Assembly (NCBI RefSeq): GCF_037414475.1
Contig: NZ_CP147913.1
Span: 6,818,001 to 6,882,000, forward strand
Direction of reading: 5' to 3'
Source: Myxococcus stipitatus
GTDB taxonomy: Bacteria > Myxococcota > Myxococcia > Myxococcales > Myxococcaceae
DNA: 64,000 nt
Part shown: positions 1 to 64,000 of the stretch, in pieces
Layout: each line of letters starts with the position of its first letter
How positions within the stretch are numbered: the first letter of the stretch is position 1
Position numbers and translations under genes: made by a program
The notes under the pieces: generated by a model
Told to the model about the DNA's origin: nothing
Seen by the model: the letters and a program-made list of their open reading frames with translations, nothing else
Databases searched by the model: none

Positions 1-24
1 GTACGGCGGAGGGCGACCAGCGCG

Positions 25-369
25 GTGGTGGGCGCGGAGCGTGTGGAGACGCTCATGCTGGAGGGCGAGCTGGACGAGCAGGACCTGGTGAAGCTGTGCG
101 ACGAAATCACCCAGCGCATGCACCGCGGGATGCGCCAGGTGGTGTTGGACCTGTCCGAGGTGGGGCACCTCAACTACCGGGGCGTCAAGCCGCTGATGGC
201 CCGGGCCGAGGCGCTGCGCCGCGCGGGGGGCGACCTCAAGCTGTCCGGCCTGTCGCCGTACCTGGCCGCCATCTTCCGGGCCGCCGGCGCGCACGACGCG
301 TTTGAAATCTACCCGCACATGAACGATGCCCGCGCCGCCTTCGCGCTCGCGCGGTCTCCCTTCGTCTGA
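25..369 (+). CDS. STAS-domain (anti-sigma-antagonist-like) protein
   Basis: A single STAS-type fold of about 114 residues: strand-rich start, the DLSEV strand near residue 48 and a C-terminal helix. In classical anti-sigma-factor antagonists the loop after this strand carries a phosphorylatable Ser (D-S-S-G); here it reads N-Y-R-G, so the usual serine switch is missing. GTG starts at 25 and 28 are possible, but the frame is open to the window edge, so the true start may lie upstream. The stop is immediately followed by the GTG of rsmH, which places it in the dcw operon. Its role is unknown; a phosphorylation-independent protein-protein adaptor is inference. Confidence 0.75.
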   Translation: MVGAERVETLMLEGELDEQDLVKLCDEITQRMHRGMRQVVLDLSEVGHLNYRGVKPLMARAEALRRAGGDLKLSGLSPYLAAIFRAAGAHDAFEIYPHMNDARAAFALARSPFV

Positions 370-1290
370 GTGCTCGTGGGGGCCTCGGACTTCCATCACC
401 ACACCGTCTTGCTGCGTGAAGCGGTGGAGTTGCTGCGGCCAGGAGCGGGGAAGGTGATCATCGACGGCACACTGGGTGGTGGTGGCCACACGGAGGCGCT
501 CCTGGCTCAGGGGGCGTCCGTCGTCGGCGTCGACCGCGACCCGGTGGCGCTCGCGGCGGCCACCTCGCGCCTGGGGTCCAACCCCCGCTTCCAGGGCCGC
601 GCGGGCAACTTCGCGGACCTGCCGCGCGTGGCCGCGGACCTGATGCCCGTGGATGGCGTGCTGGTGGACCTGGGCGTGTCCTCGCCCCAGTTGGATGTCG
701 CCGAGCGCGGCTTCTCCTTCTCCAAGGACGGCCCGCTGGACATGCGCATGGGGGCCGACGGCCTCACGGCCGCGGAGCTCATCGCCTCCACCGACGAGCA
801 GGAGCTCGTGCGCATCCTGAAGGAATACGGCGAAGAGCCGTTCGCGCGGCCCATCGCCCGCGAGCTCAAGCGCGCGCTGCCCACGCGCACGCTGGAGGCG
901 GCGGAGGTCGTCAAGCGCGCGGTGCCTCGCAAGGCGTGGCCCACGCGCATCCACGTCGCCACCCGGACCTTCCAGGCGCTGCGCATGGCGGTCAACCAGG
1001 AGCTGGAGGCGCTCGACTCGCTGTTGTCCGCGCTGCCCTCGCTGCTCAAGGTGGGCGGCCGCGCGGCGGTCATCTCCTTCCACTCGCTGGAGGACCGCAA
1101 GGTGAAGGAGGCGTTCCGCGCGCTGGAGGGCCGCTGCACCTGCCCGCCGGGCCTGCCCGTCTGCGCCTGCGGCTACGTGGGCAACTTCACCGTGGTGACG
1201 AAGAAGGCCGTGGCCGCCTCGGAAGAAGAGGTGGAGGTCAATCCCCGCTCTCGAAGCGCGCACCTGCGCGTGGTGGAGAAAGTGCGATGA
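370..1290 (+). CDS. rsmH: 16S rRNA (cytosine(1402)-N(4))-methyltransferase RsmH (MraW)
   Basis: 306 residues, the normal family length. It N4-methylates C1402 in the ribosomal P site using S-adenosylmethionine. Visible hallmarks are the start [14 protein letters not shown], the SAM-binding [10 protein letters not shown] loop near residue 35, the [10 protein letters not shown] motif, and the C-terminal [12 protein letters not shown] block. It is the usual first enzyme gene of dcw clusters. The GTG start abuts the preceding stop, and its TGA overlaps the ATG of ftsL (ATGA), indicating translational coupling. Confidence 0.97.
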
Positions 1291-1691
1291 GCAAGGCGTC
1301 GTCCCAGCGTGGCTCCGTGTCGGTGACGGGCGTGCTGATGCATCTGTTGCCCGCCGTCCTCCTGTTCGCCCTCTTCGCCGCGGTGGGCATCCTCCACGTC
1401 ACCAGCCGGGTGATGGTGGTGGACATGGGCTACCGCCTGTCGCGCGCGGAGGCGGAGAGCCGCTCGCTGACGCGGGAGAATGATCGCCTCAAGCTGGAGC
1501 TGGCCACGCTCAAGGCCCCGGGCCGTCTGGAGCGCGTGGCCCGCGAGCAGCTGGGCATGGCCATGCCCGCCGGAAGCGCGGTGGTGTCGCTGTCCGCGGA
1601 GAAGCCCGCGCGGAGCAGCGCGTCCGCGGCGGCCCCGTCCCAGGACAAGCCCGGCGTGCGGGTGGCGGGACGCGGAGGCGCGGGGCGGTGA
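1287..1691 (+). CDS. ftsL: cell division protein FtsL-like
   Basis: 134 residues with a short cytoplasmic N-terminus, one hydrophobic segment at about residues 14-35, then a heptad-like periplasmic helix ([20 protein letters not shown]) ending in a [14 protein letters not shown] motif typical of FtsL/DivIC-family proteins. A low-complexity Ser/Ala-rich tail follows. FtsL bridges FtsQ/FtsB and FtsW-FtsI in the divisome. Assignment rests on topology and position between rsmH and ftsI. The ATG overlaps the rsmH stop and the stop overlaps the ftsI GTG. Confidence 0.9.
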
Positions 1692-3706
1692 GGGACTTCA
1701 AGGCGACCCGGGCTCCCGAGCCCAACGCGAAGGGACTGAAGCTGCGCGTGCAGCTCTTGTTCGGCCTCTTCCTGCTCCTTCTGGGGGTTGCCTTCGGCCG
1801 CGCCGTGCAGCTCCAGGTGTTCGAGCAGGAGAAGCTGCGCGGGATGGCCCAGGACCAGTACGTCCGCCAGATTGAGATTCCGGCCCGCCGCGGCGACATC
1901 TTCGACCGGCGCGGCGCGCCCCTGGCCCAGAGCGTGGAGGTGGACTCCATCTGGGTGGACCCGTCCATGCTTCCCGACGTGCGCCAGTCCGCGCGCGCGA
2001 TGGCCAAGGTGTTGAAGGTGGACGCGGAGGAGCTGACCGCGCGCCTGACGCGGGCCAAGCGCTTCGCGTGGGTGAAGCGCCAGGCCAAGCCCCAGGAAGT
2101 GGCCGCCGTGAAGGAGCTGGGCCTGCCGGGGCTGGGCTTCACCAAGGAGCCCAAGCGCTTCTATCCGCAGCGCGAACTGGGCGCGCACGTGGTGGGCACC
2201 GTGGGCCTGGACGGCAAGGGCCTGGAGGGCCTGGAGCTCGCGTTCGAGGACGAGCTGTCCGGACAGAACTCCCGCATGTCGGGCTTCCGCGACGCCAAGG
2301 GCCGCAAGCTGCTGGTGCAGGGCGCGTTGGATCCGCTCCAGCGTCAGGGCGCGGCCGTCACGCTGACGCTGGACAGGCATCTGCAGTACGTGGCGGAGAA
2401 GGCCCTGGCCAAGGCCGTGGAGGACGCCAAGGGCGTCGCCGGCATGGTGGTGGCGTTGGATCCGAAGACGGGTGAGCTCCTGGCGCTGGCCAACTACCCA
2501 CGCTTCAACCCCAACACCCCCGAGTCCAGCTCTCGCGCGGGGATGCGCAACCGCGCCGCCCTGGACACCTTCGAGCCGGGCTCCACGCTCAAACCGCTGG
2601 TGGTCGCAACCGCGCTGGACGAGAAGGCGATAACCTCCGAGAGCGTCTTCTTCTGTGAGAACGGCGCCTGGCGGATTGGCCGCCACACCATCAACGACCA
2701 TGGTTCCCACGGGTGGTTGGCCCCGAGGGACATCCTGCGGACCTCCTCGAATATCTGCATGGCGAAGATTGCCCAGGTCCTGGGCCGCGAGAAGATGGTG
2801 GCCGGCTACCACGCCTTCGGCTTCACCGAGCGCACCGGGCTGTCCCTTCCTGGCGAGGGCCGGGGCGTCATCCCGTTCCCGAAGGCGGAAGTGTCCCTGG
2901 CCACCCAGTCCTTCGGGCAGGGCATGACGGCCACCGCGGTGCAGATTGCGGCTGGCATTGGTGCGCTGGCTAACGATGGCGTGCTCATGCGTCCCTACCT
3001 GGTGTCGAAGGTGGTGGACCCTGACGGAGTCGTGCTGTTGGAGAACCGCCCCACGGAAGTTCGCCGGGCGGTCTCCGCGAAGGTGGCGCGGGAGGTCGTG
3101 GGCATGCTCGAGTCCGTGGTGGGCAAGGGAGGCACCGCGACCCGCGCCTTCATGGAGGAGTACCGGGTGGCGGGCAAGACGGGCACCGCCCAGAAGGCGG
3201 ACCCGGTGGCCCGTGGCTACTCGGACAAGCGCATCGGTTCCTTCGTCGGCATGGTGCCGGCCGAGGATCCTCGCATCGTCATTCTCGTGGTGGTGGACGA
3301 ACCCAAGACAGACGTGTACGGGGGGTTCGTGGCTGCCCCCGCTTTCAAGGAAATTGCGACCGCTGCCATGGCTCACCTGGCCGTGCCTCCGTCTCGGACG
3401 GCGGCACCCGGGAGCGCCGTGGCTGCCGCATCCCCCGCGCCTGCCGCGGCGAAGCCGGTGGCCAAGGCCACCGAGCCCGTCCGGCCGGTGTTGGTGGAGG
3501 CGGATTCGGAGAGCCCTGACCTCGGCACGGTGCGTGTGCCGGACGTCCAGGGCGCCGGTGGCCGTGAGGCCGTGGTGAAGCTGCTCGCCGCGGCATTGGA
3601 GCCACAGGTACAGGGAAGTGGACGTGTGGTGTCTCAAACCCCCGCCGCCGGCTCGCTGGTGGAGAAGGGGGCCCGGGTGACGCTGGAGCTGGCGGCGCGG
3701 CAATAA
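1688..3706 (+). CDS. ftsI: septal peptidoglycan transpeptidase FtsI (PBP3) with C-terminal PASTA domain
   Basis: 672 residues: one N-terminal TM segment (about 22-40), the dimerisation domain starting with the RRGDIFDRRG motif, then the transpeptidase domain. Active-site motifs are SxxK (STLK, Ser299/Lys302), SxN (SSN, 353-355) and KTG (Lys497). An Ala/Pro linker (about 560-600) leads to a single PASTA domain (about 611-670, V-P-D-V start). It crosslinks septal peptidoglycan in the periplasm. A PASTA tail is more familiar in SpoVD/PBP2x-type enzymes than in the E. coli enzyme. GTG start overlaps ftsL. Confidence 0.96.
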   Translation: MRDFKATRAPEPNAKGLKLRVQLLFGLFLLLLGVAFGRAVQLQVFEQEKLRGMAQDQYVRQIEIPARRGDIFDRRGAPLAQSVEVDSIWVDPSMLPDVRQSARAMAKVLKVDAEELTARLTRAKRFAWVKRQAKPQEVAAVKELGLPGLGFTKEPKRFYPQRELGAHVVGTVGLDGKGLEGLELAFEDELSGQNSRMSGFRDAKGRKLLVQGALDPLQRQGAAVTLTLDRHLQYVAEKALAKAVEDAKGVAGMVVALDPKTGELLALANYPRFNPNTPESSSRAGMRNRAALDTFEPGSTLKPLVVATALDEKAITSESVFFCENGAWRIGRHTINDHGSHGWLAPRDILRTSSNICMAKIAQVLGREKMVAGYHAFGFTERTGLSLPGEGRGVIPFPKAEVSLATQSFGQGMTATAVQIAAGIGALANDGVLMRPYLVSKVVDPDGVVLLENRPTEVRRAVSAKVAREVVGMLESVVGKGGTATRAFMEEYRVAGKTGTAQKADPVARGYSDKRIGSFVGMVPAEDPRIVILVVVDEPKTDVYGGFVAAPAFKEIATAAMAHLAVPPSRTAAPGSAVAAASPAPAAAKPVAKATEPVRPVLVEADSESPDLGTVRVPDVQGAGGREAVVKLLAAALEPQVQGSGRVVSQTPAAGSLVEKGARVTLELAARQ

Positions 3707-3757
3707 GGCCGCGCTGACTCCAGGCCCCGTGCTTGCAATGCGTGTGAAGGGGAAGAG

Positions 3758-5281
3758 ATGAAGCTGACGGATGTCCTCGCAGGGTGTGGTGCCGAGCAGA
3801 CCTCGGGCGGTCGTTCCGCGGTCGACGTCACCGGTGTGACCCAGGACTCGCGGCGTGTGAAGCCTGGCGACTTGTTCGTCGCCATTCCCGGCACCAAGGA
3901 GGACGGTGCCCAGTTCATCGGCGAGGCCGTGTCACGGGGTGCCGTGGCGGTGGTCTCCGAGAAGCCGGTGCCTTCCTCGCAGGTGCCCTTCTTCAAGGTG
4001 GGCAGCGCGCGCAAGGCGTTGGCGCTCATCGCCGCGAACTTCCATGGCCGCCCGGCCGACAAGCTGACGCTCCTGGGCGTCACGGGCACCAACGGGAAGA
4101 CGACCACGACGTATCTCCTGGAGGCGATGAGCACGGCGGCCTATGCGTCCACCGGCGTCATCGGAACGCTGGGCTACAAGTTCGGTGGCAACACGGTGTC
4201 CACGGCGAACACCACCCCGGATGCGCTGGAGCTGCACCGCATCTTCCGGGAGATGGTGGACGCGGGCGTGGAGACGGTGGTGATGGAGGTCTCCAGCCAC
4301 GCGCTCGCGCAGGAGCGCGTGCACGGGCTGACCTTCAAGGCCGCGGGCTTCGCGAATCTGAGCCGTGACCACCTGGACTACCACAAGGACATGGAGGACT
4401 ACTTCCAGGCGAAGCGGAAGCTGTTCGCCGAGAACCTGTCCGCCACGGGTGTGGGCGTCGTGAATGGCGACGACACGTACGCCAGCCGCATCTACAACGA
4501 GCTGCGCGGCCAGAAGCGCATGGCGTGGAAGTTCAGCCGCCAGGGCAATGGCGAGATTTCCGCCGCGGACGTCACCTTCACGCTCTCGGGCATCAAGGGC
4601 ACGCTGAAGACGCCGGCGGGTGACATCCCGCTCAAGAGCAAGCTGCTCGGTCCCCACAACCTGGAGAACATCCTCCTGGCGGTGGGCATTGGCCTGGGCG
4701 CGGGCTTCTCGCGCCGCGAGGTGCAGGAAGGCATCGAGCGCATGATGCCGGTGGCCGGCCGCATGGAGCGCGTGGAGAACTACGGCCCGGCGGGAGCGCC
4801 CGCCGTGCTGGTGGACTACGCGCACACGGACGACGCGCTCAAGCGCGCGCTGGAGGCCTCGCGTTCGCTGGCCAAGGGCCGCGTCATCGTCGTCTTCGGC
4901 TGCGGTGGAGACCGGGACAAGGGCAAGCGTCCGCTGATGGGCGCGGTGGCCGCGGAGGCCGCGGACCTGGCCGTCATCACCAGCGACAACCCCCGCACGG
5001 AGGACCCGGACGAAATCATCAGCCAGGTGACGCCGGGCCTGGAGAAGGGCGGCCTGCGCCGCATCTCCGCGGGCAAGGCGAAGTCGGGCGAGAAGGGCTA
5101 CCTGGTGGACGCGGACCGCCGCGCGGCCATCGAGCAGGCCATTGGCCTGGCGACGGCCGACGACGTCGTCCTCGTCGCTGGAAAGGGCCACGAGACCTAC
5201 CAGCAGGTGGGCCAGGAGAAGCACAACTTCGATGACCGCCAGGCGGCGGCGAAGGCGCTGGCGAACCGCACTCCCGGCTGA
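3758..5281 (+). CDS. murE: UDP-MurNAc-L-Ala-D-Glu:meso-diaminopimelate ligase MurE
   Basis: 507 residues in the three-domain Mur ligase layout. The ATP-binding GTNGKTTT loop lies near residue 110. The DNPR motif (residues 410-413) is the signature of enzymes that add meso-diaminopimelate rather than lysine, as expected for a Gram-negative wall. It adds the third residue of the stem peptide in the cytoplasm. A GGGGAAGAG ribosome-binding site sits just before the ATG. A 51-bp gap after ftsI makes this one of the few larger spacings in the cluster. Confidence 0.98.
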   Translation: MKLTDVLAGCGAEQTSGGRSAVDVTGVTQDSRRVKPGDLFVAIPGTKEDGAQFIGEAVSRGAVAVVSEKPVPSSQVPFFKVGSARKALALIAANFHGRPADKLTLLGVTGTNGKTTTTYLLEAMSTAAYASTGVIGTLGYKFGGNTVSTANTTPDALELHRIFREMVDAGVETVVMEVSSHALAQERVHGLTFKAAGFANLSRDHLDYHKDMEDYFQAKRKLFAENLSATGVGVVNGDDTYASRIYNELRGQKRMAWKFSRQGNGEISAADVTFTLSGIKGTLKTPAGDIPLKSKLLGPHNLENILLAVGIGLGAGFSRREVQEGIERMMPVAGRMERVENYGPAGAPAVLVDYAHTDDALKRALEASRSLAKGRVIVVFGCGGDRDKGKRPLMGAVAAEAADLAVITSDNPRTEDPDEIISQVTPGLEKGGLRRISAGKAKSGEKGYLVDADRRAAIEQAIGLATADDVVLVAGKGHETYQQVGQEKHNFDDRQAAAKALANRTPG

Positions 5282-5314
5282 CGAAGGCGGCGCGGCCCGG
5301 ACTCCCCCACCCGT

Positions 5315-6718
5315 ATGGCAGCTCGATTCAGCGACGAAGAGGTGGTGCAGGCGACCGGGGCGACCCGGCGTGGAGGCTCCGGGCCGGCCGTCTTCAACGC
5401 GGTCTGCACCGATACGCGCGCGCTCACCCAGGGCTGCCTTTTCGTGGCCCTGGTGGGCGAGCGCTTCGACGCACACGCCTTCGTGGACGCGGCGGCCCGT
5501 GGTGGCGCCGCGGCCGCGGTGGTGGCGAAGGGCCGTCCCCTTCCGGTGCTGCCGGAGGGCTTTGTCCTCTATGAAGTGGACGACACGCTGATGGCGTTGG
5601 GGGCCCTGGGCCGCCACCACCGTCAGCGCTTCCGCATCCCCATCTGCGCGGTGGGCGGCTCCAACGGGAAGACGACCACCAAGGAGATGGTGGGCGCCAT
5701 CCTGGCCACGCGCGGGCCGGCGCTGAAGACGGAGGGCAACTTCAACAACGAAATCGGTGTCCCCCTGACGCTGTTCCGGCTGGAGCCCCAGCACGTGGCG
5801 GCGGTCATCGAGGTGGGGATGAACCGGCCCGGTGAAATCGAGCGGCTCACGCGAGTCGTCCAGCCGGACGCGGGTGTCATCACCGTCGTCCAGCCGGAGC
5901 ACCTGGAGGGCTTGGGCAGCCTTCAGGGCGTGGCCGACGCGGAAGGGGAGATGTTCCAGGAGATGGGCGCGGGGACCACCATCGTGGTCAACGCGGACGA
6001 CGCGCTCATCCCCGCCCAGGCCGAGCGCAGCACGGCGAACCGCCTGACGTTCGGCCGCGTGGAGAGCGCGGACGTGCGGCTGGTGTCGGTGGAGACGAAG
6101 GGGCTCGAGGGCATGGTGGCCACGGTGCGCCACCTGGGCCGCGAGTGGCCCGTGCGCTTGTCCTTCATCGGCCCGCACAACGCGCAGAACGCCACGGCGG
6201 CCTTCGCGGTGGCGCTGGCGTTGGGCTACACGCCGGAGGAGTGCGTGCGGGGGCTGGAGGCGGCGCGTCCGTACTCGCGGCGCCTCAACGTGGTGGCGGG
6301 GCAGGGCGGGGTGACGGTGATTGACGACTGTTACAACGCGAACCCCGCGTCGATGGACGCGGCGCTCGAGACGCTGGGCACGCTGGTGACGGCCGAGGGC
6401 CGCGCGGTGGCGGTGCTGGGCGACATGTTGGAGCTGGGCCCGGGAGAGCTGGAGGAGCACGCGCGGTTGGGCGAGCTCGCCGGGAGCAAGGCGGCGCTGG
6501 TGGCCTTCTTCGGGCCCCGCTCCGCCGAGGGATTCAAGCGCGCGGGGCTGGGTGGGTCCGCGGCGCATTTCACGGAGGTGGAGCCGCTGGTGGCGTGGTT
6601 GACGCCGCGGCTCAGGCCTCGGGACGTGGTGCTGGTGAAGGCGAGCCGCGGGATGCGGCTGGAGCGCGTGGTGGCCGCCCTGACGGGTTCGGCCGCGCCC
6701 TCCGGAGGAAACCACTAG
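5315..6718 (+). CDS. murF: UDP-MurNAc-tripeptide:D-Ala-D-Ala ligase MurF
   Basis: 467 residues. The ATP-binding loop GGSNGKTTTKEM is near residue 112, followed by TEGNFNNEIGVPLT, the family pattern for MurF, and the central-domain motif IDDCYNANPASM. It attaches D-Ala-D-Ala to the tripeptide precursor, completing UDP-MurNAc-pentapeptide. The ATG has a poor ribosome-binding site, so translation may depend on coupling to murE 33 bp upstream. Its TAG overlaps the mraY GTG. Confidence 0.98.
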   Translation: MAARFSDEEVVQATGATRRGGSGPAVFNAVCTDTRALTQGCLFVALVGERFDAHAFVDAAARGGAAAAVVAKGRPLPVLPEGFVLYEVDDTLMALGALGRHHRQRFRIPICAVGGSNGKTTTKEMVGAILATRGPALKTEGNFNNEIGVPLTLFRLEPQHVAAVIEVGMNRPGEIERLTRVVQPDAGVITVVQPEHLEGLGSLQGVADAEGEMFQEMGAGTTIVVNADDALIPAQAERSTANRLTFGRVESADVRLVSVETKGLEGMVATVRHLGREWPVRLSFIGPHNAQNATAAFAVALALGYTPEECVRGLEAARPYSRRLNVVAGQGGVTVIDDCYNANPASMDAALETLGTLVTAEGRAVAVLGDMLELGPGELEEHARLGELAGSKAALVAFFGPRSAEGFKRAGLGGSAAHFTEVEPLVAWLTPRLRPRDVVLVKASRGMRLERVVAALTGSAAPSGGNH

Positions 6719-7896
6719 TGCTGTACCTGCTCTACGAGCTCATCCAGAACACGGAGGCGGGGCGCATCCTCAACTTCTTGCGCTACCCCACCTTCCGCAT
6801 CATCGCCGCCGGAGTCTTCGCGCTCGTGCTGGGCATGCTGATTGGTCCGCGCCTCATCGACAGGCTGCGGCTGAATCAGTACGGGCAGAGCAACGTGCGT
6901 GAGAACACGCCGGACTCGCATCAGAAGAAGAAGGGCACGCCCACCATGGGTGGCACGCTCATCCTCATCTGCATCGCGGCGGGCACGCTGCTCTTCGCGG
7001 ACCTGAAGAGCCGGGTCATCTGGGTGGTGCTGCTGCTCACCTTCGGCTACGGCTTCATCGGCTTCCTGGACGACTGGCTCAAGCTGTCCAAGCGCAACTC
7101 GAAGGGCCTGGCCGGGCGCAAGAAGATGGCGCTGCAGACCTTCTTCTACCTGGTGGCCGTCTTCGGGCTGCTCACCACGTGGACCCATCCGGATGGCTCG
7201 TTCGGCCCCACGCTGCTCATCAACACGCGGCTGACGCTGCCGTTCATCCCCTCGCACTGGTTCAACCTGGACCTGGGCTGGTTCTACGTGGTGTTCGCGT
7301 GGCTGGTCATCGTGGGGACGTCCAACGCGGTGAATCTCACCGACGGCCTGGACGGGCTCGCCATCGTCCCGACCATCGTCTCGGCCATCACCTTCGCGGT
7401 GCTCTGCTACGTGGCGGGCACCACGCTGAGCATCGCGGACTCGGTGACGGTGGGTGGGACGACGAAGCTGGTGGCGACGCCGCTGTATCAGTACCTGGGT
7501 ATCCTCCAGGTGCCGGGTGGCGCGGAGCTGGCGGTGTTCTGCGCGTCCATCGTCGGTGCGGGCATCTCGTTCCTGTGGTTCAACACCTACCCGGCCTCCG
7601 TCTTCATGGGCGACATCGGCTCGCTGGCGCTGGGTGGCGCGCTGGGCGCGCTGGCGGTGCTGTCCAAGAACGAGGTGGTGTCCGCCATCATCCACGGCAT
7701 CTTCTTCGCGGAGGCGCTGAGCGTGATGATTCAGGTGGCCTCCTTCAAGATGACGGGAAAGCGCGTCTTCAAGATGGCGCCGGTGCATCACCACTTCGAG
7801 CTCAAGGGCCTGGCCGAGCCGAAGATCATCGTCCGTTTCTGGATCGTCTCCATCCTCTGTGGTGGCGTGGCGCTCCTATCGCTGAAGCTGCGCTGA
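6718..7896 (+). CDS. mraY: phospho-MurNAc-pentapeptide transferase MraY
   Basis: 392 residues with about ten TM segments. Family motifs seen are KKGTPTMGG near residue 70, FLDDWLK, NLTDGLDGLA with its catalytic/Mg-binding acids, and the C-terminal HHHFELKG. It transfers phospho-MurNAc-pentapeptide to undecaprenyl phosphate to make lipid I. I place the start at the GTG at 6718, which overlaps the murF stop and follows a strong GGAGGAAA site; a longer reading frame exists upstream but would run inside murF. Confidence 0.97.
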   Translation: MLYLLYELIQNTEAGRILNFLRYPTFRIIAAGVFALVLGMLIGPRLIDRLRLNQYGQSNVRENTPDSHQKKKGTPTMGGTLILICIAAGTLLFADLKSRVIWVVLLLTFGYGFIGFLDDWLKLSKRNSKGLAGRKKMALQTFFYLVAVFGLLTTWTHPDGSFGPTLLINTRLTLPFIPSHWFNLDLGWFYVVFAWLVIVGTSNAVNLTDGLDGLAIVPTIVSAITFAVLCYVAGTTLSIADSVTVGGTTKLVATPLYQYLGILQVPGGAELAVFCASIVGAGISFLWFNTYPASVFMGDIGSLALGGALGALAVLSKNEVVSAIIHGIFFAEALSVMIQVASFKMTGKRVFKMAPVHHHFELKGLAEPKIIVRFWIVSILCGGVALLSLKLR

Positions 7897-7920
7897 ATCT
7901 CCTCGAGAGGTGACACATCC

Positions 7921-9288
7921 ATGACGTTCGCGCTGTCCGGGCAGAAGGTGTTGGTGTACGGGCTGGCGAAGAGCGGCGTGGCGGCGCTGCGCTTGTTGCG
8001 TCAGCAGGGCGCGCATGTCACGGCGCTGGATGCCCGCGGTGAGGATGCGCTGGGCGACGTGGCCCGCGAGGTGAAGTCGCTGGGTGCCACGCTGGTGACG
8101 GGCCCCGCCCCGGCGGGCCTCCTGGAGTCGCAGGCGCTGGTGGTCGTGAGTCCCGGAGTGCCGTTGGCGCTGCCGGAGCTGCGCGCCGCCTCCGCCGCGG
8201 GGGTGTCCGTCTGGGGCGAGGTGGAACTCGCGGGGCGCTTCCTGGAGTCGGTGCCGCTGTTCGGCATCACCGGCACCAACGGCAAGAGCACCACCACGGC
8301 GCTGACGGGAGAGCTGTTCGAGAAGGGCGGCCGGCGCACCTTCGTCGGCGGCAACCTGGGCCGCCCCTTCAGCGAGGCGGCGATGTCGCCCGGGGATTGG
8401 GACGCGTTGGTGGTGGAGCTGTCCAGCTTCCAGCTCGAGGGCATCCAGTCGCTGCGTCCGCGCGGCGCCGTCATCCTCAACCTCACGCCGGACCACCTGG
8501 ACCGGTACGCGAGCCACGCGACCTACGGCGAGGCCAAGGCCCGCATCTTCCATCACCAGCGCGCGGGTGACTTCGCGGTGGTCAACGCGGACGACGCGGA
8601 TGTGATGGGCCTGGCTCGCCAGGCGAAGGTGCCGGTGTACGGCTTCAGCGTCACGGGCAAGCCGGTGGTGGACGTGCCGAAGCTCGCGGGGCTGGCGGTG
8701 GCGGAGGAGGGCGGTTTCCGGCTGGACTTCCAGGATGAGCACTACCGGTTGAACAACCGCGCGCTGCGCGGGGCGCACAACGCGCAGAACGCGATGGCGG
8801 CGACGCTGCTGGCGAGGCTGGGCGGCGTGCCGGCGGACGCGGTGCAGGCGGGGCTCGACAGCTACCCAGGCTTGCCGCACCGGCTGGAGAGCGTGCGGGT
8901 GTTGGACGGGGTGGAGTGGGTGAACGACTCGAAGGCCACGAACGTGGACTCGGTGCTGGTGGCGCTGCGGGCCTTCCGAAGCGGGCTGTGGCTGATTGCC
9001 GGTGGCAAGGGCAAGGGGGCGCCGTACGCGCCCATGGTGGAGGAGGGGCTGGGCAAGGTGAAGGGCGTGCTGACCATTGGCGCGGACGCGGACGTGCTGG
9101 CGAAGGCGTACGCGGACCGGGCACAGGTGCACGCGTGCGGGACGTTGGCGGCGGCGGTGGCGAAGGCGCGAGAGCTGGCGAGGGCGGGTGAGACGGTGCT
9201 GCTGTCACCCGCGTGTGCGTCGTACGATCAGTTCAAGAACTTCGAGGACCGGGGCGACACGTTCAAACGCCTGGTCGGAGCGCTGTGA
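7921..9288 (+). CDS. murD: UDP-MurNAc-L-alanine:D-glutamate ligase MurD
   Basis: 455 residues. It has a Rossmann-like N-terminal start (VLVYGLAKSG), the SPGVP motif, the ATP loop GTNGKSTTT near residue 118, the NLTPDHLDRY motif and the C-terminal VNDSKATN block. It adds D-glutamate to UDP-MurNAc-L-Ala. A GAGAGG site precedes the ATG, 24 bp after mraY. Confidence 0.98.
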   Translation: MTFALSGQKVLVYGLAKSGVAALRLLRQQGAHVTALDARGEDALGDVAREVKSLGATLVTGPAPAGLLESQALVVVSPGVPLALPELRAASAAGVSVWGEVELAGRFLESVPLFGITGTNGKSTTTALTGELFEKGGRRTFVGGNLGRPFSEAAMSPGDWDALVVELSSFQLEGIQSLRPRGAVILNLTPDHLDRYASHATYGEAKARIFHHQRAGDFAVVNADDADVMGLARQAKVPVYGFSVTGKPVVDVPKLAGLAVAEEGGFRLDFQDEHYRLNNRALRGAHNAQNAMAATLLARLGGVPADAVQAGLDSYPGLPHRLESVRVLDGVEWVNDSKATNVDSVLVALRAFRSGLWLIAGGKGKGAPYAPMVEEGLGKVKGVLTIGADADVLAKAYADRAQVHACGTLAAAVAKARELARAGETVLLSPACASYDQFKNFEDRGDTFKRLVGAL

Positions 9289-9292
9289 CGGC

Positions 9293-10456
9293 ATGAAGAC
9301 CTCTCCTCCGTCGACTGCGCTCGTGCGGTTCGATCCGCTGCTGTTGTGCGCCGTGCTGGCCCTGGTGACGATGGGGCTGGTGATGGTGTACTCGGCGAGC
9401 GCGGTGCTCGCGCAGGACAAGCTGGGCGACAGCTTGTACTTCTTCAAGCGGCAGCTCACCGCGGCGGGCATGGGCCTGGTGGCCATGGCCGTGGCCATGA
9501 AGGTGGGTTGGCGCAAGCTGGCGCGCTGGGCGTATCCGCTGCTGCTCGCGGCCATCGTCCTCCTGGTGCTGGTGGCGATTCCGGGCATCGGCTCGGCGGC
9601 GGGTGGCGCGCGGCGCTGGATTCGGCTGCCGGGCTTCAGCCTCCAGCCCGCGGAGGTGGCCAAGTTCGCGTGGGTGGTCTACCTGTCCTATTCGCTGGCG
9701 AAGAAGCGCGAGAAGGTGGCGACGTTCTCGGTGGGCTTCCTCCCGCACCTGGCGCTCTGCGGCATCCTGGTGATGCTTTGCATGCTCCAGCCCGACTTCG
9801 GCAGCAGCGTGTTGCTGGTGTTCATGTTGTTCGTGCTGCTGTTCGCCGCGGGCGCGAAGCTCAGCTACCTGGTGGGCTCCGTGCTGCTCGCGCTGCCGCT
9901 GGCCTATGTGGCCATCGCCTCCAGCCCGTACCGCATGAAGCGCATCCTGGCCTTCCTGGACCCATGGGCGCACCGCCATGACGTGGGCTACCAGGTGGCC
10001 GAGTCGCTCATGTCCATCGGCTCGGGCGGCGTGGTGGGCCTGGGCCTGGGCGACGGGCGGCAGAAGCTCTTCTTCCTGCCGGAAGCACACACGGACTTCA
10101 TCTTCTCCATCCTGGGCGAGGAGACGGGGCTGGTGGGCGTGGGCGTGCTCGTCGCGCTCTACGCCATCGTCCTGTGGCGCGGCGTGCGCGCGAGCCTGGC
10201 GGCGGGGGAGACCTTCGGCACGTACCTGGGCCTGGGCTTCACCTCCATCATCGCGTTCCAGGCCACGGTGAACATGTGCGTGGCCATGGGGCTCTTGCCC
10301 ACGAAGGGGCTGACGCTGCCGTTCGTTTCGTACGGAGGCACGTCGCTGGTGGTGCTGATGGCGGCGGCGGGCGTGTTGCTGTCGCTGAGCGCCAGCGCAC
10401 AGGGCGCGCCGAGAAGTTCGCGAGCGGGTTCGGAGTTGAGGGAGGTGGCGGCGTGA
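9293..10456 (+). CDS. ftsW: SEDS-family septal peptidoglycan glycosyltransferase FtsW
   Basis: 387 residues and about ten TM segments. Typical SEDS features are DPLLL...VMVYSAS at the start, the GGARRWI loop, QPSEV-like LQPAEVAKF, the conserved Asp-containing LQPDFGS, the HRHDVGYQ loop and the C-terminal FVSYGGTS. It polymerises lipid II at the septum with FtsI as partner. I chose the ATG at 9293, right after murD; the frame is open further upstream only inside murD. The stop overlaps the murG GTG. Confidence 0.96.
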   Translation: MKTSPPSTALVRFDPLLLCAVLALVTMGLVMVYSASAVLAQDKLGDSLYFFKRQLTAAGMGLVAMAVAMKVGWRKLARWAYPLLLAAIVLLVLVAIPGIGSAAGGARRWIRLPGFSLQPAEVAKFAWVVYLSYSLAKKREKVATFSVGFLPHLALCGILVMLCMLQPDFGSSVLLVFMLFVLLFAAGAKLSYLVGSVLLALPLAYVAIASSPYRMKRILAFLDPWAHRHDVGYQVAESLMSIGSGGVVGLGLGDGRQKLFFLPEAHTDFIFSILGEETGLVGVGVLVALYAIVLWRGVRASLAAGETFGTYLGLGFTSIIAFQATVNMCVAMGLLPTKGLTLPFVSYGGTSLVVLMAAAGVLLSLSASAQGAPRSSRAGSELREVAA

Positions 10457-11598
10457 AGGTGCTCATCGCGGGAGGCGGCACCGGTGGTCATCTCTTTCCG
10501 GGCATCGCGCTGGCGGAAGAGGTGGTGACGCGTCACCACGCCAACGAGGTCGTCTTCGTGGGCACGGAGCGGGGCCTGGAGGCGCGCGTGGTTCCGCGCG
10601 AGGGCTATCCGCTGGAGCTGGTGAAGGTGCAGGGCCTCAAGGGCAAGGGCCTCTTCTCCCTGCTCAAGGCGCTGGTGGCGCTGCCCCTGGCCTTCATCGA
10701 ATCGTTTCGCATCCTCGTGCGGCAGAAGCCCGACGTGGTGGTGGGCGTGGGCGGCTACGCGAGCGGGCCCGTGGTGATGGCCGCGTGGCTGATGGGCATC
10801 CCCACCGCCATCCAGGAGCAGAACGCGCTGCCGGGCTTCACCAACAAGGTGTTGGGCAAGATGGTGCGCGTGGTCTTCATCGCCTTCGAGGAGGCGCGGC
10901 GCTTCTTCCCGGAGAAGAAGGTGCAGCTCATCGGCAACCCCATCCGCCGCAAGTTGATGGACAACTACCTGCGCAGCCACGTGGCGCACGAGCACTTCTC
11001 GGTGCTCGTCTTCGGCGGCAGCCTGGGCGCGCGGGGCATCAACCAGCGGATGTTGGAGGCGCTCGACTCGCTGGGGGACTTGAAGGGCGACGTGCGCTTC
11101 GTGCACCAGACGGGGAAGAACGACCTGGAGACGGTGCGCAAGGGCTACGCGGACAAGGGCTTCCAGGCGGAGGTGGTGGAGTTCATCGACGACATGTCGA
11201 GCGCGTACGCGAAGGCGGACCTCGTCGTCTGTCGCGCGGGCGCCACCACGCTGGCGGAGCTCACGGTGTGCAAGAAGGCGAGCATCCTCATCCCCTTCCC
11301 GCACGCGACGGATGACCACCAGACGGTGAACGCGCGGGCGCTGGTGGACGCGGGCGCGGCGTTGATGTTCCAGGAGTCGGAGCTGACGGGGCAGAAGCTG
11401 GCGGAGACGCTGCGGATGCTGAAGTCGCAGCCGGAGCGTCTCAAGGGCATGGAGAAGAAGGCGGCGCTGCTGGGCCGCCCCGAGGCGGCGAAGGAGCTGG
11501 CGGACGTGTGTGTGGACCTGATGGTGCAGACCTGGGGCCCCAGTGGCCGCGAGCGCGCCACCCCCGAGGCGAAGAAGGCGCCCAGGAGCGAGTCGTGA
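10453..11598 (+). CDS. murG: UDP-GlcNAc:lipid I N-acetylglucosaminyltransferase MurG
   Basis: 381 residues in a GT-B fold (family GT28). The N-terminal G-loop [16 protein letters not shown], the middle QEQNALPG stretch and the C-terminal FGGSLGA and [10 protein letters not shown] motifs are all present. It adds GlcNAc to lipid I to make lipid II on the inner face of the membrane. The GTG start overlaps the ftsW stop. The C-terminus has a charged extension (about 20 residues) beyond the usual end. Confidence 0.98.
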
Positions 11599-13013
11599 CG
11601 AAGAACAAGCCTCAGAGTCTCTTCAAGACGCGGCATGCCGCGCAGGTGCACTTCGTGGGCATCGGCGGCATCGGCATGAGCGGTATCGCCGAGGTGCTGC
11701 TCAACCTGGGCTACCGGGTGTCCGGCTCCGACTTGAAGGAGAGCGACATCACCCGGCGCCTGGCGCGCATGGGCGCCACCATCTTCGAGGGCCACAAGGC
11801 GCAGAACCTGGTCCAGGCAGACGTGGTGGTCATCTCCTCCGCGGTGCGCAAGGACAACCCGGAGGTCGTCACCGCGCGCCAGCGCAAGATTCCCGTCATC
11901 CCGCGCGCGGAGATGCTCGCGGAGTTGATGCGGCTGAAGTACTCGGTCGCGGTGGCGGGCAGCCACGGCAAGACGACGACGACGTCCATGGTGGCCACGG
12001 TGCTGAGCGCCGCGGGCCTGGACCCGACGGCGGTGGTGGGCGGCAAGGTGAACGTGCTCGACTCCAACGCCAAGTTGGGCAAGAGCGAGTTGATGGTGGT
12101 GGAGGCGGACGAGAGCGACGGCAGCTTCCTCAAGCTGCACCCGTCCATCTCCATCGTCACCAACATCGACCCGGAGCACATGGACCACTACGGCTCGCTG
12201 GAGACGCTCCAGACGGCCTTCGTGGAGTTCTGCAACCGGGTGCCGTTCTACGGCCTCAACGTGTTGTGCCTGGACAACCCCAACGTCCAGGCGCTCTTGC
12301 CGCGCATCGAGAAGCGCTTCGTCACGTACGGCAGCTCGCACATGGCGGACTACCGCCTGGAGAGCATCTCCCTGGACGGCTTCACCACGACGTTCCAGGC
12401 GTTCCGCCGCGAGGAGGCGCTGGGCGAGTTCCGCGTGCGCATGGTGGGCGCGCACAACGCCTTCAACGCGCTGGCCGTCATCGCCGTGGCGGAGGAGATG
12501 GACATCCCGCTGGAGACGGTGCGCACCGCGCTGGCCGAGTTCGGCGGCGTGCAGCGGCGCTTCACGGTGAAGGGCGAGGCGAAGGGCATCACCGTCGTGG
12601 ATGACTACGGTCATCACCCCACGGAGGTGCTGGCCACGCTCGCGGGCGCGCGGCGCGCGTTCGGCCGGCGCGTGGTGGTGGCCTTCCAGCCGCACCGGTA
12701 CACGCGCACGCATGACTTGATGAAGGAGTTCACCACCGCGTTCAACGACGCGGACGTGCTCTTCGTCAGCAGCGTCTACGCGGCCGGCGAGGAACCCATT
12801 CCGGGAGCCACGGGCGACGCGCTGGCGGACGCCATCCGCGCGCATGGGCACCGCGACGTGACGTATGTCCCCAAGCGCACGGACCTGCCCGCGGCGCTGC
12901 TGCCCCGGCTGCGCGAGGGCGACCTGGTGCTGACGCTGGGCGCGGGTGACATCACCCACGTGGGCCCGGAGCTGTTGTCCCTGCTGTCCGCTCCCGCCGC
13001 GACGAAGGGCTAG
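11595..13013 (+). CDS. murC: UDP-MurNAc:L-alanine ligase MurC
   Basis: 472 residues. The N-terminal UDP-binding [14 protein letters not shown] motif is followed by the ATP loop [11 protein letters not shown] near residue 119, EADESDGSF, and the DDYGHHPTE motif of MurC. It commits UDP-MurNAc to stem-peptide assembly. The GTG overlaps the murG stop by 4 bp. Confidence 0.98.
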
Positions 13014-13018
13014 CCGTC

Positions 13019-13954
13019 ATGGTGGAAGAGGGCGTGAAGACGGCGCTGGCGGCGCGCGTGGAGCAGGTGCCGGACTGCGAGGTGAAGGCCGGGGCTCCCC
13101 TGGCGCCCCTCATCAGCGTCCGGGTGGGCGGCGCGGCGGAGGCGCTGGTGCGTCCTCGCTCGGCCGAGGCGCTGGTGGCCCTGCTGAAGCTCGCTCGCGA
13201 CGAGGGGGCTCCCGTCACCATCCTGGGCGGCGGCGCCAACACGCTGGTGGGCGACGGCGGCGTGCCGGGGCTCACGGTGAAGGTTCCTGGGACCCTGTTC
13301 CCGGAGGAACTCGAGGTGGGGGCAGACGAGGGCCTCATCACCTTGTGCTCGGGCTCGGCCATCGTGCGCATCGTCAACGTGATGCGGGCTCAAGGGTTGG
13401 TGGGCGCGGAGTTCCTCGCGGGCATCCCCGGGACGCTGGGGGGCGCGGTGTCGATGAACGCGGGCACGAAGAATGGCGAGGCCTTCCGAGTCATCGACGC
13501 GGTGGAAGTGGCCACGGCGGACGGGGTGGGGTGGCTCACGAAGGCGCAGATTCCGCATTCCTACCGGCACTCGGAATTGCCTCCGGGCGGGGTGGTGACG
13601 CGGGTGCGCTTCCGCCTCCCCAAGGGGGACGTGGAGGCCTCGAAGGCCGCCATGGACGCGGACCTGGGCTACCGCAAGCGGACGCAGCCCTTGAGCCAGC
13701 CCAACTTCGGCAGCGTCTTCACCAATCCGCCAGGCGACCACGCCGGGCGACTCATTGAACGCGTGGGCCTGAAGGGCCACACGCTGGGGCGGGCGCAGAT
13801 TTCGACGCTGCACGCCAACTGGATTGTGAACCTGGGCGGTGCCACCGCCCGGGACGTGCTGGGCCTCATCACGCTGATGCAGACGCGGGTGCGTGAGGAG
13901 ACCGGCGTGGAGATGAAACCCGAAGTCAAACGCGTGGGGGAGTTCCTGCCATGA
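13019..13954 (+). CDS. murB: UDP-N-acetylenolpyruvoylglucosamine reductase MurB
   Basis: 311 residues, an FAD-dependent NADPH reductase that produces UDP-MurNAc. Visible motifs are the FAD-binding GGGANTLVGD near residue 77, the GIPGTLGGAVSMNAG block, and NFGSVFTNPPGDHAGRLIE with the serine region of type II (shorter) MurB enzymes. It starts 5 bp after murC; its stop overlaps the ddl ATG. Confidence 0.97.
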   Translation: MVEEGVKTALAARVEQVPDCEVKAGAPLAPLISVRVGGAAEALVRPRSAEALVALLKLARDEGAPVTILGGGANTLVGDGGVPGLTVKVPGTLFPEELEVGADEGLITLCSGSAIVRIVNVMRAQGLVGAEFLAGIPGTLGGAVSMNAGTKNGEAFRVIDAVEVATADGVGWLTKAQIPHSYRHSELPPGGVVTRVRFRLPKGDVEASKAAMDADLGYRKRTQPLSQPNFGSVFTNPPGDHAGRLIERVGLKGHTLGRAQISTLHANWIVNLGGATARDVLGLITLMQTRVREETGVEMKPEVKRVGEFLP

Positions 13955-14907
13955 CAGTCATTCGCGGTGCCTTCAGCAAGGACGAGCTCAAGCACAAGCG
14001 CGTGGGCGTGTTGTACGGCGGCCTCTCCGCCGAGCGCGAGGTGTCCCTGCGCACCGGCGCCGCCGTGGCCGAGGCGCTGCGCTCGCTGGGCTACACTGTG
14101 GTGGACATCGACGTGGGGAAGGACCTGCCCGCGCGTCTCGCCGCGGAGAAGGTGGACGTGGCGTGGCTGGCGGTGCACGGCCGCTACGGCGAGGACGGCA
14201 GCCTCCAGGGGCTGCTCGAGTCCATGTTCATCCCTTACACGGGCAGCGGCGTGCTGGCGTCCGCGCTGGGCATGGACAAGGTCTACGCCAAGCAGGTCTT
14301 CGTGGCGCACGGCATCCCCACGCCCGCCTACCGCGCGTTCCAGGACGAGGCGTCCGCGCTGGCGGCGGGGGACTCGCTGCCGTTTCCCTTCCCCGTTGTC
14401 GTGAAGCCCAGCCGCGAGGGCAGCAGCGTGGGCGTGCACATCTGCAAGACGCGCGAGTCGTACGACGCCGCCGTGCGGGATGCGGCGAAGTATGCGGGCA
14501 CCCTCCTGGTGGAGCAGTTCGTCAAGGGCCGCGAAGTCCAAGGTGGAGTCCTGGACGATGAGGCGCTGGGCGTCATCGAGGTTCGCGCCGCACGCGAGTT
14601 CTACGACTACGATGCGAAGTACAAGGCGGGCACTGGCACTCAGTACCTCTTCCCCGCGCCCCTTCCTCCGGATCAGTATGCACGGGTCAATGAGGTGTGC
14701 CTGGGCGCGCACCGGGCCCTGGGATGTGCCGGGGCCTCGCGCTCGGATGTCATCGTCACCGAGGGAGGCGCTGTGTTCCTGCTGGAAACCAACACGCTGC
14801 CGGGTATGACGGCCACCAGCCTGCTGCCCAAGATTGCGGCTGGACGCGGAATTGACTTCCCGTCCTTGTGCGAGCGCCTGTTGCAAGGGGCCTGTCTCAA
14901 GGCTTAG
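13951..14907 (+). CDS. ddl: D-alanine:D-alanine ligase
   Basis: 318 residues in the ATP-grasp fold. Motifs include GVLYGGLSAEREVSLRTG at the start, the VAHGRYGEDG-like VHGRYGEDGSLQGLLE, the VKPSREGSSVGV nucleotide loop, and the C-terminal ETNTLPGMT Mg-binding motif. It makes the D-Ala-D-Ala dipeptide used by MurF. The EGSSVG loop and the downstream catalytic residues look intact, with no sign of D-Ala-D-Lac specificity that I can identify by eye. Its ATG overlaps the murB stop. Confidence 0.98.
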   Translation: MTVIRGAFSKDELKHKRVGVLYGGLSAEREVSLRTGAAVAEALRSLGYTVVDIDVGKDLPARLAAEKVDVAWLAVHGRYGEDGSLQGLLESMFIPYTGSGVLASALGMDKVYAKQVFVAHGIPTPAYRAFQDEASALAAGDSLPFPFPVVVKPSREGSSVGVHICKTRESYDAAVRDAAKYAGTLLVEQFVKGREVQGGVLDDEALGVIEVRAAREFYDYDAKYKAGTGTQYLFPAPLPPDQYARVNEVCLGAHRALGCAGASRSDVIVTEGGAVFLLETNTLPGMTATSLLPKIAAGRGIDFPSLCERLLQGACLKA

Positions 14908-14941
14908 AAGGCGCCCCCCTTTCGAATCCCCCTGGAAAAGT

Positions 14942-15000
14942 CCCGGGCTCCTCGTGTGCCCGGGGCGCTACAGCAACGTGGCTGTCGCCAAAAACTGGCG
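14942..15000 (+). promoter_or_regulatory. hairpin-rich leader before ftsQ
   Basis: The 138 bp between ddl and ftsQ is the widest gap inside the dcw cluster. It holds an inverted CCCGGG repeat (14942-14947 with 14959-14964) and a perfect CGCCA-aaaac-TGGCG hairpin (14986-15000). Neither is followed by a T run, so a simple terminator is unlikely. It may host an internal promoter or modulate expression of ftsQ-ftsA; this is inference. Confidence 0.35.
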
Positions 15001-15045
15001 TGGAGAAACATCCGCGCGCAGCATGCGTGTCACCGTTCCCTCATC

Positions 15046-15903
15046 ATGGCCTTTGGTCGAAACAAGAACCGCCGCCGTCAGGACGCCGCCCAGCGAAACG
15101 AGGCGGTCAAAGGCGCGGTGCGTTCAAAGGGACCGGGCGTGTTGAAGGTGCTGGCGCTGACGCTGGTGACGGGCCTGTTGGTGTGGGGTGGGGTGGAATT
15201 GCGGCGCTGGGCGCTCCAGTCGCCCCGGTTCGAGCTGGCGGCGGTGTCGTTCTCCGGCCTGCAGCGCGCCTCGCGCGTGGAGTTGTTGCGGCTGGCGGCG
15301 CTGACGAAGGGGCAGAACCTCTGGGCGTTGGACGTGGGCGCGCTGGAGCGGGCCATGCTCCAGCACCCGTGGGTGAAGAAGGTGGAGGTGTCCCGGCGCT
15401 TTCCCAACCGCGTGTCCGTCGCGGTGACGGAGCACGTGCCGGAGGCACTGGCGGTGCTGGGCGAGCTGTACGTGTTGGACGAGGAGGGCGAGCCCTTCAA
15501 GCGGGTGACGCCAGGGGATGGACTGGACCTGCCGCTCGTCACCGGGGTGGACCGGGAGGGCTACGTGACGGACCCGGACCAGGCGCGCCAGCGGTTCCAG
15601 GCGGCGCTGGAGGTGGCTCGGGCGTATACGAAGGCGGCGGCGCCGGGCAAGCCCGAGCGGCTGTCCGAGGTCCGGATGGATGGGCGGGACGTGACGCTGG
15701 TGGCGGCTTCCGGTCAGGAAGTGCGCCTAGGCGAAGGAGATTCCGAGGTCAAGCTGCAGCGGTTGGCCCGTGTCCGGCGCGAACTGGGCGCCAGGGGGCT
15801 TGCAGCGGAGATCATTCACCTGGATAACCGGGCCCGGCCCGGTTGGGTGGCGGTGAAGATTTCGAGCCCCGTGTCCGAGAGGAGCGGGAGCGCGAAGCCG
15901 TAA
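15046..15903 (+). CDS. ftsQ: cell division protein FtsQ (DivIB family, POTRA domain)
   Basis: 285 residues: a basic cytoplasmic start rich in Arg/Lys, one TM segment (about residues 34-52), then a POTRA domain beginning FELAAVSFSGLQRASRVELL, and a beta domain containing NRVSVAVTEHVPEALA. FtsQ connects early and late divisome proteins in the periplasm. I chose ATG 15046 (protein start MAFGRNKNRR) because it gives the usual short basic N-terminus. The frame is open about 90 bp further upstream. Confidence 0.92.
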   Translation: MAFGRNKNRRRQDAAQRNEAVKGAVRSKGPGVLKVLALTLVTGLLVWGGVELRRWALQSPRFELAAVSFSGLQRASRVELLRLAALTKGQNLWALDVGALERAMLQHPWVKKVEVSRRFPNRVSVAVTEHVPEALAVLGELYVLDEEGEPFKRVTPGDGLDLPLVTGVDREGYVTDPDQARQRFQAALEVARAYTKAAAPGKPERLSEVRMDGRDVTLVAASGQEVRLGEGDSEVKLQRLARVRRELGARGLAAEIIHLDNRARPGWVAVKISSPVSERSGSAKP

Positions 15904-15947
15904 GAGGACGCCCCTTTCACGAGAGTGGGGGGCCTGGGAGGGTTGTC

Positions 15948-17180
15948 ATGGCGAAGCAGAAGTCGGGGGAGATTATTGTCGGCCTCGACATCGGCACGAC
16001 GAAGATTTGCGCCATCGTCGGGGAGCTGACCGACAGCGGTATCGACATCATCGGTATCGGGACGCATCCGTCGAAGGGGTTGCGCAAGGGCGTGGTGGTC
16101 AACATCGAGGCGACCGTCTCCTCCATCCGCCGCGCGATTGAAGAAGCGGAGCTGATGGCGGGCGCCGAGATTTCCCATGTCTACACGGGGATCGCCGGTG
16201 GCCACATCAAGGGCTTCAATTCCCAGGGCATCGTCGCGGTGAAGGACAAGGAGGTCCGCGAGGCGGACATCGCCCGAGTCATCGACGCGGCCAAGGCGGT
16301 GGCCATTCCGCTGGACCGGGAAGTCATCCACGTGCTGCCCCAGGAGTTCATCATCGATGACCAGGGCGGCATCAAGGAGCCCCTGGGCATGGCGGGCGTG
16401 CGCCTGGAGGCCAAGGTGCACATCGTCACGGGCGCCGTCTCCAGCGCGCAGAACATCGTCAAGTGCGCGAACCGGACGGGCCTGAATGTTTCAGACATCG
16501 TCCTGCAGCCCCTGGCGAGCGCCGAGGCGGTGCTGGGCGATGACGAGAAGGAACTGGGTGTCTGCCTCGTCGACATCGGCGGTGGCACCACGGACATCGC
16601 CATCTTCTCCGGCGGCTCCATCGTCCACACGGCGGTGATTGCACTGGGTGGCAACAACCTCACCAGTGATATTGCCATCGGGTTGCGCACTCCGGCCCAC
16701 GAGGCCGAGCGCATCAAGCAGAAGTACGGCTGCGCGCTGGCGTCGCTCATCAACAAGGACGACACCCTGGAAGTGCCCAGCGTGGGCGGGCGTCAGCCCC
16801 GCGTCCTCGGGCGGCAGATTCTCTGCGAGATTCTGGAGCCGCGCGTCGAGGAGATCTTCCAACTGGTGCATCGGGAGATCCAGAAGTGCGGCTACGAGGA
16901 CCTGCTGGCCTCGGGCGTGGTGATTACCGGTGGCTCCACGCTGCTGGCGGGCATGCCGGAGCTGGCCGAGGAAGTGCTCGGGCTGCCGGTGCGCCGGGGC
17001 ATGCCGCGCGGCATCGGCGGGTTGGTGGACGTGGTGAAGAGCCCCATGTACGCGACGGGCGTGGGCCTGGTCGTCTACGGTGCCAAGCACCTGGACCGGC
17101 GGATGTTCCGCATCCGCGAAGAGAACGTGTACAAGAAGGTGAAGGGCCGCATGCGCGAGTGGCTCGAGGAAATCTTCTAG
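15948..17180 (+). CDS. ftsA: cell division actin homologue FtsA
   Basis: 410 residues. The actin-fold phosphate loops are clear: IIVGLDIGTTKICAIVG at residues 8-24 and VDIGGGTTDIAIF near 208; the SHVYTGIAGGHIKG piece belongs to the FtsA-specific 1C domain. The C-terminus (VYKKVKGRMREWLEEIF) forms the amphipathic membrane-targeting helix. FtsA tethers FtsZ to the membrane. The ATG follows a GGGAGGG site. Unusually, ftsZ is not the next gene: 8.9 kb separates them. Confidence 0.98.
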   Translation: MAKQKSGEIIVGLDIGTTKICAIVGELTDSGIDIIGIGTHPSKGLRKGVVVNIEATVSSIRRAIEEAELMAGAEISHVYTGIAGGHIKGFNSQGIVAVKDKEVREADIARVIDAAKAVAIPLDREVIHVLPQEFIIDDQGGIKEPLGMAGVRLEAKVHIVTGAVSSAQNIVKCANRTGLNVSDIVLQPLASAEAVLGDDEKELGVCLVDIGGGTTDIAIFSGGSIVHTAVIALGGNNLTSDIAIGLRTPAHEAERIKQKYGCALASLINKDDTLEVPSVGGRQPRVLGRQILCEILEPRVEEIFQLVHREIQKCGYEDLLASGVVITGGSTLLAGMPELAEEVLGLPVRRGMPRGIGGLVDVVKSPMYATGVGLVVYGAKHLDRRMFRIREENVYKKVKGRMREWLEEIF

Positions 17181-17214
17181 CGCCGCGAGGACGCGAGAGC
17201 GTCCCGGTGCAACG

Positions 17215-17253
17215 AGAGGGGCTCTTCCACCTGGGAGGGCCCCTCTTCTTTTT
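17215..17253 (+). terminator. intrinsic terminator of the dcw cluster
   Basis: An 8-bp stem (AGAGGGGC at 17215-17222 paired with GCCCCTCT at 17239-17246) is followed by a pyrimidine/T-rich run TCTTTTT. It lies 35 bp after the ftsA stop and would end the dcw transcript before the giant surface-protein gene. Confidence 0.85.
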
Positions 17254-17554
17254 GGACGCAGTGCGCCACGGGTAGTGCGGGTCCGGGGGCTGGAGCTGAC
17301 GCGTCAGGGCGGGTTCGTTTCCCCGGATTGACGGGTCAAAGGAGCGCAGAGCGGGCAGTGACTGGGGGTTCAAAGGATCCGGTTTCCAGAATCTGGATCC
17401 GTGATTCGGATCCTCGGGGGTGCGCAGGGGAAAGTCGCCCTGGAAACGCCTCGGAAGGATGTGCGCCGAGAACTGGACGGGCGCTGGCGCTGGGATTGCT
17501 ATGAGCGTTTCCTCGCTGCCGCATTTCCCTTTCCGTGTGTGTGGCGCCAGTCCT
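17254..17554 (+). promoter_or_regulatory. upstream region of the giant Ig/OmpA gene
   Basis: About 300 bp with no credible gene and lower GC than its surroundings. It contains three GGATCC hexamers (17375-17380, 17395-17400, 17408-17413), the first two flanking a small CCAGAATCTGG inverted repeat. As it follows a terminator and precedes a large monocistronic gene, it must hold that gene's promoter; I cannot assign -35/-10 boxes with confidence. Confidence 0.4.
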
Positions 17555-20500
17555 ATGAATCCGAACTCACAAACTCCTACTCCGCTCGTAGTGGCACGGC
17601 GTGTACGAGCCCGAGCGCCCATCGCGGCGCTGCTGGCGCTCCTGTGCACCGCGCTCTTGGCACCTGCCGCAGCTCGGGCCGAGGCCGACTCCTTCCACCT
17701 GGGCGACGGCTCGGACGGCGCGCTCAGCGTCACCGCCGCGAACACGGTCATCAACACGTACGCACGGGTGACGGCCGCGGTTCCGGCAGGCCAGTCCTTC
17801 GTGAACGTGTCTTCGTCGACGGGGTTCGCCGTTGGTGACCTGGTGCTGGTGTTCCAGGCCACGGGGCTGACGGCGCCCGCCGCGGGCAATCAGACGCCGG
17901 TCGACCTGAACCTCCCGGCGAACGTCGGAGTCGGCCGCTGGGAGTTCGGGCGTGTGGCGGCTGTGACGGCCACGCGCCTCACCTTCTCGGCTCCGCTCAC
18001 GGTGCCCTTCGCGGCCAACACGGCGCAGGCCATCCGGGTTCCCGAGTACACGACGGTGACGGTGGGCGCCGCGGGAAGCATTGTCGCCCAGCCCTGGGAT
18101 GGGCAGACGGGCGGCGTGGTCATCTTCCTGGCCAGGAACGCGGTGACGAACGCTGGAACCATCTCCGCGAGCGGCGCGGGTTTCCGTGGCGGCATCTTCT
18201 CCAACGGCAACGGTGATAGCTGCACTGGCATCAACCAGGCGTATCCGGGCGGCGCGGCGAAGGGCGAGGGCGTGGTGGCCGCGAACTACTCTCCCTCCTT
18301 CCCGTTCACGGGGACCTCGACGGGCTACGGCAACATCGCGAACGGCGCTGGTGGCGGTATCTGCCACAACTCGGGCGGTGGCGGCGGTGGTGGCGCGGGT
18401 GGGGGTGGCAAGGGTGGACGCACCTGGAGCGGCGATGTTCCTCCGTCGCGTGATATCGGCGGTCGGGGTGGCGCTCAGATGGTCTTCACCGCCGTGAACC
18501 ACATGCTGTTCGGCGGCGGCGGCGGCGCGGGGCATAGCAATGATGACTTTGGCGGTGCAGGCAGCGCGGCGGGTGGCATCGTGTTCATCCGTGCCGCTTC
18601 TCTCTCCGGGACGGGAGCCATCTCCGCCAACGGCGTGGCGGGCGAGAATACGCATGGGGACGGAAATGACGCGGCCGGTGGTGGCGGCGCGGGCGGCACC
18701 CTCTACCTGCGCTTCACGGGGACCCTGACCTGCAACGCGAACCAGGTATCGGCGCGCGGTGGCAATGGTGGCAGTACCATCTTCGCACAGCACGGGACGG
18801 GTGGTGGTGGTGGCGGCGGTCGCGTGTTGCTCCAGGGTAGCACCGTCACGTGTGTGCCCAATGTGTCGGGCGGTACTCCGGGAACTCAAGCCGATACGGA
18901 GGCTCAGGATGGAGCCACATATGGTGCCATCGCGGGCAGCCCGGGCGTCGTTGAGCCCATCGCCGGTGGTTTCGAGACGCCGACCGCGCCGGTTGTGGTG
19001 ACGCCGGCCAACGGTTCCACCACGGGCGTGCGTCCTGCCATCACGGGTACGGCGACCGCGAACTCCACGGTCATCATCTACGTGGATGGGGTGGAGCTGG
19101 CGCGTGTCCCCGCCGACAACCTCGGGAACTTCACGTATACGCCGACCACGGACCTGACTGTCGGCGCGCACACGGTGAATGCGGTCTCCGTGCTGAACGG
19201 CGCGAGCAGCGTGCGCAGCAACACCAACAGCTTCACGGTGCAGAACTCCCTGCCGCCGCCGGTCATTGTCAGCCCGGCGAACAACGCGGTGCTGACGACG
19301 GCGCCGACGCAAATCACGGGCACGGCGTCCGGTGGTGCGACGAGCGTGGTGGTGACGCTCAATGGCGTGACCTATCCCCCCACGCCTGTGTCGGGCGGAA
19401 ACTGGACCTTCCCGATTCCCATCACCGTGACGGATGGTGTCTACAACGTGTCTGTGGTCGCCCAGGATGCGAGCCGCACGAGCACCGCGACGACCTCCAC
19501 CTTCACGGTCGACACGCAGACGTCCGTGAGCATCACGACGCCGGCGGATGGTGCCGTGTTGACGAACCCGGTGGTGACATACACGGGTACGGCGGAGCCG
19601 GGCGCCACGGTGACGGTGACGGTGGATGGCAACCCCGTGGGCACGGTGACCGCGGCCGCCAATGGCGCCTGGGCGGTTACCGGGGCCACGCCGCTGACGA
19701 ACGGTCCGCACACGGTGACGGCCACGGCGCAGGACGTCGCTGGCAACACCGCGACGGACACGAACAGCTTCACGGTGGACACGGGGACCTCGGTCAGCAT
19801 CGCGACTCCCGCGGACGGGGCGGTGCTCTCGAGCGGCGTGGTCACGTACTCGGGCACGGCGGAGCCGGGCGCCACGGTGACTGTGACGGTGGACGGTACC
19901 GTCGTGGGCACGGTGACGGCGAGCGCGGGTGGAAGCTGGTCCGTGCCGGTGGCCGCGACGCTGGCGGATGGCGCGCACACGGTGACGGCGACGGCGCAGG
20001 ACACGGCGGGCAACACCGCGACGGACACGAACACCTTCACGGTGGACACGGGGACCTTTGTCAGCGTCACGACTCCCGCGGAGGGAGCGGTGCTGACGAA
20101 CGGCGTGGTGACGTACGCGGGTACGGCGGAGCCGGGTGCCACGGTGACGGTGAGCGTGGACGGCACGACGGTGGGGACGGTGACGGCGGCCGCGAACGGG
20201 ACCTGGTCGCTGCCGGTGGCGGCGTCGCTGGCGGATGGCGTGCACGCGGTGACGGCGACGGCGGATGACGGCCGGGGCCACACCGCGACGGACACCAACG
20301 CCTTCACGGTGGATGCACACACCTCGGTGAACATCGCGGGGCCGGTGGATGGCTCGACGGTGCGGAACCCGGTGGTGACGTACACGGGTACGGCGGAGCC
20401 GGGCGCCACGGTGACGGTGAGCGTGGATGGCACGGTGGTGGACACGGTGACCGCGGGCCCGGATGGCTCCTGGTCGCTGCCTGTTGCCACGCCGCTGCCG

Positions 20501-23500
20501 GAGGGGCCGCACACGGTGACGGCGTCCGCGCGGGACACGAGCGGCAACACGGCGACGGACTCCAACACCTTCACGGTGGATTCGTCGACAGCGGTGAGCA
20601 TCACGACGCCGGCGGATGGCGCGTACTTGACCAGCGGAGTCGTGACGTACACGGGTACGGCGGAGCCGGGTGCCACGGTGACGGTGACCGTGGACGGCAA
20701 CGTCGTGGGTACGACGACGGCGGCCGCGAATGGAAGCTGGTCGGTGCCGGGAGTCTCGTCGCTGGGTGACGGGCCGCACTCGGTGACGGCCACGGCGGAA
20801 GATGAGGCGGGCAACACCGCGACGGACACGAACGCCTTCACGGTGGATACGTCGACGGCGGTGAGCATCTCCACGCCGGTGGATGGCTCGGTCATCAACA
20901 ACGCGGTGGTGACGTACTCGGGTACGGCGGAGCCGGGTGCCACGGTGACGGTGAGCGTGGACGGCACCGTCGTGGGCACGACGACGGCGGCGGCGAACGG
21001 AACCTGGTCGGTGCCGGGTGTCGCGACGTTGAGCGAGGGCCCGCACTCGGTGACGGCCACGGCGGAAGACGAGGCTGGCAACACGGCGTCAGACACGAAC
21101 ACCTTCACGGTGAACACGCAGACGTCGGTGAGCATCACGACGCCGGCGGATGGCGCGGTGCTGACGGACGGCGTGGTGACGTACTCCGGTACCGCGGAGG
21201 CGGGTGCCACGGTGACGGTGAGCGTCGATGGCAACATCGTGGGCACGGTGACGGCGGCGGCGAACGGAACCTGGTCCTTGCCGGTTCCCGCGACGCTGGT
21301 GGATGGCCCGCACTCCGTGACGGCCACGGCCGATGACGGAAGCGGCAACACCGCGACGGACACGAACACCTTCACGGTGAACACGCAGACGTCGGTGAGC
21401 ATCACGACGCCGGCGGATGGCGCGGTGCTGACGAGCGGCGTGGTGACGTACACGGGTACGGCGGAGCCGGGCGCCACGGTGACGGTGACCGTGGACGGCA
21501 ACGTCGTGGGCACGACGACGGCGGCGGCGAACGGAAGCTGGTCGGTGTCGGGCGTCGCGACGTTGGGCGAGGGCCCGCACTCGGTGACGGCCACGGCGGA
21601 AGACGAGGCGGGCAACACCGCGACGGACACGAACACCTTCACGGTCGACACGCAGACCTTCGTCACCATCACGGCCCCGGCGGAAGGCGCGGTGCTGCCG
21701 GGCGGCGTGGTGACGTACTCGGGCACGGCGGAGCTGGGGGCCCTGGTGACGGTGACCGTGGACGGCAACGGTGTCGGGACAGCGACCGTGGCGCCGAACG
21801 GCACTTGGTCCCTGTCGGTGCCTTCGACGCTGGCGGATGGCAACCACACGGTGACGGCCACGGCGGAGGATGAGGCCGGCAACACCGCGACGGACACGAA
21901 CACCTTCCGGGTGGACTCGCGGACGTCGGTGGTCATCACCACTCCGGTGGACGGTGCGGTGCTTCAGGATGGCTCGGTCACGTACACGGGTACGGCGGAG
22001 CCGGGTGCCACGGTGACGGTGACGGTGGATGGCAACGTCATCGGGACGGTGGTCGCGGCCGCGGACGGCAACTGGATGATGCCGGGGCCCGCGACGCTGG
22101 CGGATGGTCCTCACTCCGTGACGGCCACGGCGGAGGATGATGCGGGCAACACCGCGACGGACACGAACGCCTTCCGAGTGGATACGAGCACGTCGGTGGA
22201 CATCACGGCTCCGACGGAGGGTGAGGTGCTGACGAACGGCGTGGTGACGTACACGGGTACCGCCGAGCCGGGTGTGACGGTGACGGTCCAGGTGGACGGC
22301 GTCACGGTGGGGACTGTCACGGCGACGGTGGATGGCACCTGGTCTCTGCCGGTGGCCGCGCCGCTGTTCGACGGACCGCACACGGTGGTCGCGACGGCCG
22401 AGGACTCCACGGGCAACACGGCCACGGACACGGTGAACTTCGCCGTGGACACGGTGCCGGATACCCGCATCACGGAGAACCCGGCCGCGACGTCCAGTTC
22501 CATGATCGCGCGGTTCAACTTCGTCTCGGTCTCTGGAGATCCGCGTGACACCTTCGAGTGCTCGCTCGATGGCGCCGCCTTCGCGGTCTGCACGGGCCCC
22601 ATCGACTACACGAACCTGCCGCAAGGCCAGCACACCTTCCAGGTGCGCGCGGTGGATGCCGATGGCGACGTGGACGCCACGCCCGCGACCTTCAACTGGG
22701 TCATCAGCATCGACACCGATGGCGATGGTCTGAGTGACGAGGAAGAGGTGACGCACGGCACCGACCCGAACAACCCCGACACGGATGGTGACGGCATTCC
22801 GGACGGCATCGAGGTGAACGTCGGTGGGACGGACCCGCTCGACGACGACACGGACGATGACGGTCTGCTCGACGGCACCGAGGACAAGGACCACGACGGC
22901 ATCGTCGACCCGGGCGAAACCAGCCCCGTGTTGGCGGACACCGACGGCGACGGCCTGCAGGACGGCACGGAGCTCGGCATCACCCAGCCCGAGGGCTCCG
23001 ACACCGACACCACGGTCTTCATCCCGGATGCGGACCCGACCACCACCACGGACCCGCTCAACGTCGACACCGACGGTGGCAGCGTGCGTGACGGCGTGGA
23101 GGACAAGAACCACAACGGCCGCGTGGACCCGGGTGAGACCAACCCGAACGTCGCCGCGGACGACAAGGACTCCGACCTGGACGGCATCGACGACGAGACT
23201 GAAATCGAGCTGGGTCTGGATCCGCACGACGCCGACACGGACGATGACGGCGTGCCCGACGGCGAGGACGGCATCACCGACACGGATGGGGACGGCCGCA
23301 TCGACGCGAACGACCCGGACAGCGACAACGACGGTGTGAACGACGGCACGGAGCGCGGTGTCACCCGCGAGACGGCGCCTCCGGGCACCAATGTCGATTC
23401 GCCCAACTTCGTGCCGGACGCGGACCCGTCCACCACCACCGACCCGAAGCGGGCGGACACGGATGGGGACGGCCTCAAGGACGGTGAAGAGGACGTGGAC

Positions 23501-25666
23501 CACAACGGCCGCGTTGACGCGACGGAGACCAACCCGAACGACGCCGACACGGATGACGACGCCCTGCCGGACGGCGTCGAGGTCAAGGGTGCCAACGCCA
23601 CCAACCCCCTCAACCCGGACACGGATGGGGACGGCCTGAAGGACGGCGTGGAGGACGCGAACCACAACGGTGCCATCGACCGTGGTGAGACGGACCCGAA
23701 CGACCGCGACACCGACCGTGGCGGCGCGAGCGACGGAGACGAAGTCAACGGAGGCACCAACCCCCTCAACGGCAATGACGACTTCGTCGTCGTGGGCCGT
23801 GGCTGCAGCACGGGCGGGGCGGGGACCTTCGCGCCGCTGGCGCTGCTGCTCCTGGCGCTTCCGCTGCTGGGCCGCCTTCGCCGCGCGACGGAGCGTTCGT
23901 CGCGGGGCCTGGCGGCGGGCCTCGCCGGGGGCCTGGCCCTCGGTGGGGTGATGGTGGCGCAGCCCGCGCAGGCGCAGGTGGTCGCGCCGACGGGGGCGTC
24001 GCAGTCCATCGACGTGCAGCGCTTCAAGCCGGGCCCGGGCGCCGAGGACATCCTCGGCATCCACAGCGCCCGCGTGCAGCGCCACCTGGGGCTCAACCTG
24101 GGGGTGTCGCTCAACTACGGGAGCAAGCCGCTCAACTTCCTGGACCCTCGTTCGGACCGGTTCATCACCGCGTTGGTGAGCCGTCAGCTGGGCGTGGACC
24201 TGATGGGCGCGGTGGGTCTGTTCGACCGCTTCGAGCTCGGCATCGTGTTGCCGGTGACGTTCCAGGACTCGGACCCGGCGCCGCAGGTGGACTCGTCCTT
24301 CTCGAAGGGCGTGGGCTCCGGTGGCATCGGTGACCTGCGCCTGGTTCCGAAGGCGCGCCTCATCGACGCGGAGCGCTTCGGCCTCGCGTTGGTGGTGCCG
24401 GTGTCCCTGCCCACGGCGGGCGGCAACGACTTCCTCGGTGGCTCCGGGGTGGGAGTGCAGCCCAAGCTGGTGGCCGAGTACGGGGAGGCCGTCCGCTTCG
24501 CGGCCAACGTGGGCGTGGACCTGCGAAAGAAGCAGGTGCTGCGCAACCTGACGGCGGGCAACGCCTTCACCTACGGCCTGGGCACGGAGATTCCCTTCAC
24601 GCTGGGCCGGTTACCGCTGTCCGCCGAGGCGACGGTGATTGGCGCCATCGGATTGGATGAGCAGGACACGGAGGAGAGCCCGCTGGAGCTGCTCGCCGCG
24701 CTGAAGTACCGCGCGCCGAGCGGGTTCACCGCGCACCTGGGCGGTGGTCCGGGCCTCACCCGGGGCTATGGCACGCCGGGCTACCGGCTGCTGGCGGGCT
24801 TCAGCTACAGCCCGCCGGTGACGCAGCAGCGCGCGGAGCCGCCTCCTCCGTTGGACTCGGATGGTGACGGCATCTACGACCGGGACGACCGCTGCCCGAA
24901 GGAGCCCGAGGACAAGGACGGCTTCCAGGACGAGGACGGCTGCCCCGACCCGGACAATGACCAGGACGGCATCCTCGATGGCGCCGACCAGTGCATGAAC
25001 GTCCCCGAGACGTCGAACGGCTTCCAGGACGAGGACGGCTGCCCGGACGAGGCTCCGCCCGTGGACTCGGATGGCGACGGCATCATGGACCCGGCCGACA
25101 AGTGCCCGGGCCAGGCCGAGGACAAGGACGGCTTCGAGGACGCGGACGGCTGCCCCGACCCGGACAACGACAAGGACGGCATCCCGGACGTGGCGGACAA
25201 GTGCCCGCTCGAGCCGGAGGTCATCAACGGCGTGGATGACGAGGACGGCTGCCCGGACAAGGGCAAGGTGAAGGTCCAGGTGGACGGCGAGCGCGTCGTC
25301 ATCCTGGAGAAGGTCCACTTCGCCACGGGCAAGGACATCATCCTCCCGCGCTCCTTCCCGCTGCTGAAGCAGGTGGCCGCGGTGCTGCGCGCCAACCCGC
25401 AGGTGGAGCTGCTGCGGGTGGAGGGCCACACGGACAGCGACGGCAACGACGCGGCCAACCTGGACCTGTCGCGCCGCCGCGCCGCCAATGTGCGCGCCTT
25501 CCTGGAGAAGGAAGGCATCGCCGCTGCCCGTCTGGAGTCGCAGGGCTACGGCGAGACGAAGCCGGTGGACACCAACAAGACGGCGAAGGGCCGCGAGAAC
25601 AACCGCCGCGTGGAGTTCACCATCCTCCGCGTGGGCAAGGTGGAAGTGGAGCGCGAGAGCCCCTGA
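17555..25666 (+). CDS. giant surface polyprotein: Ig-like repeats + TSP3 + internal MYXO-CTERM + OmpA outer-membrane protein (AgmC-like)
   Basis: 2703 residues from ATG 17555 (in-frame ATG 17501 is an alternative; neither has a strong ribosome-binding site). Order seen: signal peptide (about 1-42, ending AAARA); Gly-rich domain (to about 470); two divergent Ig-like domains; eleven Ig-like repeats of exactly 89 residues (657-1635); one further divergent domain; a first TSP3 block of DxDGDG-type calcium loops (about 1722-2072); a MYXO-CTERM-like motif (G2083-C2084, hydrophobic 2092-2106, Arg cluster 2107-2117); a second signal-like segment ending AQA at 2140; a beta-barrel (about 2141-2430); a second, Cys-containing TSP3 block; and an OmpA peptidoglycan-binding domain (about 2575-2695, HTDSDGN and NRRVEF motifs). 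Similar myxobacterial proteins have been annotated AgmC (gliding); I cannot verify that here. It probably acts in the outer envelope. Confidence 0.88.
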   Translation: MNPNSQTPTPLVVARRVRARAPIAALLALLCTALLAPAAARAEADSFHLGDGSDGALSVTAANTVINTYARVTAAVPAGQSFVNVSSSTGFAVGDLVLVFQATGLTAPAAGNQTPVDLNLPANVGVGRWEFGRVAAVTATRLTFSAPLTVPFAANTAQAIRVPEYTTVTVGAAGSIVAQPWDGQTGGVVIFLARNAVTNAGTISASGAGFRGGIFSNGNGDSCTGINQAYPGGAAKGEGVVAANYSPSFPFTGTSTGYGNIANGAGGGICHNSGGGGGGGAGGGGKGGRTWSGDVPPSRDIGGRGGAQMVFTAVNHMLFGGGGGAGHSNDDFGGAGSAAGGIVFIRAASLSGTGAISANGVAGENTHGDGNDAAGGGGAGGTLYLRFTGTLTCNANQVSARGGNGGSTIFAQHGTGGGGGGGRVLLQGSTVTCVPNVSGGTPGTQADTEAQDGATYGAIAGSPGVVEPIAGGFETPTAPVVVTPANGSTTGVRPAITGTATANSTVIIYVDGVELARVPADNLGNFTYTPTTDLTVGAHTVNAVSVLNGASSVRSNTNSFTVQNSLPPPVIVSPANNAVLTTAPTQITGTASGGATSVVVTLNGVTYPPTPVSGGNWTFPIPITVTDGVYNVSVVAQDASRTSTATTSTFTVDTQTSVSITTPADGAVLTNPVVTYTGTAEPGATVTVTVDGNPVGTVTAAANGAWAVTGATPLTNGPHTVTATAQDVAGNTATDTNSFTVDTGTSVSIATPADGAVLSSGVVTYSGTAEPGATVTVTVDGTVVGTVTASAGGSWSVPVAATLADGAHTVTATAQDTAGNTATDTNTFTVDTGTFVSVTTPAEGAVLTNGVVTYAGTAEPGATVTVSVDGTTVGTVTAAANGTWSLPVAASLADGVHAVTATADDGRGHTATDTNAFTVDAHTSVNIAGPVDGSTVRNPVVTYTGTAEPGATVTVSVDGTVVDTVTAGPDGSWSLPVATPLPEGPHTVTASARDTSGNTATDSNTFTVDSSTAVSITTPADGAYLTSGVVTYTGTAEPGATVTVTVDGNVVGTTTAAANGSWSVPGVSSLGDGPHSVTATAEDEAGNTATDTNAFTVDTSTAVSISTPVDGSVINNAVVTYSGTAEPGATVTVSVDGTVVGTTTAAANGTWSVPGVATLSEGPHSVTATAEDEAGNTASDTNTFTVNTQTSVSITTPADGAVLTDGVVTYSGTAEAGATVTVSVDGNIVGTVTAAANGTWSLPVPATLVDGPHSVTATADDGSGNTATDTNTFTVNTQTSVSITTPADGAVLTSGVVTYTGTAEPGATVTVTVDGNVVGTTTAAANGSWSVSGVATLGEGPHSVTATAEDEAGNTATDTNTFTVDTQTFVTITAPAEGAVLPGGVVTYSGTAELGALVTVTVDGNGVGTATVAPNGTWSLSVPSTLADGNHTVTATAEDEAGNTATDTNTFRVDSRTSVVITTPVDGAVLQDGSVTYTGTAEPGATVTVTVDGNVIGTVVAAADGNWMMPGPATLADGPHSVTATAEDDAGNTATDTNAFRVDTSTSVDITAPTEGEVLTNGVVTYTGTAEPGVTVTVQVDGVTVGTVTATVDGTWSLPVAAPLFDGPHTVVATAEDSTGNTATDTVNFAVDTVPDTRITENPAATSSSMIARFNFVSVSGDPRDTFECSLDGAAFAVCTGPIDYTNLPQGQHTFQVRAVDADGDVDATPATFNWVISIDTDGDGLSDEEEVTHGTDPNNPDTDGDGIPDGIEVNVGGTDPLDDDTDDDGLLDGTEDKDHDGIVDPGETSPVLADTDGDGLQDGTELGITQPEGSDTDTTVFIPDADPTTTTDPLNVDTDGGSVRDGVEDKNHNGRVDPGETNPNVAADDKDSDLDGIDDETEIELGLDPHDADTDDDGVPDGEDGITDTDGDGRIDANDPDSDNDGVNDGTERGVTRETAPPGTNVDSPNFVPDADPSTTTDPKRADTDGDGLKDGEEDVDHNGRVDATETNPNDADTDDDALPDGVEVKGANATNPLNPDTDGDGLKDGVEDANHNGAIDRGETDPNDRDTDRGGASDGDEVNGGTNPLNGNDDFVVVGRGCSTGGAGTFAPLALLLLALPLLGRLRRATERSSRGLAAGLAGGLALGGVMVAQPAQAQVVAPTGASQSIDVQRFKPGPGAEDILGIHSARVQRHLGLNLGVSLNYGSKPLNFLDPRSDRFITALVSRQLGVDLMGAVGLFDRFELGIVLPVTFQDSDPAPQVDSSFSKGVGSGGIGDLRLVPKARLIDAERFGLALVVPVSLPTAGGNDFLGGSGVGVQPKLVAEYGEAVRFAANVGVDLRKKQVLRNLTAGNAFTYGLGTEIPFTLGRLPLSAEATVIGAIGLDEQDTEESPLELLAALKYRAPSGFTAHLGGGPGLTRGYGTPGYRLLAGFSYSPPVTQQRAEPPPPLDSDGDGIYDRDDRCPKEPEDKDGFQDEDGCPDPDNDQDGILDGADQCMNVPETSNGFQDEDGCPDEAPPVDSDGDGIMDPADKCPGQAEDKDGFEDADGCPDPDNDKDGIPDVADKCPLEPEVINGVDDEDGCPDKGKVKVQVDGERVVILEKVHFATGKDIILPRSFPLLKQVAAVLRANPQVELLRVEGHTDSDGNDAANLDLSRRRAANVRAFLEKEGIAAARLESQGYGETKPVDTNKTAKGRENNRRVEFTILRVGKVEVERESP
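19523..22459 (+). repeat. 11 tandem 267-bp repeats (89-residue Ig-like modules)
   Basis: Unit starts fall at 19523, 19790, 20057 and 20324, exactly 267 bp apart, and eleven units fill the interval. Each begins with an S-V-S-I-T-T-P-A-D-G-A-V-L type strand, continues with Y-T-G-T-A-E-P-G-A-T-V-T-V and ends A-T-D-T-N-T-F-T-V. Long stretches of nucleotide identity between units suggest recent homogenisation or duplication, so copy number may vary between strains. Confidence 0.95.
22720..23772 (+). repeat. thrombospondin type-3-like calcium-binding repeat block
   Basis: A dense series of DTDGDGLxDGxE and DxDxDGxxD loops within the giant gene (about residues 1722-2072), spaced by short T-D-P-N-N-P-D type linkers. 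Such loops bind calcium and make stiff rods. The block separates the Ig array from the internal MYXO-CTERM motif, so it would be the membrane-proximal stalk. Confidence 0.85.
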
Positions 25667-25730
25667 TGCACTCGCGCCACCCCAGGCGCCCACCATGGCG
25701 CCCGGGGGCTGACATTCGCAGTCGCTGATG

Positions 25731-25775
25731 CGAGGGTGGTTCCGGAAGGTCGTCCGGGACCACCCTCGGTTTTTG
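25731..25775 (+). terminator. intrinsic terminator after the giant gene
   Basis: A perfect 10-bp stem (CGAGGGTGGT at 25731-25740 with ACCACCCTCG at 25759-25768) is followed by GTTTTTGG. It lies 65 bp after the stop and isolates the giant gene from ftsZ. Confidence 0.85.
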
Positions 25776-26097
25776 GAGCGGAGGGGTTCCATCACCCAGG
25801 GTCGGTGCCGACTGGCACACCGTGGAGACCTCGGGCGTGGGGGGAAATCAGGGCCCGCCGTCGCAGGGGGAACCCAGCAGGGGGCGTGGCATTTCGCGAG
25901 TCAAGGGGCCAGGTGGACCCACCATGCCGCGCTGCTTGCTTTCGACGCCGCCGTGTAAGTCCGCGTCAGGACTCGGCGCAGCGCCATCCCGCTACATGTG
26001 CGTAGCGGAATACTTGCCAAAGATCTGGACTTGCTGATGATGGTGGAGGTTGGAGGCCCGCGCGCTGCGTCGCGCGACGCCTGCCGAAAGGACCGCC
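25776..26097 (+). promoter_or_regulatory. ftsZ leader and presumed promoter region
   Basis: About 320 bp between a terminator and the ftsZ start, without a convincing gene. Because the upstream terminator is strong, ftsZ must have its own promoter here. The stretch just before the start (about 25990-26040) is the most AT-rich part and the likeliest promoter position; no box is assigned with confidence. Confidence 0.45.
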
Positions 26098-27321
26098 ATG
26101 GACCAGTTTGATCAGAGCAAGCAGGCCGCCAAGATTCGGGTCGTCGGGGCGGGCGGGGCCGGCTGCAACGCGGTCAACACGATGATTCTGTCCAAGCTGG
26201 ACCGGGTCGACTTCATTGCCGCCAACACCGATATCCAGGCGCTTGCCGCGAGCAAGGCGCCCACGCGGCTTCAGCTGGGCCAGACGCTGACCAAGGGTCT
26301 GGGCGCTGGCGCCAACCCGGAGATGGGCCGCGAGGCCGCGCTGGAGTCGAGGGACCAGATTGCCGCGGTGCTCGAGGGCGCCGACATGGTCTTCGTGACG
26401 GCGGGCATGGGCGGTGGCACGGGCACGGGCGCCGCGCCCATCATCGCGGACATCGCCAAGAGCCTGGGTTGCCTCACGGTGGGGGTCGTCACCAAGCCGT
26501 TCCTCTTCGAGGGCAACAAGCGCCGCAAGCAGGCCGAGCAGGGCATCGTCGAGCTCAAGGCCGCGGTGGACACGCTCATCACCATTCCGAACCAGCGTCT
26601 GCTGTCGCTCTCCAACGCGCCCATGCCGCTCTTGGAGACCTTCAAGCGCGCGGACGAGGTGCTGCTCAACGCCGTGCAGGGCATCAGCGACCTCATCCAG
26701 TACCACGGCTACATCAACGTCGACTTCGCCGACGTGAAGACCATCATGAGCGACAAGGGTCTGGCGCTCATGGGCACGGGGCACTCCTCCGGGGAGAAGC
26801 GCGCGCTCACCGCCATGCAGCAGGCCATCGCCAGCCCGTTGCTCGAGGACGTCTCCATCGACGGCGCCACGGGCCTGCTCATCAACATCACGGGCGGCCG
26901 GGACATGACGCTTCAGGAGGTCAACGAGGCGCTCACCCTGGTCCACGACGCGGCCGACAGCGAGGCGGAGATCATCTTCGGTTCGCTCATCGATGAGAAC
27001 ATCCAGGACGAGGTGAAGATCACCATCATCGCCACGGGCTTCGTCCATCGCGACGCGCCCAAGGTTCGCCCCGTGGCGCCGGTGGTGCAGGTCCCTTTGG
27101 CCCGTCCGCCGCAGCAGTCCGTGCTCATCGGCGCGCGTGAGGAAGTGGCCAGCCTGGTTCCCGCGAAGGGTGGCGCGCCGCGTCCCCTGGCCGCGGTGGA
27201 TGCCAACAAGGCCATCAGCAACCGCACGGCCGTGGTGAAGGACTCCGCGCTCCCGCTGGACGAGGACCAGTTCGACATCCCCACGTTCCTGCGCCGCCAG
27301 GGGCAGACCGAGCTCCCGTAA
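26098..27321 (+). CDS. ftsZ: cell division GTPase FtsZ
   Basis: 407 residues. It has the N-terminal [11 protein letters not shown] nucleotide loop, the tubulin signature GGGTGTG near residues 104-110, a T7-like [11 protein letters not shown] segment and the conserved C-terminal peptide (IPTFLRR, about 394-400) that binds FtsA and other partners, preceded by a disordered linker. FtsZ polymerises into the Z ring. The ATG follows a GAAAGGA site 8 bp upstream; the frame is open a little further but the chosen start gives the usual N-terminus. Confidence 0.99.
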
Positions 27322-27351
27322 CGGGCTTTTTCCCAGGGCGTTTCGAGCCGG

Positions 27352-27795
27352 CTAGCGGGCGGGAAGTCGCGCCACGCTGGCCTCGTCGCGTCCGGCGAGC
27401 TTGTCCGCGCGGGCGAAGAGGGTGTCCAGCTCCTCGTAGAGCGCGTCGATGCGCTCCTGGAGCCGAGGCGCCGGAATCACCCCATCACCGGCCAGTTCCT
27501 CCAACCGGGCGCTGGCGCGCTGCAGGAGCTGGAGCGCCTTGAGCAGCGCCAGTCCGCGGCGAGTGCCTTCCTGGGTGAAGAGGGTGCCGCTCTGCGTGAG
27601 CGCTTCGAGCGTGCCGCGCACGCCACGAACGCGGTCCGCCTGGCGGGTGCGGTAGAGGTCCAACCGTCGCGCGCGGCGGGCGCCATGGAGGTCCACCACG
27701 CCAACGTCAGTGCCTGGAAAAGAGGAGGGCTTCACGGTGTGGTAATGTACGACACGCCTTCGCGGAGCCGCAAATTTACTGGACTGTAGTGACAT
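27352..27795 (-). CDS. unknown small protein, helical
   Basis: 147 residues, not recognised. The N-terminal third is basic and includes VVDLHGARRARRLDLYRTR; the rest is helical with Leu heptads (LALLKALQLLQRASARLEEL, then RIDALYEELDTLFARADKL), suggesting a coiled coil or helical bundle. No signal peptide or TM segment. It converges on ftsZ (30 bp between stops) and diverges from accC, sharing the 93-bp region upstream of accC. Confidence 0.65.
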   Translation of the reverse strand: MSLQSSKFAAPRRRVVHYHTVKPSSFPGTDVGVVDLHGARRARRLDLYRTRQADRVRGVRGTLEALTQSGTLFTQEGTRRGLALLKALQLLQRASARLEELAGDGVIPAPRLQERIDALYEELDTLFARADKLAGRDEASVARLPAR

Positions 27796-27888
27796 GTTGC
27801 ACGCTCGGCCGCTCCCTTGTCAGGGTGGGAGGTGGGGGTTAGGTTCGCCGCCCTTCGCACCCGCCGTCGCTGCTTGAGGATCCGCGCC

Positions 27889-29241
27889 ATGTTCCAGAAG
27901 CTGCTCATCGCCAACCGAGGTGAAATCGCGCGTCGTATCGGCGCGGCGGCGCGGCAGATGGGGCTGAAGACCGTCGCCGTGTACTCGGACGTGGACGCGG
28001 AGCTGCCCTTCGTGAAGGAGGCGGACGAGGCGGTGCGCATCGGCCCCGCACCGGCGAAGGACAGCTACCTGAGCATCCCCGCCATCCTGGAGGCGGCGAA
28101 GAAGACGGGCGCCCAGGCGGTGCATCCGGGCTACGGCTTCCTGTCGGAGAACGGGGAGTTCGCCCAGGCGTGCAAGGACGCGGGGCTCATCTTCGTGGGG
28201 CCTCCGCCGGAGGCGATGGCTCGGATGAAGGACAAGAGCCATGCCCGCAAGCTGGTGGCCGCGGCGGGTGTGCCCGTGGTGCCCGGCAGCGAGAACGTGG
28301 TGCCGGACGTGGCCAGCGCGTTGGCGGAGGCGGAGCGCATTGGCTACCCCGTGCTCTGCAAGGCGGCGGGCGGCGGCGGTGGCATCGGCATGGCGGCGGC
28401 GAACAACCCCGCCGAGTTGGAGAAGGTGTTCCGCCAGTGCACGGACCGGGCGAAGGCCTCCTTCGGCCGCGAGGGTGTGTACCTGGAGCGCTACTTCCCC
28501 GCGCCCCGTCACATCGAGGTGCAGATTCTGGGGGACCAGCACGGCCACCTCATCCACTGCCTGGAGCGCGAGTGCTCCATCCAGCGGCGTCACCAGAAGG
28601 TGGTGGAGGAGGCGCCGTCCGTGCTCTTCGCGGACGGGAAGAACGCGGCCCTGGCGGACAAGCTCTTCACCGCGGCTATCGCCGCGGCCAAGGCGTTTGG
28701 CTACGCGAATGCCGGCACCGTGGAGTTCCTGTACTCGGATGGAGAGGTCTACTTCATCGAGATGAACGCCCGGCTCCAGGTGGAGCACCCGGTGACGGAG
28801 CTCACCACGGGGCTGGACCTCATCGGGTGGCAGCTGCGCATCGCCGCGGGGGAGCACCTCACGGTGAAGCAGGAGGATGTGAAGCGGCGCGGGGCGGCGC
28901 TGGAGTTCCGCATCTACGCGGAGGACCCGGTGAAGTTCTTCCCGTCGCCGGGGCCGCTCAAGGTGTTCCAGCCGCCGTCGGGCGAAGGCGTGCGCTTGGA
29001 CGCGGGCTACGTCGAGGGCAACACCGTCACGCCCAACTACGACCCGCTCATCGCCAAGCTCATCATCTCCGGTGCCACGCGCGCGGAGGCGATTGAGCGC
29101 TCGGTGGCGGCGCTGCAGTCCTTCCGCATCGAAGGCATCAAGACGAACATCCCGCTCCACCTGCGAATCGTCCAGGATGCCGCCTTCAAGGCTGGCGACC
29201 TGGACACGCATTTCCTGGAGCACCACGCGAAGCCGGCGTAG
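27889..29241 (+). CDS. accC: biotin carboxylase subunit of an acyl-CoA carboxylase
   Basis: 450 residues, the length of stand-alone AccC. It carries FQKLLIANRGEIARRI at the start, HPGYGFLSEN, the ATP-grasp glycine loop AAGGGGGIGM (about 162-171), the catalytic ERECSIQRRHQK block, and FIEMNARLQVEHPVTE. It carboxylates biotin with bicarbonate and ATP. The next gene supplies a biotin carrier domain; no carboxyltransferase gene is in the window, so the acyl-CoA substrate (acetyl, propionyl or other) is unresolved. GAGGA site precedes ATG 27889. Confidence 0.93.
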   Translation: MFQKLLIANRGEIARRIGAAARQMGLKTVAVYSDVDAELPFVKEADEAVRIGPAPAKDSYLSIPAILEAAKKTGAQAVHPGYGFLSENGEFAQACKDAGLIFVGPPPEAMARMKDKSHARKLVAAAGVPVVPGSENVVPDVASALAEAERIGYPVLCKAAGGGGGIGMAAANNPAELEKVFRQCTDRAKASFGREGVYLERYFPAPRHIEVQILGDQHGHLIHCLERECSIQRRHQKVVEEAPSVLFADGKNAALADKLFTAAIAAAKAFGYANAGTVEFLYSDGEVYFIEMNARLQVEHPVTELTTGLDLIGWQLRIAAGEHLTVKQEDVKRRGAALEFRIYAEDPVKFFPSPGPLKVFQPPSGEGVRLDAGYVEGNTVTPNYDPLIAKLIISGATRAEAIERSVAALQSFRIEGIKTNIPLHLRIVQDAAFKAGDLDTHFLEHHAKPA

Positions 29242-29282
29242 AGGGATGGCTTCATCCCCATCACCCTGAGGAGAACGGACTT

Positions 29283-29498
29283 ATGGCGGACGTGGCGGCG
29301 CACATCACGGGCACCGTGTGGAAGATAGAGGTGCAGGTGGGCCAGCAGGTCAAGGAGGGCGAGACGCTCGTCATCCTCGAGTCCATGAAGATGGAGATGC
29401 CGGTGGATGCGCCCGAGGGTGGCGGCTCCGTGAAAGAGATTCGCTGCAAGGAGGCGCAGTCCGTCAACGAGGGTGATGTCCTCGTGGTGCTCGAGTAG
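29283..29498 (+). CDS. minimal biotin carboxyl carrier protein (biotinyl domain only)
   Basis: 71 residues consisting only of a biotinyl/lipoyl beta-sandwich. The biotin attachment motif ESMKMEMP places the acceptor lysine at about residue 38. The usual AccB N-terminal Ala/Pro region is absent. It starts 41 bp after accC, with an AGGAGA site, and most likely serves that carboxylase. Confidence 0.93.
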   Translation: MADVAAHITGTVWKIEVQVGQQVKEGETLVILESMKMEMPVDAPEGGGSVKEIRCKEAQSVNEGDVLVVLE

Positions 29499-29503
29499 TC
29501 CGG

Positions 29504-30268
29504 ATGGAGCCCTCGCTGGAGGTCGAGGACCGCGAGGGTGGCGTCCGCGTGCTGACGCTGTCCAACCTGGCCCGCCGCAACGCGCTCAACGACGCGCTGC
29601 TGGCGCGGTTGGATGCCGCGCTGGCGCCCGCCTCACACGTGCGGGTGCTGCTGGTGCGAGGCGCGGGCGGCACCTTCTGCGCGGGCTATGACTTGACGCA
29701 CCTGGGCCCCCCGGGTGCGGACGGGCGCCTGCCGGACGATTCGCTGGTGGAGTGCCTGCTCAAGCTGGAGCGGCACCCGGTGCCCACCGTGGCGCTGGTG
29801 CAGGGCGCGGCGGTGGGCGCGGGCTTCGACCTGGCGGCCGCGTGTGACTTCCGGGTGGGCGCGCCGGATACGCTCTTCCTCATGCCGCCGGCGAAGCTGG
29901 GCATCGTCTATTCGCCGGAGGGGCTGGCGCGGGCGACACGCCTGGTGGGCCTGTCCCGGGCGAAGCAGCTCTTCCTCACCGCGAGGAAGCTCGACGCGAG
30001 GGAGGCGCTGGCGTGGGGTCTCCTCGACATGTGTGAGGAAGACGCGGAGGCGCGAGCCTTCGCGCTGTGCGCGACGCTCGCGGGCCATGCGCCCGGTGCC
30101 GTGTCGGGGATGAAGGAGTCCTTCGGGCTGCTTTCGCGTGCGCCGCTGGGCGAAGAAGAGCAGGTGCGGTTGCGGACCCTGCGCGCGAAGGCGTTCGGCA
30201 GTGAGGACGCGAAGGAAGGTCGAGCGGCTTTCCTGGAGAAGCGTCCGCCCCGCTTCACCGGCCGCTAG
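29504..30268 (+). CDS. enoyl-CoA hydratase/isomerase family protein
   Basis: 254 residues in the crotonase fold. Visible features are LSNLARRNALND near the start, the oxyanion-hole GAGGTFCAGYDL segment (about 50-61), the GAAVGAGFDLAAACDFRV second oxyanion helix, and a PPAKLGIVYSPEG block. The first catalytic glutamate position of hydratases reads A-C-D/P-A-K rather than a clear Glu, so isomerase, hydrolase or decarboxylase activity is equally possible. It sits 5 bp after the mini-BCCP, consistent with a CoA-ester pathway operon. Confidence 0.85.
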   Translation: MEPSLEVEDREGGVRVLTLSNLARRNALNDALLARLDAALAPASHVRVLLVRGAGGTFCAGYDLTHLGPPGADGRLPDDSLVECLLKLERHPVPTVALVQGAAVGAGFDLAAACDFRVGAPDTLFLMPPAKLGIVYSPEGLARATRLVGLSRAKQLFLTARKLDAREALAWGLLDMCEEDAEARAFALCATLAGHAPGAVSGMKESFGLLSRAPLGEEEQVRLRTLRAKAFGSEDAKEGRAAFLEKRPPRFTGR

Positions 30269-30282
30269 TCACGCGCGGCCGG
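30258..30282. terminator. GC-rich hairpin between convergent genes
   Basis: A perfect 8-bp inverted repeat (CCGGCCGC / GCGGCCGG) with a 9-nt loop that includes the TAG stop of the crotonase gene. No T run follows, so intrinsic termination is uncertain; a bidirectional pause or Rho-assisted end is possible. Confidence 0.4.
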
Positions 30283-30298
30283 CGAGGCGGTGGGCACA

Positions 30299-30892
30299 TC
30301 AGGTGTCGCCGAACAGTTCGCCCATGCGCAGTTGGAGCGCCGAGGCAATCTTGTAGAGCGACGAGATGGACGCGGACGACTCCGCGCGCTCAATCTGGGA
30401 CAGCAGGGACACAGACAGGCCGGTGCGCCGCGCGAGCTGCTTGAGGGTGAGCTCCTGCGTCTTGCGCGCGTCGCGGATGGTGCGACCGATGGCGCGGTGC
30501 AGATCCGCCTCCGGGTCCTGGGACAAGCCCTTCTTCTGGAGGGCGTTGCGGACCGCGGTGATGAACTGCTCCGGCTCCATGGGCTTCTTGACGTAGTCAG
30601 AAGCCTGCGCCTTGAGCGAGGCAACCGCGGTGTCCACCGTGGGGTACGCCGTGGCGACGATGACTGCCACGTCGGTGTCGTACTTGCGGATCTGCTCGAG
30701 CACCTCGGTCCCCGACATCTGCGGCATCATCATGTCGAGGATGACGAGGTGGAAGTCAGAGCCACGGAGGATCTCCACCGTCTGGGTGGGGTCCGTCGTG
30801 GTCACGACCTCATAGCCTTCGCGAGTCAACACCAGCTTGAGGTAGTCGCAGTTGTCCTGCTCGTCATCAACCACCAGGATGCGAATCTGCAC
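30299..30892 (-). CDS. response regulator with receiver domain fused to XRE-family HTH
   Basis: 197 residues from a GTG start. The receiver domain (1-120) has the acidic pocket D9/D10, phosphoacceptor D53 (VILDMMMP), T81 and K103 (KKP), so it should be phosphorylatable. Residues about 134-197 form an XRE/Cro-C1 helix-turn-helix (LKQLARRTGLSVSLLSQIER). Receiver-XRE is an uncommon combination compared with OmpR, NarL or NtrC types. No histidine kinase lies nearby, so the partner is unknown. An FHA-domain gene lies 89 bp upstream on the same strand. Confidence 0.93.
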   Translation of the reverse strand: MQIRILVVDDEQDNCDYLKLVLTREGYEVVTTTDPTQTVEILRGSDFHLVILDMMMPQMSGTEVLEQIRKYDTDVAVIVATAYPTVDTAVASLKAQASDYVKKPMEPEQFITAVRNALQKKGLSQDPEADLHRAIGRTIRDARKTQELTLKQLARRTGLSVSLLSQIERAESSASISSLYKIASALQLRMGELFGDT

Positions 30893-30981
30893 AGCGTCTC
30901 CTCGCTGCAGGTGAGCTTCTTCGGGCTGCGGGGCTCGGGGAGGGGACGAGAGCGCGCAGCCGATGGGGGATGTCCGCCTCC

Positions 30982-32787
30982 CTATTTCTTCGGCTTGGTC
31001 TTCACCGAATCGTCGTAAGCCTTCAGCTGCGCTTCGACGCCGCCGCGGTAGGCGTGCTCTGGAGGGGCGAGCTCGAGGAACTTCCGGTAGTGCTTCGCGC
31101 CTTTGTCCATCTCCTCGAGGCGGGCCCAGGTGATGCCCAGCATGAGCTGGCAGTCAGGATTCAGGTCATCTATCGAGACACACTCCTCCGCGACGGAGAG
31201 GGCATCTGAGTACTTCTTGGTCTTGATGAGCTCCTTCGCGCGGTTGATGAGCTTGGTGGTCTTCTCGTCGAGCTGCTCGGAGTTGCTCTTGACGACAAGC
31301 GGCTCCTTGCCACCCACGGGCTTGCCCTCGGGCGGAGTATTGGCCGCCGCGGCCTGCTTTGCCGCCGTCTCGGCTTCCGCGGTCAGCTTCGCGAACTGAG
31401 CCTTCAGCTCACCATGGCGCTTGGAGAAGGTCTTGCTGCCAGCGGCGGCCTCGATGGGCCCACGCGCCTTGCCAAGGTCCCCCTCCGCCAGGGCCTTCTC
31501 GGCGGCGTCGAGCTGGGGCTTGAACGCCCGCTCGGCTTTCACTTCCTCGGCGAGCGCCTTGGCTTCCTTCGTGAGCGAGCCAACGGAGGCCATCTGCGCC
31601 GCCGTGGCCTCCGCCTGGTCGAGGTCCTGGGCCGCGAGCGCCTTGCGGGTGCTCTCCATCAACTCATTGAGGGAGGGCTTCGCCGGAGTCGGCGGAGTCT
31701 CGGGGGGCTTGGTATCCGCCTGCTCCGTCGGAGGAGCCGGGTCGACCTCGGGGGGCGGCTTGGGCGGGGTGTTGTTCTGCGCCACCACCGGCGGATCCTG
31801 CACGGGCTGCTGGGGATTGGCGCCCGGAGTCTGCGTCATGTTCCAGATGAAGAAGCCACCGATGCCCAGCGCCAGGGCGATGATCGGAGGCAGGATGAAC
31901 TTCATCTTGCTGCCGGACGGCGGCTCCGAGTCCTCGGCTTCGTCGGCGGCATCACCCGCGAGCAGGAAGCGCAGCTTCACATGGCCCAGCTCGACGATGT
32001 CGCCGCTGCCCAGGGACGCTTGCGCGTAGCTCTCGCCGTTGACCGTCATCCCGTTGGCGGACTGCATGTCGATGACGCGCCACTCGCCGTTCGCCTCGCG
32101 AACCAGCTTGGCGTGGGTCCGCGACAGCGAGCGGTGATCCAACGCGATGTCGTTGTCATCCGTGCGGCCGATGCGCAGCTCGGTCCGGATGCAGGCGAAC
32201 TCCTGGCCTCGGAGCTCGTCCGGGCTCAGCACCACCAGCCGGGGGGCATCGTGGGTCGGAATGTCCTCCAGCTTTCGGGGACGGTCCGCCTCCACATGAT
32301 CCAACCGGATGATGGAGGTGGAGTTGCGGCGCTTGTCCGCCGAGCCTTGAGACGGCGGGGTGTGGTCGTTTTCGTCACCACCACCTCCGGCGGCCTCGTC
32401 TTCGTCCCGGGCCGAGCGTGCGGGCTCGTCGGGCTCTGGCTCTGGTTCCTGCCGGCGCGCGGGTACCTTTGTCGTAATGGCGCCCACGGCATTGGCGCCT
32501 TCGGCCTGGAGTGCCAGGTCGTAGTCGCCAATCTGGATCAGGTCGCCCTCACTGAGGGGCGACTGACCCGCGATTCGCTCGCCGTTGATCCGGGTGCCGT
32601 TATAGCTACCCAGGTCCTCCACCACGACATGGCCGTTCAACCGCACCAGTCGTGCGTGCCGACGTGACACGTTTCGTTCCGTCAGGCGGATGGTGTTTCC
32701 CTCCTGACGGCCGATGGTGATCTCGTCGCGCACGAAGGGAACAACGGTCTTGCGCCCCTCGTCGTCTTCGATGATGAGCTTCAGCAC
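30982..32787 (-). CDS. FHA-FHA-TM-TPR-like membrane protein
   Basis: 601 residues from GTG 32787; the frame is open further upstream but would run into the divergent rhomboid gene. Two forkhead-associated domains are seen at about 20-95 (TIGRQEGNTIRL, SRRHARL) and about 190-270 (RIGRTDDNDIAL, SRTHAKL, NGMTVNG), separated by an acidic linker. A single TM helix (about 325-345) is followed by a Pro/Thr-rich segment and an Ala/Glu/Lys helical region ending in a TPR-like repeat. The FHA domains would bind phosphothreonine in the cytoplasm, with the helical part across the membrane. Its partners are probably Ser/Thr kinase substrates. Confidence 0.88.
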   Translation of the reverse strand: MLKLIIEDDEGRKTVVPFVRDEITIGRQEGNTIRLTERNVSRRHARLVRLNGHVVVEDLGSYNGTRINGERIAGQSPLSEGDLIQIGDYDLALQAEGANAVGAITTKVPARRQEPEPEPDEPARSARDEDEAAGGGGDENDHTPPSQGSADKRRNSTSIIRLDHVEADRPRKLEDIPTHDAPRLVVLSPDELRGQEFACIRTELRIGRTDDNDIALDHRSLSRTHAKLVREANGEWRVIDMQSANGMTVNGESYAQASLGSGDIVELGHVKLRFLLAGDAADEAEDSEPPSGSKMKFILPPIIALALGIGGFFIWNMTQTPGANPQQPVQDPPVVAQNNTPPKPPPEVDPAPPTEQADTKPPETPPTPAKPSLNELMESTRKALAAQDLDQAEATAAQMASVGSLTKEAKALAEEVKAERAFKPQLDAAEKALAEGDLGKARGPIEAAAGSKTFSKRHGELKAQFAKLTAEAETAAKQAAAANTPPEGKPVGGKEPLVVKSNSEQLDEKTTKLINRAKELIKTKKYSDALSVAEECVSIDDLNPDCQLMLGITWARLEEMDKGAKHYRKFLELAPPEHAYRGGVEAQLKAYDDSVKTKPKK

Positions 32788-32838
32788 GGGTCCGATCCGC
32801 GTACAGTCATAGCAGAACGGCCTTTCCACGCACAAGTC

Positions 32839-34503
32839 ATGCATCCCCCTCAAATGACAGGGCTTTCTCCCCAGCAGGAGGGGCAAACGGACCTGTTGTC
32901 CATCGGTCAACCGGCCGGAGAAGGTGGGGTTCGGGTACATCCCTGGGTCACGTTGACCCTGGTGGGTGTCCTCCTGGGGCTCCACGGTGTCCTCTGGGCC
33001 CAGGGGCCGGTGGACGTGGACATGCTGGTGAGGTGGGGCGCGAAGGCGGGGCCGCTGGTGTTGGAGGCGGGGCAGGTGTGGCGGTTGCTCACGGCCAACC
33101 TCCTGCACCGGGACGTGCTTCACCTGGTGCTCAACGTCACCGTGCTGGTGGCCGCGGGCAGCGCGTTGGAGCGGGTCTGCCGGCGGGGGGACTACGTCGC
33201 GTTCCTGGTGACGGTGGCGCTGGCGACGATGTCCAGCTCGCTTGCCTGGTCTGGCGCGGTGAGCGTGGGGGCCTCGGGGCTCGTCTATGGATGCCTGGGG
33301 GCGCTGCTCGTGCTGGGCCGGCGCCACCGCGCGCTCTTCCGCGTCCGCTGGCTCTCGGGAGAAAGCGCGCTGCCCACGGTGCTGGTGTTCCTATGGATGG
33401 GGTGGACGTCGGTGGGCGTGGACAACGCGGGGCACCTGGGCGGGCTCGTTGCGGGAGGGCTTGCTGGAGCGTTCCTGGAGCCGCGCGATGTGGCCTCGCG
33501 ACGAGGCGTGTTGAGGCCGTTGGTGGGCGTGATGGCGGCGGTGCTGCTGGCGGCCCTTGTGGTGACGGAGCGCTCGGGCTGGCGCGTGGAGCGCGATGAC
33601 GGCTTCGGCATCTCGGTGGCGCTGCCGGAAGGCTGGCGCGGTGAGGTGGATGGGCAGGGGCGGAGGACGTTCTCCAACGGACTGCCGGGCTTGGGGCGCG
33701 CGACGTTCTCCGCGGAGGCCATTGAAGCGGGCGAGCCGATGGATGGGCTGGCGCAGGCCCGTCGCTATCAGGAGGAGACCTTGCCACTCGATGCGCCCGG
33801 GCCCGAGGGTCGGACGTTGTCGGTGCAAGGGCCGTCGTCGACGCAGGTGGGGGGACGCATGGCGCAGCGGCTGCGCGCGCGGCTCGAGGGGCCCGATGAA
33901 GGCCGGCACCTCATCGCGTACTTCGTGCCTCGAGGTGAGTGGGTCTACCGCCTGGTCTTCACCTGGCCCGCGCAGTGGGCCGCCTATCAGGACGTCGTGG
34001 GACGGATGGTGGCGGAGCTGCGGTTCGACGAGCCCTCGGTGCTGCGCGAGGCGCGCGGACGGGCCTTGCTGTTGCCTGGCGCGCCGGGGCCTCGCCGTGA
34101 GCTGGGCGCGGTGCTGCGCCGGCTGGGGGCTCCCAGGTACGCCATCACGCCGCTTTCGGAGTCGGTGAGCCAGTCTCCCTCTCACGTCGGCGGACGGGTG
34201 GAGCTGGCCCGTGCGTTGCTCGAGGCCGGGCGGGTGGAGGAGGGGTGTCACGCGGCGGACGAGGCCCAGGTGTATGGGCCCTCCGACACGGGGGCGCTGG
34301 AGGCGGGCGTGCGCTGTGAGCTGGCGCGCGGGGCGCTTCCGCGTGCGCTGGCGCGGTTGGAGGAGGCCCGGCGGGTGGACCCGCAGGATGCGCGCCTGCG
34401 GGCCGCGGAGGCCGTGCTGCGGACGATGATGGAGACCGTGCCGCCAGAGCCCCCGCTGGTGATGCCTCCAGCGGGGGCGCCGGGTGTCAGTCCTCGTCCT
34501 TGA
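32839..34503 (+). CDS. rhomboid-family intramembrane serine protease with C-terminal extension
   Basis: 554 residues. The rhomboid core occupies about 35-225, with LTANLLHRDVLHLVLN, catalytic serine in GASG (Ser146) and catalytic histidine in NAGHLGG (His199). After the last TM segments comes a roughly 320-residue soluble portion: a beta-rich domain (GFGISVALPEGW, about 255-390) and TPR-like helices. The extension could select substrates or act independently. It diverges from the FHA gene by 51 bp and its 3' end overlaps the RNA ligase gene on the other strand by 17 bp. Confidence 0.9.
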   Translation: MHPPQMTGLSPQQEGQTDLLSIGQPAGEGGVRVHPWVTLTLVGVLLGLHGVLWAQGPVDVDMLVRWGAKAGPLVLEAGQVWRLLTANLLHRDVLHLVLNVTVLVAAGSALERVCRRGDYVAFLVTVALATMSSSLAWSGAVSVGASGLVYGCLGALLVLGRRHRALFRVRWLSGESALPTVLVFLWMGWTSVGVDNAGHLGGLVAGGLAGAFLEPRDVASRRGVLRPLVGVMAAVLLAALVVTERSGWRVERDDGFGISVALPEGWRGEVDGQGRRTFSNGLPGLGRATFSAEAIEAGEPMDGLAQARRYQEETLPLDAPGPEGRTLSVQGPSSTQVGGRMAQRLRARLEGPDEGRHLIAYFVPRGEWVYRLVFTWPAQWAAYQDVVGRMVAELRFDEPSVLREARGRALLLPGAPGPRRELGAVLRRLGAPRYAITPLSESVSQSPSHVGGRVELARALLEAGRVEEGCHAADEAQVYGPSDTGALEAGVRCELARGALPRALARLEEARRVDPQDARLRAAEAVLRTMMETVPPEPPLVMPPAGAPGVSPRP

Positions 34504-35488
34504 GCAGGAAGTCGTTGTTGATGACCTTGAACGACAGCCTGCTGCCGCCAAGCGTGGGCGATGGCCGCTCGACGAGGGGGCGGATGACGATGCCCTCCTT
34601 GCGGTTCTTCGTGCCGCTGTAGTGACCCTGCGCGAGCTTCAGGTAGTGCTCCAGGCCGTGGTCGAACGTCCGCGCGGCCTCGCCCGTGATGACGTGCTCC
34701 ACGGGCACCGTGCGCAGGCCCAGCCGCGCGCAGAACGCGAGGAACTCGGCATGGCCCAGGTACTGGCCGGTCCGGATGTCGTGGACGCTGAAGACGAACA
34801 GGTCCATGGCGTCCAGCCCCAGCCGGTTCTTCTGGATGCCCGGGCCACACAGCTCCCCCTGGATGGCGAAGCCCGGAGGAAGCACGGTGGCCAGGTCGTA
34901 CTTCTGCGCCAGGAGCCACGCCCGGCTCGTCCCGGGCCGTAGCGCCCAGTTGCGAGAGCAGGCCACCAGCGTTCCGTCGAGCATCCTGACGAAGGTCGCG
35001 GAGGTGCCGTCCAGCTTGGTGGCCACGTAGAAGTCGAGGCCTCGAATCTCGTCCAGCACGCCCAGGGCGGACTGCAACCGGATTTCATCGGTCCTGGGGA
35101 CCTCGGCCGGGAAGGGCGCGGCGACGTCGCTCCCCTCGGGCGGCGTGGGCTCGAACTTCACCACGCCCAAGGGCTCATGGACGTCCGTGCCCACCGGAGG
35201 TACCTCGCCACCGAGAATCGAGACCGGGAGGGCGAGCCCCTGGGACAACACGCCCCTGAGCCGCGCGGTCTTCACCCGGAAGCCTCGGGGCCGGAGGAAC
35301 TCCGCCCAATCCCTGCCCTCGGGAAGCTGGCTGTCGATTTCAAAGAAGACACATGCATCCCCGACGCGGAACTCGCCCTTCCTCACCACCACGTCCCAGC
35401 CCATCACCCTCGCCTTCAGGATGCTGTCGGCTCCAGGGATGTCCTCCAGGTGGTCCACCTTCTGAATCGAGACGAGCTTTCTCTCCAT
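34487..35488 (-). CDS. RNA ligase, DRB0094 (Rnl5-like) family
   Basis: 333 residues from ATG 35488, which has a GGAGGAG site 6 nt upstream; in-frame ATG 35503 is an alternative. The N-terminal third (ILKARVMGWDVVVRKGEFRVGD) matches the OB-like module of Deinococcus-type RNA ligases. The nucleotidyltransferase domain shows motif I KLDGTS (AMP-accepting lysine), motif IIIa-like GELCGPGIQKNRL, motif IV KEGIVIRP and motif V SFKVIN. Such enzymes seal nicks with a 3'-OH RNA end in duplexes, suggesting RNA or mixed RNA/DNA repair. No RtcB or tRNA-damage toxin lies next to it. Confidence 0.92.
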   Translation of the reverse strand: MERKLVSIQKVDHLEDIPGADSILKARVMGWDVVVRKGEFRVGDACVFFEIDSQLPEGRDWAEFLRPRGFRVKTARLRGVLSQGLALPVSILGGEVPPVGTDVHEPLGVVKFEPTPPEGSDVAAPFPAEVPRTDEIRLQSALGVLDEIRGLDFYVATKLDGTSATFVRMLDGTLVACSRNWALRPGTSRAWLLAQKYDLATVLPPGFAIQGELCGPGIQKNRLGLDAMDLFVFSVHDIRTGQYLGHAEFLAFCARLGLRTVPVEHVITGEAARTFDHGLEHYLKLAQGHYSGTKNRKEGIVIRPLVERPSPTLGGSRLSFKVINNDFLLKDED

Positions 35489-35602
35489 TGGAGACTCCTC
35501 CATGTGCTCCGGCGAACGCCGGGCCGATTGGGACGAGGAGAAGCGTTCCGGCTGACGCCGCCTCCCATGACGCGCAGCCGCGCCCTCGGCGCATGGAGGC
35601 GG

Positions 35603-36478
35603 TCACCACTTGGAGCTGAAGGCTCGTACCACGATGCCCGCGTCGAGCGTCCACTCGTCGCGGAAGGAAAGCCCCGCGTCACCTCGCGCGTAGCCTCCCG
35701 CGAACCGCAGCGCGATGGGCTGGTCCGCCACCGCGACGAACACGCGCTCCAGGGCCGCGTCGGCGCGTGCGCGGAAGCGTGTCCCGCCGTCGAGGCCCAG
35801 GTTCCACCCGGCAAGTCCCGTCGCGCGCAGCGCCCACAGCCCGTCATCGCTCTCCAGCCCCAGGTCGACCATCAGCGAGGTGAAGGGAGACAACATGTGG
35901 CTCGTGCCATCGCGGGAGCGGCGCAGGGTGTGGCTCGCCGCCGGGCCGATGCCCAGCCAGGACCGGCCGGTCTCCGAACGCAAGGGGTCGACGAGGAGCC
36001 CCACGCGCCCGGTCTCCAGCGTCCATCCCGGGCCTTCCCACACGCGCCGCTGGAGGTGCGCCGCGCGCACCGCCACCGTCACGTCGAAAGGGAAGGGGAT
36101 GCGCACGGGCCGCGCGGTGGGCACCAGGATGAAGCCTTCCTCCAGGTGCCGTCGCAGCAGCCCGTCATACGCGACGAAGTCCAGTCCACGCCTGTCTCCG
36201 TCCCAGAGCTCCACCCCGAGGAGTCGATGGTTCGTGAACCACGGCGTGCCCTTGCTGTGGCTGCTGTACCCCGTGCGGATGCGGAGGCCCGCGCGCAGCG
36301 ACGCCCCCGTCGTTCCACTGCGCCCCGTCATGCCCGCGCCGACGAGCAGACCGTCTCCCGGGTCGAAGCAGATGGGATAGCCATCCCCCGGCGTGTCCTC
36401 GTGGGTGCAAGGTGACGTGGGGTGTGCTCCCGCCGCCGGGGCCGAGGCCAGGAGCAATGCGAGTCCGAGGGCGAGCAC
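35603..36478 (-). CDS. secreted protein of unknown function, probable outer-membrane beta-barrel
   Basis: 291 residues from GTG 36478. A signal peptide (about 1-18, ending AAGA) leads into alternating hydrophobic/polar strands ending in the aromatic W, a pattern expected of an outer-membrane barrel. Two cysteines (CTHEDTPGDGYPIC) are close after the signal. Not recognised as a known family. It starts 3 bp after the stop of the neighbouring gene at 36482, so the two are translationally coupled and probably work together. Confidence 0.75.
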   Translation of the reverse strand: MLALGLALLLASAPAAGAHPTSPCTHEDTPGDGYPICFDPGDGLLVGAGMTGRSGTTGASLRAGLRIRTGYSSHSKGTPWFTNHRLLGVELWDGDRRGLDFVAYDGLLRRHLEEGFILVPTARPVRIPFPFDVTVAVRAAHLQRRVWEGPGWTLETGRVGLLVDPLRSETGRSWLGIGPAASHTLRRSRDGTSHMLSPFTSLMVDLGLESDDGLWALRATGLAGWNLGLDGGTRFRARADAALERVFVAVADQPIALRFAGGYARGDAGLSFRDEWTLDAGIVVRAFSSKW

Positions 36479-36481
36479 GGC

Positions 36482-37717
36482 CTAGTTCCGTGCCTGGTCG
36501 GCCATGGGGGCGGTGCGGCGCGCGGGGGCCCACAGCGAGAAGCGCAAGCCCGCGGAGGCGGACCATTCCCAGCGCGGGGGCAGGTTGGGGATGTCGTTGC
36601 GCCACGAGCCGCGAGCATCCGCCACGAGGCTCAGCGGCTGGTCATTGATGGCCAGCAGGATGAGCTCATACCCCGCGGAGAGCTTCAGCCGCTCCGGGCG
36701 CAGCGGACGCCCTTCCACCTCGCGCGACAAGAGCAGCTTCTCCGCCTCCACGCCGAAGCGCAGGTGATGGAACCCGTCCCGGTCCAGCGTCAGGTCGCCT
36801 TCGAGCACCGCGCCCGGTACGAGCATGGCGACGCCGTTCTTGTAGTCCCGCTCCGCCGACGGCCCCGCGCGCACCCGCACGAAGGACACCAGGTCCTTCG
36901 AGTGCCACAGGTCCAGCGTGGCGTGCACGGTGCCCCAGGTGAGGAAGCCTCCCTCGAGTCCTCCGCGCTCCAGCTCCTCCACGCGCAGCACTTCAATCCA
37001 GGTCCCCACGTTGAGGCTGACGTCATGACGGCGCGGCTTGCCCACGAATGTCGTCACGCGAAACAGCGGCTCATCGCGCTCGACGCTGAAGTCGTACTGG
37101 AACAGGGACATGTCGACCGACGGCTCTCCCAGGAACAGCTCCGCCTCCAGCATCCGCATGCGGTGCAGCCGCTTCTCGCTGGGGAACTCCAGTGAGATTC
37201 CGAAGTCCAGGCGCACGCGGTTCTCCAGCACCTTGGCCGGGGTCTGCAGCGGACTCCATGCGCCTCCAAGCCAGATGCGGCGGTGCAGGTCGAAGTTGAA
37301 CTGCATCACCCGGCCGCGCTCGTCGCGGTACCAACCCGGGGGCGCGTCCGCGATGGAGGGCTCCATCTGGTACGTCTTCAGCGAGTCTCCCGGCACGGGC
37401 GCGTGAATCTCGCTGACACATGTCCGCACCCGCTCCAACAGGCGCTCGGTCTCCGTTCCATCCGGGGCCAGTTCATGACTGGGGGTGATGAGACAGGTGC
37501 GTGTCTCGTGGTCGCACTGTGCCCGCCACCTCCCCGAGGGGACCTCCTTCGTCGGGGCGAACTCGAGGCACACCACGGGGCGCTCGGCGTCCTGCACGGG
37601 CAGCGGGTTCCTGGCGGACTGAAGGACGAGCGCGGGAGGGGAATGGGGGGTGAGGTCGGGGGCCTCCACCTGCCCGAAAAGCAGAGCACAACTCAGGGTC
37701 ACCGCCGAGACGAGCAT
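36482..37717 (-). CDS. secreted protein of unknown function, partner of the 35603 gene
   Basis: 411 residues with a short signal peptide (about 1-19). The first 130 residues are soluble-looking with paired cysteines; the remainder (from about NFDLHRRIWLGG) is rich in amphipathic strands such as RLKLSAGYELILLAI and ends close to an aromatic-rich strand, so a barrel domain is plausible. The family is not recognised. It is first in a minus-strand set with the putative barrel at 35603-36478. Confidence 0.75.
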   Translation of the reverse strand: MLVSAVTLSCALLFGQVEAPDLTPHSPPALVLQSARNPLPVQDAERPVVCLEFAPTKEVPSGRWRAQCDHETRTCLITPSHELAPDGTETERLLERVRTCVSEIHAPVPGDSLKTYQMEPSIADAPPGWYRDERGRVMQFNFDLHRRIWLGGAWSPLQTPAKVLENRVRLDFGISLEFPSEKRLHRMRMLEAELFLGEPSVDMSLFQYDFSVERDEPLFRVTTFVGKPRRHDVSLNVGTWIEVLRVEELERGGLEGGFLTWGTVHATLDLWHSKDLVSFVRVRAGPSAERDYKNGVAMLVPGAVLEGDLTLDRDGFHHLRFGVEAEKLLLSREVEGRPLRPERLKLSAGYELILLAINDQPLSLVADARGSWRNDIPNLPPRWEWSASAGLRFSLWAPARRTAPMADQARN

Positions 37718-37954
37718 GAAGCCTCCGAAACCGGACGGAAGGCTGCCCCTTCAAGGCCCGTGCCCTTGGCCGCCGAGGGGGCTCGCTCATGTGTGCCTCC
37801 CCTCTTCGTGCAGCCTCTTGCACAATGGTGCGCACGCCGCCGCACGGGGGACCTCCGGCGGAGGTCGACCCGAGGGGGAGGCGGGGATATAAGGCCGCGT
37901 CCTGCCCGAGATGCGCAGGCAACCGCCCGATACGATTCAAGGAGCCCATCACCC

Positions 37955-40264
37955 GTGGCGAGCGACGGCGAACAGCAGGAACAGCAGCGCGAGCAGACCT
38001 TCGCCGAGGCGGTCCTCGGCAAGGAGACCTTCTCGGCTCGGTGGATGCAACGGTGGGTGGCGCTGCCGGACAGCGCTCGGGTGGTGACGGCCACGGCCTT
38101 CTTCGCGGCCTTGCTCTTCCTCCCATACCTGGGCGCGGTGGGGCTCTGGGACTGCTGGGAGACACACTACGGCGAAGTGGCGCGGAGCATGATTGTCCGC
38201 CGCGACTACGTGTTCCCCTACTGGGAGAACGCGTGGTTCTTCTCCAAGCCTCCGCTCACCATGTGGATGCAGGCGCTGGGCATGCAGGTGGTGGGCACCG
38301 TGCGCGCGGGCGACAAGCTGGGCCTGTACACCGAGTGGGGCATGCGCGTGCCCTTCGCGCTCCTGAGCATCACCGCGGTGGCGCTGTTGTCGCTGGCGGT
38401 GTCTCGCGTGGTGAGCCGCCGCGCGGGCCTGGCGACGGGCTTCGTGCTGGCCACCATGCCGCTGTACTTCCTGCTCACCCGCCAGACGGTGACGGACACC
38501 CCGTTCGTCACCACGTTCGTCTGCGCGATGGCGTGTGCGTTCATCGGCCAGCTCGATGACACGACCAAGCACCGCGCCGCGTGGTGGTACGGCTTCTATG
38601 TCTTCGCGGGCCTGTCCACGCTGGCCAAGGGCCTGTTGGGCGTGGGGCTTCCCGCCGTCATCCTGGTGCTCTACGCGGCCCTGGCCGTCATCCCGTGGGA
38701 TGGGCCGAGCCTCGATGCGCACCTGCGCTGGCTGATGGACGGCGGCTTCCGCAAGGACGTGCGCGAGGGCCGTCAGCCCATGCCCGTGCTGTGGGCGCAG
38801 ATGTACCGGATGAAGCTGGGCTCGGGCATCCTCGTGTTCTTCGCGGTGGCGGCGCCCTGGTACGTCGTGATGACGCTCTTCAAGGGGGTCGACGACGAGG
38901 GCAAGCTCTTCTGGTACCGCTTCTTCGTCCACGACCACCTCAACCGCCTCACGGCGGGCGTGTACACGACGACGCCGGGTGGCACGTTCATCTACTTCAT
39001 CGAGCAGGGCGGCTTCGGCATCTTCCCCTGGGTGGCGCTGTTGCCAGGGGCCTTCGCCATCGTCGCGCGGCTGAAGCTGCGTTCACGCAACAAGGCGGAC
39101 CACCTGGCGCTGCTCGCCACGGTGTGGGTGGCCTTCGCTTTCTGGCTGCTGGCCTCCAGCGCCACCAAGTTCCACCACTACGTCTTCCCGGTGCTGCCGG
39201 GCCTGGCCGTCCTCATCGCGCTGTTCATCGACCGGCTGTGGGAGGAGGGGGTCTCCGCGCACGCGGTGAGCCTCATCTTCGGGCTCGTCCTCTTCGCCCT
39301 CGTGGGCAAGGACCTGGCGGAGAACCCGAAGAACTTCACCGACCTGTTCGTCTTCAACTACGAGCGCCCCTATCCGCAGGACCTGGTCACCAAGCCCATC
39401 GCGTTCTTCTCTCGCGCGCTGTGGACCGGTGACCTCGTCACGCTGGTGCTGCTGGCCTTCGGCGTCTACCTGTCCTTCGAGGCGTTCTCCCCGAAGACGC
39501 GCGAGAAGGTGACGCCGACCTCTCGCGCGGTGGCGGTGCTGATGCTCCTGGGCGGCCTGGCCACGCTGGCCGCGGTGACGTCCGGCGCGAAGGTGTCCGC
39601 CACGGGCCTGATGGGCGTGGCGGTGGCGCTGGTGGGTGGCTACCTCGGCTGGCAGTCGCTCCAGACGAAGACGGAGGGGCGCGCGTCGCTCCAGACGCTG
39701 GCCGCCGCGCTGGCGCTCGCGGGCGTGGTGCTGGCGGTGCGTGGCTTCAAGAACCCGGTGGGCGAGGACTCGCTGCTGCGTTCGCTGTCGGAGCCCGTCA
39801 ACGTCAAGGGCGCGATGGGCTTCGTCTTCGCGGTGGCGGGCGCCATGGCCGTGGTGGCGACGCTGATGCGCGCGCGGGTGATGCTGTTCGGCACGTTCTG
39901 GATGCTGGCCGCGAGCTTCGCGCTCTGGTTCAACTGGAACCACTGGGTGGACCTGTCCCACCACTGGACGCAGCGAGACCTCTTCTGGCGCTACTATGAC
40001 CAGCGCAAGGAGGGCGAGCCCATCATCGCGTACCTGATGAACTGGCGCGGCGAGACGCTCTACTCCAGCAACACCGTGGAGCAGTACCGGGGCGGTGACT
40101 ACAACGCGAAGCTGCGCTCGGCCGTCGCGCGGCCCGGGCGCGAGTGGGTGCTGGCCGAGCAGAAGATGCTCAATACGCTGCGCAACGCGGTGGGGCCAGA
40201 CAAGGTCGTCACGCCCGTCGACCGCGACATCAACAACAAGTTCGTCCTGGTGACCATCGATTGA
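37955..40264 (+). CDS. glycosyltransferase family 39 (ArnT/PMT-like) membrane protein
   Basis: 769 residues with at least twelve TM segments. After the first TM is the family's acidic motif DCWETHYGEVARSM, followed by VFPYWENAWFFSKPPLTMW, the layout of lipid-linked sugar-dependent transferases such as ArnT. GT39 enzymes move a sugar from a polyprenyl phosphate donor to lipid A, protein or another acceptor in the periplasm. I place the start at GTG 37955 with GGAG upstream; the frame is open further 5' but lacks membrane-protein features there. Its stop overlaps the TTG of an ABC ATPase gene. Confidence 0.88.
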   Translation: MASDGEQQEQQREQTFAEAVLGKETFSARWMQRWVALPDSARVVTATAFFAALLFLPYLGAVGLWDCWETHYGEVARSMIVRRDYVFPYWENAWFFSKPPLTMWMQALGMQVVGTVRAGDKLGLYTEWGMRVPFALLSITAVALLSLAVSRVVSRRAGLATGFVLATMPLYFLLTRQTVTDTPFVTTFVCAMACAFIGQLDDTTKHRAAWWYGFYVFAGLSTLAKGLLGVGLPAVILVLYAALAVIPWDGPSLDAHLRWLMDGGFRKDVREGRQPMPVLWAQMYRMKLGSGILVFFAVAAPWYVVMTLFKGVDDEGKLFWYRFFVHDHLNRLTAGVYTTTPGGTFIYFIEQGGFGIFPWVALLPGAFAIVARLKLRSRNKADHLALLATVWVAFAFWLLASSATKFHHYVFPVLPGLAVLIALFIDRLWEEGVSAHAVSLIFGLVLFALVGKDLAENPKNFTDLFVFNYERPYPQDLVTKPIAFFSRALWTGDLVTLVLLAFGVYLSFEAFSPKTREKVTPTSRAVAVLMLLGGLATLAAVTSGAKVSATGLMGVAVALVGGYLGWQSLQTKTEGRASLQTLAAALALAGVVLAVRGFKNPVGEDSLLRSLSEPVNVKGAMGFVFAVAGAMAVVATLMRARVMLFGTFWMLAASFALWFNWNHWVDLSHHWTQRDLFWRYYDQRKEGEPIIAYLMNWRGETLYSSNTVEQYRGGDYNAKLRSAVARPGREWVLAEQKMLNTLRNAVGPDKVVTPVDRDINNKFVLVTID

Positions 40265-41178
40265 GCGGAATCGACGTTCAGGGATTGGGCAAGCGCTTTG
40301 GAAGCCGCGTCGCGGTGGAGGGCTTGTCCTTCCACGTGCGGCCCGGTGAGGTGTTCGGCCTGCTGGGGCCCAATGGCGCCGGGAAGACGACGACGGTGCG
40401 CATGCTCACCGGTCTGCTGCGCCCCAGCGAGGGCGAGGCGACCGTGTGGGGCCACCGGGTGGACCGCGACGGCGAGTCGCTGCGCAAGGTGGTGGGGCTG
40501 CTGACGGAGCAGCCCGGCCTCTACGACCGGCTCTCCGCGCGGGAGAACCTGCGCTTCTTCATGAAGCTGCATGAGCTGGACGAGCCCAAGGTCTGGCCTC
40601 GCATCCGGCACTATCTTGACCGCTTCGGGCTGGCGGACCGAGAGCTGGACCCGGTGGGCGGCTTCTCCAAGGGCATGCGGCAGAAGCTCGCCATCGTCCG
40701 CACGCTGGTCCACGACCCGCGCGTCATCTTCCTGGATGAACCCACCAGCGGCCTGGACCCCGAGTCCGCCCGCACGGTGCGCGACGCGGTGGCGGAGCTG
40801 GCGTCCGAGGGGCGCACCATCGTCCTGTGCTCGCACAACCTCGCGGAGGTGGAGCGGCTGTGTGAGCGGGTGGCGGTGGTGAAGCGCCGGCTGCTGCTCA
40901 TGGGGCCGGTGCGCGAGCTGCGGCGCGCGGGCCAGTCGCTGGATGTCCGCGTGGATGGGGAGGCGGAGCGCTTCCGCAATGCGCTTGCGTCCTTGCCCTT
41001 CGCGCCCAACGTGCTGGCGGAGGGAATGCGGCTGCGCGTCATGCTGGAGGACGACTCCCACGCGCCGGACGTGCTGGCGTGTCTGGTGGGGGCGGGGGCG
41101 CGTGTCCACAGCGCGGTGCCCGCCCAGCGTCCGCTGGAAGAGGTGTACCTGGACCTGCTTCGCGAAGGGGGGGCATAG
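40261..41178 (+). CDS. ABC transporter ATP-binding protein (ABC-2 type exporter)
   Basis: 305 residues from TTG 40261 overlapping the GT39 stop (TTGA). It has Walker A GPNGAGKTTT (about 38-47), a Q-loop region LTEQPGLYDRL, the signature GFSKGMRQKLAI, Walker B VIFLDEPTSGLD and the H-loop SHN. The C-terminal 80 residues are the usual regulatory extension. It powers the permease encoded next; substrate unknown. Confidence 0.93.
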   Translation: MSGIDVQGLGKRFGSRVAVEGLSFHVRPGEVFGLLGPNGAGKTTTVRMLTGLLRPSEGEATVWGHRVDRDGESLRKVVGLLTEQPGLYDRLSARENLRFFMKLHELDEPKVWPRIRHYLDRFGLADRELDPVGGFSKGMRQKLAIVRTLVHDPRVIFLDEPTSGLDPESARTVRDAVAELASEGRTIVLCSHNLAEVERLCERVAVVKRRLLLMGPVRELRRAGQSLDVRVDGEAERFRNALASLPFAPNVLAEGMRLRVMLEDDSHAPDVLACLVGAGARVHSAVPAQRPLEEVYLDLLREGGA

Positions 41179-41180
41179 CC

Positions 41181-41981
41181 GTGGCCTTTCGTCCTCGCAG
41201 GGCGTTGGCGGTGTTCTGGAAGGACTTCCTGGACCTGCGCAAGAACGTGGGGCTGCTGGTCTCCATGGCGGTGTTGCCGTCCGTCATGGTGGCGGTGCCC
41301 ATCGGTGTCGTGTGGACGTACGTCAACACGCCCTACCAGGCGGACCTGCGCAGCGTGGCGCAGTTCTATGACCCCTCGTTGCCGCTGGGCGCGAGCGCCG
41401 GGCGCTTCCTCATCGACAAGACGCTGACCGACTGGTTCGGCCTGTTCCTGGTGATGCCCATCTTCGTCCCCATCCTCATCTCCTCGCAGAGCGTCGCGGG
41501 CGAGAAGGAGCGGCGGACGCTGGAGCCGCTGTTGGCCTCGCCCCTGACGGCCGCGGAGCTGGTGGCGGGCAAGAGCCTGGCGTCGCTGGTTCCCGCGGTG
41601 CTCATCACCTGGGTGGCCTTCATCTTCTTCTGCGTGGGCGTGGACATCGTGGCGTGGCCGCTGGTGAAGGGGCCGCTGATGCCCAACGCGCTGTGGACGT
41701 TCGGCGTGCTGGTGATTGCGCCCCTGTTCGCCTTCTTCGGCAACGGCGTCGCGGTGCTCATCTCCGCGCGGGTGAGCGAGGCGCGCATGGCGCAGCAGAT
41801 TTCCGCGCTGGTCGTGCTGCCGTTGGTGGGAATGGTGGGAGGCCAGGTGGCCGGCGTCCTCAAGGCGGGGTTCGCCTACTACGCCCTCCAGGGCGCGGTG
41901 GTGCTCGTCCTGGACCTCTTCCTGTTGTGGGCCAGCATCCGCCTCCTGGACCGCGAGCGCCTGGTCAGCCGCTGGGGCTGA
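41181..41981 (+). CDS. ABC-2 type transporter permease
   Basis: 266 residues with six predicted TM segments and the typical sequence SVAGEKERRTLEPLLASPLTAAELVAGKSLASL of ABC-2 permeases, next to a long first periplasmic loop. The GTG start follows the ATPase stop by 2 bp. Co-transcription with a GT39 enzyme suggests export of an envelope component, but that is inference. Confidence 0.9.
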   Translation: MAFRPRRALAVFWKDFLDLRKNVGLLVSMAVLPSVMVAVPIGVVWTYVNTPYQADLRSVAQFYDPSLPLGASAGRFLIDKTLTDWFGLFLVMPIFVPILISSQSVAGEKERRTLEPLLASPLTAAELVAGKSLASLVPAVLITWVAFIFFCVGVDIVAWPLVKGPLMPNALWTFGVLVIAPLFAFFGNGVAVLISARVSEARMAQQISALVVLPLVGMVGGQVAGVLKAGFAYYALQGAVVLVLDLFLLWASIRLLDRERLVSRWG

Positions 41982-42199
41982 GCGCCGGAGCGCGTCACGG
42001 CGGTGCTCCCGCCTGTTCACCCGGCAGGCGTCCTGGCGGGCGAGCGGCTAGGCAATAGCCAGTGAAACTGGCATGTTGCAGGGACGGCTTCGGGGGGAAA
42101 GCGGGCGCGCTTTCGCCGCGGACGCCATGTTCTTAAGAGGGTCGGGTGGTGGCGGCGATTTGCCGGCCGCCATGGCGGCCACGGAGGCGCTGACTAGCA

Positions 42200-43252
42200 A
42201 TGGGTATCTTCGACACCATCAAGGGTGAGGCGAAGCGCAACTTCATCGCCCGCGCGGACACGGCGAAGGGTCAAATCATCTACAAGTATCCGGAGAACAA
42301 CATCCGGATGCTCACCCAGCTGACCGTCGACGCCGATGAGGTCGCCCTCTTCGTCAAGGACGGCAAGGTGGAGGGCAAGCTGGGGCCCGGCCGCCACCAG
42401 CTCGACTCGAACAACATCCCCTTCCTCTCTCGCTTCATCGAGAAGTTCACCGGCGGCAACCTCTTCATCACCGAGGTCTACTTCGTCTCCGTCCGCGAGT
42501 TCGCGGGCGTGAAGTTCGGGGGGCCCATCGGTGACGTGAGGGACCCGGAGACGGGCCTGGGCATCGGCACCATGGTGTATGGCGACTTCTCCATCCGGGT
42601 GACGGACCCGGAGAAGCTCGTCGTGGGCCTGGTGGGCATGGGCCGCTCCAACAACGAGGAGCTGCTGGGCTGGTTCAAGAACCAGGTGCTCAAGGTGACG
42701 CGGGACCGCATCGCCGAGCTGCTGGTGAAGAAGCGCTGGCCGCTGCTCGACGTGACGAGCGGCGCGTACACGGAGGAAATCGAGACGGAGGTCATCTCCG
42801 GCCTGAAGCCTCACGTGGACGACTACGGGCTCACCGTGGTGCGCATGGGCAACTTCCACGTCAGCATCAAGGAGGAGGACGAGGCGACGCTGAAGAAGCT
42901 GTCCAAGGACGTGGCCTACTCGCGGCTGGCTGGAGGCTTCCAGCAGTACGCCCAGGGGCAGGCGATGCTCGGCGCGGCCGAGGGCATGGCCAAGGGCGGC
43001 GACGGTTCCGGCAACGCGCTGGGCGGCATGGGCATGGGCATGGGCTTCGGAATGGCCCAGCAGTTCATGAACATGAACAATCAGCAGCAGCAACAGCAGC
43101 AGCGTCCCCCGGAGCCCGCTCCCCAGGCGGCTGCCGCCGACACGCGCAGCCCCGCGCAGCGCCTGAAGGAAATCAAGGAGCTGAAGGACGCGGGCGTCCT
43201 CTCGGATGACGAGTACAACGCCAAGCGCGCGGAGCTGATGAAGCTCCTGTAG
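42200..43252 (+). CDS. SPFH/band-7-like protein with C-terminal SHOCT-like domain
   Basis: 350 residues. The body (about 15-250) resembles SPFH-family proteins of the YdjI/virion-core-like type (PENNIRMLTQLTVDADEVALFVKDGKV, then ADVKFG-like segments). It is followed by a Gly/Met-rich stretch, a Q-run (about seven glutamines at 43081-43105) and a C-terminal SHOCT motif (RLKEIKELKDAGVLSDDEYNAKRAELMKLL). No TM segment or signal is evident. Relatives oligomerise at membranes or phage-shock-like assemblies; the precise role is unknown. Confidence 0.82.
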   Translation: MGIFDTIKGEAKRNFIARADTAKGQIIYKYPENNIRMLTQLTVDADEVALFVKDGKVEGKLGPGRHQLDSNNIPFLSRFIEKFTGGNLFITEVYFVSVREFAGVKFGGPIGDVRDPETGLGIGTMVYGDFSIRVTDPEKLVVGLVGMGRSNNEELLGWFKNQVLKVTRDRIAELLVKKRWPLLDVTSGAYTEEIETEVISGLKPHVDDYGLTVVRMGNFHVSIKEEDEATLKKLSKDVAYSRLAGGFQQYAQGQAMLGAAEGMAKGGDGSGNALGGMGMGMGFGMAQQFMNMNNQQQQQQQRPPEPAPQAAAADTRSPAQRLKEIKELKDAGVLSDDEYNAKRAELMKLL

Positions 43253-43272
43253 TCCCCGCGCTCTTCGCGGCG

Positions 43273-43320
43273 CACGAAGCCAGGGCCTCCGTCCTCACCG
43301 GGCGGAGGCCCTTCGTGTTT
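43273..43320. terminator. bidirectional intrinsic terminator
   Basis: CACGAAG (43273-43279) and GGGCCTCCG pair with CGGAGGCCC and CTTCGTG (to 43317), followed by TTT. It lies exactly between the convergent SPFH gene and the peptidase gene whose stop begins at 43321. Confidence 0.85.
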
Positions 43321-45039
43321 CTAGGGGGCCGGTGCCGGGGCGGGAGTCTCCGTGACACCCTCCGGGCCCGGAGCCGGGATGGGGAGAGGCTCCTCGCCCT
43401 GCATCTCCAGGCGGATGGGGACCTGGAGCGTGGTGCCCAGCCGCAGGAGCAGCACGTCCGGCTCGATGCCCTTCTCTCCGATGGCATTCGCCACCTCGCG
43501 CGCGGACAGCGCGTTGCCCCGGGCCCAGAGGTCCTTGAGGAATTCGCCCGACTGCGGCGCGTGCCACCATGACGGGCCGAAGCGCGCCTTGAGCTGGGCC
43601 TGGAGCTGGCCCGCGAGGAACCACGCGCGGAAGCTGTCCGCGGACTGGAAGAAGTCCTCCTGGTCCACGAGGTAGCGCTCCGTGTCCTCGTTCGTCATGG
43701 GGATGTCGTCGGTGCGCGACATGACCTCGCGGTAGAGCGCCTTGGGGTCCACCTCCGTGGGGTGGCGGTGCAGCTCCAGCTGGTACAGCAGGCGCCCGGC
43801 GGCGCGGCGGATGAGGTACAGCTTGTGCGCGCTGGAGGTCGCCAGGAACTTCGCGCGCTGCTCACCGCTGACGCCCGCGTGCTCCTCCAGCCACACCGGG
43901 TCCTCGAGCAGGTCCTCGAAGAGCGACGAGTACGCCTCGCCCACCGTGGGGTTGCCCAGCCGGGCCAGTTCGAAGCGCTTCTCCTGCGTGAAGGCCAGGT
44001 GCAGCGCATGCCCGAACTCGTGCAGCACACGCGCCTGGTGCAGCACACCGGAGCCCGGCTTGAAGGACACTCGCACGTCGTCGGGCACACGCACCGCCAA
44101 GGCGAGCGGCCGGGTGTTCTTGCGAGGCAGGTCCCTGGAATCAATCTGCACGTTCGTCTGGACGGACAGGTCCAGGTTCATCCCCGCGAGGGTCGCCTGG
44201 GCCTTGGCGAGCGACTCGCCCTTGGGGAAGGCATCCTCCACCTCGCGCGCTCGGAACAGCCGGGGGATGTCCGCGCGGGTGATGTCCTTGAAGGGGACTC
44301 CCAGCTCGCGCTGCGCCAGCCGCTCCATCACCACGCGGTACGGCGCCTGCGTGGCCTGGAGAATCTCCTCCGCCAGCACGCTCAATTGGGCCAGGTCCGC
44401 CTGGCGCAGCTCGCCGCCGAACGATTCGTAGGAGGCGAAGCCCAGCTCCTTCACCAGCTCCTCGGCGCGCACCTCCTTGCGGCGCAGCGTCTGGTTGAGC
44501 CGCTCCAGCGCGGGCGTGGCCGCGGAGTAGAGGGCCTTGCGGCGCGCCGCGCTCCGCTCGTTGGCGAGCAGGCGCTCCAAATCCCTGTATCGCAGCTCCC
44601 GGCCCTCCACCGTGAAGGTGAGCGAGGCCTCCAGGTTGGCGGAGGCGTCGTTGTATTCAGCCAACGCGTGCGACAGGTACTCGCCCGCGAAGTGGGAGTG
44701 CAGGGCGGTGAGGGCTCGCACCTCGCGCGGGTCCTTCGTGAGTTGCCGCAGCCGGTCCACCTTGCGGATGTTGTCGAGGGTGAAGAGGTCCTCCTGCCCC
44801 GCGTATGTCCCGGAGACGTCCACGTGACGCCCTTCCGTCCAGAACACCCAGACGAGCTGGTGCTGGGCCTCCAGCAGTGCCTCGGCGCGGGAGGCAAGCG
44901 AGCGCACGTCCGCCGTCAGCCGTTCCGCCTCGGTGGGGGGCGGCGGCAAGGGGGCCGCGGGAGGCGCTTTGTGGCAGGCGCCCAGGCAGCAGGCGACAGC
45001 GAGGAGCAGGGGAATCCTTGGGTGCATGTCGGGCCCCAT
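43321..45039 (-). CDS. M3-like zinc metallopeptidase lipoprotein
   Basis: 572 residues. A lipoprotein signal (hydrophobic stretch then LGAC, Cys near residue 22) is followed by a Pro-rich spacer. The peptidase domain contains the zinc motif HEFGHALH and upstream all-helical sequence as in oligoendopeptidase/M3-type enzymes. It probably degrades peptides in the periplasm or at the surface. ATG 45039 is chosen with a GGAAG site; ATG 45027 is an in-frame alternative that also keeps the lipobox. It diverges from epmA with only 18 bp between starts. Confidence 0.85.
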   Translation of the reverse strand: MGPDMHPRIPLLLAVACCLGACHKAPPAAPLPPPPTEAERLTADVRSLASRAEALLEAQHQLVWVFWTEGRHVDVSGTYAGQEDLFTLDNIRKVDRLRQLTKDPREVRALTALHSHFAGEYLSHALAEYNDASANLEASLTFTVEGRELRYRDLERLLANERSAARRKALYSAATPALERLNQTLRRKEVRAEELVKELGFASYESFGGELRQADLAQLSVLAEEILQATQAPYRVVMERLAQRELGVPFKDITRADIPRLFRAREVEDAFPKGESLAKAQATLAGMNLDLSVQTNVQIDSRDLPRKNTRPLALAVRVPDDVRVSFKPGSGVLHQARVLHEFGHALHLAFTQEKRFELARLGNPTVGEAYSSLFEDLLEDPVWLEEHAGVSGEQRAKFLATSSAHKLYLIRRAAGRLLYQLELHRHPTEVDPKALYREVMSRTDDIPMTNEDTERYLVDQEDFFQSADSFRAWFLAGQLQAQLKARFGPSWWHAPQSGEFLKDLWARGNALSAREVANAIGEKGIEPDVLLLRLGTTLQVPIRLEMQGEEPLPIPAPGPEGVTETPAPAPAP

Positions 45040-45057
45040 GTTACTTCCGCCTCGCGC

Positions 45058-46062
45058 ATGCCCAACCTTTCTCAATGGCGGGCCGCCCGAGGGCGCCAGG
45101 CCCTCTACTCCGCCCTGCGACGTTTCTTCACCGCGGAGGGCTACCTCGAGGTGGAGACCCCGCTGCTCATCCCCACGCCGGGAATGGAGCCGCACATCAA
45201 CGCCTTCGAGGCGGGTTTCATCCCTGAAACAGGCGTCGGCACCGCTCGCCCCCTCTACCTGCACACCAGCCCCGAGTACGCCATGAAGCGGCTGCTCGCG
45301 GATGGCGCGGGCCCTTTGTTCCAGCTGTGCAAGGTGTTCCGGAACGGTGAAGTCTCGGAGACACACAATCCCGAGTTCACCATGCTGGAGTTCTACAGGC
45401 CGAACGCGGACTACCACGCCATCATGGCGGACCTGGAAGGGGCGCTGGCGGAGGCGGGACGCCACGCGACGGAAGGTGAGCCTGGCGCGGACCCGGCGTT
45501 CTTCACCCGCACCCCGTATGAGCGCATCACCGTGCGGGATGCCGTGCTGCGTGCCACGGGGGTGGACATCCGGGTGCACTCGGATGGGCCGTCACTCAAG
45601 CGGGCGGCCGAGGCCATTGGCGTGTGGACGGGCGAGTCCGTGAGCTTCGACGACGTGTTCTTCCACCTCTTCCTGGAGCGGGTGGAGCGGGGGCTTGGAC
45701 ATGACCGGCCCACGTTCCTCATCGAGTATCCCGCGTCGATGGCGGCGCTCTCACGGCTCAAGCCGGGGGAGCCGGCGGTGGCGGAGCGGGTGGAGCTGTA
45801 CGCGAAGGGCTTGGAGCTGGCGAACGGGTTCTCCGAGCTGACGGACGCGGTGGAACAACGGACGCGATTGCTCGAGGAACAGGACCTCCGGCGAAAGCTG
45901 GGCCGTTCCGTGTATCCTCTGGACGAGCGGTTCCTCGACGCGGTAGGTCGAATGCCACCCTCGGCGGGTATCGCCGTGGGGCTCGACAGAATCCTGATGC
46001 TGCTGCTCGGGGTCCAGCGCATCACGGACGTGCTCTTGTTCCCCGCCCACGAGTTCGTGTGA
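45058..46062 (+). CDS. epmA: elongation factor P--(R)-beta-lysine ligase (EpmA/PoxA/GenX)
   Basis: 334 residues of a class II lysyl-tRNA-synthetase-like catalytic core without the anticodon-binding domain, the EpmA hallmark. Motif 2 (RNGEVSETHNPEFTMLEFYRP) and motif 3 (GIAVGLDRILMLLLG) are present. It attaches beta-lysine to EF-P to relieve ribosome stalling at polyproline. Neither efp nor the lysine 2,3-aminomutase epmB is in this window. Its TGA overlaps the plsC GTG. Confidence 0.95.
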   Translation: MPNLSQWRAARGRQALYSALRRFFTAEGYLEVETPLLIPTPGMEPHINAFEAGFIPETGVGTARPLYLHTSPEYAMKRLLADGAGPLFQLCKVFRNGEVSETHNPEFTMLEFYRPNADYHAIMADLEGALAEAGRHATEGEPGADPAFFTRTPYERITVRDAVLRATGVDIRVHSDGPSLKRAAEAIGVWTGESVSFDDVFFHLFLERVERGLGHDRPTFLIEYPASMAALSRLKPGEPAVAERVELYAKGLELANGFSELTDAVEQRTRLLEEQDLRRKLGRSVYPLDERFLDAVGRMPPSAGIAVGLDRILMLLLGVQRITDVLLFPAHEFV

Positions 46063-46802
46063 TTCGAGACATCGTCCGGACAGCGTTCGCGGGTGTTTCG
46101 GCGGTGGGGTTGACGGGGGTCTTCTCGTCGGTGGTGTCGGCGCTCTCGGTAGGGGGCGCGCACCGCGAGGCGGACAAGGCCCTGCGTCTGTGGGCGCGTG
46201 GGGTGTTGGGGGCGGCGGGCGTGCGCCACGAGGCGGTGGGGTTGGAGAACATCCCGTCGGAAGGCCACGTCGTCTTCGTGTGCAATCACCAGTCGCACTA
46301 CGACGCGCCTTTGCACCTGGCCTACGTGGAGAAGCACACGCGCTACGTGGCGAAGGCGGAGTTGTTCAAGATTCCAGTGTTCGGCGCGGCGATGCGGCGC
46401 GCGGGAAACATCCCCGTGGCGCGCAGCGGTGGAGGCGAGGACCGCGGCCGGATGGAAGAAGCGGTGACAGCGCTGCGCGAGCGGGTGAGCGTGCTCTTCT
46501 TCGCCGAGGGCACTCGCAGCGATGACGGGCGGCTGCGGCCGTTCAAGAAGGGGGCCGCGGCGCTCGCGATTCAAGCGGGTGTGCCGGTGGTGCCCATGGC
46601 CGTGTCAGGGACGCGGCTCATCCTTCCGAAGGGAGGACGGGCGGTGCGGTGGGGCCAGCGCGTGGCGCTGGTCGTGGGGAAGCCGATTCCCACGAAGGAC
46701 CTGACGCTTCAAGACCGCGACGCCCTCACGCGTGAGCTGGAGGACGCGGTCGCTCAACTCTATTCCGAGGCCTGCCTGCGCTCGGGAGATGTACCGACAT
46801 GA
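46059..46802 (+). CDS. plsC: 1-acyl-sn-glycerol-3-phosphate acyltransferase
   Basis: 247 residues with an N-terminal hydrophobic segment. The acyltransferase HxxxxD motif is HQSHYD, followed by a R-x-G-x-I-P-V-like RAGNIPVAR and the FAEGTRSDDGRLRPFKKGA block. It acylates lysophosphatidate in phospholipid synthesis. GTG overlaps the epmA stop; its TGA overlaps the ppa ATG, so the three are translationally coupled. Confidence 0.93.
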   Translation: MIRDIVRTAFAGVSAVGLTGVFSSVVSALSVGGAHREADKALRLWARGVLGAAGVRHEAVGLENIPSEGHVVFVCNHQSHYDAPLHLAYVEKHTRYVAKAELFKIPVFGAAMRRAGNIPVARSGGGEDRGRMEEAVTALRERVSVLFFAEGTRSDDGRLRPFKKGAAALAIQAGVPVVPMAVSGTRLILPKGGRAVRWGQRVALVVGKPIPTKDLTLQDRDALTRELEDAVAQLYSEACLRSGDVPT

Positions 46803-47488
46803 AGAAGACAGCACCGCAGAAGTCATTCGCGTCACACCCGTGGCACGGCATCACCCCGGGCGACAACGCTCCGGAGACCGTCACCGCGTACATCGAAATC
46901 GTCCCCACGGACGCGGTGAAGTACGAGCTGGACAAGGAGTCCGGCATCCTGATGCTGGACCGTCCGCAGCGCTTCAGCAGCCAGTGCCCCACGCTGTACG
47001 GCTTCATTCCCCAGACGTTCTGCGACGAGCTGGTGGCGAAGCGCTGCGCGGAGCGCACGGGCCTGCGTGACGTGAAGGGCGACGGAGACCCCATCGACAT
47101 CTGCGTGCTGACGGAGAAGGTGGTCAGCAACGGCAACCTGCTGGTGCGCGCGGTGCCGGTGGGGGGCTTCCGGATGGTCGACGGCAACGAGGCGGATGAC
47201 AAAATCATCGCGGTGCTCGAGTCGGACCTGGTCTACGGAGAGCTGCAGCACATCGCCCAGATTCCGCGTCCGCTGTTGGACCGCCTGAAGCACTACTTCC
47301 TCACCTACAAGCAGATTCCCGGCGAGGGGAAGCGCAGCGTTGAAATCGCGGAGGTCTATGACCGGCCGGAGGCGCTGGAGGTCATCCGCCGCAGCATGAA
47401 GGACTATGACCGCGTCTTCCGGCAGCCCCCGGCGGCGGCGGTGCGCAGTCGTACGCGGCGGCCCGCGCGGAAGGCTCGCGCGTCTTGA
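46799..47488 (+). CDS. ppa: inorganic pyrophosphatase (family I)
   Basis: 229 residues. The family I signature DGDPIDI is present (in GDGDPIDICVLTE), along with YGFIPQTFCDE and the VPVGGFRMVDGNEADDKII block. It hydrolyses pyrophosphate. A basic C-terminal tail (RSRTRRPARKARAS) extends beyond the usual end. Overlapping ATGA with plsC. Confidence 0.95.
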   Translation: MKKTAPQKSFASHPWHGITPGDNAPETVTAYIEIVPTDAVKYELDKESGILMLDRPQRFSSQCPTLYGFIPQTFCDELVAKRCAERTGLRDVKGDGDPIDICVLTEKVVSNGNLLVRAVPVGGFRMVDGNEADDKIIAVLESDLVYGELQHIAQIPRPLLDRLKHYFLTYKQIPGEGKRSVEIAEVYDRPEALEVIRRSMKDYDRVFRQPPAAAVRSRTRRPARKARAS

Positions 47489-47503
47489 GGTCCTAGGGAC
47501 TCC

Positions 47504-47530
47504 GCGGAGCGGAAGAGGTGTCCGCTCCGC
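47504..47530 (+). terminator. perfect hairpin downstream of ppa
   Basis: A perfect 10-bp inverted repeat (GCGGAGCGGA with TCCGCTCCGC) around a 7-nt loop, 15 bp after the ppa stop. It lacks a T run, so termination is plausible but not of the classical type. Confidence 0.5.
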
Positions 47531-47790
47531 GTTCCCTCATCAGCGGGGTCTTGAGCCGTCGTTGCGCTCCCCCGGGGTGTTTTGTCGAACGCATGTCATC
47601 TCCCCGCGGCAGGTTCCGGGTGCTGATGGCGAACATCCAGACCGTGTGGACATGACGACCGGATGACGGCGCGTGGCTCCGCGTTTCTGGAGACGGACAC
47701 TCCCGGCCTGTGCCCCTGGTTTGTGACGACGGGGATGTTTGAAAGGAGGGGCGCGGCCTGGGGGCCGTGGCTTCAGGGAGGTTCTGCTCG
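47531..47790 (+). other. gene-free spacer before the 47791 gene
   Basis: About 260 bp without a credible coding sequence and with lower GC in places. It presumably contains the promoter for the secreted protein gene; no clear boxes or operators are recognised. Confidence 0.4.
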
Positions 47791-48306
47791 ATGCGTGTCT
47801 GTTCTTGGTGGGGACTGTTGTTGATGTCGGGCGTGTCGTTGTCCGCGGCGGCTGCGTCGCCTGGGTTGGACGAGGGCGCGGGAGCCGAGGGGCTCGTTCC
47901 GCGGGTGTTCATCGAAGATGTGTCCTACTTCCAGACCGATGAGGAGTTTCACGCCTGGCTCGAGCTGCGTCGCAAGTTGAAGCAAGACTTCGATGACATC
48001 TGTGGGGACACGTTCTGCGAAGGCGACTACGCCAACATCGAGTCCATCATCTTCCGCTGTTCGGTGGACCAGAGCTCGGGGCGCATCGGTCAGTGCTACT
48101 GGGTCTTCGGTGGGAGCTATGAGTCCGTCGACTCCTCCACGGGGAAGCTCGCCGTCGAGTCACGTACGTGGGCATGCAGGAGTCCCCTGGCTCGAGGCAC
48201 GACGATACAGGCGCTGATGAAGGCGCTGGAGGGGCCGAATCCGATGAACACGCCGCTGCCCAAGACGCGCAAGACGCTCTACGACGGGCTCATCGACTGT
48301 CTCTAG
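47791..48306 (+). CDS. small secreted protein, unknown function
   Basis: 171 residues from ATG 47791, preceded by AGGGAGG. A signal peptide (about 1-24, ending AAAA) leads to a mature protein with six cysteines in CGDTFCEGDY, a CS, a CYW and a CRS context plus a terminal DCL, so disulphides are likely. No family recognised. It is convergent with the TonB-like gene (7 bp between stops). Confidence 0.75.
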   Translation: MRVCSWWGLLLMSGVSLSAAAASPGLDEGAGAEGLVPRVFIEDVSYFQTDEEFHAWLELRRKLKQDFDDICGDTFCEGDYANIESIIFRCSVDQSSGRIGQCYWVFGGSYESVDSSTGKLAVESRTWACRSPLARGTTIQALMKALEGPNPMNTPLPKTRKTLYDGLIDCL

Positions 48307-48313
48307 TTCGCGG

Positions 48314-50026
48314 TCAGCGGACCTCGATGAGGCGCACGCGTTTGTAGATGCGTTTGTCGAGCGGCAGGCGGGTGTCGATGAAGCCCAGCGCTTCGTCGAA
48401 CTCGAAGGTGAAGACGGGGATGGGCGGGCTGATGGAGAGAATCAGCTCGAACTCCCAGAGGCTGACGATGCGCAGGCGGCCTCCCACCGCGTCGGGTGGC
48501 GGTGGGGGGAGCTTCCCCGCGGCGGCGCGGACGTCCTTCATGGCTTCCTGGTCCACCTCGGGCTGATGGCTGGGTTCCACGAGCACGACGTCGAGCAATT
48601 GTCCGTCGCGGTCCTGGATGACGCGGATGAGGGCTCGGCGGGTGGTGCGGAACTCTTCGCGCATCTTCTCGCGCAGTTCGCGGCGCATGCGCAGGGACGC
48701 GTCACCCACGGTGCTGATGGGGCGGCGGCGGTCTTCCTCGGGTTGGTTCTTCGCGGCGAAGGCACCCGAGGCGCCGTACTCGGCGGCGCGCTCGCTCCAG
48801 ACGCGGGCGTATGCGCGGCTGCGCTCCATGCCCATGTCGAAGTAGCCCTGGAGGCCGTGCTCCTTCACGGAGCGGTCCGCGTCCCAGAGGTTCACCAGCG
48901 CTTTGCCGAGCTGGCTGAAGTACGGGTGAACGAGGCCTCGGTCCACCTTGCCTCGACCCATGCTCTCCGCGACCAGGTCCTCCACGAGGGCCTGCGGCGT
49001 GGGAGGCGTGTGCGTGCCATGGATGCTCGGCTCGGGCGGAGAGGGAGCGTCCGTGCCGCGATGCGGTGACATGGCCTGTGTTCGCGTGGCGAGCAGCAAC
49101 CGTGCGGAGAGGGGCTTCGATGGTTCGGGGCGCTCGGAGGGGAGGGTGTTGCCCGGCATCAGGGCGGGAGAATCCGAGACCCGTGGGGCGTCGCGAGCGA
49201 GGAGTGCGCTCGCACGTGGGGCATCCAGCGCGAGGGGGGGCGGCGTGTCGGCTGCTGACCCGACCGATGGGTGTGCTTCGTGGTCGTGCGCGGCAGAATT
49301 GATTGCATCGCTTCGCGCACCGTTGGGCGGAAGTATTGCGATGCTCGGCGTACCGCTTCGCGTTCCGCTCGGTAGGAGGGCTGCGGTATCGACCGCAGTG
49401 TTTCGCGCACCGTTGGGTGGAGGTGTCGTGGTGCCCGTCGTATCGCTTCGCGCTCCGTTGGGCGGAAGTATTGCGATGCCCGGCGTATCGCTTCGCGCTT
49501 CATCCGGCGGCGGTGCTGCGATACCGGCCGTATCGCTTCGCGCACCGTTCGGCGGCGGTGCTGCGATACCGGCCGTATCGCTTCGCGCACCGTTCGGCGG
49601 CGGTGCTGCGATACCGGCCGTATCGCTTCGCGCTTCATCCGGCGGCGGTGCTGCGATACCGGTCGTATTGCTTCGCGCACCGTTCAGCGGAGATGCCACG
49701 GCCATTCGCTGGCGCGTGATGGAGTCGGTACGTGCGTCGCTCGAAGTGGGCTCAGTGGTGGCGCTGGATGGAGGCCCTCGTGCGCTGTTCCGCGGATGTG
49801 TCCCGGGTCCTCGCGGGGCCTCCCTCCGGTCCGGAGCCGATGGCTCCACGGGCGATGCGACCTCCACGTCCACCCAGGTGAGCTCGGTACCGTGGGGAGA
49901 TTCCTCTCGAGTGGGCGGACGCCGCGCAGGCCGAGGCGCCCCCGTGAGCACCCACCCCATGAGCCCATGCAAGGCCAGACTGATGGCGAGCGCGGCGAGC
50001 AGTCGTCGGTGGGTCGCCGGCGGCAT
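48314..50026 (-). CDS. TonB-like protein with tandem-repeat linker
   Basis: 570 residues: a short basic start and one TM segment (about 9-29), a very long Pro/Ala/Thr/Ser-rich periplasmic linker containing nine 15-residue repeats (about 108-240), a helical segment (QALVEDLVAESMGRG...), and a C-terminal domain (about 470-570: RALIRVIQDRDGQLLDVVLVEPS, then a final pair of strands) resembling TonB/TolA C-terminal domains. Energy transduction to an outer-membrane receptor is the likely role. No ExbB/ExbD gene is nearby. A long antisense reading frame over the same bases is considered a shadow. Confidence 0.78.
   Translation of the reverse strand: MPPATHRRLLAALAISLALHGLMGWVLTGAPRPARRPPTREESPHGTELTWVDVEVASPVEPSAPDRREAPRGPGTHPRNSARGPPSSATTEPTSSDARTDSITRQRMAVASPLNGARSNTTGIAAPPPDEARSDTAGIAAPPPNGARSDTAGIAAPPPNGARSDTAGIAAPPPDEARSDTPGIAILPPNGARSDTTGTTTPPPNGARNTAVDTAALLPSGTRSGTPSIAILPPNGARSDAINSAAHDHEAHPSVGSAADTPPPLALDAPRASALLARDAPRVSDSPALMPGNTLPSERPEPSKPLSARLLLATRTQAMSPHRGTDAPSPPEPSIHGTHTPPTPQALVEDLVAESMGRGKVDRGLVHPYFSQLGKALVNLWDADRSVKEHGLQGYFDMGMERSRAYARVWSERAAEYGASGAFAAKNQPEEDRRRPISTVGDASLRMRRELREKMREEFRTTRRALIRVIQDRDGQLLDVVLVEPSHQPEVDQEAMKDVRAAAGKLPPPPPDAVGGRLRIVSLWEFELILSISPPIPVFTFEFDEALGFIDTRLPLDKRIYKRVRLIEVR
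49306..49710 (-). repeat. 45-bp minisatellite within the TonB-like gene (9 units)
   Basis: Units start at 49306, 49351, 49396, 49441, 49486, 49531, 49576, 49621 and 49666, exactly 45 bp apart. Two consecutive units (49531-49575 and 49576-49620) are identical. Each encodes a 15-residue module of the form N/D-G/E-A-R-S-D-T-x-G-I-A-x-x-P-P. It should be length-polymorphic. Confidence 0.95.
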
Positions 50027-50139
50027 GGTCCGTGTTTCTAATCCAGCCGATTCGGCACGCCCGGGAAAGCGAGGCGGAAGGGTAGGAAACCCACGGGCGC
50101 CCGCGTAGTCTCAAGTGACATCGGAGGAAGGCACCCAGG

Positions 50140-51585
50140 ATGGCGACCTCGCTGCTCGCGACGGATGGCTACAAGTTCAGCATGGCGGAGGCGGGTTGGC
50201 CGCTTCGCCGGGAGACTTTCTACTACTCCCACCGCAGAGGCGGTCTCCAGGTCATGCCCCTGGACCTCGCTGGCTATGTGCGCTCGCTCCTTCCCGAGCC
50301 GAAGCCCGAGGACTACGACTACCTCTCGCGCTTCGACTACGAGATGGGCGTGGGCTTCAAGGCGGCCATCCTCCGAAAGGAGCGGCTCTCCGTTCGCGCC
50401 ATCCCTCGCGGCGCCCACTTCTACTCCCGCGAGCCCATCCTCACCGTCACCGGCCCCTCCGCCCTCGTCTCCTGGGTGGAGCCCATCCTCCTCCAGCTCA
50501 ACTTCCGCATTCAGGTGGCCACCCAGGCACTGCTGGACCGTGAGGGCCTGGCTCGCGCGGTCGCCCGTGTCACCTGCGAAGAGCAGAAGGCCATCGTGCT
50601 GGAGACGCTCGACGCCGTGGGCGTCAAGCCGGTGCCCGTCACGGTCGACACGGAAGGCTACGCCCAGCGCGTGCGCGCCACCGTGAAGGAGCTCATCGAC
50701 GCGGTCGAGGACCCGGCCCGCATCTTCGAGGTGGGCCTTCGCGCGGCCACCTGTCTCCAGCAACATGAAATCGCGTTGCAGGCCTGCAAGGACATGGGCG
50801 TGCAGCGCACCAGCAATGTGGAGGGCGCACGCAAGCTGGGGATGATTCCCGTCGGCACGATGGGGCATGAGCACATCCAGCGGTATGGTTCGGACGATGC
50901 CGCGTTCCGCGCCATGCGTGAGCGGCGTCCCCAGCGGTCCAGTTATCTGCTGGACACCTTCGACACGCTCACGTCGGGCATCCCCGCCGCGTTCCAGCTC
51001 ATCCGCGAGGAGCCCGGTGCCGGCGACTCCATCCGCTTCGACTCGGGCAACAAGAAGCTCCAGTACCTCTACGCGGTGACGCGGGCGCGCGACATGGGCA
51101 TCCGCCCGGTCAACATCCTGGAGGACGGCCTGGACGCCGAGGCCACACGCGAGTTCGAGGAGCTGCGCCGGCAGGTGGGGTGGGACCCGAGCGCGCAGTT
51201 CTACGGCTACGGAGGCCACATCATCGCGCGCACCATGGAGTGCTCCTTCACGCGCGACAAGGTGGCCGCCATCTACAAGCTGTCGCAGACGGGCCATCAG
51301 CCGGTGATGAAGTTCGGCAACGAGCAGGGCGAGGGCAAGCAGAGCATCCCGGGTGTCCCGGTGCTGTTCCGCCGCCGTCATGGCTCGGGGCCCATGGGCC
51401 TGGTGGGGCAGGAGGGTGAGCCGGTGCCGGAGGGCTACTTCCCGCTCATGGAGGCGGAGCCCGAGACGCCCTCGCTCGTGGGCACGCAGGAGGCCAACGC
51501 GGAGGCCGCGAAGGTCGCCCTGACTCCCACCACGCGCGCGCTCGTCGACGAGCTGACGCGCCGCCACTTCCCCAAGGGTCGTTGA
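50140..51585 (+). CDS. pncB: nicotinate phosphoribosyltransferase
   Basis: 481 residues. The N-terminus ATDGYKFSMAEA, the central TSNVEGARKLGMIPVGTMGHEHIQRYG block containing the catalytic histidine region, and IRFDSGNKKLQY phosphoribosyl contacts identify the family. It converts nicotinate and PRPP to nicotinate mononucleotide for NAD salvage. GGAGGAAGG precedes the ATG. The following gene is a nicotinamidase-like enzyme, which would supply its substrate. Confidence 0.94.
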   Translation: MATSLLATDGYKFSMAEAGWPLRRETFYYSHRRGGLQVMPLDLAGYVRSLLPEPKPEDYDYLSRFDYEMGVGFKAAILRKERLSVRAIPRGAHFYSREPILTVTGPSALVSWVEPILLQLNFRIQVATQALLDREGLARAVARVTCEEQKAIVLETLDAVGVKPVPVTVDTEGYAQRVRATVKELIDAVEDPARIFEVGLRAATCLQQHEIALQACKDMGVQRTSNVEGARKLGMIPVGTMGHEHIQRYGSDDAAFRAMRERRPQRSSYLLDTFDTLTSGIPAAFQLIREEPGAGDSIRFDSGNKKLQYLYAVTRARDMGIRPVNILEDGLDAEATREFEELRRQVGWDPSAQFYGYGGHIIARTMECSFTRDKVAAIYKLSQTGHQPVMKFGNEQGEGKQSIPGVPVLFRRRHGSGPMGLVGQEGEPVPEGYFPLMEAEPETPSLVGTQEANAEAAKVALTPTTRALVDELTRRHFPKGR

Positions 51586-51608
51586 TTCGCAGCACCCCGG
51601 AGGACGCC

Positions 51609-52580
51609 ATGCCACTGCCCATTCCCCGCTTTCATGAGGACGCTCGCGCGGGCCAGCTCTACCTGGAGCGCACGGGAGAGGTCGCCGCCGAGGCCCGCCG
51701 CTACGCGGCCGAGCACGGCATCCGTCCGGCCCGCGAGGACCGCGTGCGGGTCGCCGCCTTTGGCATCGACGTGCAGGTGGGCTTCTGCATCCCGGGCGCC
51801 AGCCTCTTCGTCCCGGGCGCCGTCGAGGACACACAGCGCTCCCTGCGCTGGCTCTACTCGCACCTGGACCGGCTGACGGAGCTGGTGTTCTCGCTCGACA
51901 CCCACCGCGTCTTCCAGATCTTCCACCCCGCATGGTGGCGGGACGCGGACGGAAATCCCCCAGCGCCGTTCACGAACATCTCCGCGGCGGAGGTCCGCTC
52001 CGGCCGCTGGCGCGCCACGCGCTTTCCCGAGGAGAGCCAGGCGTACTGCGAGCAACTGGAGGCACAGGGCCGCTACGTGCTCACCGTGTGGCCTTTCCAC
52101 GCGCTGCTGGGGGGCGTGAGCCATGCGCTGGTGCCCGCGTTCTACGAGGCCGGCGCGTTCCACGCCATCGCGCGTGACACCGCGACACACTTCGAGCTCA
52201 AGGGCGAGCACCCGCTCACGGAGAACTACTCCGTGCTCTCGCCCGAGGTGACGGAGGTGAAGGGCCAGCGCGTGGGCGCGTTCAACACGCCCCTCTTCGA
52301 GCGGCTCATGACCTTCGACCGCATCTACGTCTTCGGCCAGGCCAAGTCCCACTGCGTGCTCTCCACGCTGCGGGACTTGCGCGAGCACATCGAGCGGACG
52401 GACCGCTCGAAGCTGGGGCGAGTGCACATCCTCGTGGACACGATGAGCCCGGTGCCCGCGCCGCCGCTGGACCCGCTGCCGCCCTCGGTCGACTTCCCCC
52501 GGTTGGCGGACGAAGGCATCGAGGAGCTTCGCCGCGCGGGGATGCGGGTGGTGCGGACCACCGACCCGCTCGACTTCTGA
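51609..52580 (+). CDS. isochorismatase-superfamily protein, probable nicotinamidase
   Basis: 323 residues from ATG 51609 (GGAGG site). Catalytic-site features of nicotinamidases are visible: Asp in FGIDVQVGFC, metal-binding DTHRVFQIFHP, and the nucleophile cysteine in QAKSHCVLST; a lysine in FELKGEHP is the likely third catalytic residue. It is longer than E. coli-type PncA (about 210 residues). Placement 23 bp after pncB supports nicotinamide to nicotinate conversion in NAD salvage, but another amidase activity is possible. Confidence 0.85.
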   Translation: MPLPIPRFHEDARAGQLYLERTGEVAAEARRYAAEHGIRPAREDRVRVAAFGIDVQVGFCIPGASLFVPGAVEDTQRSLRWLYSHLDRLTELVFSLDTHRVFQIFHPAWWRDADGNPPAPFTNISAAEVRSGRWRATRFPEESQAYCEQLEAQGRYVLTVWPFHALLGGVSHALVPAFYEAGAFHAIARDTATHFELKGEHPLTENYSVLSPEVTEVKGQRVGAFNTPLFERLMTFDRIYVFGQAKSHCVLSTLRDLREHIERTDRSKLGRVHILVDTMSPVPAPPLDPLPPSVDFPRLADEGIEELRRAGMRVVRTTDPLDF

Positions 52581-52589
52581 GCGCGGCCG

Positions 52590-53708
52590 TCAGCGCGCCG
52601 TCTTGAGCCGCGCCGCGGTCCAGCGCGCCACGGCGCCGCGCAGCACGTCCCCGGCGCTGACGCCCGGACGGGCCTGGGTGCTCAGGTCCACCACCGTGTG
52701 GAACAAGTCGAGCTCCAGCCCGTCATCGCGCCGCACCGAGCCCGCGAAAAGCTCCACGGGCGTGCCGTGCTCACGCGCCAGCCGCGCGAGCCCTCCAGGC
52801 CCCTTGCCCAGCGAGGTCTGCCGGTCGAAGCGGCCCTCGCCGGTGAGCACCACCTCCGCGAGCAACACGCGCCGCTCCAGCCCCAGCGCGCGCGACACCA
52901 GCTCATAACCCGGCACCAGCCGACCGCCCGCGAGCGCCGTCAGGCCGAAGCCGAAGCCCCCCGCCGCGCCCGCGCCGGGCCAGCCCGAGCTCGTGTCTCC
53001 CGCCACGCTCGAGAAGTGCGCCAGCGCCGCCTCCAGCGCCTCCACCGTCGACGCGTCCGCGCCCTTCTGGGGACTGAACAGTCGCGCCGCGCCGTCGGGC
53101 CCCAAGAGCGGCGAGGTGACATCCGTGGCGCCCATCAACTCCACCTGGCCCAGCCGGGGATGACGCCGCGATGCATCGATGCGCACGAGCGCGGACAGCG
53201 CGGCGCCTCCTGGCGGGAGCGGATTGCCATGCGCATCCAGGAAGCGATAGCCCAGCGCGGTGAGCGCGCCGGTGCCGCCGTCCGTGGTCGCGCTTCCACC
53301 CAGTCCCACGATGAGCCGCTCACAGCCCGCGTCCAGCGCGGCGCGCATCAGCTCTCCGGCTCCGTAGGTGGAGGCACGCCGGGCGTTGCTCGGCGTGGGC
53401 TCCATGCGCGTGAGGCCCGAGGCCGCCGCCATCTCCACCACCGCGGTGCGACCGTCCTCCAGCAAGGCCCAGGAGGCTTCCACCTGCTGCCCCAGCGGAC
53501 CATGCACCTGGCACACGCGGCGCTCGCCTCGAGTGCCCGACAGCAGCGCGTCCACCGTGCCCGGCCCTCCGTCCGCGAGCGGCGCGATGTCCAGCACCAC
53601 CTCGGGGGAGACTTCACGCACACCCTTGGCCATGGCCTCGGCCGCTTCCGTGGCGGTGAGGGTGCCCTTGAATTCCTGCGGCGCGACGAGCCAACGAGGA
53701 GGAATCAC
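52590..53708 (-). CDS. glycerate kinase (GlxK/GarK family)
   Basis: 372 residues. Diagnostic patterns are the N-terminal APQEFKGTLTATEAAEAMAKGV, PLADGGPGTVDALL, VVEMAAASGL and GLGGSATTDGGTGAL. The enzyme phosphorylates glycerate (usually to 2-phosphoglycerate in this family). Convergent with the nicotinamidase-like gene; no glyoxylate-pathway neighbours are visible. Confidence 0.93.
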   Translation of the reverse strand: MIPPRWLVAPQEFKGTLTATEAAEAMAKGVREVSPEVVLDIAPLADGGPGTVDALLSGTRGERRVCQVHGPLGQQVEASWALLEDGRTAVVEMAAASGLTRMEPTPSNARRASTYGAGELMRAALDAGCERLIVGLGGSATTDGGTGALTALGYRFLDAHGNPLPPGGAALSALVRIDASRRHPRLGQVELMGATDVTSPLLGPDGAARLFSPQKGADASTVEALEAALAHFSSVAGDTSSGWPGAGAAGGFGFGLTALAGGRLVPGYELVSRALGLERRVLLAEVVLTGEGRFDRQTSLGKGPGGLARLAREHGTPVELFAGSVRRDDGLELDLFHTVVDLSTQARPGVSAGDVLRGAVARWTAARLKTAR

Positions 53709-53938
53709 GACCGGGACACCCGGCCTTTCATCGACGGCCCTCGATGACCTGCTGCCCTCGTCGTCCCACTTCTCCGCAAACCCACGCCTCCCAGGCCGAT
53801 TCCGAGGCCAATCATTGCCTCGTCAGCGCGTGAGTTCACGCTGATACATCCAGGGGGGCGCGGGAGATGTTCAGGAATTGCGGTGATGGCTCGAATCAAA
53901 GAGCCGGATTCCGGTGCAGACCGGGCAAGGGGGCGCCG

Positions 53939-54448
53939 TCAGCGCGTCTTCCGCGCCGCGGCGAGTGCTTCCGCATGCCATTCCAGCAGCGGGCGAGGGC
54001 CTCGGAGCGAGGGCTCCCTGCGTTGGGAGGCTCGCTCCAATCGCTCCAGCAGCGTACCCACCGTTTCGGCGGGTTGGCGCGTGGGGCCTCGGATTCGTTC
54101 ACAGAAGAACGTCCGGCAGCCGAAGGGCCGGTCCGCGTACACGGTGCAGCGCAAGCCCGCGGCGTCCAGATAGGGACAGCCTCCATCCTCGCGAGGAGGA
54201 GGCAGCGGGCGGCCCTTCGTCAGCAGCTCCCACTCGGGGAGCCACAGCCACGGCTGGCGTCCGGTGCGGGAGAGCTGGCAGCACTCGCCGCTGGCCGGAC
54301 ACGAGAAGGGGGTATAGGCCGCGTCCGCCTGGCGGTAGATGGCGCGCACGTCCTTGAGCGCGCGCTCACGCGCATGCGTACCGCCTGGCGCCGGAGTGTC
54401 CTCCAGCTCCTCGTCCTCGTTGTCGTCATCCCAGTCGTGGGTCCGCAT
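53939..54448 (-). CDS. YkgJ-family cysteine-cluster protein
   Basis: 169 residues from ATG 54448; GTG 54523 would lengthen it by 25 residues but overlaps the rlmI 3' end. Cysteines occur in the family spacing: FSCPASGECCQLS, GGCPYLDAAGLRCTVYADRPFGCRTFFCERI. The pattern predicts a metal or Fe-S site. The N-terminus is very acidic (DWDDDNEDEELED). Function is not known for the family. It follows the rRNA methyltransferase gene on the same strand. Confidence 0.82.
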   Translation of the reverse strand: MRTHDWDDDNEDEELEDTPAPGGTHARERALKDVRAIYRQADAAYTPFSCPASGECCQLSRTGRQPWLWLPEWELLTKGRPLPPPREDGGCPYLDAAGLRCTVYADRPFGCRTFFCERIRGPTRQPAETVGTLLERLERASQRREPSLRGPRPLLEWHAEALAAARKTR

Positions 54449-54498
54449 GTCGCCGCCGTCATCCTGCTCCACCGTGGCTTGCGTGGAGCCGCGCCGCC

Positions 54499-55806
54499 TC
54501 ACAGCACGCGCAGCACGAAACACTTCAGGTAGCGAGTCTCGCGCAGGTTCAGCAACACGGGGTGGTCCTTGCCCGCGCCGCGGCGTTCGACGATTTGCAG
54601 GCGGCGGCGCGCGTCGGCCGCGGCGGAGGCGAGCATGTCCTCGAAGGACTGCTCATCCACGTGGTACGTGCAGCTCGCGGTGATGAGGATTCCTCCGGGC
54701 CGCAGCAGCTGCATGGCGCGCAGGTTGATTTCCTTGTACCCGCGCACCGCGGCGGCGATGGCGTCCTTGTTCTTCGCGAAGGACGGCGGGTCCAGGACGA
54801 TGGTGTCGAACTTGCGTCCCTCGTCCACCGCGTCGCGCAGGAAGTCGAACGCGTTGGCCACGACGACATTCACGTTGGAGAGCTTGTTGGCCGCGGCGTT
54901 GTCGCGCAGCTGCGCGGAGGCCTGCTCGGAAATCTCGACCGCGGTGACGCTCGTGGCGCGCGTGGCGAGCTGGAGCGCGAAGCCTCCCACGTAGGAGAAG
55001 CAGTCCAGCGCCTCGCCATGGGCGTACTGCGCCGCCATGACGTGGTTCTCCCGCTGGTCCAGGAAGGCGCCCGTCTTCTGGCCCTCGAGCAGGTCCGCGC
55101 GCACGCGCACCAGGCCCTCGTCGAAGGAGACGGGGCCGGGGAGCTGACCGCGCAGCAGGCCCTTCTCCGGCGTGAGGCCCTCCAGGTTGCGCACGCCCAC
55201 GTCCGAGCGGTTGACGATGCCGCGCGGCTTGAACTGCTCCTCCAGCAGGTCCGTGAGGAGCGCCTTGCGCTGCTCGGTGGCGGGCACGAGGAACTGGACG
55301 CTGAGGTAGTCGCCGTAGCGGTCCACCACGAGGCCTGGGATTCCGTCCGCCTCGCCGTGAATCAGCCGGTACGTCGTCTCGCCCGGGAGCGCGCGCTGAC
55401 GCAGGTCCTGCGCGGACTGGAGCTTCTGGCGGAAGAAGTCCGCGTCCACCGCCACGTCGTCGTAGCTGAGCCAGCGCAGGGAAATCTTCGAGTGGCGCGA
55501 ATAGAACGCCTTGCCGATGAACCAGCCGCGCCCGTCCGTCACCCGGACGACCTCACCGCCCTCGAGTCCCGGGTCGCCGTTGAGGTCCGCTCGGTAAATC
55601 CAGGGGTGGCCCGCCTGCCAGCGCTCGACGCCGCGGCGCAGCAGGGAGACCTGGGGGACACCATCCGGCCCCAGCTCGGGCGAGGTCCGGTCCGGAGCGG
55701 GCTTGTCCGGGCGAGCATTGGGGCGGCCCCGGTTGGACGAGGACTGAGGGGAGAACGGCCTGCCACCGCGATGGGGGCCAGAAGGGGGCTTGGATGAGGT
55801 GGGCAT
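54499..55806 (-). CDS. rlmI: class I SAM-dependent rRNA methyltransferase, RlmI-like (PUA domain)
   Basis: 435 residues. A disordered Pro/Ser/Arg-rich N-terminus (about 1-50) precedes a PUA-like domain (VSLLRRGVERWQAGHPWIYRADL), an EEHB-type domain, and a Rossmann methyltransferase with LDCFSYVGGFALQLA and catalytic-site DPPSFAKNK, plus a TASCTYHVDE motif carrying the catalytic cysteine region. RlmI makes m5C1962 in 23S rRNA. Substrate position is inferred from family. The disordered N-terminus is unusual, and the true start could be internal. Confidence 0.88.
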   Translation of the reverse strand: MPTSSKPPSGPHRGGRPFSPQSSSNRGRPNARPDKPAPDRTSPELGPDGVPQVSLLRRGVERWQAGHPWIYRADLNGDPGLEGGEVVRVTDGRGWFIGKAFYSRHSKISLRWLSYDDVAVDADFFRQKLQSAQDLRQRALPGETTYRLIHGEADGIPGLVVDRYGDYLSVQFLVPATEQRKALLTDLLEEQFKPRGIVNRSDVGVRNLEGLTPEKGLLRGQLPGPVSFDEGLVRVRADLLEGQKTGAFLDQRENHVMAAQYAHGEALDCFSYVGGFALQLATRATSVTAVEISEQASAQLRDNAAANKLSNVNVVVANAFDFLRDAVDEGRKFDTIVLDPPSFAKNKDAIAAAVRGYKEINLRAMQLLRPGGILITASCTYHVDEQSFEDMLASAAADARRRLQIVERRGAGKDHPVLLNLRETRYLKCFVLRVL

Positions 55807-55836
55807 GACGTTGGGCGGCGTATACTCGCAACCCGC

Positions 55837-56367
55837 GTGAGATACGAGTTGCTCCTACAGACGATGACGCCGGGCACGCCCTACGAGGCGGCGCGGGTGG
55901 ATGGCCACCTCTCGGAGAAGCGGGTGAGCGTCCGCGCGGACGGCAACCGCCTCTGGCACCTCCAGCATGGCGACGTGGAGGTGGGGGAGCTGCGCGAGGG
56001 CGGCCAGGTGGTGGCCACCGAGCTGCGCATCCCCCTCTCCGAGCGGACGGACCTGGTGCGCGAGGTGGTCTCCGAGGCGGCCCTGCTGGCGACCCAGGCC
56101 GGGGCCCGGCTGGTGGACCCCCAACTGGGCCGCTCCCTGTCCGCCAACGACGACGGCGTGGTGGTGGACCAGTACCTGCGCACGGTGCGCTATGCGGGGG
56201 AGGTCGCCGGCGTGCCGGAGGCGATGGGCTCTTCATACGGACAGGACCCGGCCGGGGGAGCGCGTGGCTTCCAGCCCGGTACGAAGTTCCTCTTCATCGC
56301 ACTGGGGGTCTTCATCTTCCTGTACCTCCTGGTGGATTCGATGACGACGAGCCTTGGAGGCCGTTGA
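55837..56367 (+). CDS. tail-anchored membrane protein, unknown function
   Basis: 176 residues from a GTG start, with a soluble acidic N-terminal domain (about 1-140) and a single C-terminal TM segment (about 148-170, FLFIALGVFIFLYLLVD). No motif recognised. It diverges from rlmI with a 30-bp gap. Confidence 0.7.
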   Translation: MRYELLLQTMTPGTPYEAARVDGHLSEKRVSVRADGNRLWHLQHGDVEVGELREGGQVVATELRIPLSERTDLVREVVSEAALLATQAGARLVDPQLGRSLSANDDGVVVDQYLRTVRYAGEVAGVPEAMGSSYGQDPAGGARGFQPGTKFLFIALGVFIFLYLLVDSMTTSLGGR

Positions 56368-56450
56368 AATCCCGAGGAGTGGGCGCGATGGCGCCTCCTT
56401 TCCCGCTGGGTTGTCCGGCACGAGGCGCCAGGTGGCGTTAGGTTGAGGGC

Positions 56451-57008
56451 GTGTTCAAGTACCTCCTGTTCGCCCTCATCGTCGTCCCCTTCGTGGAGCT
56501 GTATCTGCTGGTCACCATCGGCCGGGAGATTGGCTTCGCGCCCACGCTGGGCCTGGTGCTGTTGACGGGCGTGGTGGGCACGTGGCTCGCCCGCCGCGAG
56601 GGCTCGCGGGTGATGAGCCGCTGGCAGTCATCCCTGGCCATGCGGCAGGTTCCGGAGGAGGGGCTGTTCAGCGGCGCACTCATCATGCTCGGGGGCGTGC
56701 TGCTGGTGATTCCGGGCGTCCTCACCGACGTGGCGGGGCTTTTGTTGCTGCTGCCACCCGTGCGGCGGTGGGTGACGGCGCGCCTGCGCCGGTCCGTCGA
56801 GCGGCGCATGCGCGAGGGTTCGCTGCACGTCACCACGATTGGCGGCATGGGCTTTCCGGGGCCCTTCGGTGGGGCTCCTCCGCCGGGAGGGCCTTCGTTC
56901 CCCAGGTCCTGGGACGAAGACTCCCAAGGCCCGTCCGCGCGGATGCGCCCGGGCGCGCCACGGTCCGAGGTCGACGCGGAGTTCACCGAGGAAGAGCCGC
57001 GGCACTAG
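56451..57008 (+). CDS. fxsA: FxsA-family membrane protein
   Basis: 185 residues with three to four TM segments. The pattern FVELYLLVTIGREIGFAPTLGLVLLTGVVGTWLARREG, then GVLLVIPGVLTDVAGLLLLLPPVRR, is typical of FxsA, a membrane protein linked to phage exclusion when overproduced in E. coli. A Gly/Pro-rich, acidic tail follows. The GTG start follows GGTTGAGGGC. Confidence 0.88.
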   Translation: MFKYLLFALIVVPFVELYLLVTIGREIGFAPTLGLVLLTGVVGTWLARREGSRVMSRWQSSLAMRQVPEEGLFSGALIMLGGVLLVIPGVLTDVAGLLLLLPPVRRWVTARLRRSVERRMREGSLHVTTIGGMGFPGPFGGAPPPGGPSFPRSWDEDSQGPSARMRPGAPRSEVDAEFTEEEPRH

Positions 57009-57042
57009 CCGGCCCGTCGTTCCTGGCTCCACGCAGGGCGCT

Positions 57043-58149
57043 TCAGGCGCGCGGGCTCATCCGCGTGCCGCTGATGCTGGCGTTCAACGTGGTGGAGCCG
57101 GCGCGCCAGGGGCGGGCCTGCTCGGTCACCCAGCGGCCCACTCGGGCCACCAGCGCGCAGACCAGGAGCAGGGCCGTGGCGACGCCCAGGGCGGCGGGAA
57201 CTCCCAGGGTGGGGCCCACGCGTCCGGCGAGCCCGGCGATGTCCGCCCAGCCGTACACCACCGGCAGGTGCAGCACGTAGATCCACAGCGACAGCCGACC
57301 CAGGGGCGCCAGCAAGCCACTCAGGCGCGTGGGAGCCAGCGTCACCGCGCCCAGGACGAGCAGCCCCTGGCTCACGCGATAGGCGACCATCCACGCGCTC
57401 GCGGGGCCCCAGTCCGGCACCAGGAGGACCTGGGTGATGCCCAATAGCCCCGCGCCCACCGCGAGCAGCGCCAGGCCCTGTGGCAGTCCTGGCCGCAGCA
57501 CGTTCAGCACGGAGGCGGCGAAGGCTCCGGCGAAGAAGAAGCCGGCCCATGGGAAGAAGGGGAAGCGGCTTCCCTCCGCGCTGCCCAGGAACTGCTGCAC
57601 GGGCGCGGGCAGCCCCGCGCCCATCTTCCACATCGTCGCGCTGGCGAGGGGAACTCCCACCGCCAGGGCGAGCAGGAGCAGCGGACGTCCTCCTCGCGCG
57701 GGCACGAGCGCGAGCAGCACGGAGCCCAAGAGCAGCGCGAAGCCGATGCACTGGAGCGCATCGAAGACGAAGACACGCGAGAGCATCGCGTCCGTCCAGC
57801 CCAGGTTCCGCGCCGCGTGCCAGCCGGGCCAGTGCAGCAGATAGCCGAGGAAGAGCAGCAGCAGGGAGCGGCGGACCCTGCGTCCCAGGGTGTCTCGCGC
57901 GCTGTTGGGCCGGGTTCCCAGCGCGGCCACCACCGCCCAGCCACTCACGAGGAGGAACAGGGGGGCGGTGACGCCGCGGAAGGCCCAGTAGTGTTGCACC
58001 CACGGGTGCAGACGCGCCTCGGGCGACAGCAGCGCGTCCAGCGTGTGTCCGAGCACCATGGCCAGGACCGCCAGACCGCGCGCTCCGTCGAGCCCGGGGT
58101 GCCGGTTCGATTGCTGCTGGAAGGTGAACGAGGGGCCGAGTCGTTTCAC
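57043..58149 (-). CDS. acyltransferase-like multi-TM protein (DUF1624/heparan-alpha-glucosaminide N-acetyltransferase-like)
   Basis: 368 residues from GTG 58149 with about ten TM segments. The start HPGLDGARGLAVLAMVLGHTLDAL matches the first helix of this acyltransferase superfamily, with a conserved Asp and His, and the C-terminal LGRLSLWIYVLHLPVVY is typical. It may move acyl groups across the membrane. In-frame ATG 58284 has a strong GGAGGAAGG but the stretch 58150-58284 has much weaker GC-ended codon bias and repeats, so I favour the shorter form. Confidence 0.78.
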   Translation of the reverse strand: MKRLGPSFTFQQQSNRHPGLDGARGLAVLAMVLGHTLDALLSPEARLHPWVQHYWAFRGVTAPLFLLVSGWAVVAALGTRPNSARDTLGRRVRRSLLLLFLGYLLHWPGWHAARNLGWTDAMLSRVFVFDALQCIGFALLLGSVLLALVPARGGRPLLLLALAVGVPLASATMWKMGAGLPAPVQQFLGSAEGSRFPFFPWAGFFFAGAFAASVLNVLRPGLPQGLALLAVGAGLLGITQVLLVPDWGPASAWMVAYRVSQGLLVLGAVTLAPTRLSGLLAPLGRLSLWIYVLHLPVVYGWADIAGLAGRVGPTLGVPAALGVATALLLVCALVARVGRWVTEQARPWRAGSTTLNASISGTRMSPRA

Positions 58150-58282
58150 GCGACCCGGAGCATAGGCCGAGCGGCTGGCCACGTCTCGAAAACACACGGA
58201 GCGAGAGGGTTCGCCCCCCTCCCGGGCATCCCACCTGGACGGTCCGTGGGATGCGACATCGTGGGATGCTACATCCCTGGAC

Positions 58283-59107
58283 ATGCGGCCTTCCTCCCCC
58301 TGGCTCTTCGTCCCATTCCTGGTCCTGGCCCCTGTTTCATCCGCGCGTGCTTCGTCGGGGGATGACTGGCTGGGCCCCGACAAGCCCAAGCATTTCGCCG
58401 CCTGTTTCGCGCTCGCGGGCGTGGGCTACGGCGCGGGGGCGCTCCTCTTCGATTCACCCGAAGCGCGGCTGTGGAGCGGCGCGGGGCTGTCGCTCGGGGT
58501 CGGTGTGGGCAAGGAACTGTACGACCTGGGGCGAGGAACCCGCTTCTCGCTCAAGGACCTGGCGTGGGACGCGGCGGGAGCGGCGACGGGGCTCGGGGTG
58601 GCGTGGCTCGTGGACCGGCTCGTGTTCGGACCGCCTCCTCGCGTGACTCAAGTCACCGCGTTACGAGAGGTTCCGCTCGTCGGGTTCGTCCCGGGGGCGC
58701 TCGGGCGAGAGGAGGTCCTCGTCCGGACGCACGCGCGCTTCGATGAGGCGCAGCAGCTTGTCGCGCTGAAGGAGCGGATCCACCGCCATGAGCGCGCTGC
58801 CCTGGTGGCCTCCGCCTCCGGTGACGAGCACGGAGACCTGGCCGCGAGGACATTGCCTGAGGCAGCCGGTGGGCATGACACGGACGTGGTCGGCGAGCCC
58901 CCGCTCGCTCAGCGTGCGCTGGAGCCAGCGGGGCAACTCGATGCCTCCCGCCCTGGCGCCGCCGCGCATCAAACACTTGCGGCAGACGAGTACCTCGACG
59001 TCTTCGTCGTCCCCGCCGCGTTCATCTCGCATCCATCCTCCGGGTCCGGGGGACAGGGCACCGCGTTGGCTCGCCACGGGGCGGATGCGCCGCTGCGTGG
59101 CCGCTGA
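58283..59107 (+). CDS. YfiM-like protein with long antisense-overlapping tail
   Basis: 274 residues as read. A signal peptide (about 1-24) is followed by DKPKHFAACFALAGVGYGAGAL and SLGVGVGKELYDLGRGTRFSLKDLAWDAAGAATG, the pattern of YfiM/DUF2279-type small envelope proteins, ending near residue 120. From about 58650 the frame runs antisense to a well-supported ferredoxin-like gene and shows no family features. The adjacent +3 frame stops at 58644-58646, so a frameshift near 58620 would give a normal-length (about 120-residue) product. Either a sequencing/real frameshift or a genuine overlap. Confidence 0.6.
   Translation: MRPSSPWLFVPFLVLAPVSSARASSGDDWLGPDKPKHFAACFALAGVGYGAGALLFDSPEARLWSGAGLSLGVGVGKELYDLGRGTRFSLKDLAWDAAGAATGLGVAWLVDRLVFGPPPRVTQVTALREVPLVGFVPGALGREEVLVRTHARFDEAQQLVALKERIHRHERAALVASASGDEHGDLAARTLPEAAGGHDTDVVGEPPLAQRALEPAGQLDASRPGAAAHQTLAADEYLDVFVVPAAFISHPSSGSGGQGTALARHGADAPLRGR
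58661..59032 (-). CDS. [2Fe-2S] ferredoxin-like (thioredoxin-fold) protein
   Basis: 123 residues from ATG 59032, which has GGAGG 4-5 nt upstream; GTG 59077 is an alternative. Cysteines at VCRKCLMRGG and GCLRQCPRGQVSVLV reproduce the C-x-x-C ... C-x-x-x-C pattern of thioredoxin-like [2Fe-2S] ferredoxins. It would carry electrons in the cytoplasm. It lies entirely opposite the 3' half of the YfiM-like reading frame. Confidence 0.8.
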   Translation of the reverse strand: MRDERGGDDEDVEVLVCRKCLMRGGARAGGIELPRWLQRTLSERGLADHVRVMPTGCLRQCPRGQVSVLVTGGGGHQGSALMAVDPLLQRDKLLRLIEARVRPDEDLLSPERPRDEPDERNLS

Positions 59108-59364
59108 TGCGTGCTCGACATTCCCGGAGGGCCGTTCGTCCCTCTTCCGTGAGCAGTCCCGGACAGTCTCAAGGAGGTAGTCGCCGGAGCGCGGTCTCGC
59201 AGCCCGCGCCGGGACGTTCGATGGGCAAGCGGCCGGAGAGGGGCCTGTTGGCGCCGGGCTGATGGAAGCTGAAAGCGAGGATGGGGTGCGTCATCAAGAC
59301 GCGGACGCCCTCTCGGAGTCATGCTGATAGCGTGTCGCCGCGTTGCACACCTTGGGAGTTTCCT

Positions 59365-60474
59365 ATGTCGCGAACCCGGTTCTTCTCAGTGCTCACGCTG
59401 GCCTCCCTGGGCGCGAGTGGGCTCGCGGCCTGTGAGCGGAAGCAGGAGCCGGCGGCTTCTCCCCCGGTGGTCGCGGAGGCACCGAAGCCCCGCGCGCCCT
59501 CGACGCTGACGGCCGACCAGCTCGCGCACTTCTTCCGGCCCGTGCCGCCCAGGAAGGACGCGAAGCCCGCGCCCAAGGACACCCCTGCGCAGGTGGAGCT
59601 GGGGCGCATGCTCTTCTTCGAGCCGCGCCTGTCGAAGAACCACGATGTCTCCTGCAACACCTGCCACGGCCTGGGCACCTACGGCGTGGACAACAAGGCG
59701 CTGTCGGACGGGCACCGGGGGCTGAAGGGCTCGCGCAACTCGCCCACGGTCTACAACGCGGCGGGCCACATCGCGCAGTTCTGGGATGGGCGCGCGGACA
59801 CGCTGGAGGCGCAGGCCACCGGGCCCATCCTGAATCCGGTGGAGATGGCCATGCCGGACTCGCGCCGGGTGGTGACGACGTTGTCCTCCATGCCCGAGTA
59901 CGTCGCGCGCTTCCGTGAGTCCTTCCCGGGCGAGAAGCGGCCGGTGACGATGGAGAACGCCGCCAAGGCGCTGGCCGCGTTCGAGCGAGGACTCACGACG
60001 ACCTCCCGCTTCGACCGGTTCGTGGCGGGTGAGCACTCCGCGCTGACGGAGACGGAGCAGCGGGGGCTTCAGCTCTTCGCGACCACGGGCTGCACCACGT
60101 GCCACAACGGCCCCACGGTGGGCGGGCTGTCCTTCCAGCGGCTGGGGTTGGTGGAGGACTACCCGGGGCTGAAGGACGCGGGCCGGTTCGACGTGACGAA
60201 GAACGAGGATGACCGGGGCAAGTTCCGCGTGCCCACGCTGCTCAACGTCGAGCGCACCGGGCCGTACCTGCATGACGGCAGCGTGAAGGACTTGCCGACG
60301 ATGGTCCGGTTGATGGCCCGGCATCAGCTCGCGCGGACGTTGACGGACGCGGAGGTGGATGACCTGGTGGCCTTCCTCAAGAGCCTCACGGGGGAGCTGC
60401 CGCCCGCCGAGCGCATCGCCGCGCCCGCGCTCCCGCCGAGTACGAAGAAGACTCCGAAGCCGGACCCGTCTTGA
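59365..60474 (+). CDS. di-haem cytochrome c peroxidase lipoprotein (MauG/CcpA family)
   Basis: 369 residues. A lipoprotein signal (FFSVLTLASLGASGLAAC, Cys near 22) precedes a Pro-rich linker. Two haem c sites CNTCH and CTTCH are seen, with RNSPTVYNA and VPTLLNVERTGPYLHDG motifs of bacterial CCPs. It reduces hydrogen peroxide in the periplasm. GGGAG site precedes ATG 59365. A small membrane protein follows 42 bp downstream. Confidence 0.93.
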   Translation: MSRTRFFSVLTLASLGASGLAACERKQEPAASPPVVAEAPKPRAPSTLTADQLAHFFRPVPPRKDAKPAPKDTPAQVELGRMLFFEPRLSKNHDVSCNTCHGLGTYGVDNKALSDGHRGLKGSRNSPTVYNAAGHIAQFWDGRADTLEAQATGPILNPVEMAMPDSRRVVTTLSSMPEYVARFRESFPGEKRPVTMENAAKALAAFERGLTTTSRFDRFVAGEHSALTETEQRGLQLFATTGCTTCHNGPTVGGLSFQRLGLVEDYPGLKDAGRFDVTKNEDDRGKFRVPTLLNVERTGPYLHDGSVKDLPTMVRLMARHQLARTLTDAEVDDLVAFLKSLTGELPPAERIAAPALPPSTKKTPKPDPS

Positions 60475-60516
60475 AACGTGCTTCCCGCTGTACCCATTGG
60501 TAAACCGCGAGGCCTC

Positions 60517-60915
60517 ATGGAACGAATCTTCTTCAATGCCCACTCCGGGCTCCGCTACCTGGTGTTGCTCGCGGGCGTGCTGGCCATCGCCTACTTCGCC
60601 TTCGGGCTCGTCACGAAGCGCCCGTTCGACAAGGGCGGCCGCATCCTGGGCGCGTCCTTCGCCGGCCTGCTGCACCTCCAGGTGCTGCTGGGCATCCTCG
60701 TGCTGGTGACGCGCTTCTATTACCCGGCGCTCATCGGCCACATCGTGATGATGGTGGCGGCGGCGGGTGTGGCGCAGGCGCTCATCTCGGTGAATCGCCG
60801 CAAGGCGCAGCCGGGCTACGGGCTCCCGCTGGCCGGTGTGGGCCTCGCGGTGCTCTTCATCATCGGTGGCATCATGGCCATTGGCCGCGGCGTGTTCACG
60901 TCCACCGCGATGTGA
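60517..60915 (+). CDS. small four-TM membrane protein next to cytochrome c peroxidase
   Basis: 132 residues with four predicted TM segments. Histidines occur at the ends or within helices (NAHSGLRY, LLHLQVLLG, GHIVMMV), which could ligate haem or contact a quinone. Not recognised by name. Co-orientation with the peroxidase suggests an electron donor or anchor, which is inference. ATG 60517 gives the natural N-terminus. Confidence 0.75.
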   Translation: MERIFFNAHSGLRYLVLLAGVLAIAYFAFGLVTKRPFDKGGRILGASFAGLLHLQVLLGILVLVTRFYYPALIGHIVMMVAAAGVAQALISVNRRKAQPGYGLPLAGVGLAVLFIIGGIMAIGRGVFTSTAM

Positions 60916-60960
60916 GTCTCAATCCTCGCGGGTCGAGCCTGTGCTCTCCGCGTGGTTCCC

Positions 60961-60989
60961 ACGGGCCCGATGAGGGCCCGTTCTTTTTT
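60961..60989 (+). terminator. intrinsic terminator of the peroxidase operon
   Basis: An 8-bp perfect stem (ACGGGCCC at 60961-60968, GGGCCCGT at 60974-60981) with a 5-nt loop followed by TCTTTTTTC; 45 bp after the stop of the membrane protein gene. Confidence 0.9.
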
Positions 60990-62133
60990 CAGGCGCCAGG
61001 CGAGGAGCTTCGGGGCGCGCACGCCGCGGCCTGGATGTTCCCCTGGTGCTCGTGTTGAGCGCGCTCGGAAGAGTGGGCCTGCTCTTCCGGGTGGTTTCGC
61101 GCAGGCACGAGAAGAAGCCGACTGTTTCGGCCTCCAACCGGCCATTGCCTGAATGGACAAATCTCTTTCGCAACGCCGCCTGCGCCATCTCCTTCCTCGA
61201 AGTGTCATCCATGACGTGAGCATCGCCGGCATCGAGATGGGCCCCCATTCGGGGCGCCTGCTTCTCCACGACGTCATCGCGAGCGGTGCGCTCATGACGA
61301 GGGGTATCGCTGTCCACCCGAGGGAGGCCTTGTGTGGGCGGCGTGAGGCCAACCCTGCTGCCAAAGTCGTCATGCTCATGATGCGAGGCGCATGCGGACG
61401 GTGGGGTGCCCGTGAGGTTGTCGTTGCAGTCAAAGAATCGCGTGGCGGTGAACGAGCCTGCGGTGTCAGCCCAGCGCGAAGTGAAGCTCCGCGCCCGCAA
61501 ATCCAGACACGGCTGAGTGATGCCACCCTGGAGCCTGCCTCCTCCGTCTCTCTCCTGAACAACTACATACGGCTCGGGACTTGGCCATACAGGTGAGGTC
61601 GCTGGCGGCGAAGTCGTGCCGAGAGCCCCGTATGAAATCGAAGACATGCTTGTGCGTGTTTGGACCGAGGTCCCAGGGGGAGGGCTGGTATGCGGGGCAG
61701 TGACTCCTGTTGCGATAAATCCCAGCGTGCTCCGGAACGTGGCGCCAGGGTGATAGGTGCGGGGCGGAGATTCGGGTTCCACTCTCTTCACGTGCGTCGA
61801 GCAGCACGGAGTCTCGGCTCCACCTGCAACCGCCTCAAGGACCCGCGCCCGCCGCGCCAGCCTGTCCGCCTCAGGAGGAAGGGAGCGCTGTTCCCGCATG
61901 CAGGCCGTGAGGTGTTGAGAACACTCGATCTGGAACCCGGCTCCGACGTCCCTCAAGAAGGAGAGTGGCGCGCACGGCCCGTTGTCGCGTCGCTCGCCCG
62001 TCATGTCGCGCGGTTTGACGCAGCGACTGAAACTTGGACAGGCACAGGTGGCGCTCGTGAGCAACCGCCACCCGTGGGTTCCGCCGGCCATGATACAGCA
62101 AGCCGTCCGTGCCTTGGCCGGCGTGAGTGCCCG
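60990..62133. other. 1.1-kb gene-poor, lower-GC stretch
   Basis: No reading frame here has a convincing ribosome-binding site, domain or GC-ended codon pattern. GC appears several percent below the flanks by eye. A long minus-strand frame (60919-62091) includes a Cys/Trp/Phe-containing piece (around 61420-61470) that looks more protein-like than the rest, so the region could be a decayed gene. No transposase, repeat or tRNA remnant recognised. Confidence 0.5.
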
Positions 62134-62853
62134 TCACTTCGTCGGCAGCTCGACCTCGGTGGCCTCGCGCACGTCCAGAAGGCCCAGGGTGATGTGGCCC
62201 CCACAGTGCTTCTGGGTCTTCTCGCCAATGAGGGTGACGAGACCTCGCAGGTCCTCCGTCGTCACCGTGGGCGAGGGCGCCTCGACGAAGAGGATGATGT
62301 CGCGCGAGCTGGCCTCCACCTTGGCGTGGTCGCAGTCGCGGAAGTTCCACCGCCGCGTGAGCACGCGCGCGTCGTCCGCGTAGACGACCTCGCCCGCGCT
62401 CGTCTGCTCCGCCTCCGCGCCGCCGATGGGGGTGAAGGGCTCGTCGCCCGGCGACAGGCGGAGCTGGAGGTCACCCTGGAGCCGGTCCAAGGTGTAGCCG
62501 CCCACGGGCAGCAGGTAGAACAGCTCCGCGAGCAGATAGGCGTTCACCGCCTTGTTGATCCACGGCACGGGGTTCCCGTTCACCACGCGGCGCAGCAGCG
62601 CCTCCGCGCTGGGACGCGCCTTCTTCGGGTTGACGCCGAAGCGCTGGTAGGCCTCCTGCCACGCCGCGATGCGAGGGTCCGCCGCCAAGGCCGCGAGGTC
62701 GGGGACCCGCGCACGGAAGTCCGCCTCGGCCGCACGCAGTTCCGCCTGGAGCTCGGGACTGTCTCCTGTGTTGTCCATGCCTCGCACCGCGATGAAGCTG
62801 ATGCGCAGGTCCGGGAACTTCTGTGCCATCTCGTTGGAAACTCGCAGGTGCAT
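62134..62853 (-). CDS. B3/B4 tRNA-binding-domain protein
   Basis: 239 residues from ATG 62853 (GGAG 7 nt upstream; in-frame ATG 62886 possible). Features of stand-alone B3/B4 proteins are present: WQEAYQRFGVNPKKARPSAEALLRRV, and VNAYLLAELFYLLPVGGYTLD. The domain is the editing/tRNA-recognition module of phenylalanyl-tRNA synthetase beta chains; free-standing versions may hydrolyse mischarged tRNA, though function is not established. No synthetase gene is nearby. Confidence 0.85.
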   Translation of the reverse strand: MHLRVSNEMAQKFPDLRISFIAVRGMDNTGDSPELQAELRAAEADFRARVPDLAALAADPRIAAWQEAYQRFGVNPKKARPSAEALLRRVVNGNPVPWINKAVNAYLLAELFYLLPVGGYTLDRLQGDLQLRLSPGDEPFTPIGGAEAEQTSAGEVVYADDARVLTRRWNFRDCDHAKVEASSRDIILFVEAPSPTVTTEDLRGLVTLIGEKTQKHCGGHITLGLLDVREATEVELPTK

Positions 62854-63113
62854 GGGATTCTCCAGATAGGGGACTGTCCGTACCATTTCCCGCCGCGAGT
62901 GACCAGGGCAGGACTCACCGTGCTGATGACAGGCGTTGAGCTTCCAAACCCAACCTGATGTCAGAGGTCATTGATACGTTCCGGGAATGCCTAGATAGTG
63001 CGCGCGTTCATCGGTTACCAGGAATGCCGTTGTTGAACAGGTGTTGAACCCAGTTGTGGGAGTCCGCGACAGCGGGCTCCTCCTGGCGCCGCCAACGGGA
63101 ATGTCTTGTCATC

Positions 63114-64000
63114 ATGAATGAACCGCGCCAGCGAGCAGGGGATTCGTCTGTCCCGGGTGTGCCCCGGGGACAGGAGGTGTGGGAGCTGCGGGAGTTCCTC
63201 GCGGCACAGGGTCAGGAGGACGCACTGGAGGAACTGCAGTCCGCGAAGCCTGTTCGGGCGCTGCTGGAAATCGGTGAGACATGGGCGCTCATTTTCGGCG
63301 CCTGGGCGCTGTGTATGTATGTGTCGTGGCTCGGATTGCCCTTGGCCTTGCTCATCATTGGATCGCGCCAGCGGGCGCTGGGAAATCGCTTGCACGACGC
63401 CGCACACGGGAACATATTTCTCGGAAGGTCGTTGAATCAGCGGGTGGGGGCGCTCCTCTGTGGTTTGCCGCTGTTCGAGGACTTCGAGCTGTATCGCGTG
63501 GACCACTTGAAACACCACGCGTTCCTGGGCCACCCGGAGAAGGATCCGGACTACCTGTCAGTGCCTTCGCGGGAAGGGCGGCGACACACCGCGTGGAGTC
63601 TGTATGTGTTCTACGTACGAGACGCGAGGCTTTGGCGGGCGTCGCTCTTCGCCACGTTGTTGCGGGCGCCCGCCGCGCACCGGTGGCGCGTGGCGCTGTG
63701 GTGGGCGGTGCTCCTGGGGGCGCTCGCCTTGCTGGCGGGCGCGTGGGGAGCCCTGTCGTTTGCGCTGCTGTGGTTGGTTTCCAAGATGACTGTGTATCAC
63801 CTCATCAAGATCTTCGCGGAGATCTCGGACCACATCGGGCTGCCGCCCGGGACGGTGCTGGGTTACACGCGGAATCATCCGTCCAATGTGTTGTCATTCT
63901 TCCTGCATCCGCACCAAGACAACTACCATGTGACACATCATTTGTTCCCGCGCGTCCCGTTGGTGAACCTGTCGCGGATGCATCAGCTCCTGTTGCCTGC
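63114..64000 (+). CDS. membrane fatty-acid desaturase (3' end beyond window)
   Basis: At least 295 residues, open at the window edge. The three histidine boxes of membrane desaturases are visible: HDAAH (about residue 94), HLKHH (about 130) and HVTHH (about 276), with TM segments between. It would introduce a double bond into acyl chains (or hydroxylate a related lipid/carotenoid) using di-iron. ATG 63114 has only a weak ribosome-binding site. Confidence 0.88.
   Translation, partial: MNEPRQRAGDSSVPGVPRGQEVWELREFLAAQGQEDALEELQSAKPVRALLEIGETWALIFGAWALCMYVSWLGLPLALLIIGSRQRALGNRLHDAAHGNIFLGRSLNQRVGALLCGLPLFEDFELYRVDHLKHHAFLGHPEKDPDYLSVPSREGRRHTAWSLYVFYVRDARLWRASLFATLLRAPAAHRWRVALWWAVLLGALALLAGAWGALSFALLWLVSKMTVYHLIKIFAEISDHIGLPPGTVLGYTRNHPSNVLSFFLHPHQDNYHVTHHLFPRVPLVNLSRMHQLLLP

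Follow-up and report, generated by a model that had tools for sequence, protein, structure and literature searches.

A single reading frame in the window (the whole stretch of 64,000 nucleotides of DNA of the soil bacterium Myxococcus stipitatus analysed here) carries a tail signal followed by a start signal mid-protein, so that the giant protein it encodes is probably cut into two partners. Sequence comparisons make it fairly probable that this one precursor is divided by myxosortase and signal peptidase, yielding an adhesin anchored by lipid and a barrel that binds the cell wall. By sequence, the precursor is built of two types of parts that are found as separate genes elsewhere. The first is an adhesin with an AgmC-type head, followed by Ig-like repeats and a TSP3 stalk, and it ends in a MYXO-CTERM motif; directly after it comes the predicted signal peptide of a barrel/OmpA protein resembling TraB. 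The same two kinds of parts seem to have been joined and split repeatedly among relatives. The fused protein is real and conserved, and has mostly been anticipated in print for the presumed orthologue MXAN_5598 (accessible text of PMC11980579). Our additions are the second signal peptide, the wide conservation, the occurrence of the parts as adjacent genes, and repeated fusion and fission.

The precursor gene and its junction

The precursor gene extends from 17555 to 25666 on the forward strand, which also carries its two neighbouring genes named below. It encodes 2703 residues counted from the ATG at 17555, and the frame is already open from a GTG at 17420; no stop codon lies between either start and the one closing the frame at 25666. 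The gene sits between ftsA (15843-17180) and ftsZ (26050-27321), downstream of a run of mur genes. Its N-terminal signal peptide (17555-17680), read from the sequence, has a predicted cut after ARA at residue 42. The AgmC N-terminal domain (NF047640; 17636-18877; profile match of 405 bits) places the protein in that family, as its head passes the cut-off of 275 with 405 and 411 bits and is the top one of six matches in the genome. Profile matches further identify bacterial Ig-like repeats (Big_13/Ca_tandemer; 19517-22459) and, by a TSP3_bac match, a TSP3-type Asp-rich stalk (22712-23779), the limits of both being approximate and set by eye. An inverted repeat is present at 23733-23793.

All elements of a TraB-like barrel/OmpA protein are present in the C-terminal half, namely a signal peptide, a barrel, an Asp-rich linker and an OmpA domain. 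The outer-membrane beta-barrel (23975-24808) is indicated by AlphaFold2 strands and Foldseek matches to FapF. It is followed by a TSP3-like linker (24854-25258; approximate limits, by eye; fold match 5wtl) and by an OmpA peptidoglycan-binding domain (PF00691; 25319-25606; profile match). In the AlphaFold2 model (pLDDT 73.7, pTM 0.48) the barrel is accompanied by two helices at the junction, which are predicted with low confidence; its top Foldseek matches are the periplasmic part of a Capnocytophaga OmpA and the FapF barrel. The barrel falls outside TraB proper, scoring 329 bits on NF033763 against a cut-off of 700, whereas a different gene in the same genome scores 1016 bits.

Between the two halves lies the internal MYXO-CTERM motif (23801-23884), recognized by sequence, profile and conservation. 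Its Gly-Cys (residues 2083-2084; 23801-23806) is followed by a hydrophobic helix and by RLRR at residues 2107-2110, which is the MYXO-CTERM layout of Cys motif, helix and Arg cluster. About 590 residues lie beyond this motif, which is thus not C-terminal. Against the TIGR03901 profile it scores 15.8 and 17.3 bits, under the curated cut-off of 20. Among the 150 of 272 candidates from the genome that were scored, this profile had 23 matches, 21 terminal and two internal. The second signal peptide (23873-23974; sequence and conservation) has the Arg cluster within its n-region and comprises a second hydrophobic stretch ending in AQA (residues 2138-2140), with Q as the next residue. That an internal MYXO-CTERM motif and a second signal follow each other in one frame, as the initial annotation had it, is confirmed, the frame being open through 2703 residues. 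Under a loose definition of this tandem (Cys, helix, Arg/Lys pair, helix, AxA), the precursor junction is the one match among the 310 six-frame reading frames of at least 100 residues in the window (78,546 residues), and two of 300 shuffled precursors match.

The same annotation held that no usable start codon precedes the second signal, which is true of the precursor gene. From the Cys to the cleavage site, the only in-frame ATG, GTG or TTG codons are a GTG-ATG-GTG run at 23948-23956 within the second helix, and the stretch from the Arg cluster to the second hydrophobic core has none; a GTG at 23792 lies just upstream of the anchor. As the run is inside the core, starting there would yield a barrel protein without a signal peptide.

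Fused, split and solo relatives

The search of the family covered 96 genomes, and among the matches listed every one of them has some match to the C-terminal half. Within the genus, again among the matches listed, the best match reads across the junction uninterrupted by a stop in each of the genomes (27 of 27), which rules out a lone oddity of one genome. In at least 65 of the 96 genomes a match begins at one of the first four query residues and lies in a frame of at least 1000; G035, which belongs to these, has a single stop inside the matched stretch. We then have a collected, non-random set of 139 distinct barrel homologues, in which 79 are fused, seven are split (a class defined by motif and distance, ATGA overlaps being read in the own genome only) and 53 are solo (including loci L133 and L173, which end at a contig edge with the upstream part missing). 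The set was drawn from 172 sources with a barrel match, leaving aside L001, L002, L074-L107, the window copy, partial barrels and identical copies. The search for fused and separated homologues proposed in the initial annotation thus returned both. Five fused loci come from metagenome-assembled genome records named neither Myxococcaceae nor Archangiaceae (L137, L140, L144, L167, and L170). ftsZ adjoins 45 of the 139 loci, flanking DNA being short for many of them, and all 45 are fused.

The junction sequence evolves unevenly. In an alignment of 35 Myxococcaceae loci (L003-L037, window copy included), the Gly-Cys and the A-x-A-Q are invariant in all 35. In the same alignment pN/pS, taken as plain proportions uncorrected for repeated changes, is lowest in the anchor (0.38), against 0.44 in the part preceding it and 0.51 in the barrel, and highest in the loop and second helix (0.80). 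A loop and second helix that are free to change in front of a fixed cleavage site are what one expects where a signal peptide is cleaved off. Of the 79 fused copies, 74 have AxAQ after the second helix, three another AxA and two a looser site. In unfused homologues a signal peptide occupies the position matching the internal one, with AxA at the equivalent place in 43 of 53 solo and five of seven split copies. Hydropathy of the signal segment is also alike, with medians of 2.34 in fused (n = 79), 2.12 in split (n = 7) and 2.42 in solo copies (n = 52).

How often have the parts been joined? A quick tree of 118 of the 139 rows requires 10 changes of the fused label, six of which are forced by well-supported branches; this tree has long branches and the placement of its distant rows is unsure. 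A careful tree of 45 rows groups four solo copies (L069, L070, L071, and L110, the last from the own genome) with the fused L067 and L127 at a fork supported 100/100, and this fork nests in a clade of 35 fused and five solo rows. Solo copies nested in a mostly fused clade suggest that the adhesin half was probably lost from a fused ancestor, whose internal signal seems to have become the N-terminal signal of the four solo copies. Parallel fusion may be the explanation instead.

The own genome also provides pairs of adjacent genes. In its traA/traB locus (L109), traA ends in a MYXO-CTERM motif and overlaps traB by ATGA, so that the signals come in the same order as in the precursor; a four-base overlap of traA and traB is also described for M. 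xanthus (PMC3325183, in the text accessible). Another pair (L202) has the reverse order: a gene for a weakly TraB-like barrel overlaps by ATGA a gene for an AgmC-type protein of 2344 residues, whose head, at 208 bits, stays under the AgmC cut-off of 275 and whose C-terminus carries a MYXO-CTERM motif of 20.9 bits.

Finally, the own genome encodes a second fused protein (L108; frame of 1874 residues), consisting of kelch-like repeats, named by eye, and a TraB-like barrel. Its anchor reaches 19.0 bits on TIGR03901, under the cut-off of 20. Its signal ends in A-x-G before Q rather than in AxA, as also seen in the fused copies of its own branch; A-x-G is a weaker yet permitted signal peptidase site. 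We found a strong match to this locus in 24 of the 25 genus genomes searched, the remaining genome (G068) having a weak match only and being left out of the count. By reading of the sequences (L204-L227), six of these 24 orthologues are fused and 18 split, 10 of the latter having a stop in the same frame and eight lying in another frame. A MYXO-CTERM motif is found directly upstream of the barrel in all 24, and in a tree of the 24 rows three fused/split changes are forced by well-supported branches. One fused copy, G063 (single contig), differs from the split G074 and G077 by a clean in-frame gap of 57 bp. The gap removes the end and stop of the first gene, the spacer, and the start codon and first five codons of the second gene, and retains the anchor helix, the second helix and the AxA. 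As G063 nests among split relatives, we read the gap as a deletion. It joins the Arg tail to the remainder of the old n-region, so that the proposal that an Arg cluster doubles as the n-region of the following signal also holds at this second locus. Relatives thereby show a route of origin, namely the loss of stop and start between neighbouring genes.

Proposed processing of the precursor

The comparison of relatives gives good support to the initial reading of the gene as encoding a natural surface/outer-membrane precursor that carries two sorting signals. In the processing that we propose, the first signal peptide would start Sec export, the MYXO-CTERM helix would halt it with the Arg cluster left in the cytoplasm, and the second hydrophobic segment would resume it, giving an out-in-out topology. 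Signal peptidase I would cut after AQA (residue 2140) and the freed barrel would insert into the outer membrane. The MYXO-CTERM Cys would be lipidated and MrtX, whose gene is present in the own genome (450 bits against a cut-off of 180), would cut behind it. A type II system would then put the adhesin on the surface, following the transport model in the accessible part of PMC11980579. The predicted products are an adhesin and a wall-bound barrel in equal amounts, which would be partners in the manner of TraA and TraB.

Other readings of the junction have to be weighed against this one. A sequencing or assembly artefact fusing two genes, the concern raised initially, is refuted and has a negligible probability: the genome is a single contig, the genus genomes cross the junction unbroken among the matches listed, more than half of the collected barrel homologues are fused, and so is every copy adjoining ftsZ. 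The protein might also stay whole, its two helices forming a membrane hairpin or an uncleaved linker between adhesin and barrel. A single frame retained in many lineages fits such a protein, and AlphaFold2 does place helices at model residues 15-33 and 41-57 (pLDDT only about 41-54), but a hairpin in the inner membrane would tether the barrel there, 77 of the 79 fused copies have an AxA, and similar parts are two genes in relatives and in the own genome. We thus regard a whole protein as improbable.

We judge it just as improbable that two proteins are made with the barrel translated from an internal start codon rather than released by cleavage. In a survey that first located the junction in 67 of 72 loci and was recounted on 65 distinct fused loci, 32 junctions have an in-frame ATG, GTG or TTG after the Arg cluster and ahead of the second core; in L044, L045, and L051, starting at an ATG in this place would yield a credible signal peptide. 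A wider, looser zone contains an in-frame start codon in 57 of the 65. Internal starts for the barrel are therefore possible, judging from codon positions, in about half of the fused relatives. However, the other 33 junctions, that of the window included, have none, the positions of these starts (GTG in most) vary between clades, and the product of the GTG-ATG-GTG run in the window would have no signal peptide. Slightly less probable still is a single working signal, with signal peptidase freeing the barrel and the internal MYXO-CTERM motif, unused by MrtX, acting as a plain membrane anchor. The sub-threshold TIGR03901 score of the anchor would agree with this, as would a surface defect of TraA without mrtX that is not absolute (accessible text of PMC11980579); the invariant Gly-Cys and low pN/pS of the anchor argue against it, as do the two papers cited for functional internal tags in that same text. 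Cleavage by both enzymes remains the reading that we favour.

Relation to known systems

Secreted polyproteins are, to our knowledge, rare in bacteria. FbcH, the cytochrome b/c1 precursor of the bacterium Bradyrhizobium, has an internal signal at which signal peptidase splits it; it differs from the present precursor in consisting of respiratory proteins and in being without a sortase-like tag. The archaeal HVO_0405 has no outer-membrane barrel that we know of. It is cut by the archaeosortase ArtA and described as a fusion of two once-independent genes whose central sorting site is cleaved (PMC7157517, as far as its accessible text goes); fused genes and a centrally placed sorting site are shared with our precursor, but HVO_0405 is archaeal and its fusion strain-specific.

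The closest precedent is MXAN_5598 of Myxococcus xanthus, in which Guo, Haft and Wall (2025) report an internal MYXO-CTERM motif, a type of location described as rare (PMC11980579, in the portion accessible). According to the same portion, a large adhesin precedes the motif, a barrel and OmpA follow it, and the gene adjoins ftsA/ftsZ; the gene is further said to have possibly arisen by fusion of two genes and to resemble TraA/TraB, and processing of the N-terminal part is proposed. Domain order and position between ftsA and ftsZ are shared with the window gene, which on these two characters is presumed to be the orthologue of MXAN_5598. Given this match in place and domain order together with that report, the core of the finding is already known, and its novelty is less than initially assumed. 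The terms 'second signal' and 'polyprotein' do not occur in the main text of PMC11980579. Our literature search found MXAN_5598 only there and in PMC4158809, which in its accessible part lists it among M. xanthus vesicle proteins as an 'OmpA domain protein'; the search found no paper on AgmC together with Myxococcus.

The TraA/TraB exchange pair resembles the precursor in consisting of a MYXO-CTERM surface protein followed by a signal peptide, a barrel and OmpA, but it is encoded by two genes with an ATGA overlap, TraA has PA14 and Cys repeats (PMC3325183, accessible text), and the window barrel is under the TraB cut-off. It is about an even call whether Myxococcota generally use a MYXO-CTERM surface protein together with a TraB-like barrel bound to the wall as a two-part surface device, with many switches between gene pair and polyprotein in both directions and with the barrel as the dedicated partner of its adhesin. 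Such switches could be numerous because the tail of one signal can merge into the head of the next. The fused copies suggest which barrel belongs with which adhesin, and if each barrel serves its own adhesin specifically as a partner in the outer membrane, TraA/TraB would be one instance of a larger class. If our reading is true, one chain with two sorting signals is threaded out, in, and out again, and the fused copies offer a simple test bed for myxosortase and signal peptidase acting on one precursor.

Fused and solo barrel proteins in the same genome

Besides the gene in the window, the M. stipitatus genome (G000, contig C1) holds a second fusion of MYXO-CTERM and TraB-like barrel, at locus L108 (G000:C1:2138800-2145600, minus strand). 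This protein carries kelch-like repeats and a lipoprotein-like N-terminus; among its 24 orthologues within the genus, 6 are fused and 18 are split into two genes. A solo barrel/OmpA paralogue (L110, G000:C1:10177500-10183600), which is preceded by regulator-like frames, falls inside the fused clade and appears to be what is left of an ancestor that was fused.

AgmC-type heads outside the fusion

The shorter AgmC-domain protein of locus L203 (G000:C1:4010500-4017000), whose domain scores above the family cut-off, ends in a terminal MYXO-CTERM, and no barrel is present in its 792-residue frame. At locus L202 (L202:311-8805), the gene order is reversed: a barrel gene with weak likeness to TraB shares an ATGA overlap with a gene that encodes an AgmC-type head and, again, a terminal MYXO-CTERM.

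Position between ftsA and ftsZ

In the window, the giant surface-protein gene is flanked by ftsA and ftsZ (15843-27321), and ftsZ adjoins the gene in 45 homologous loci. A link between attachment and cell cycle has been suggested (PMC11980579).
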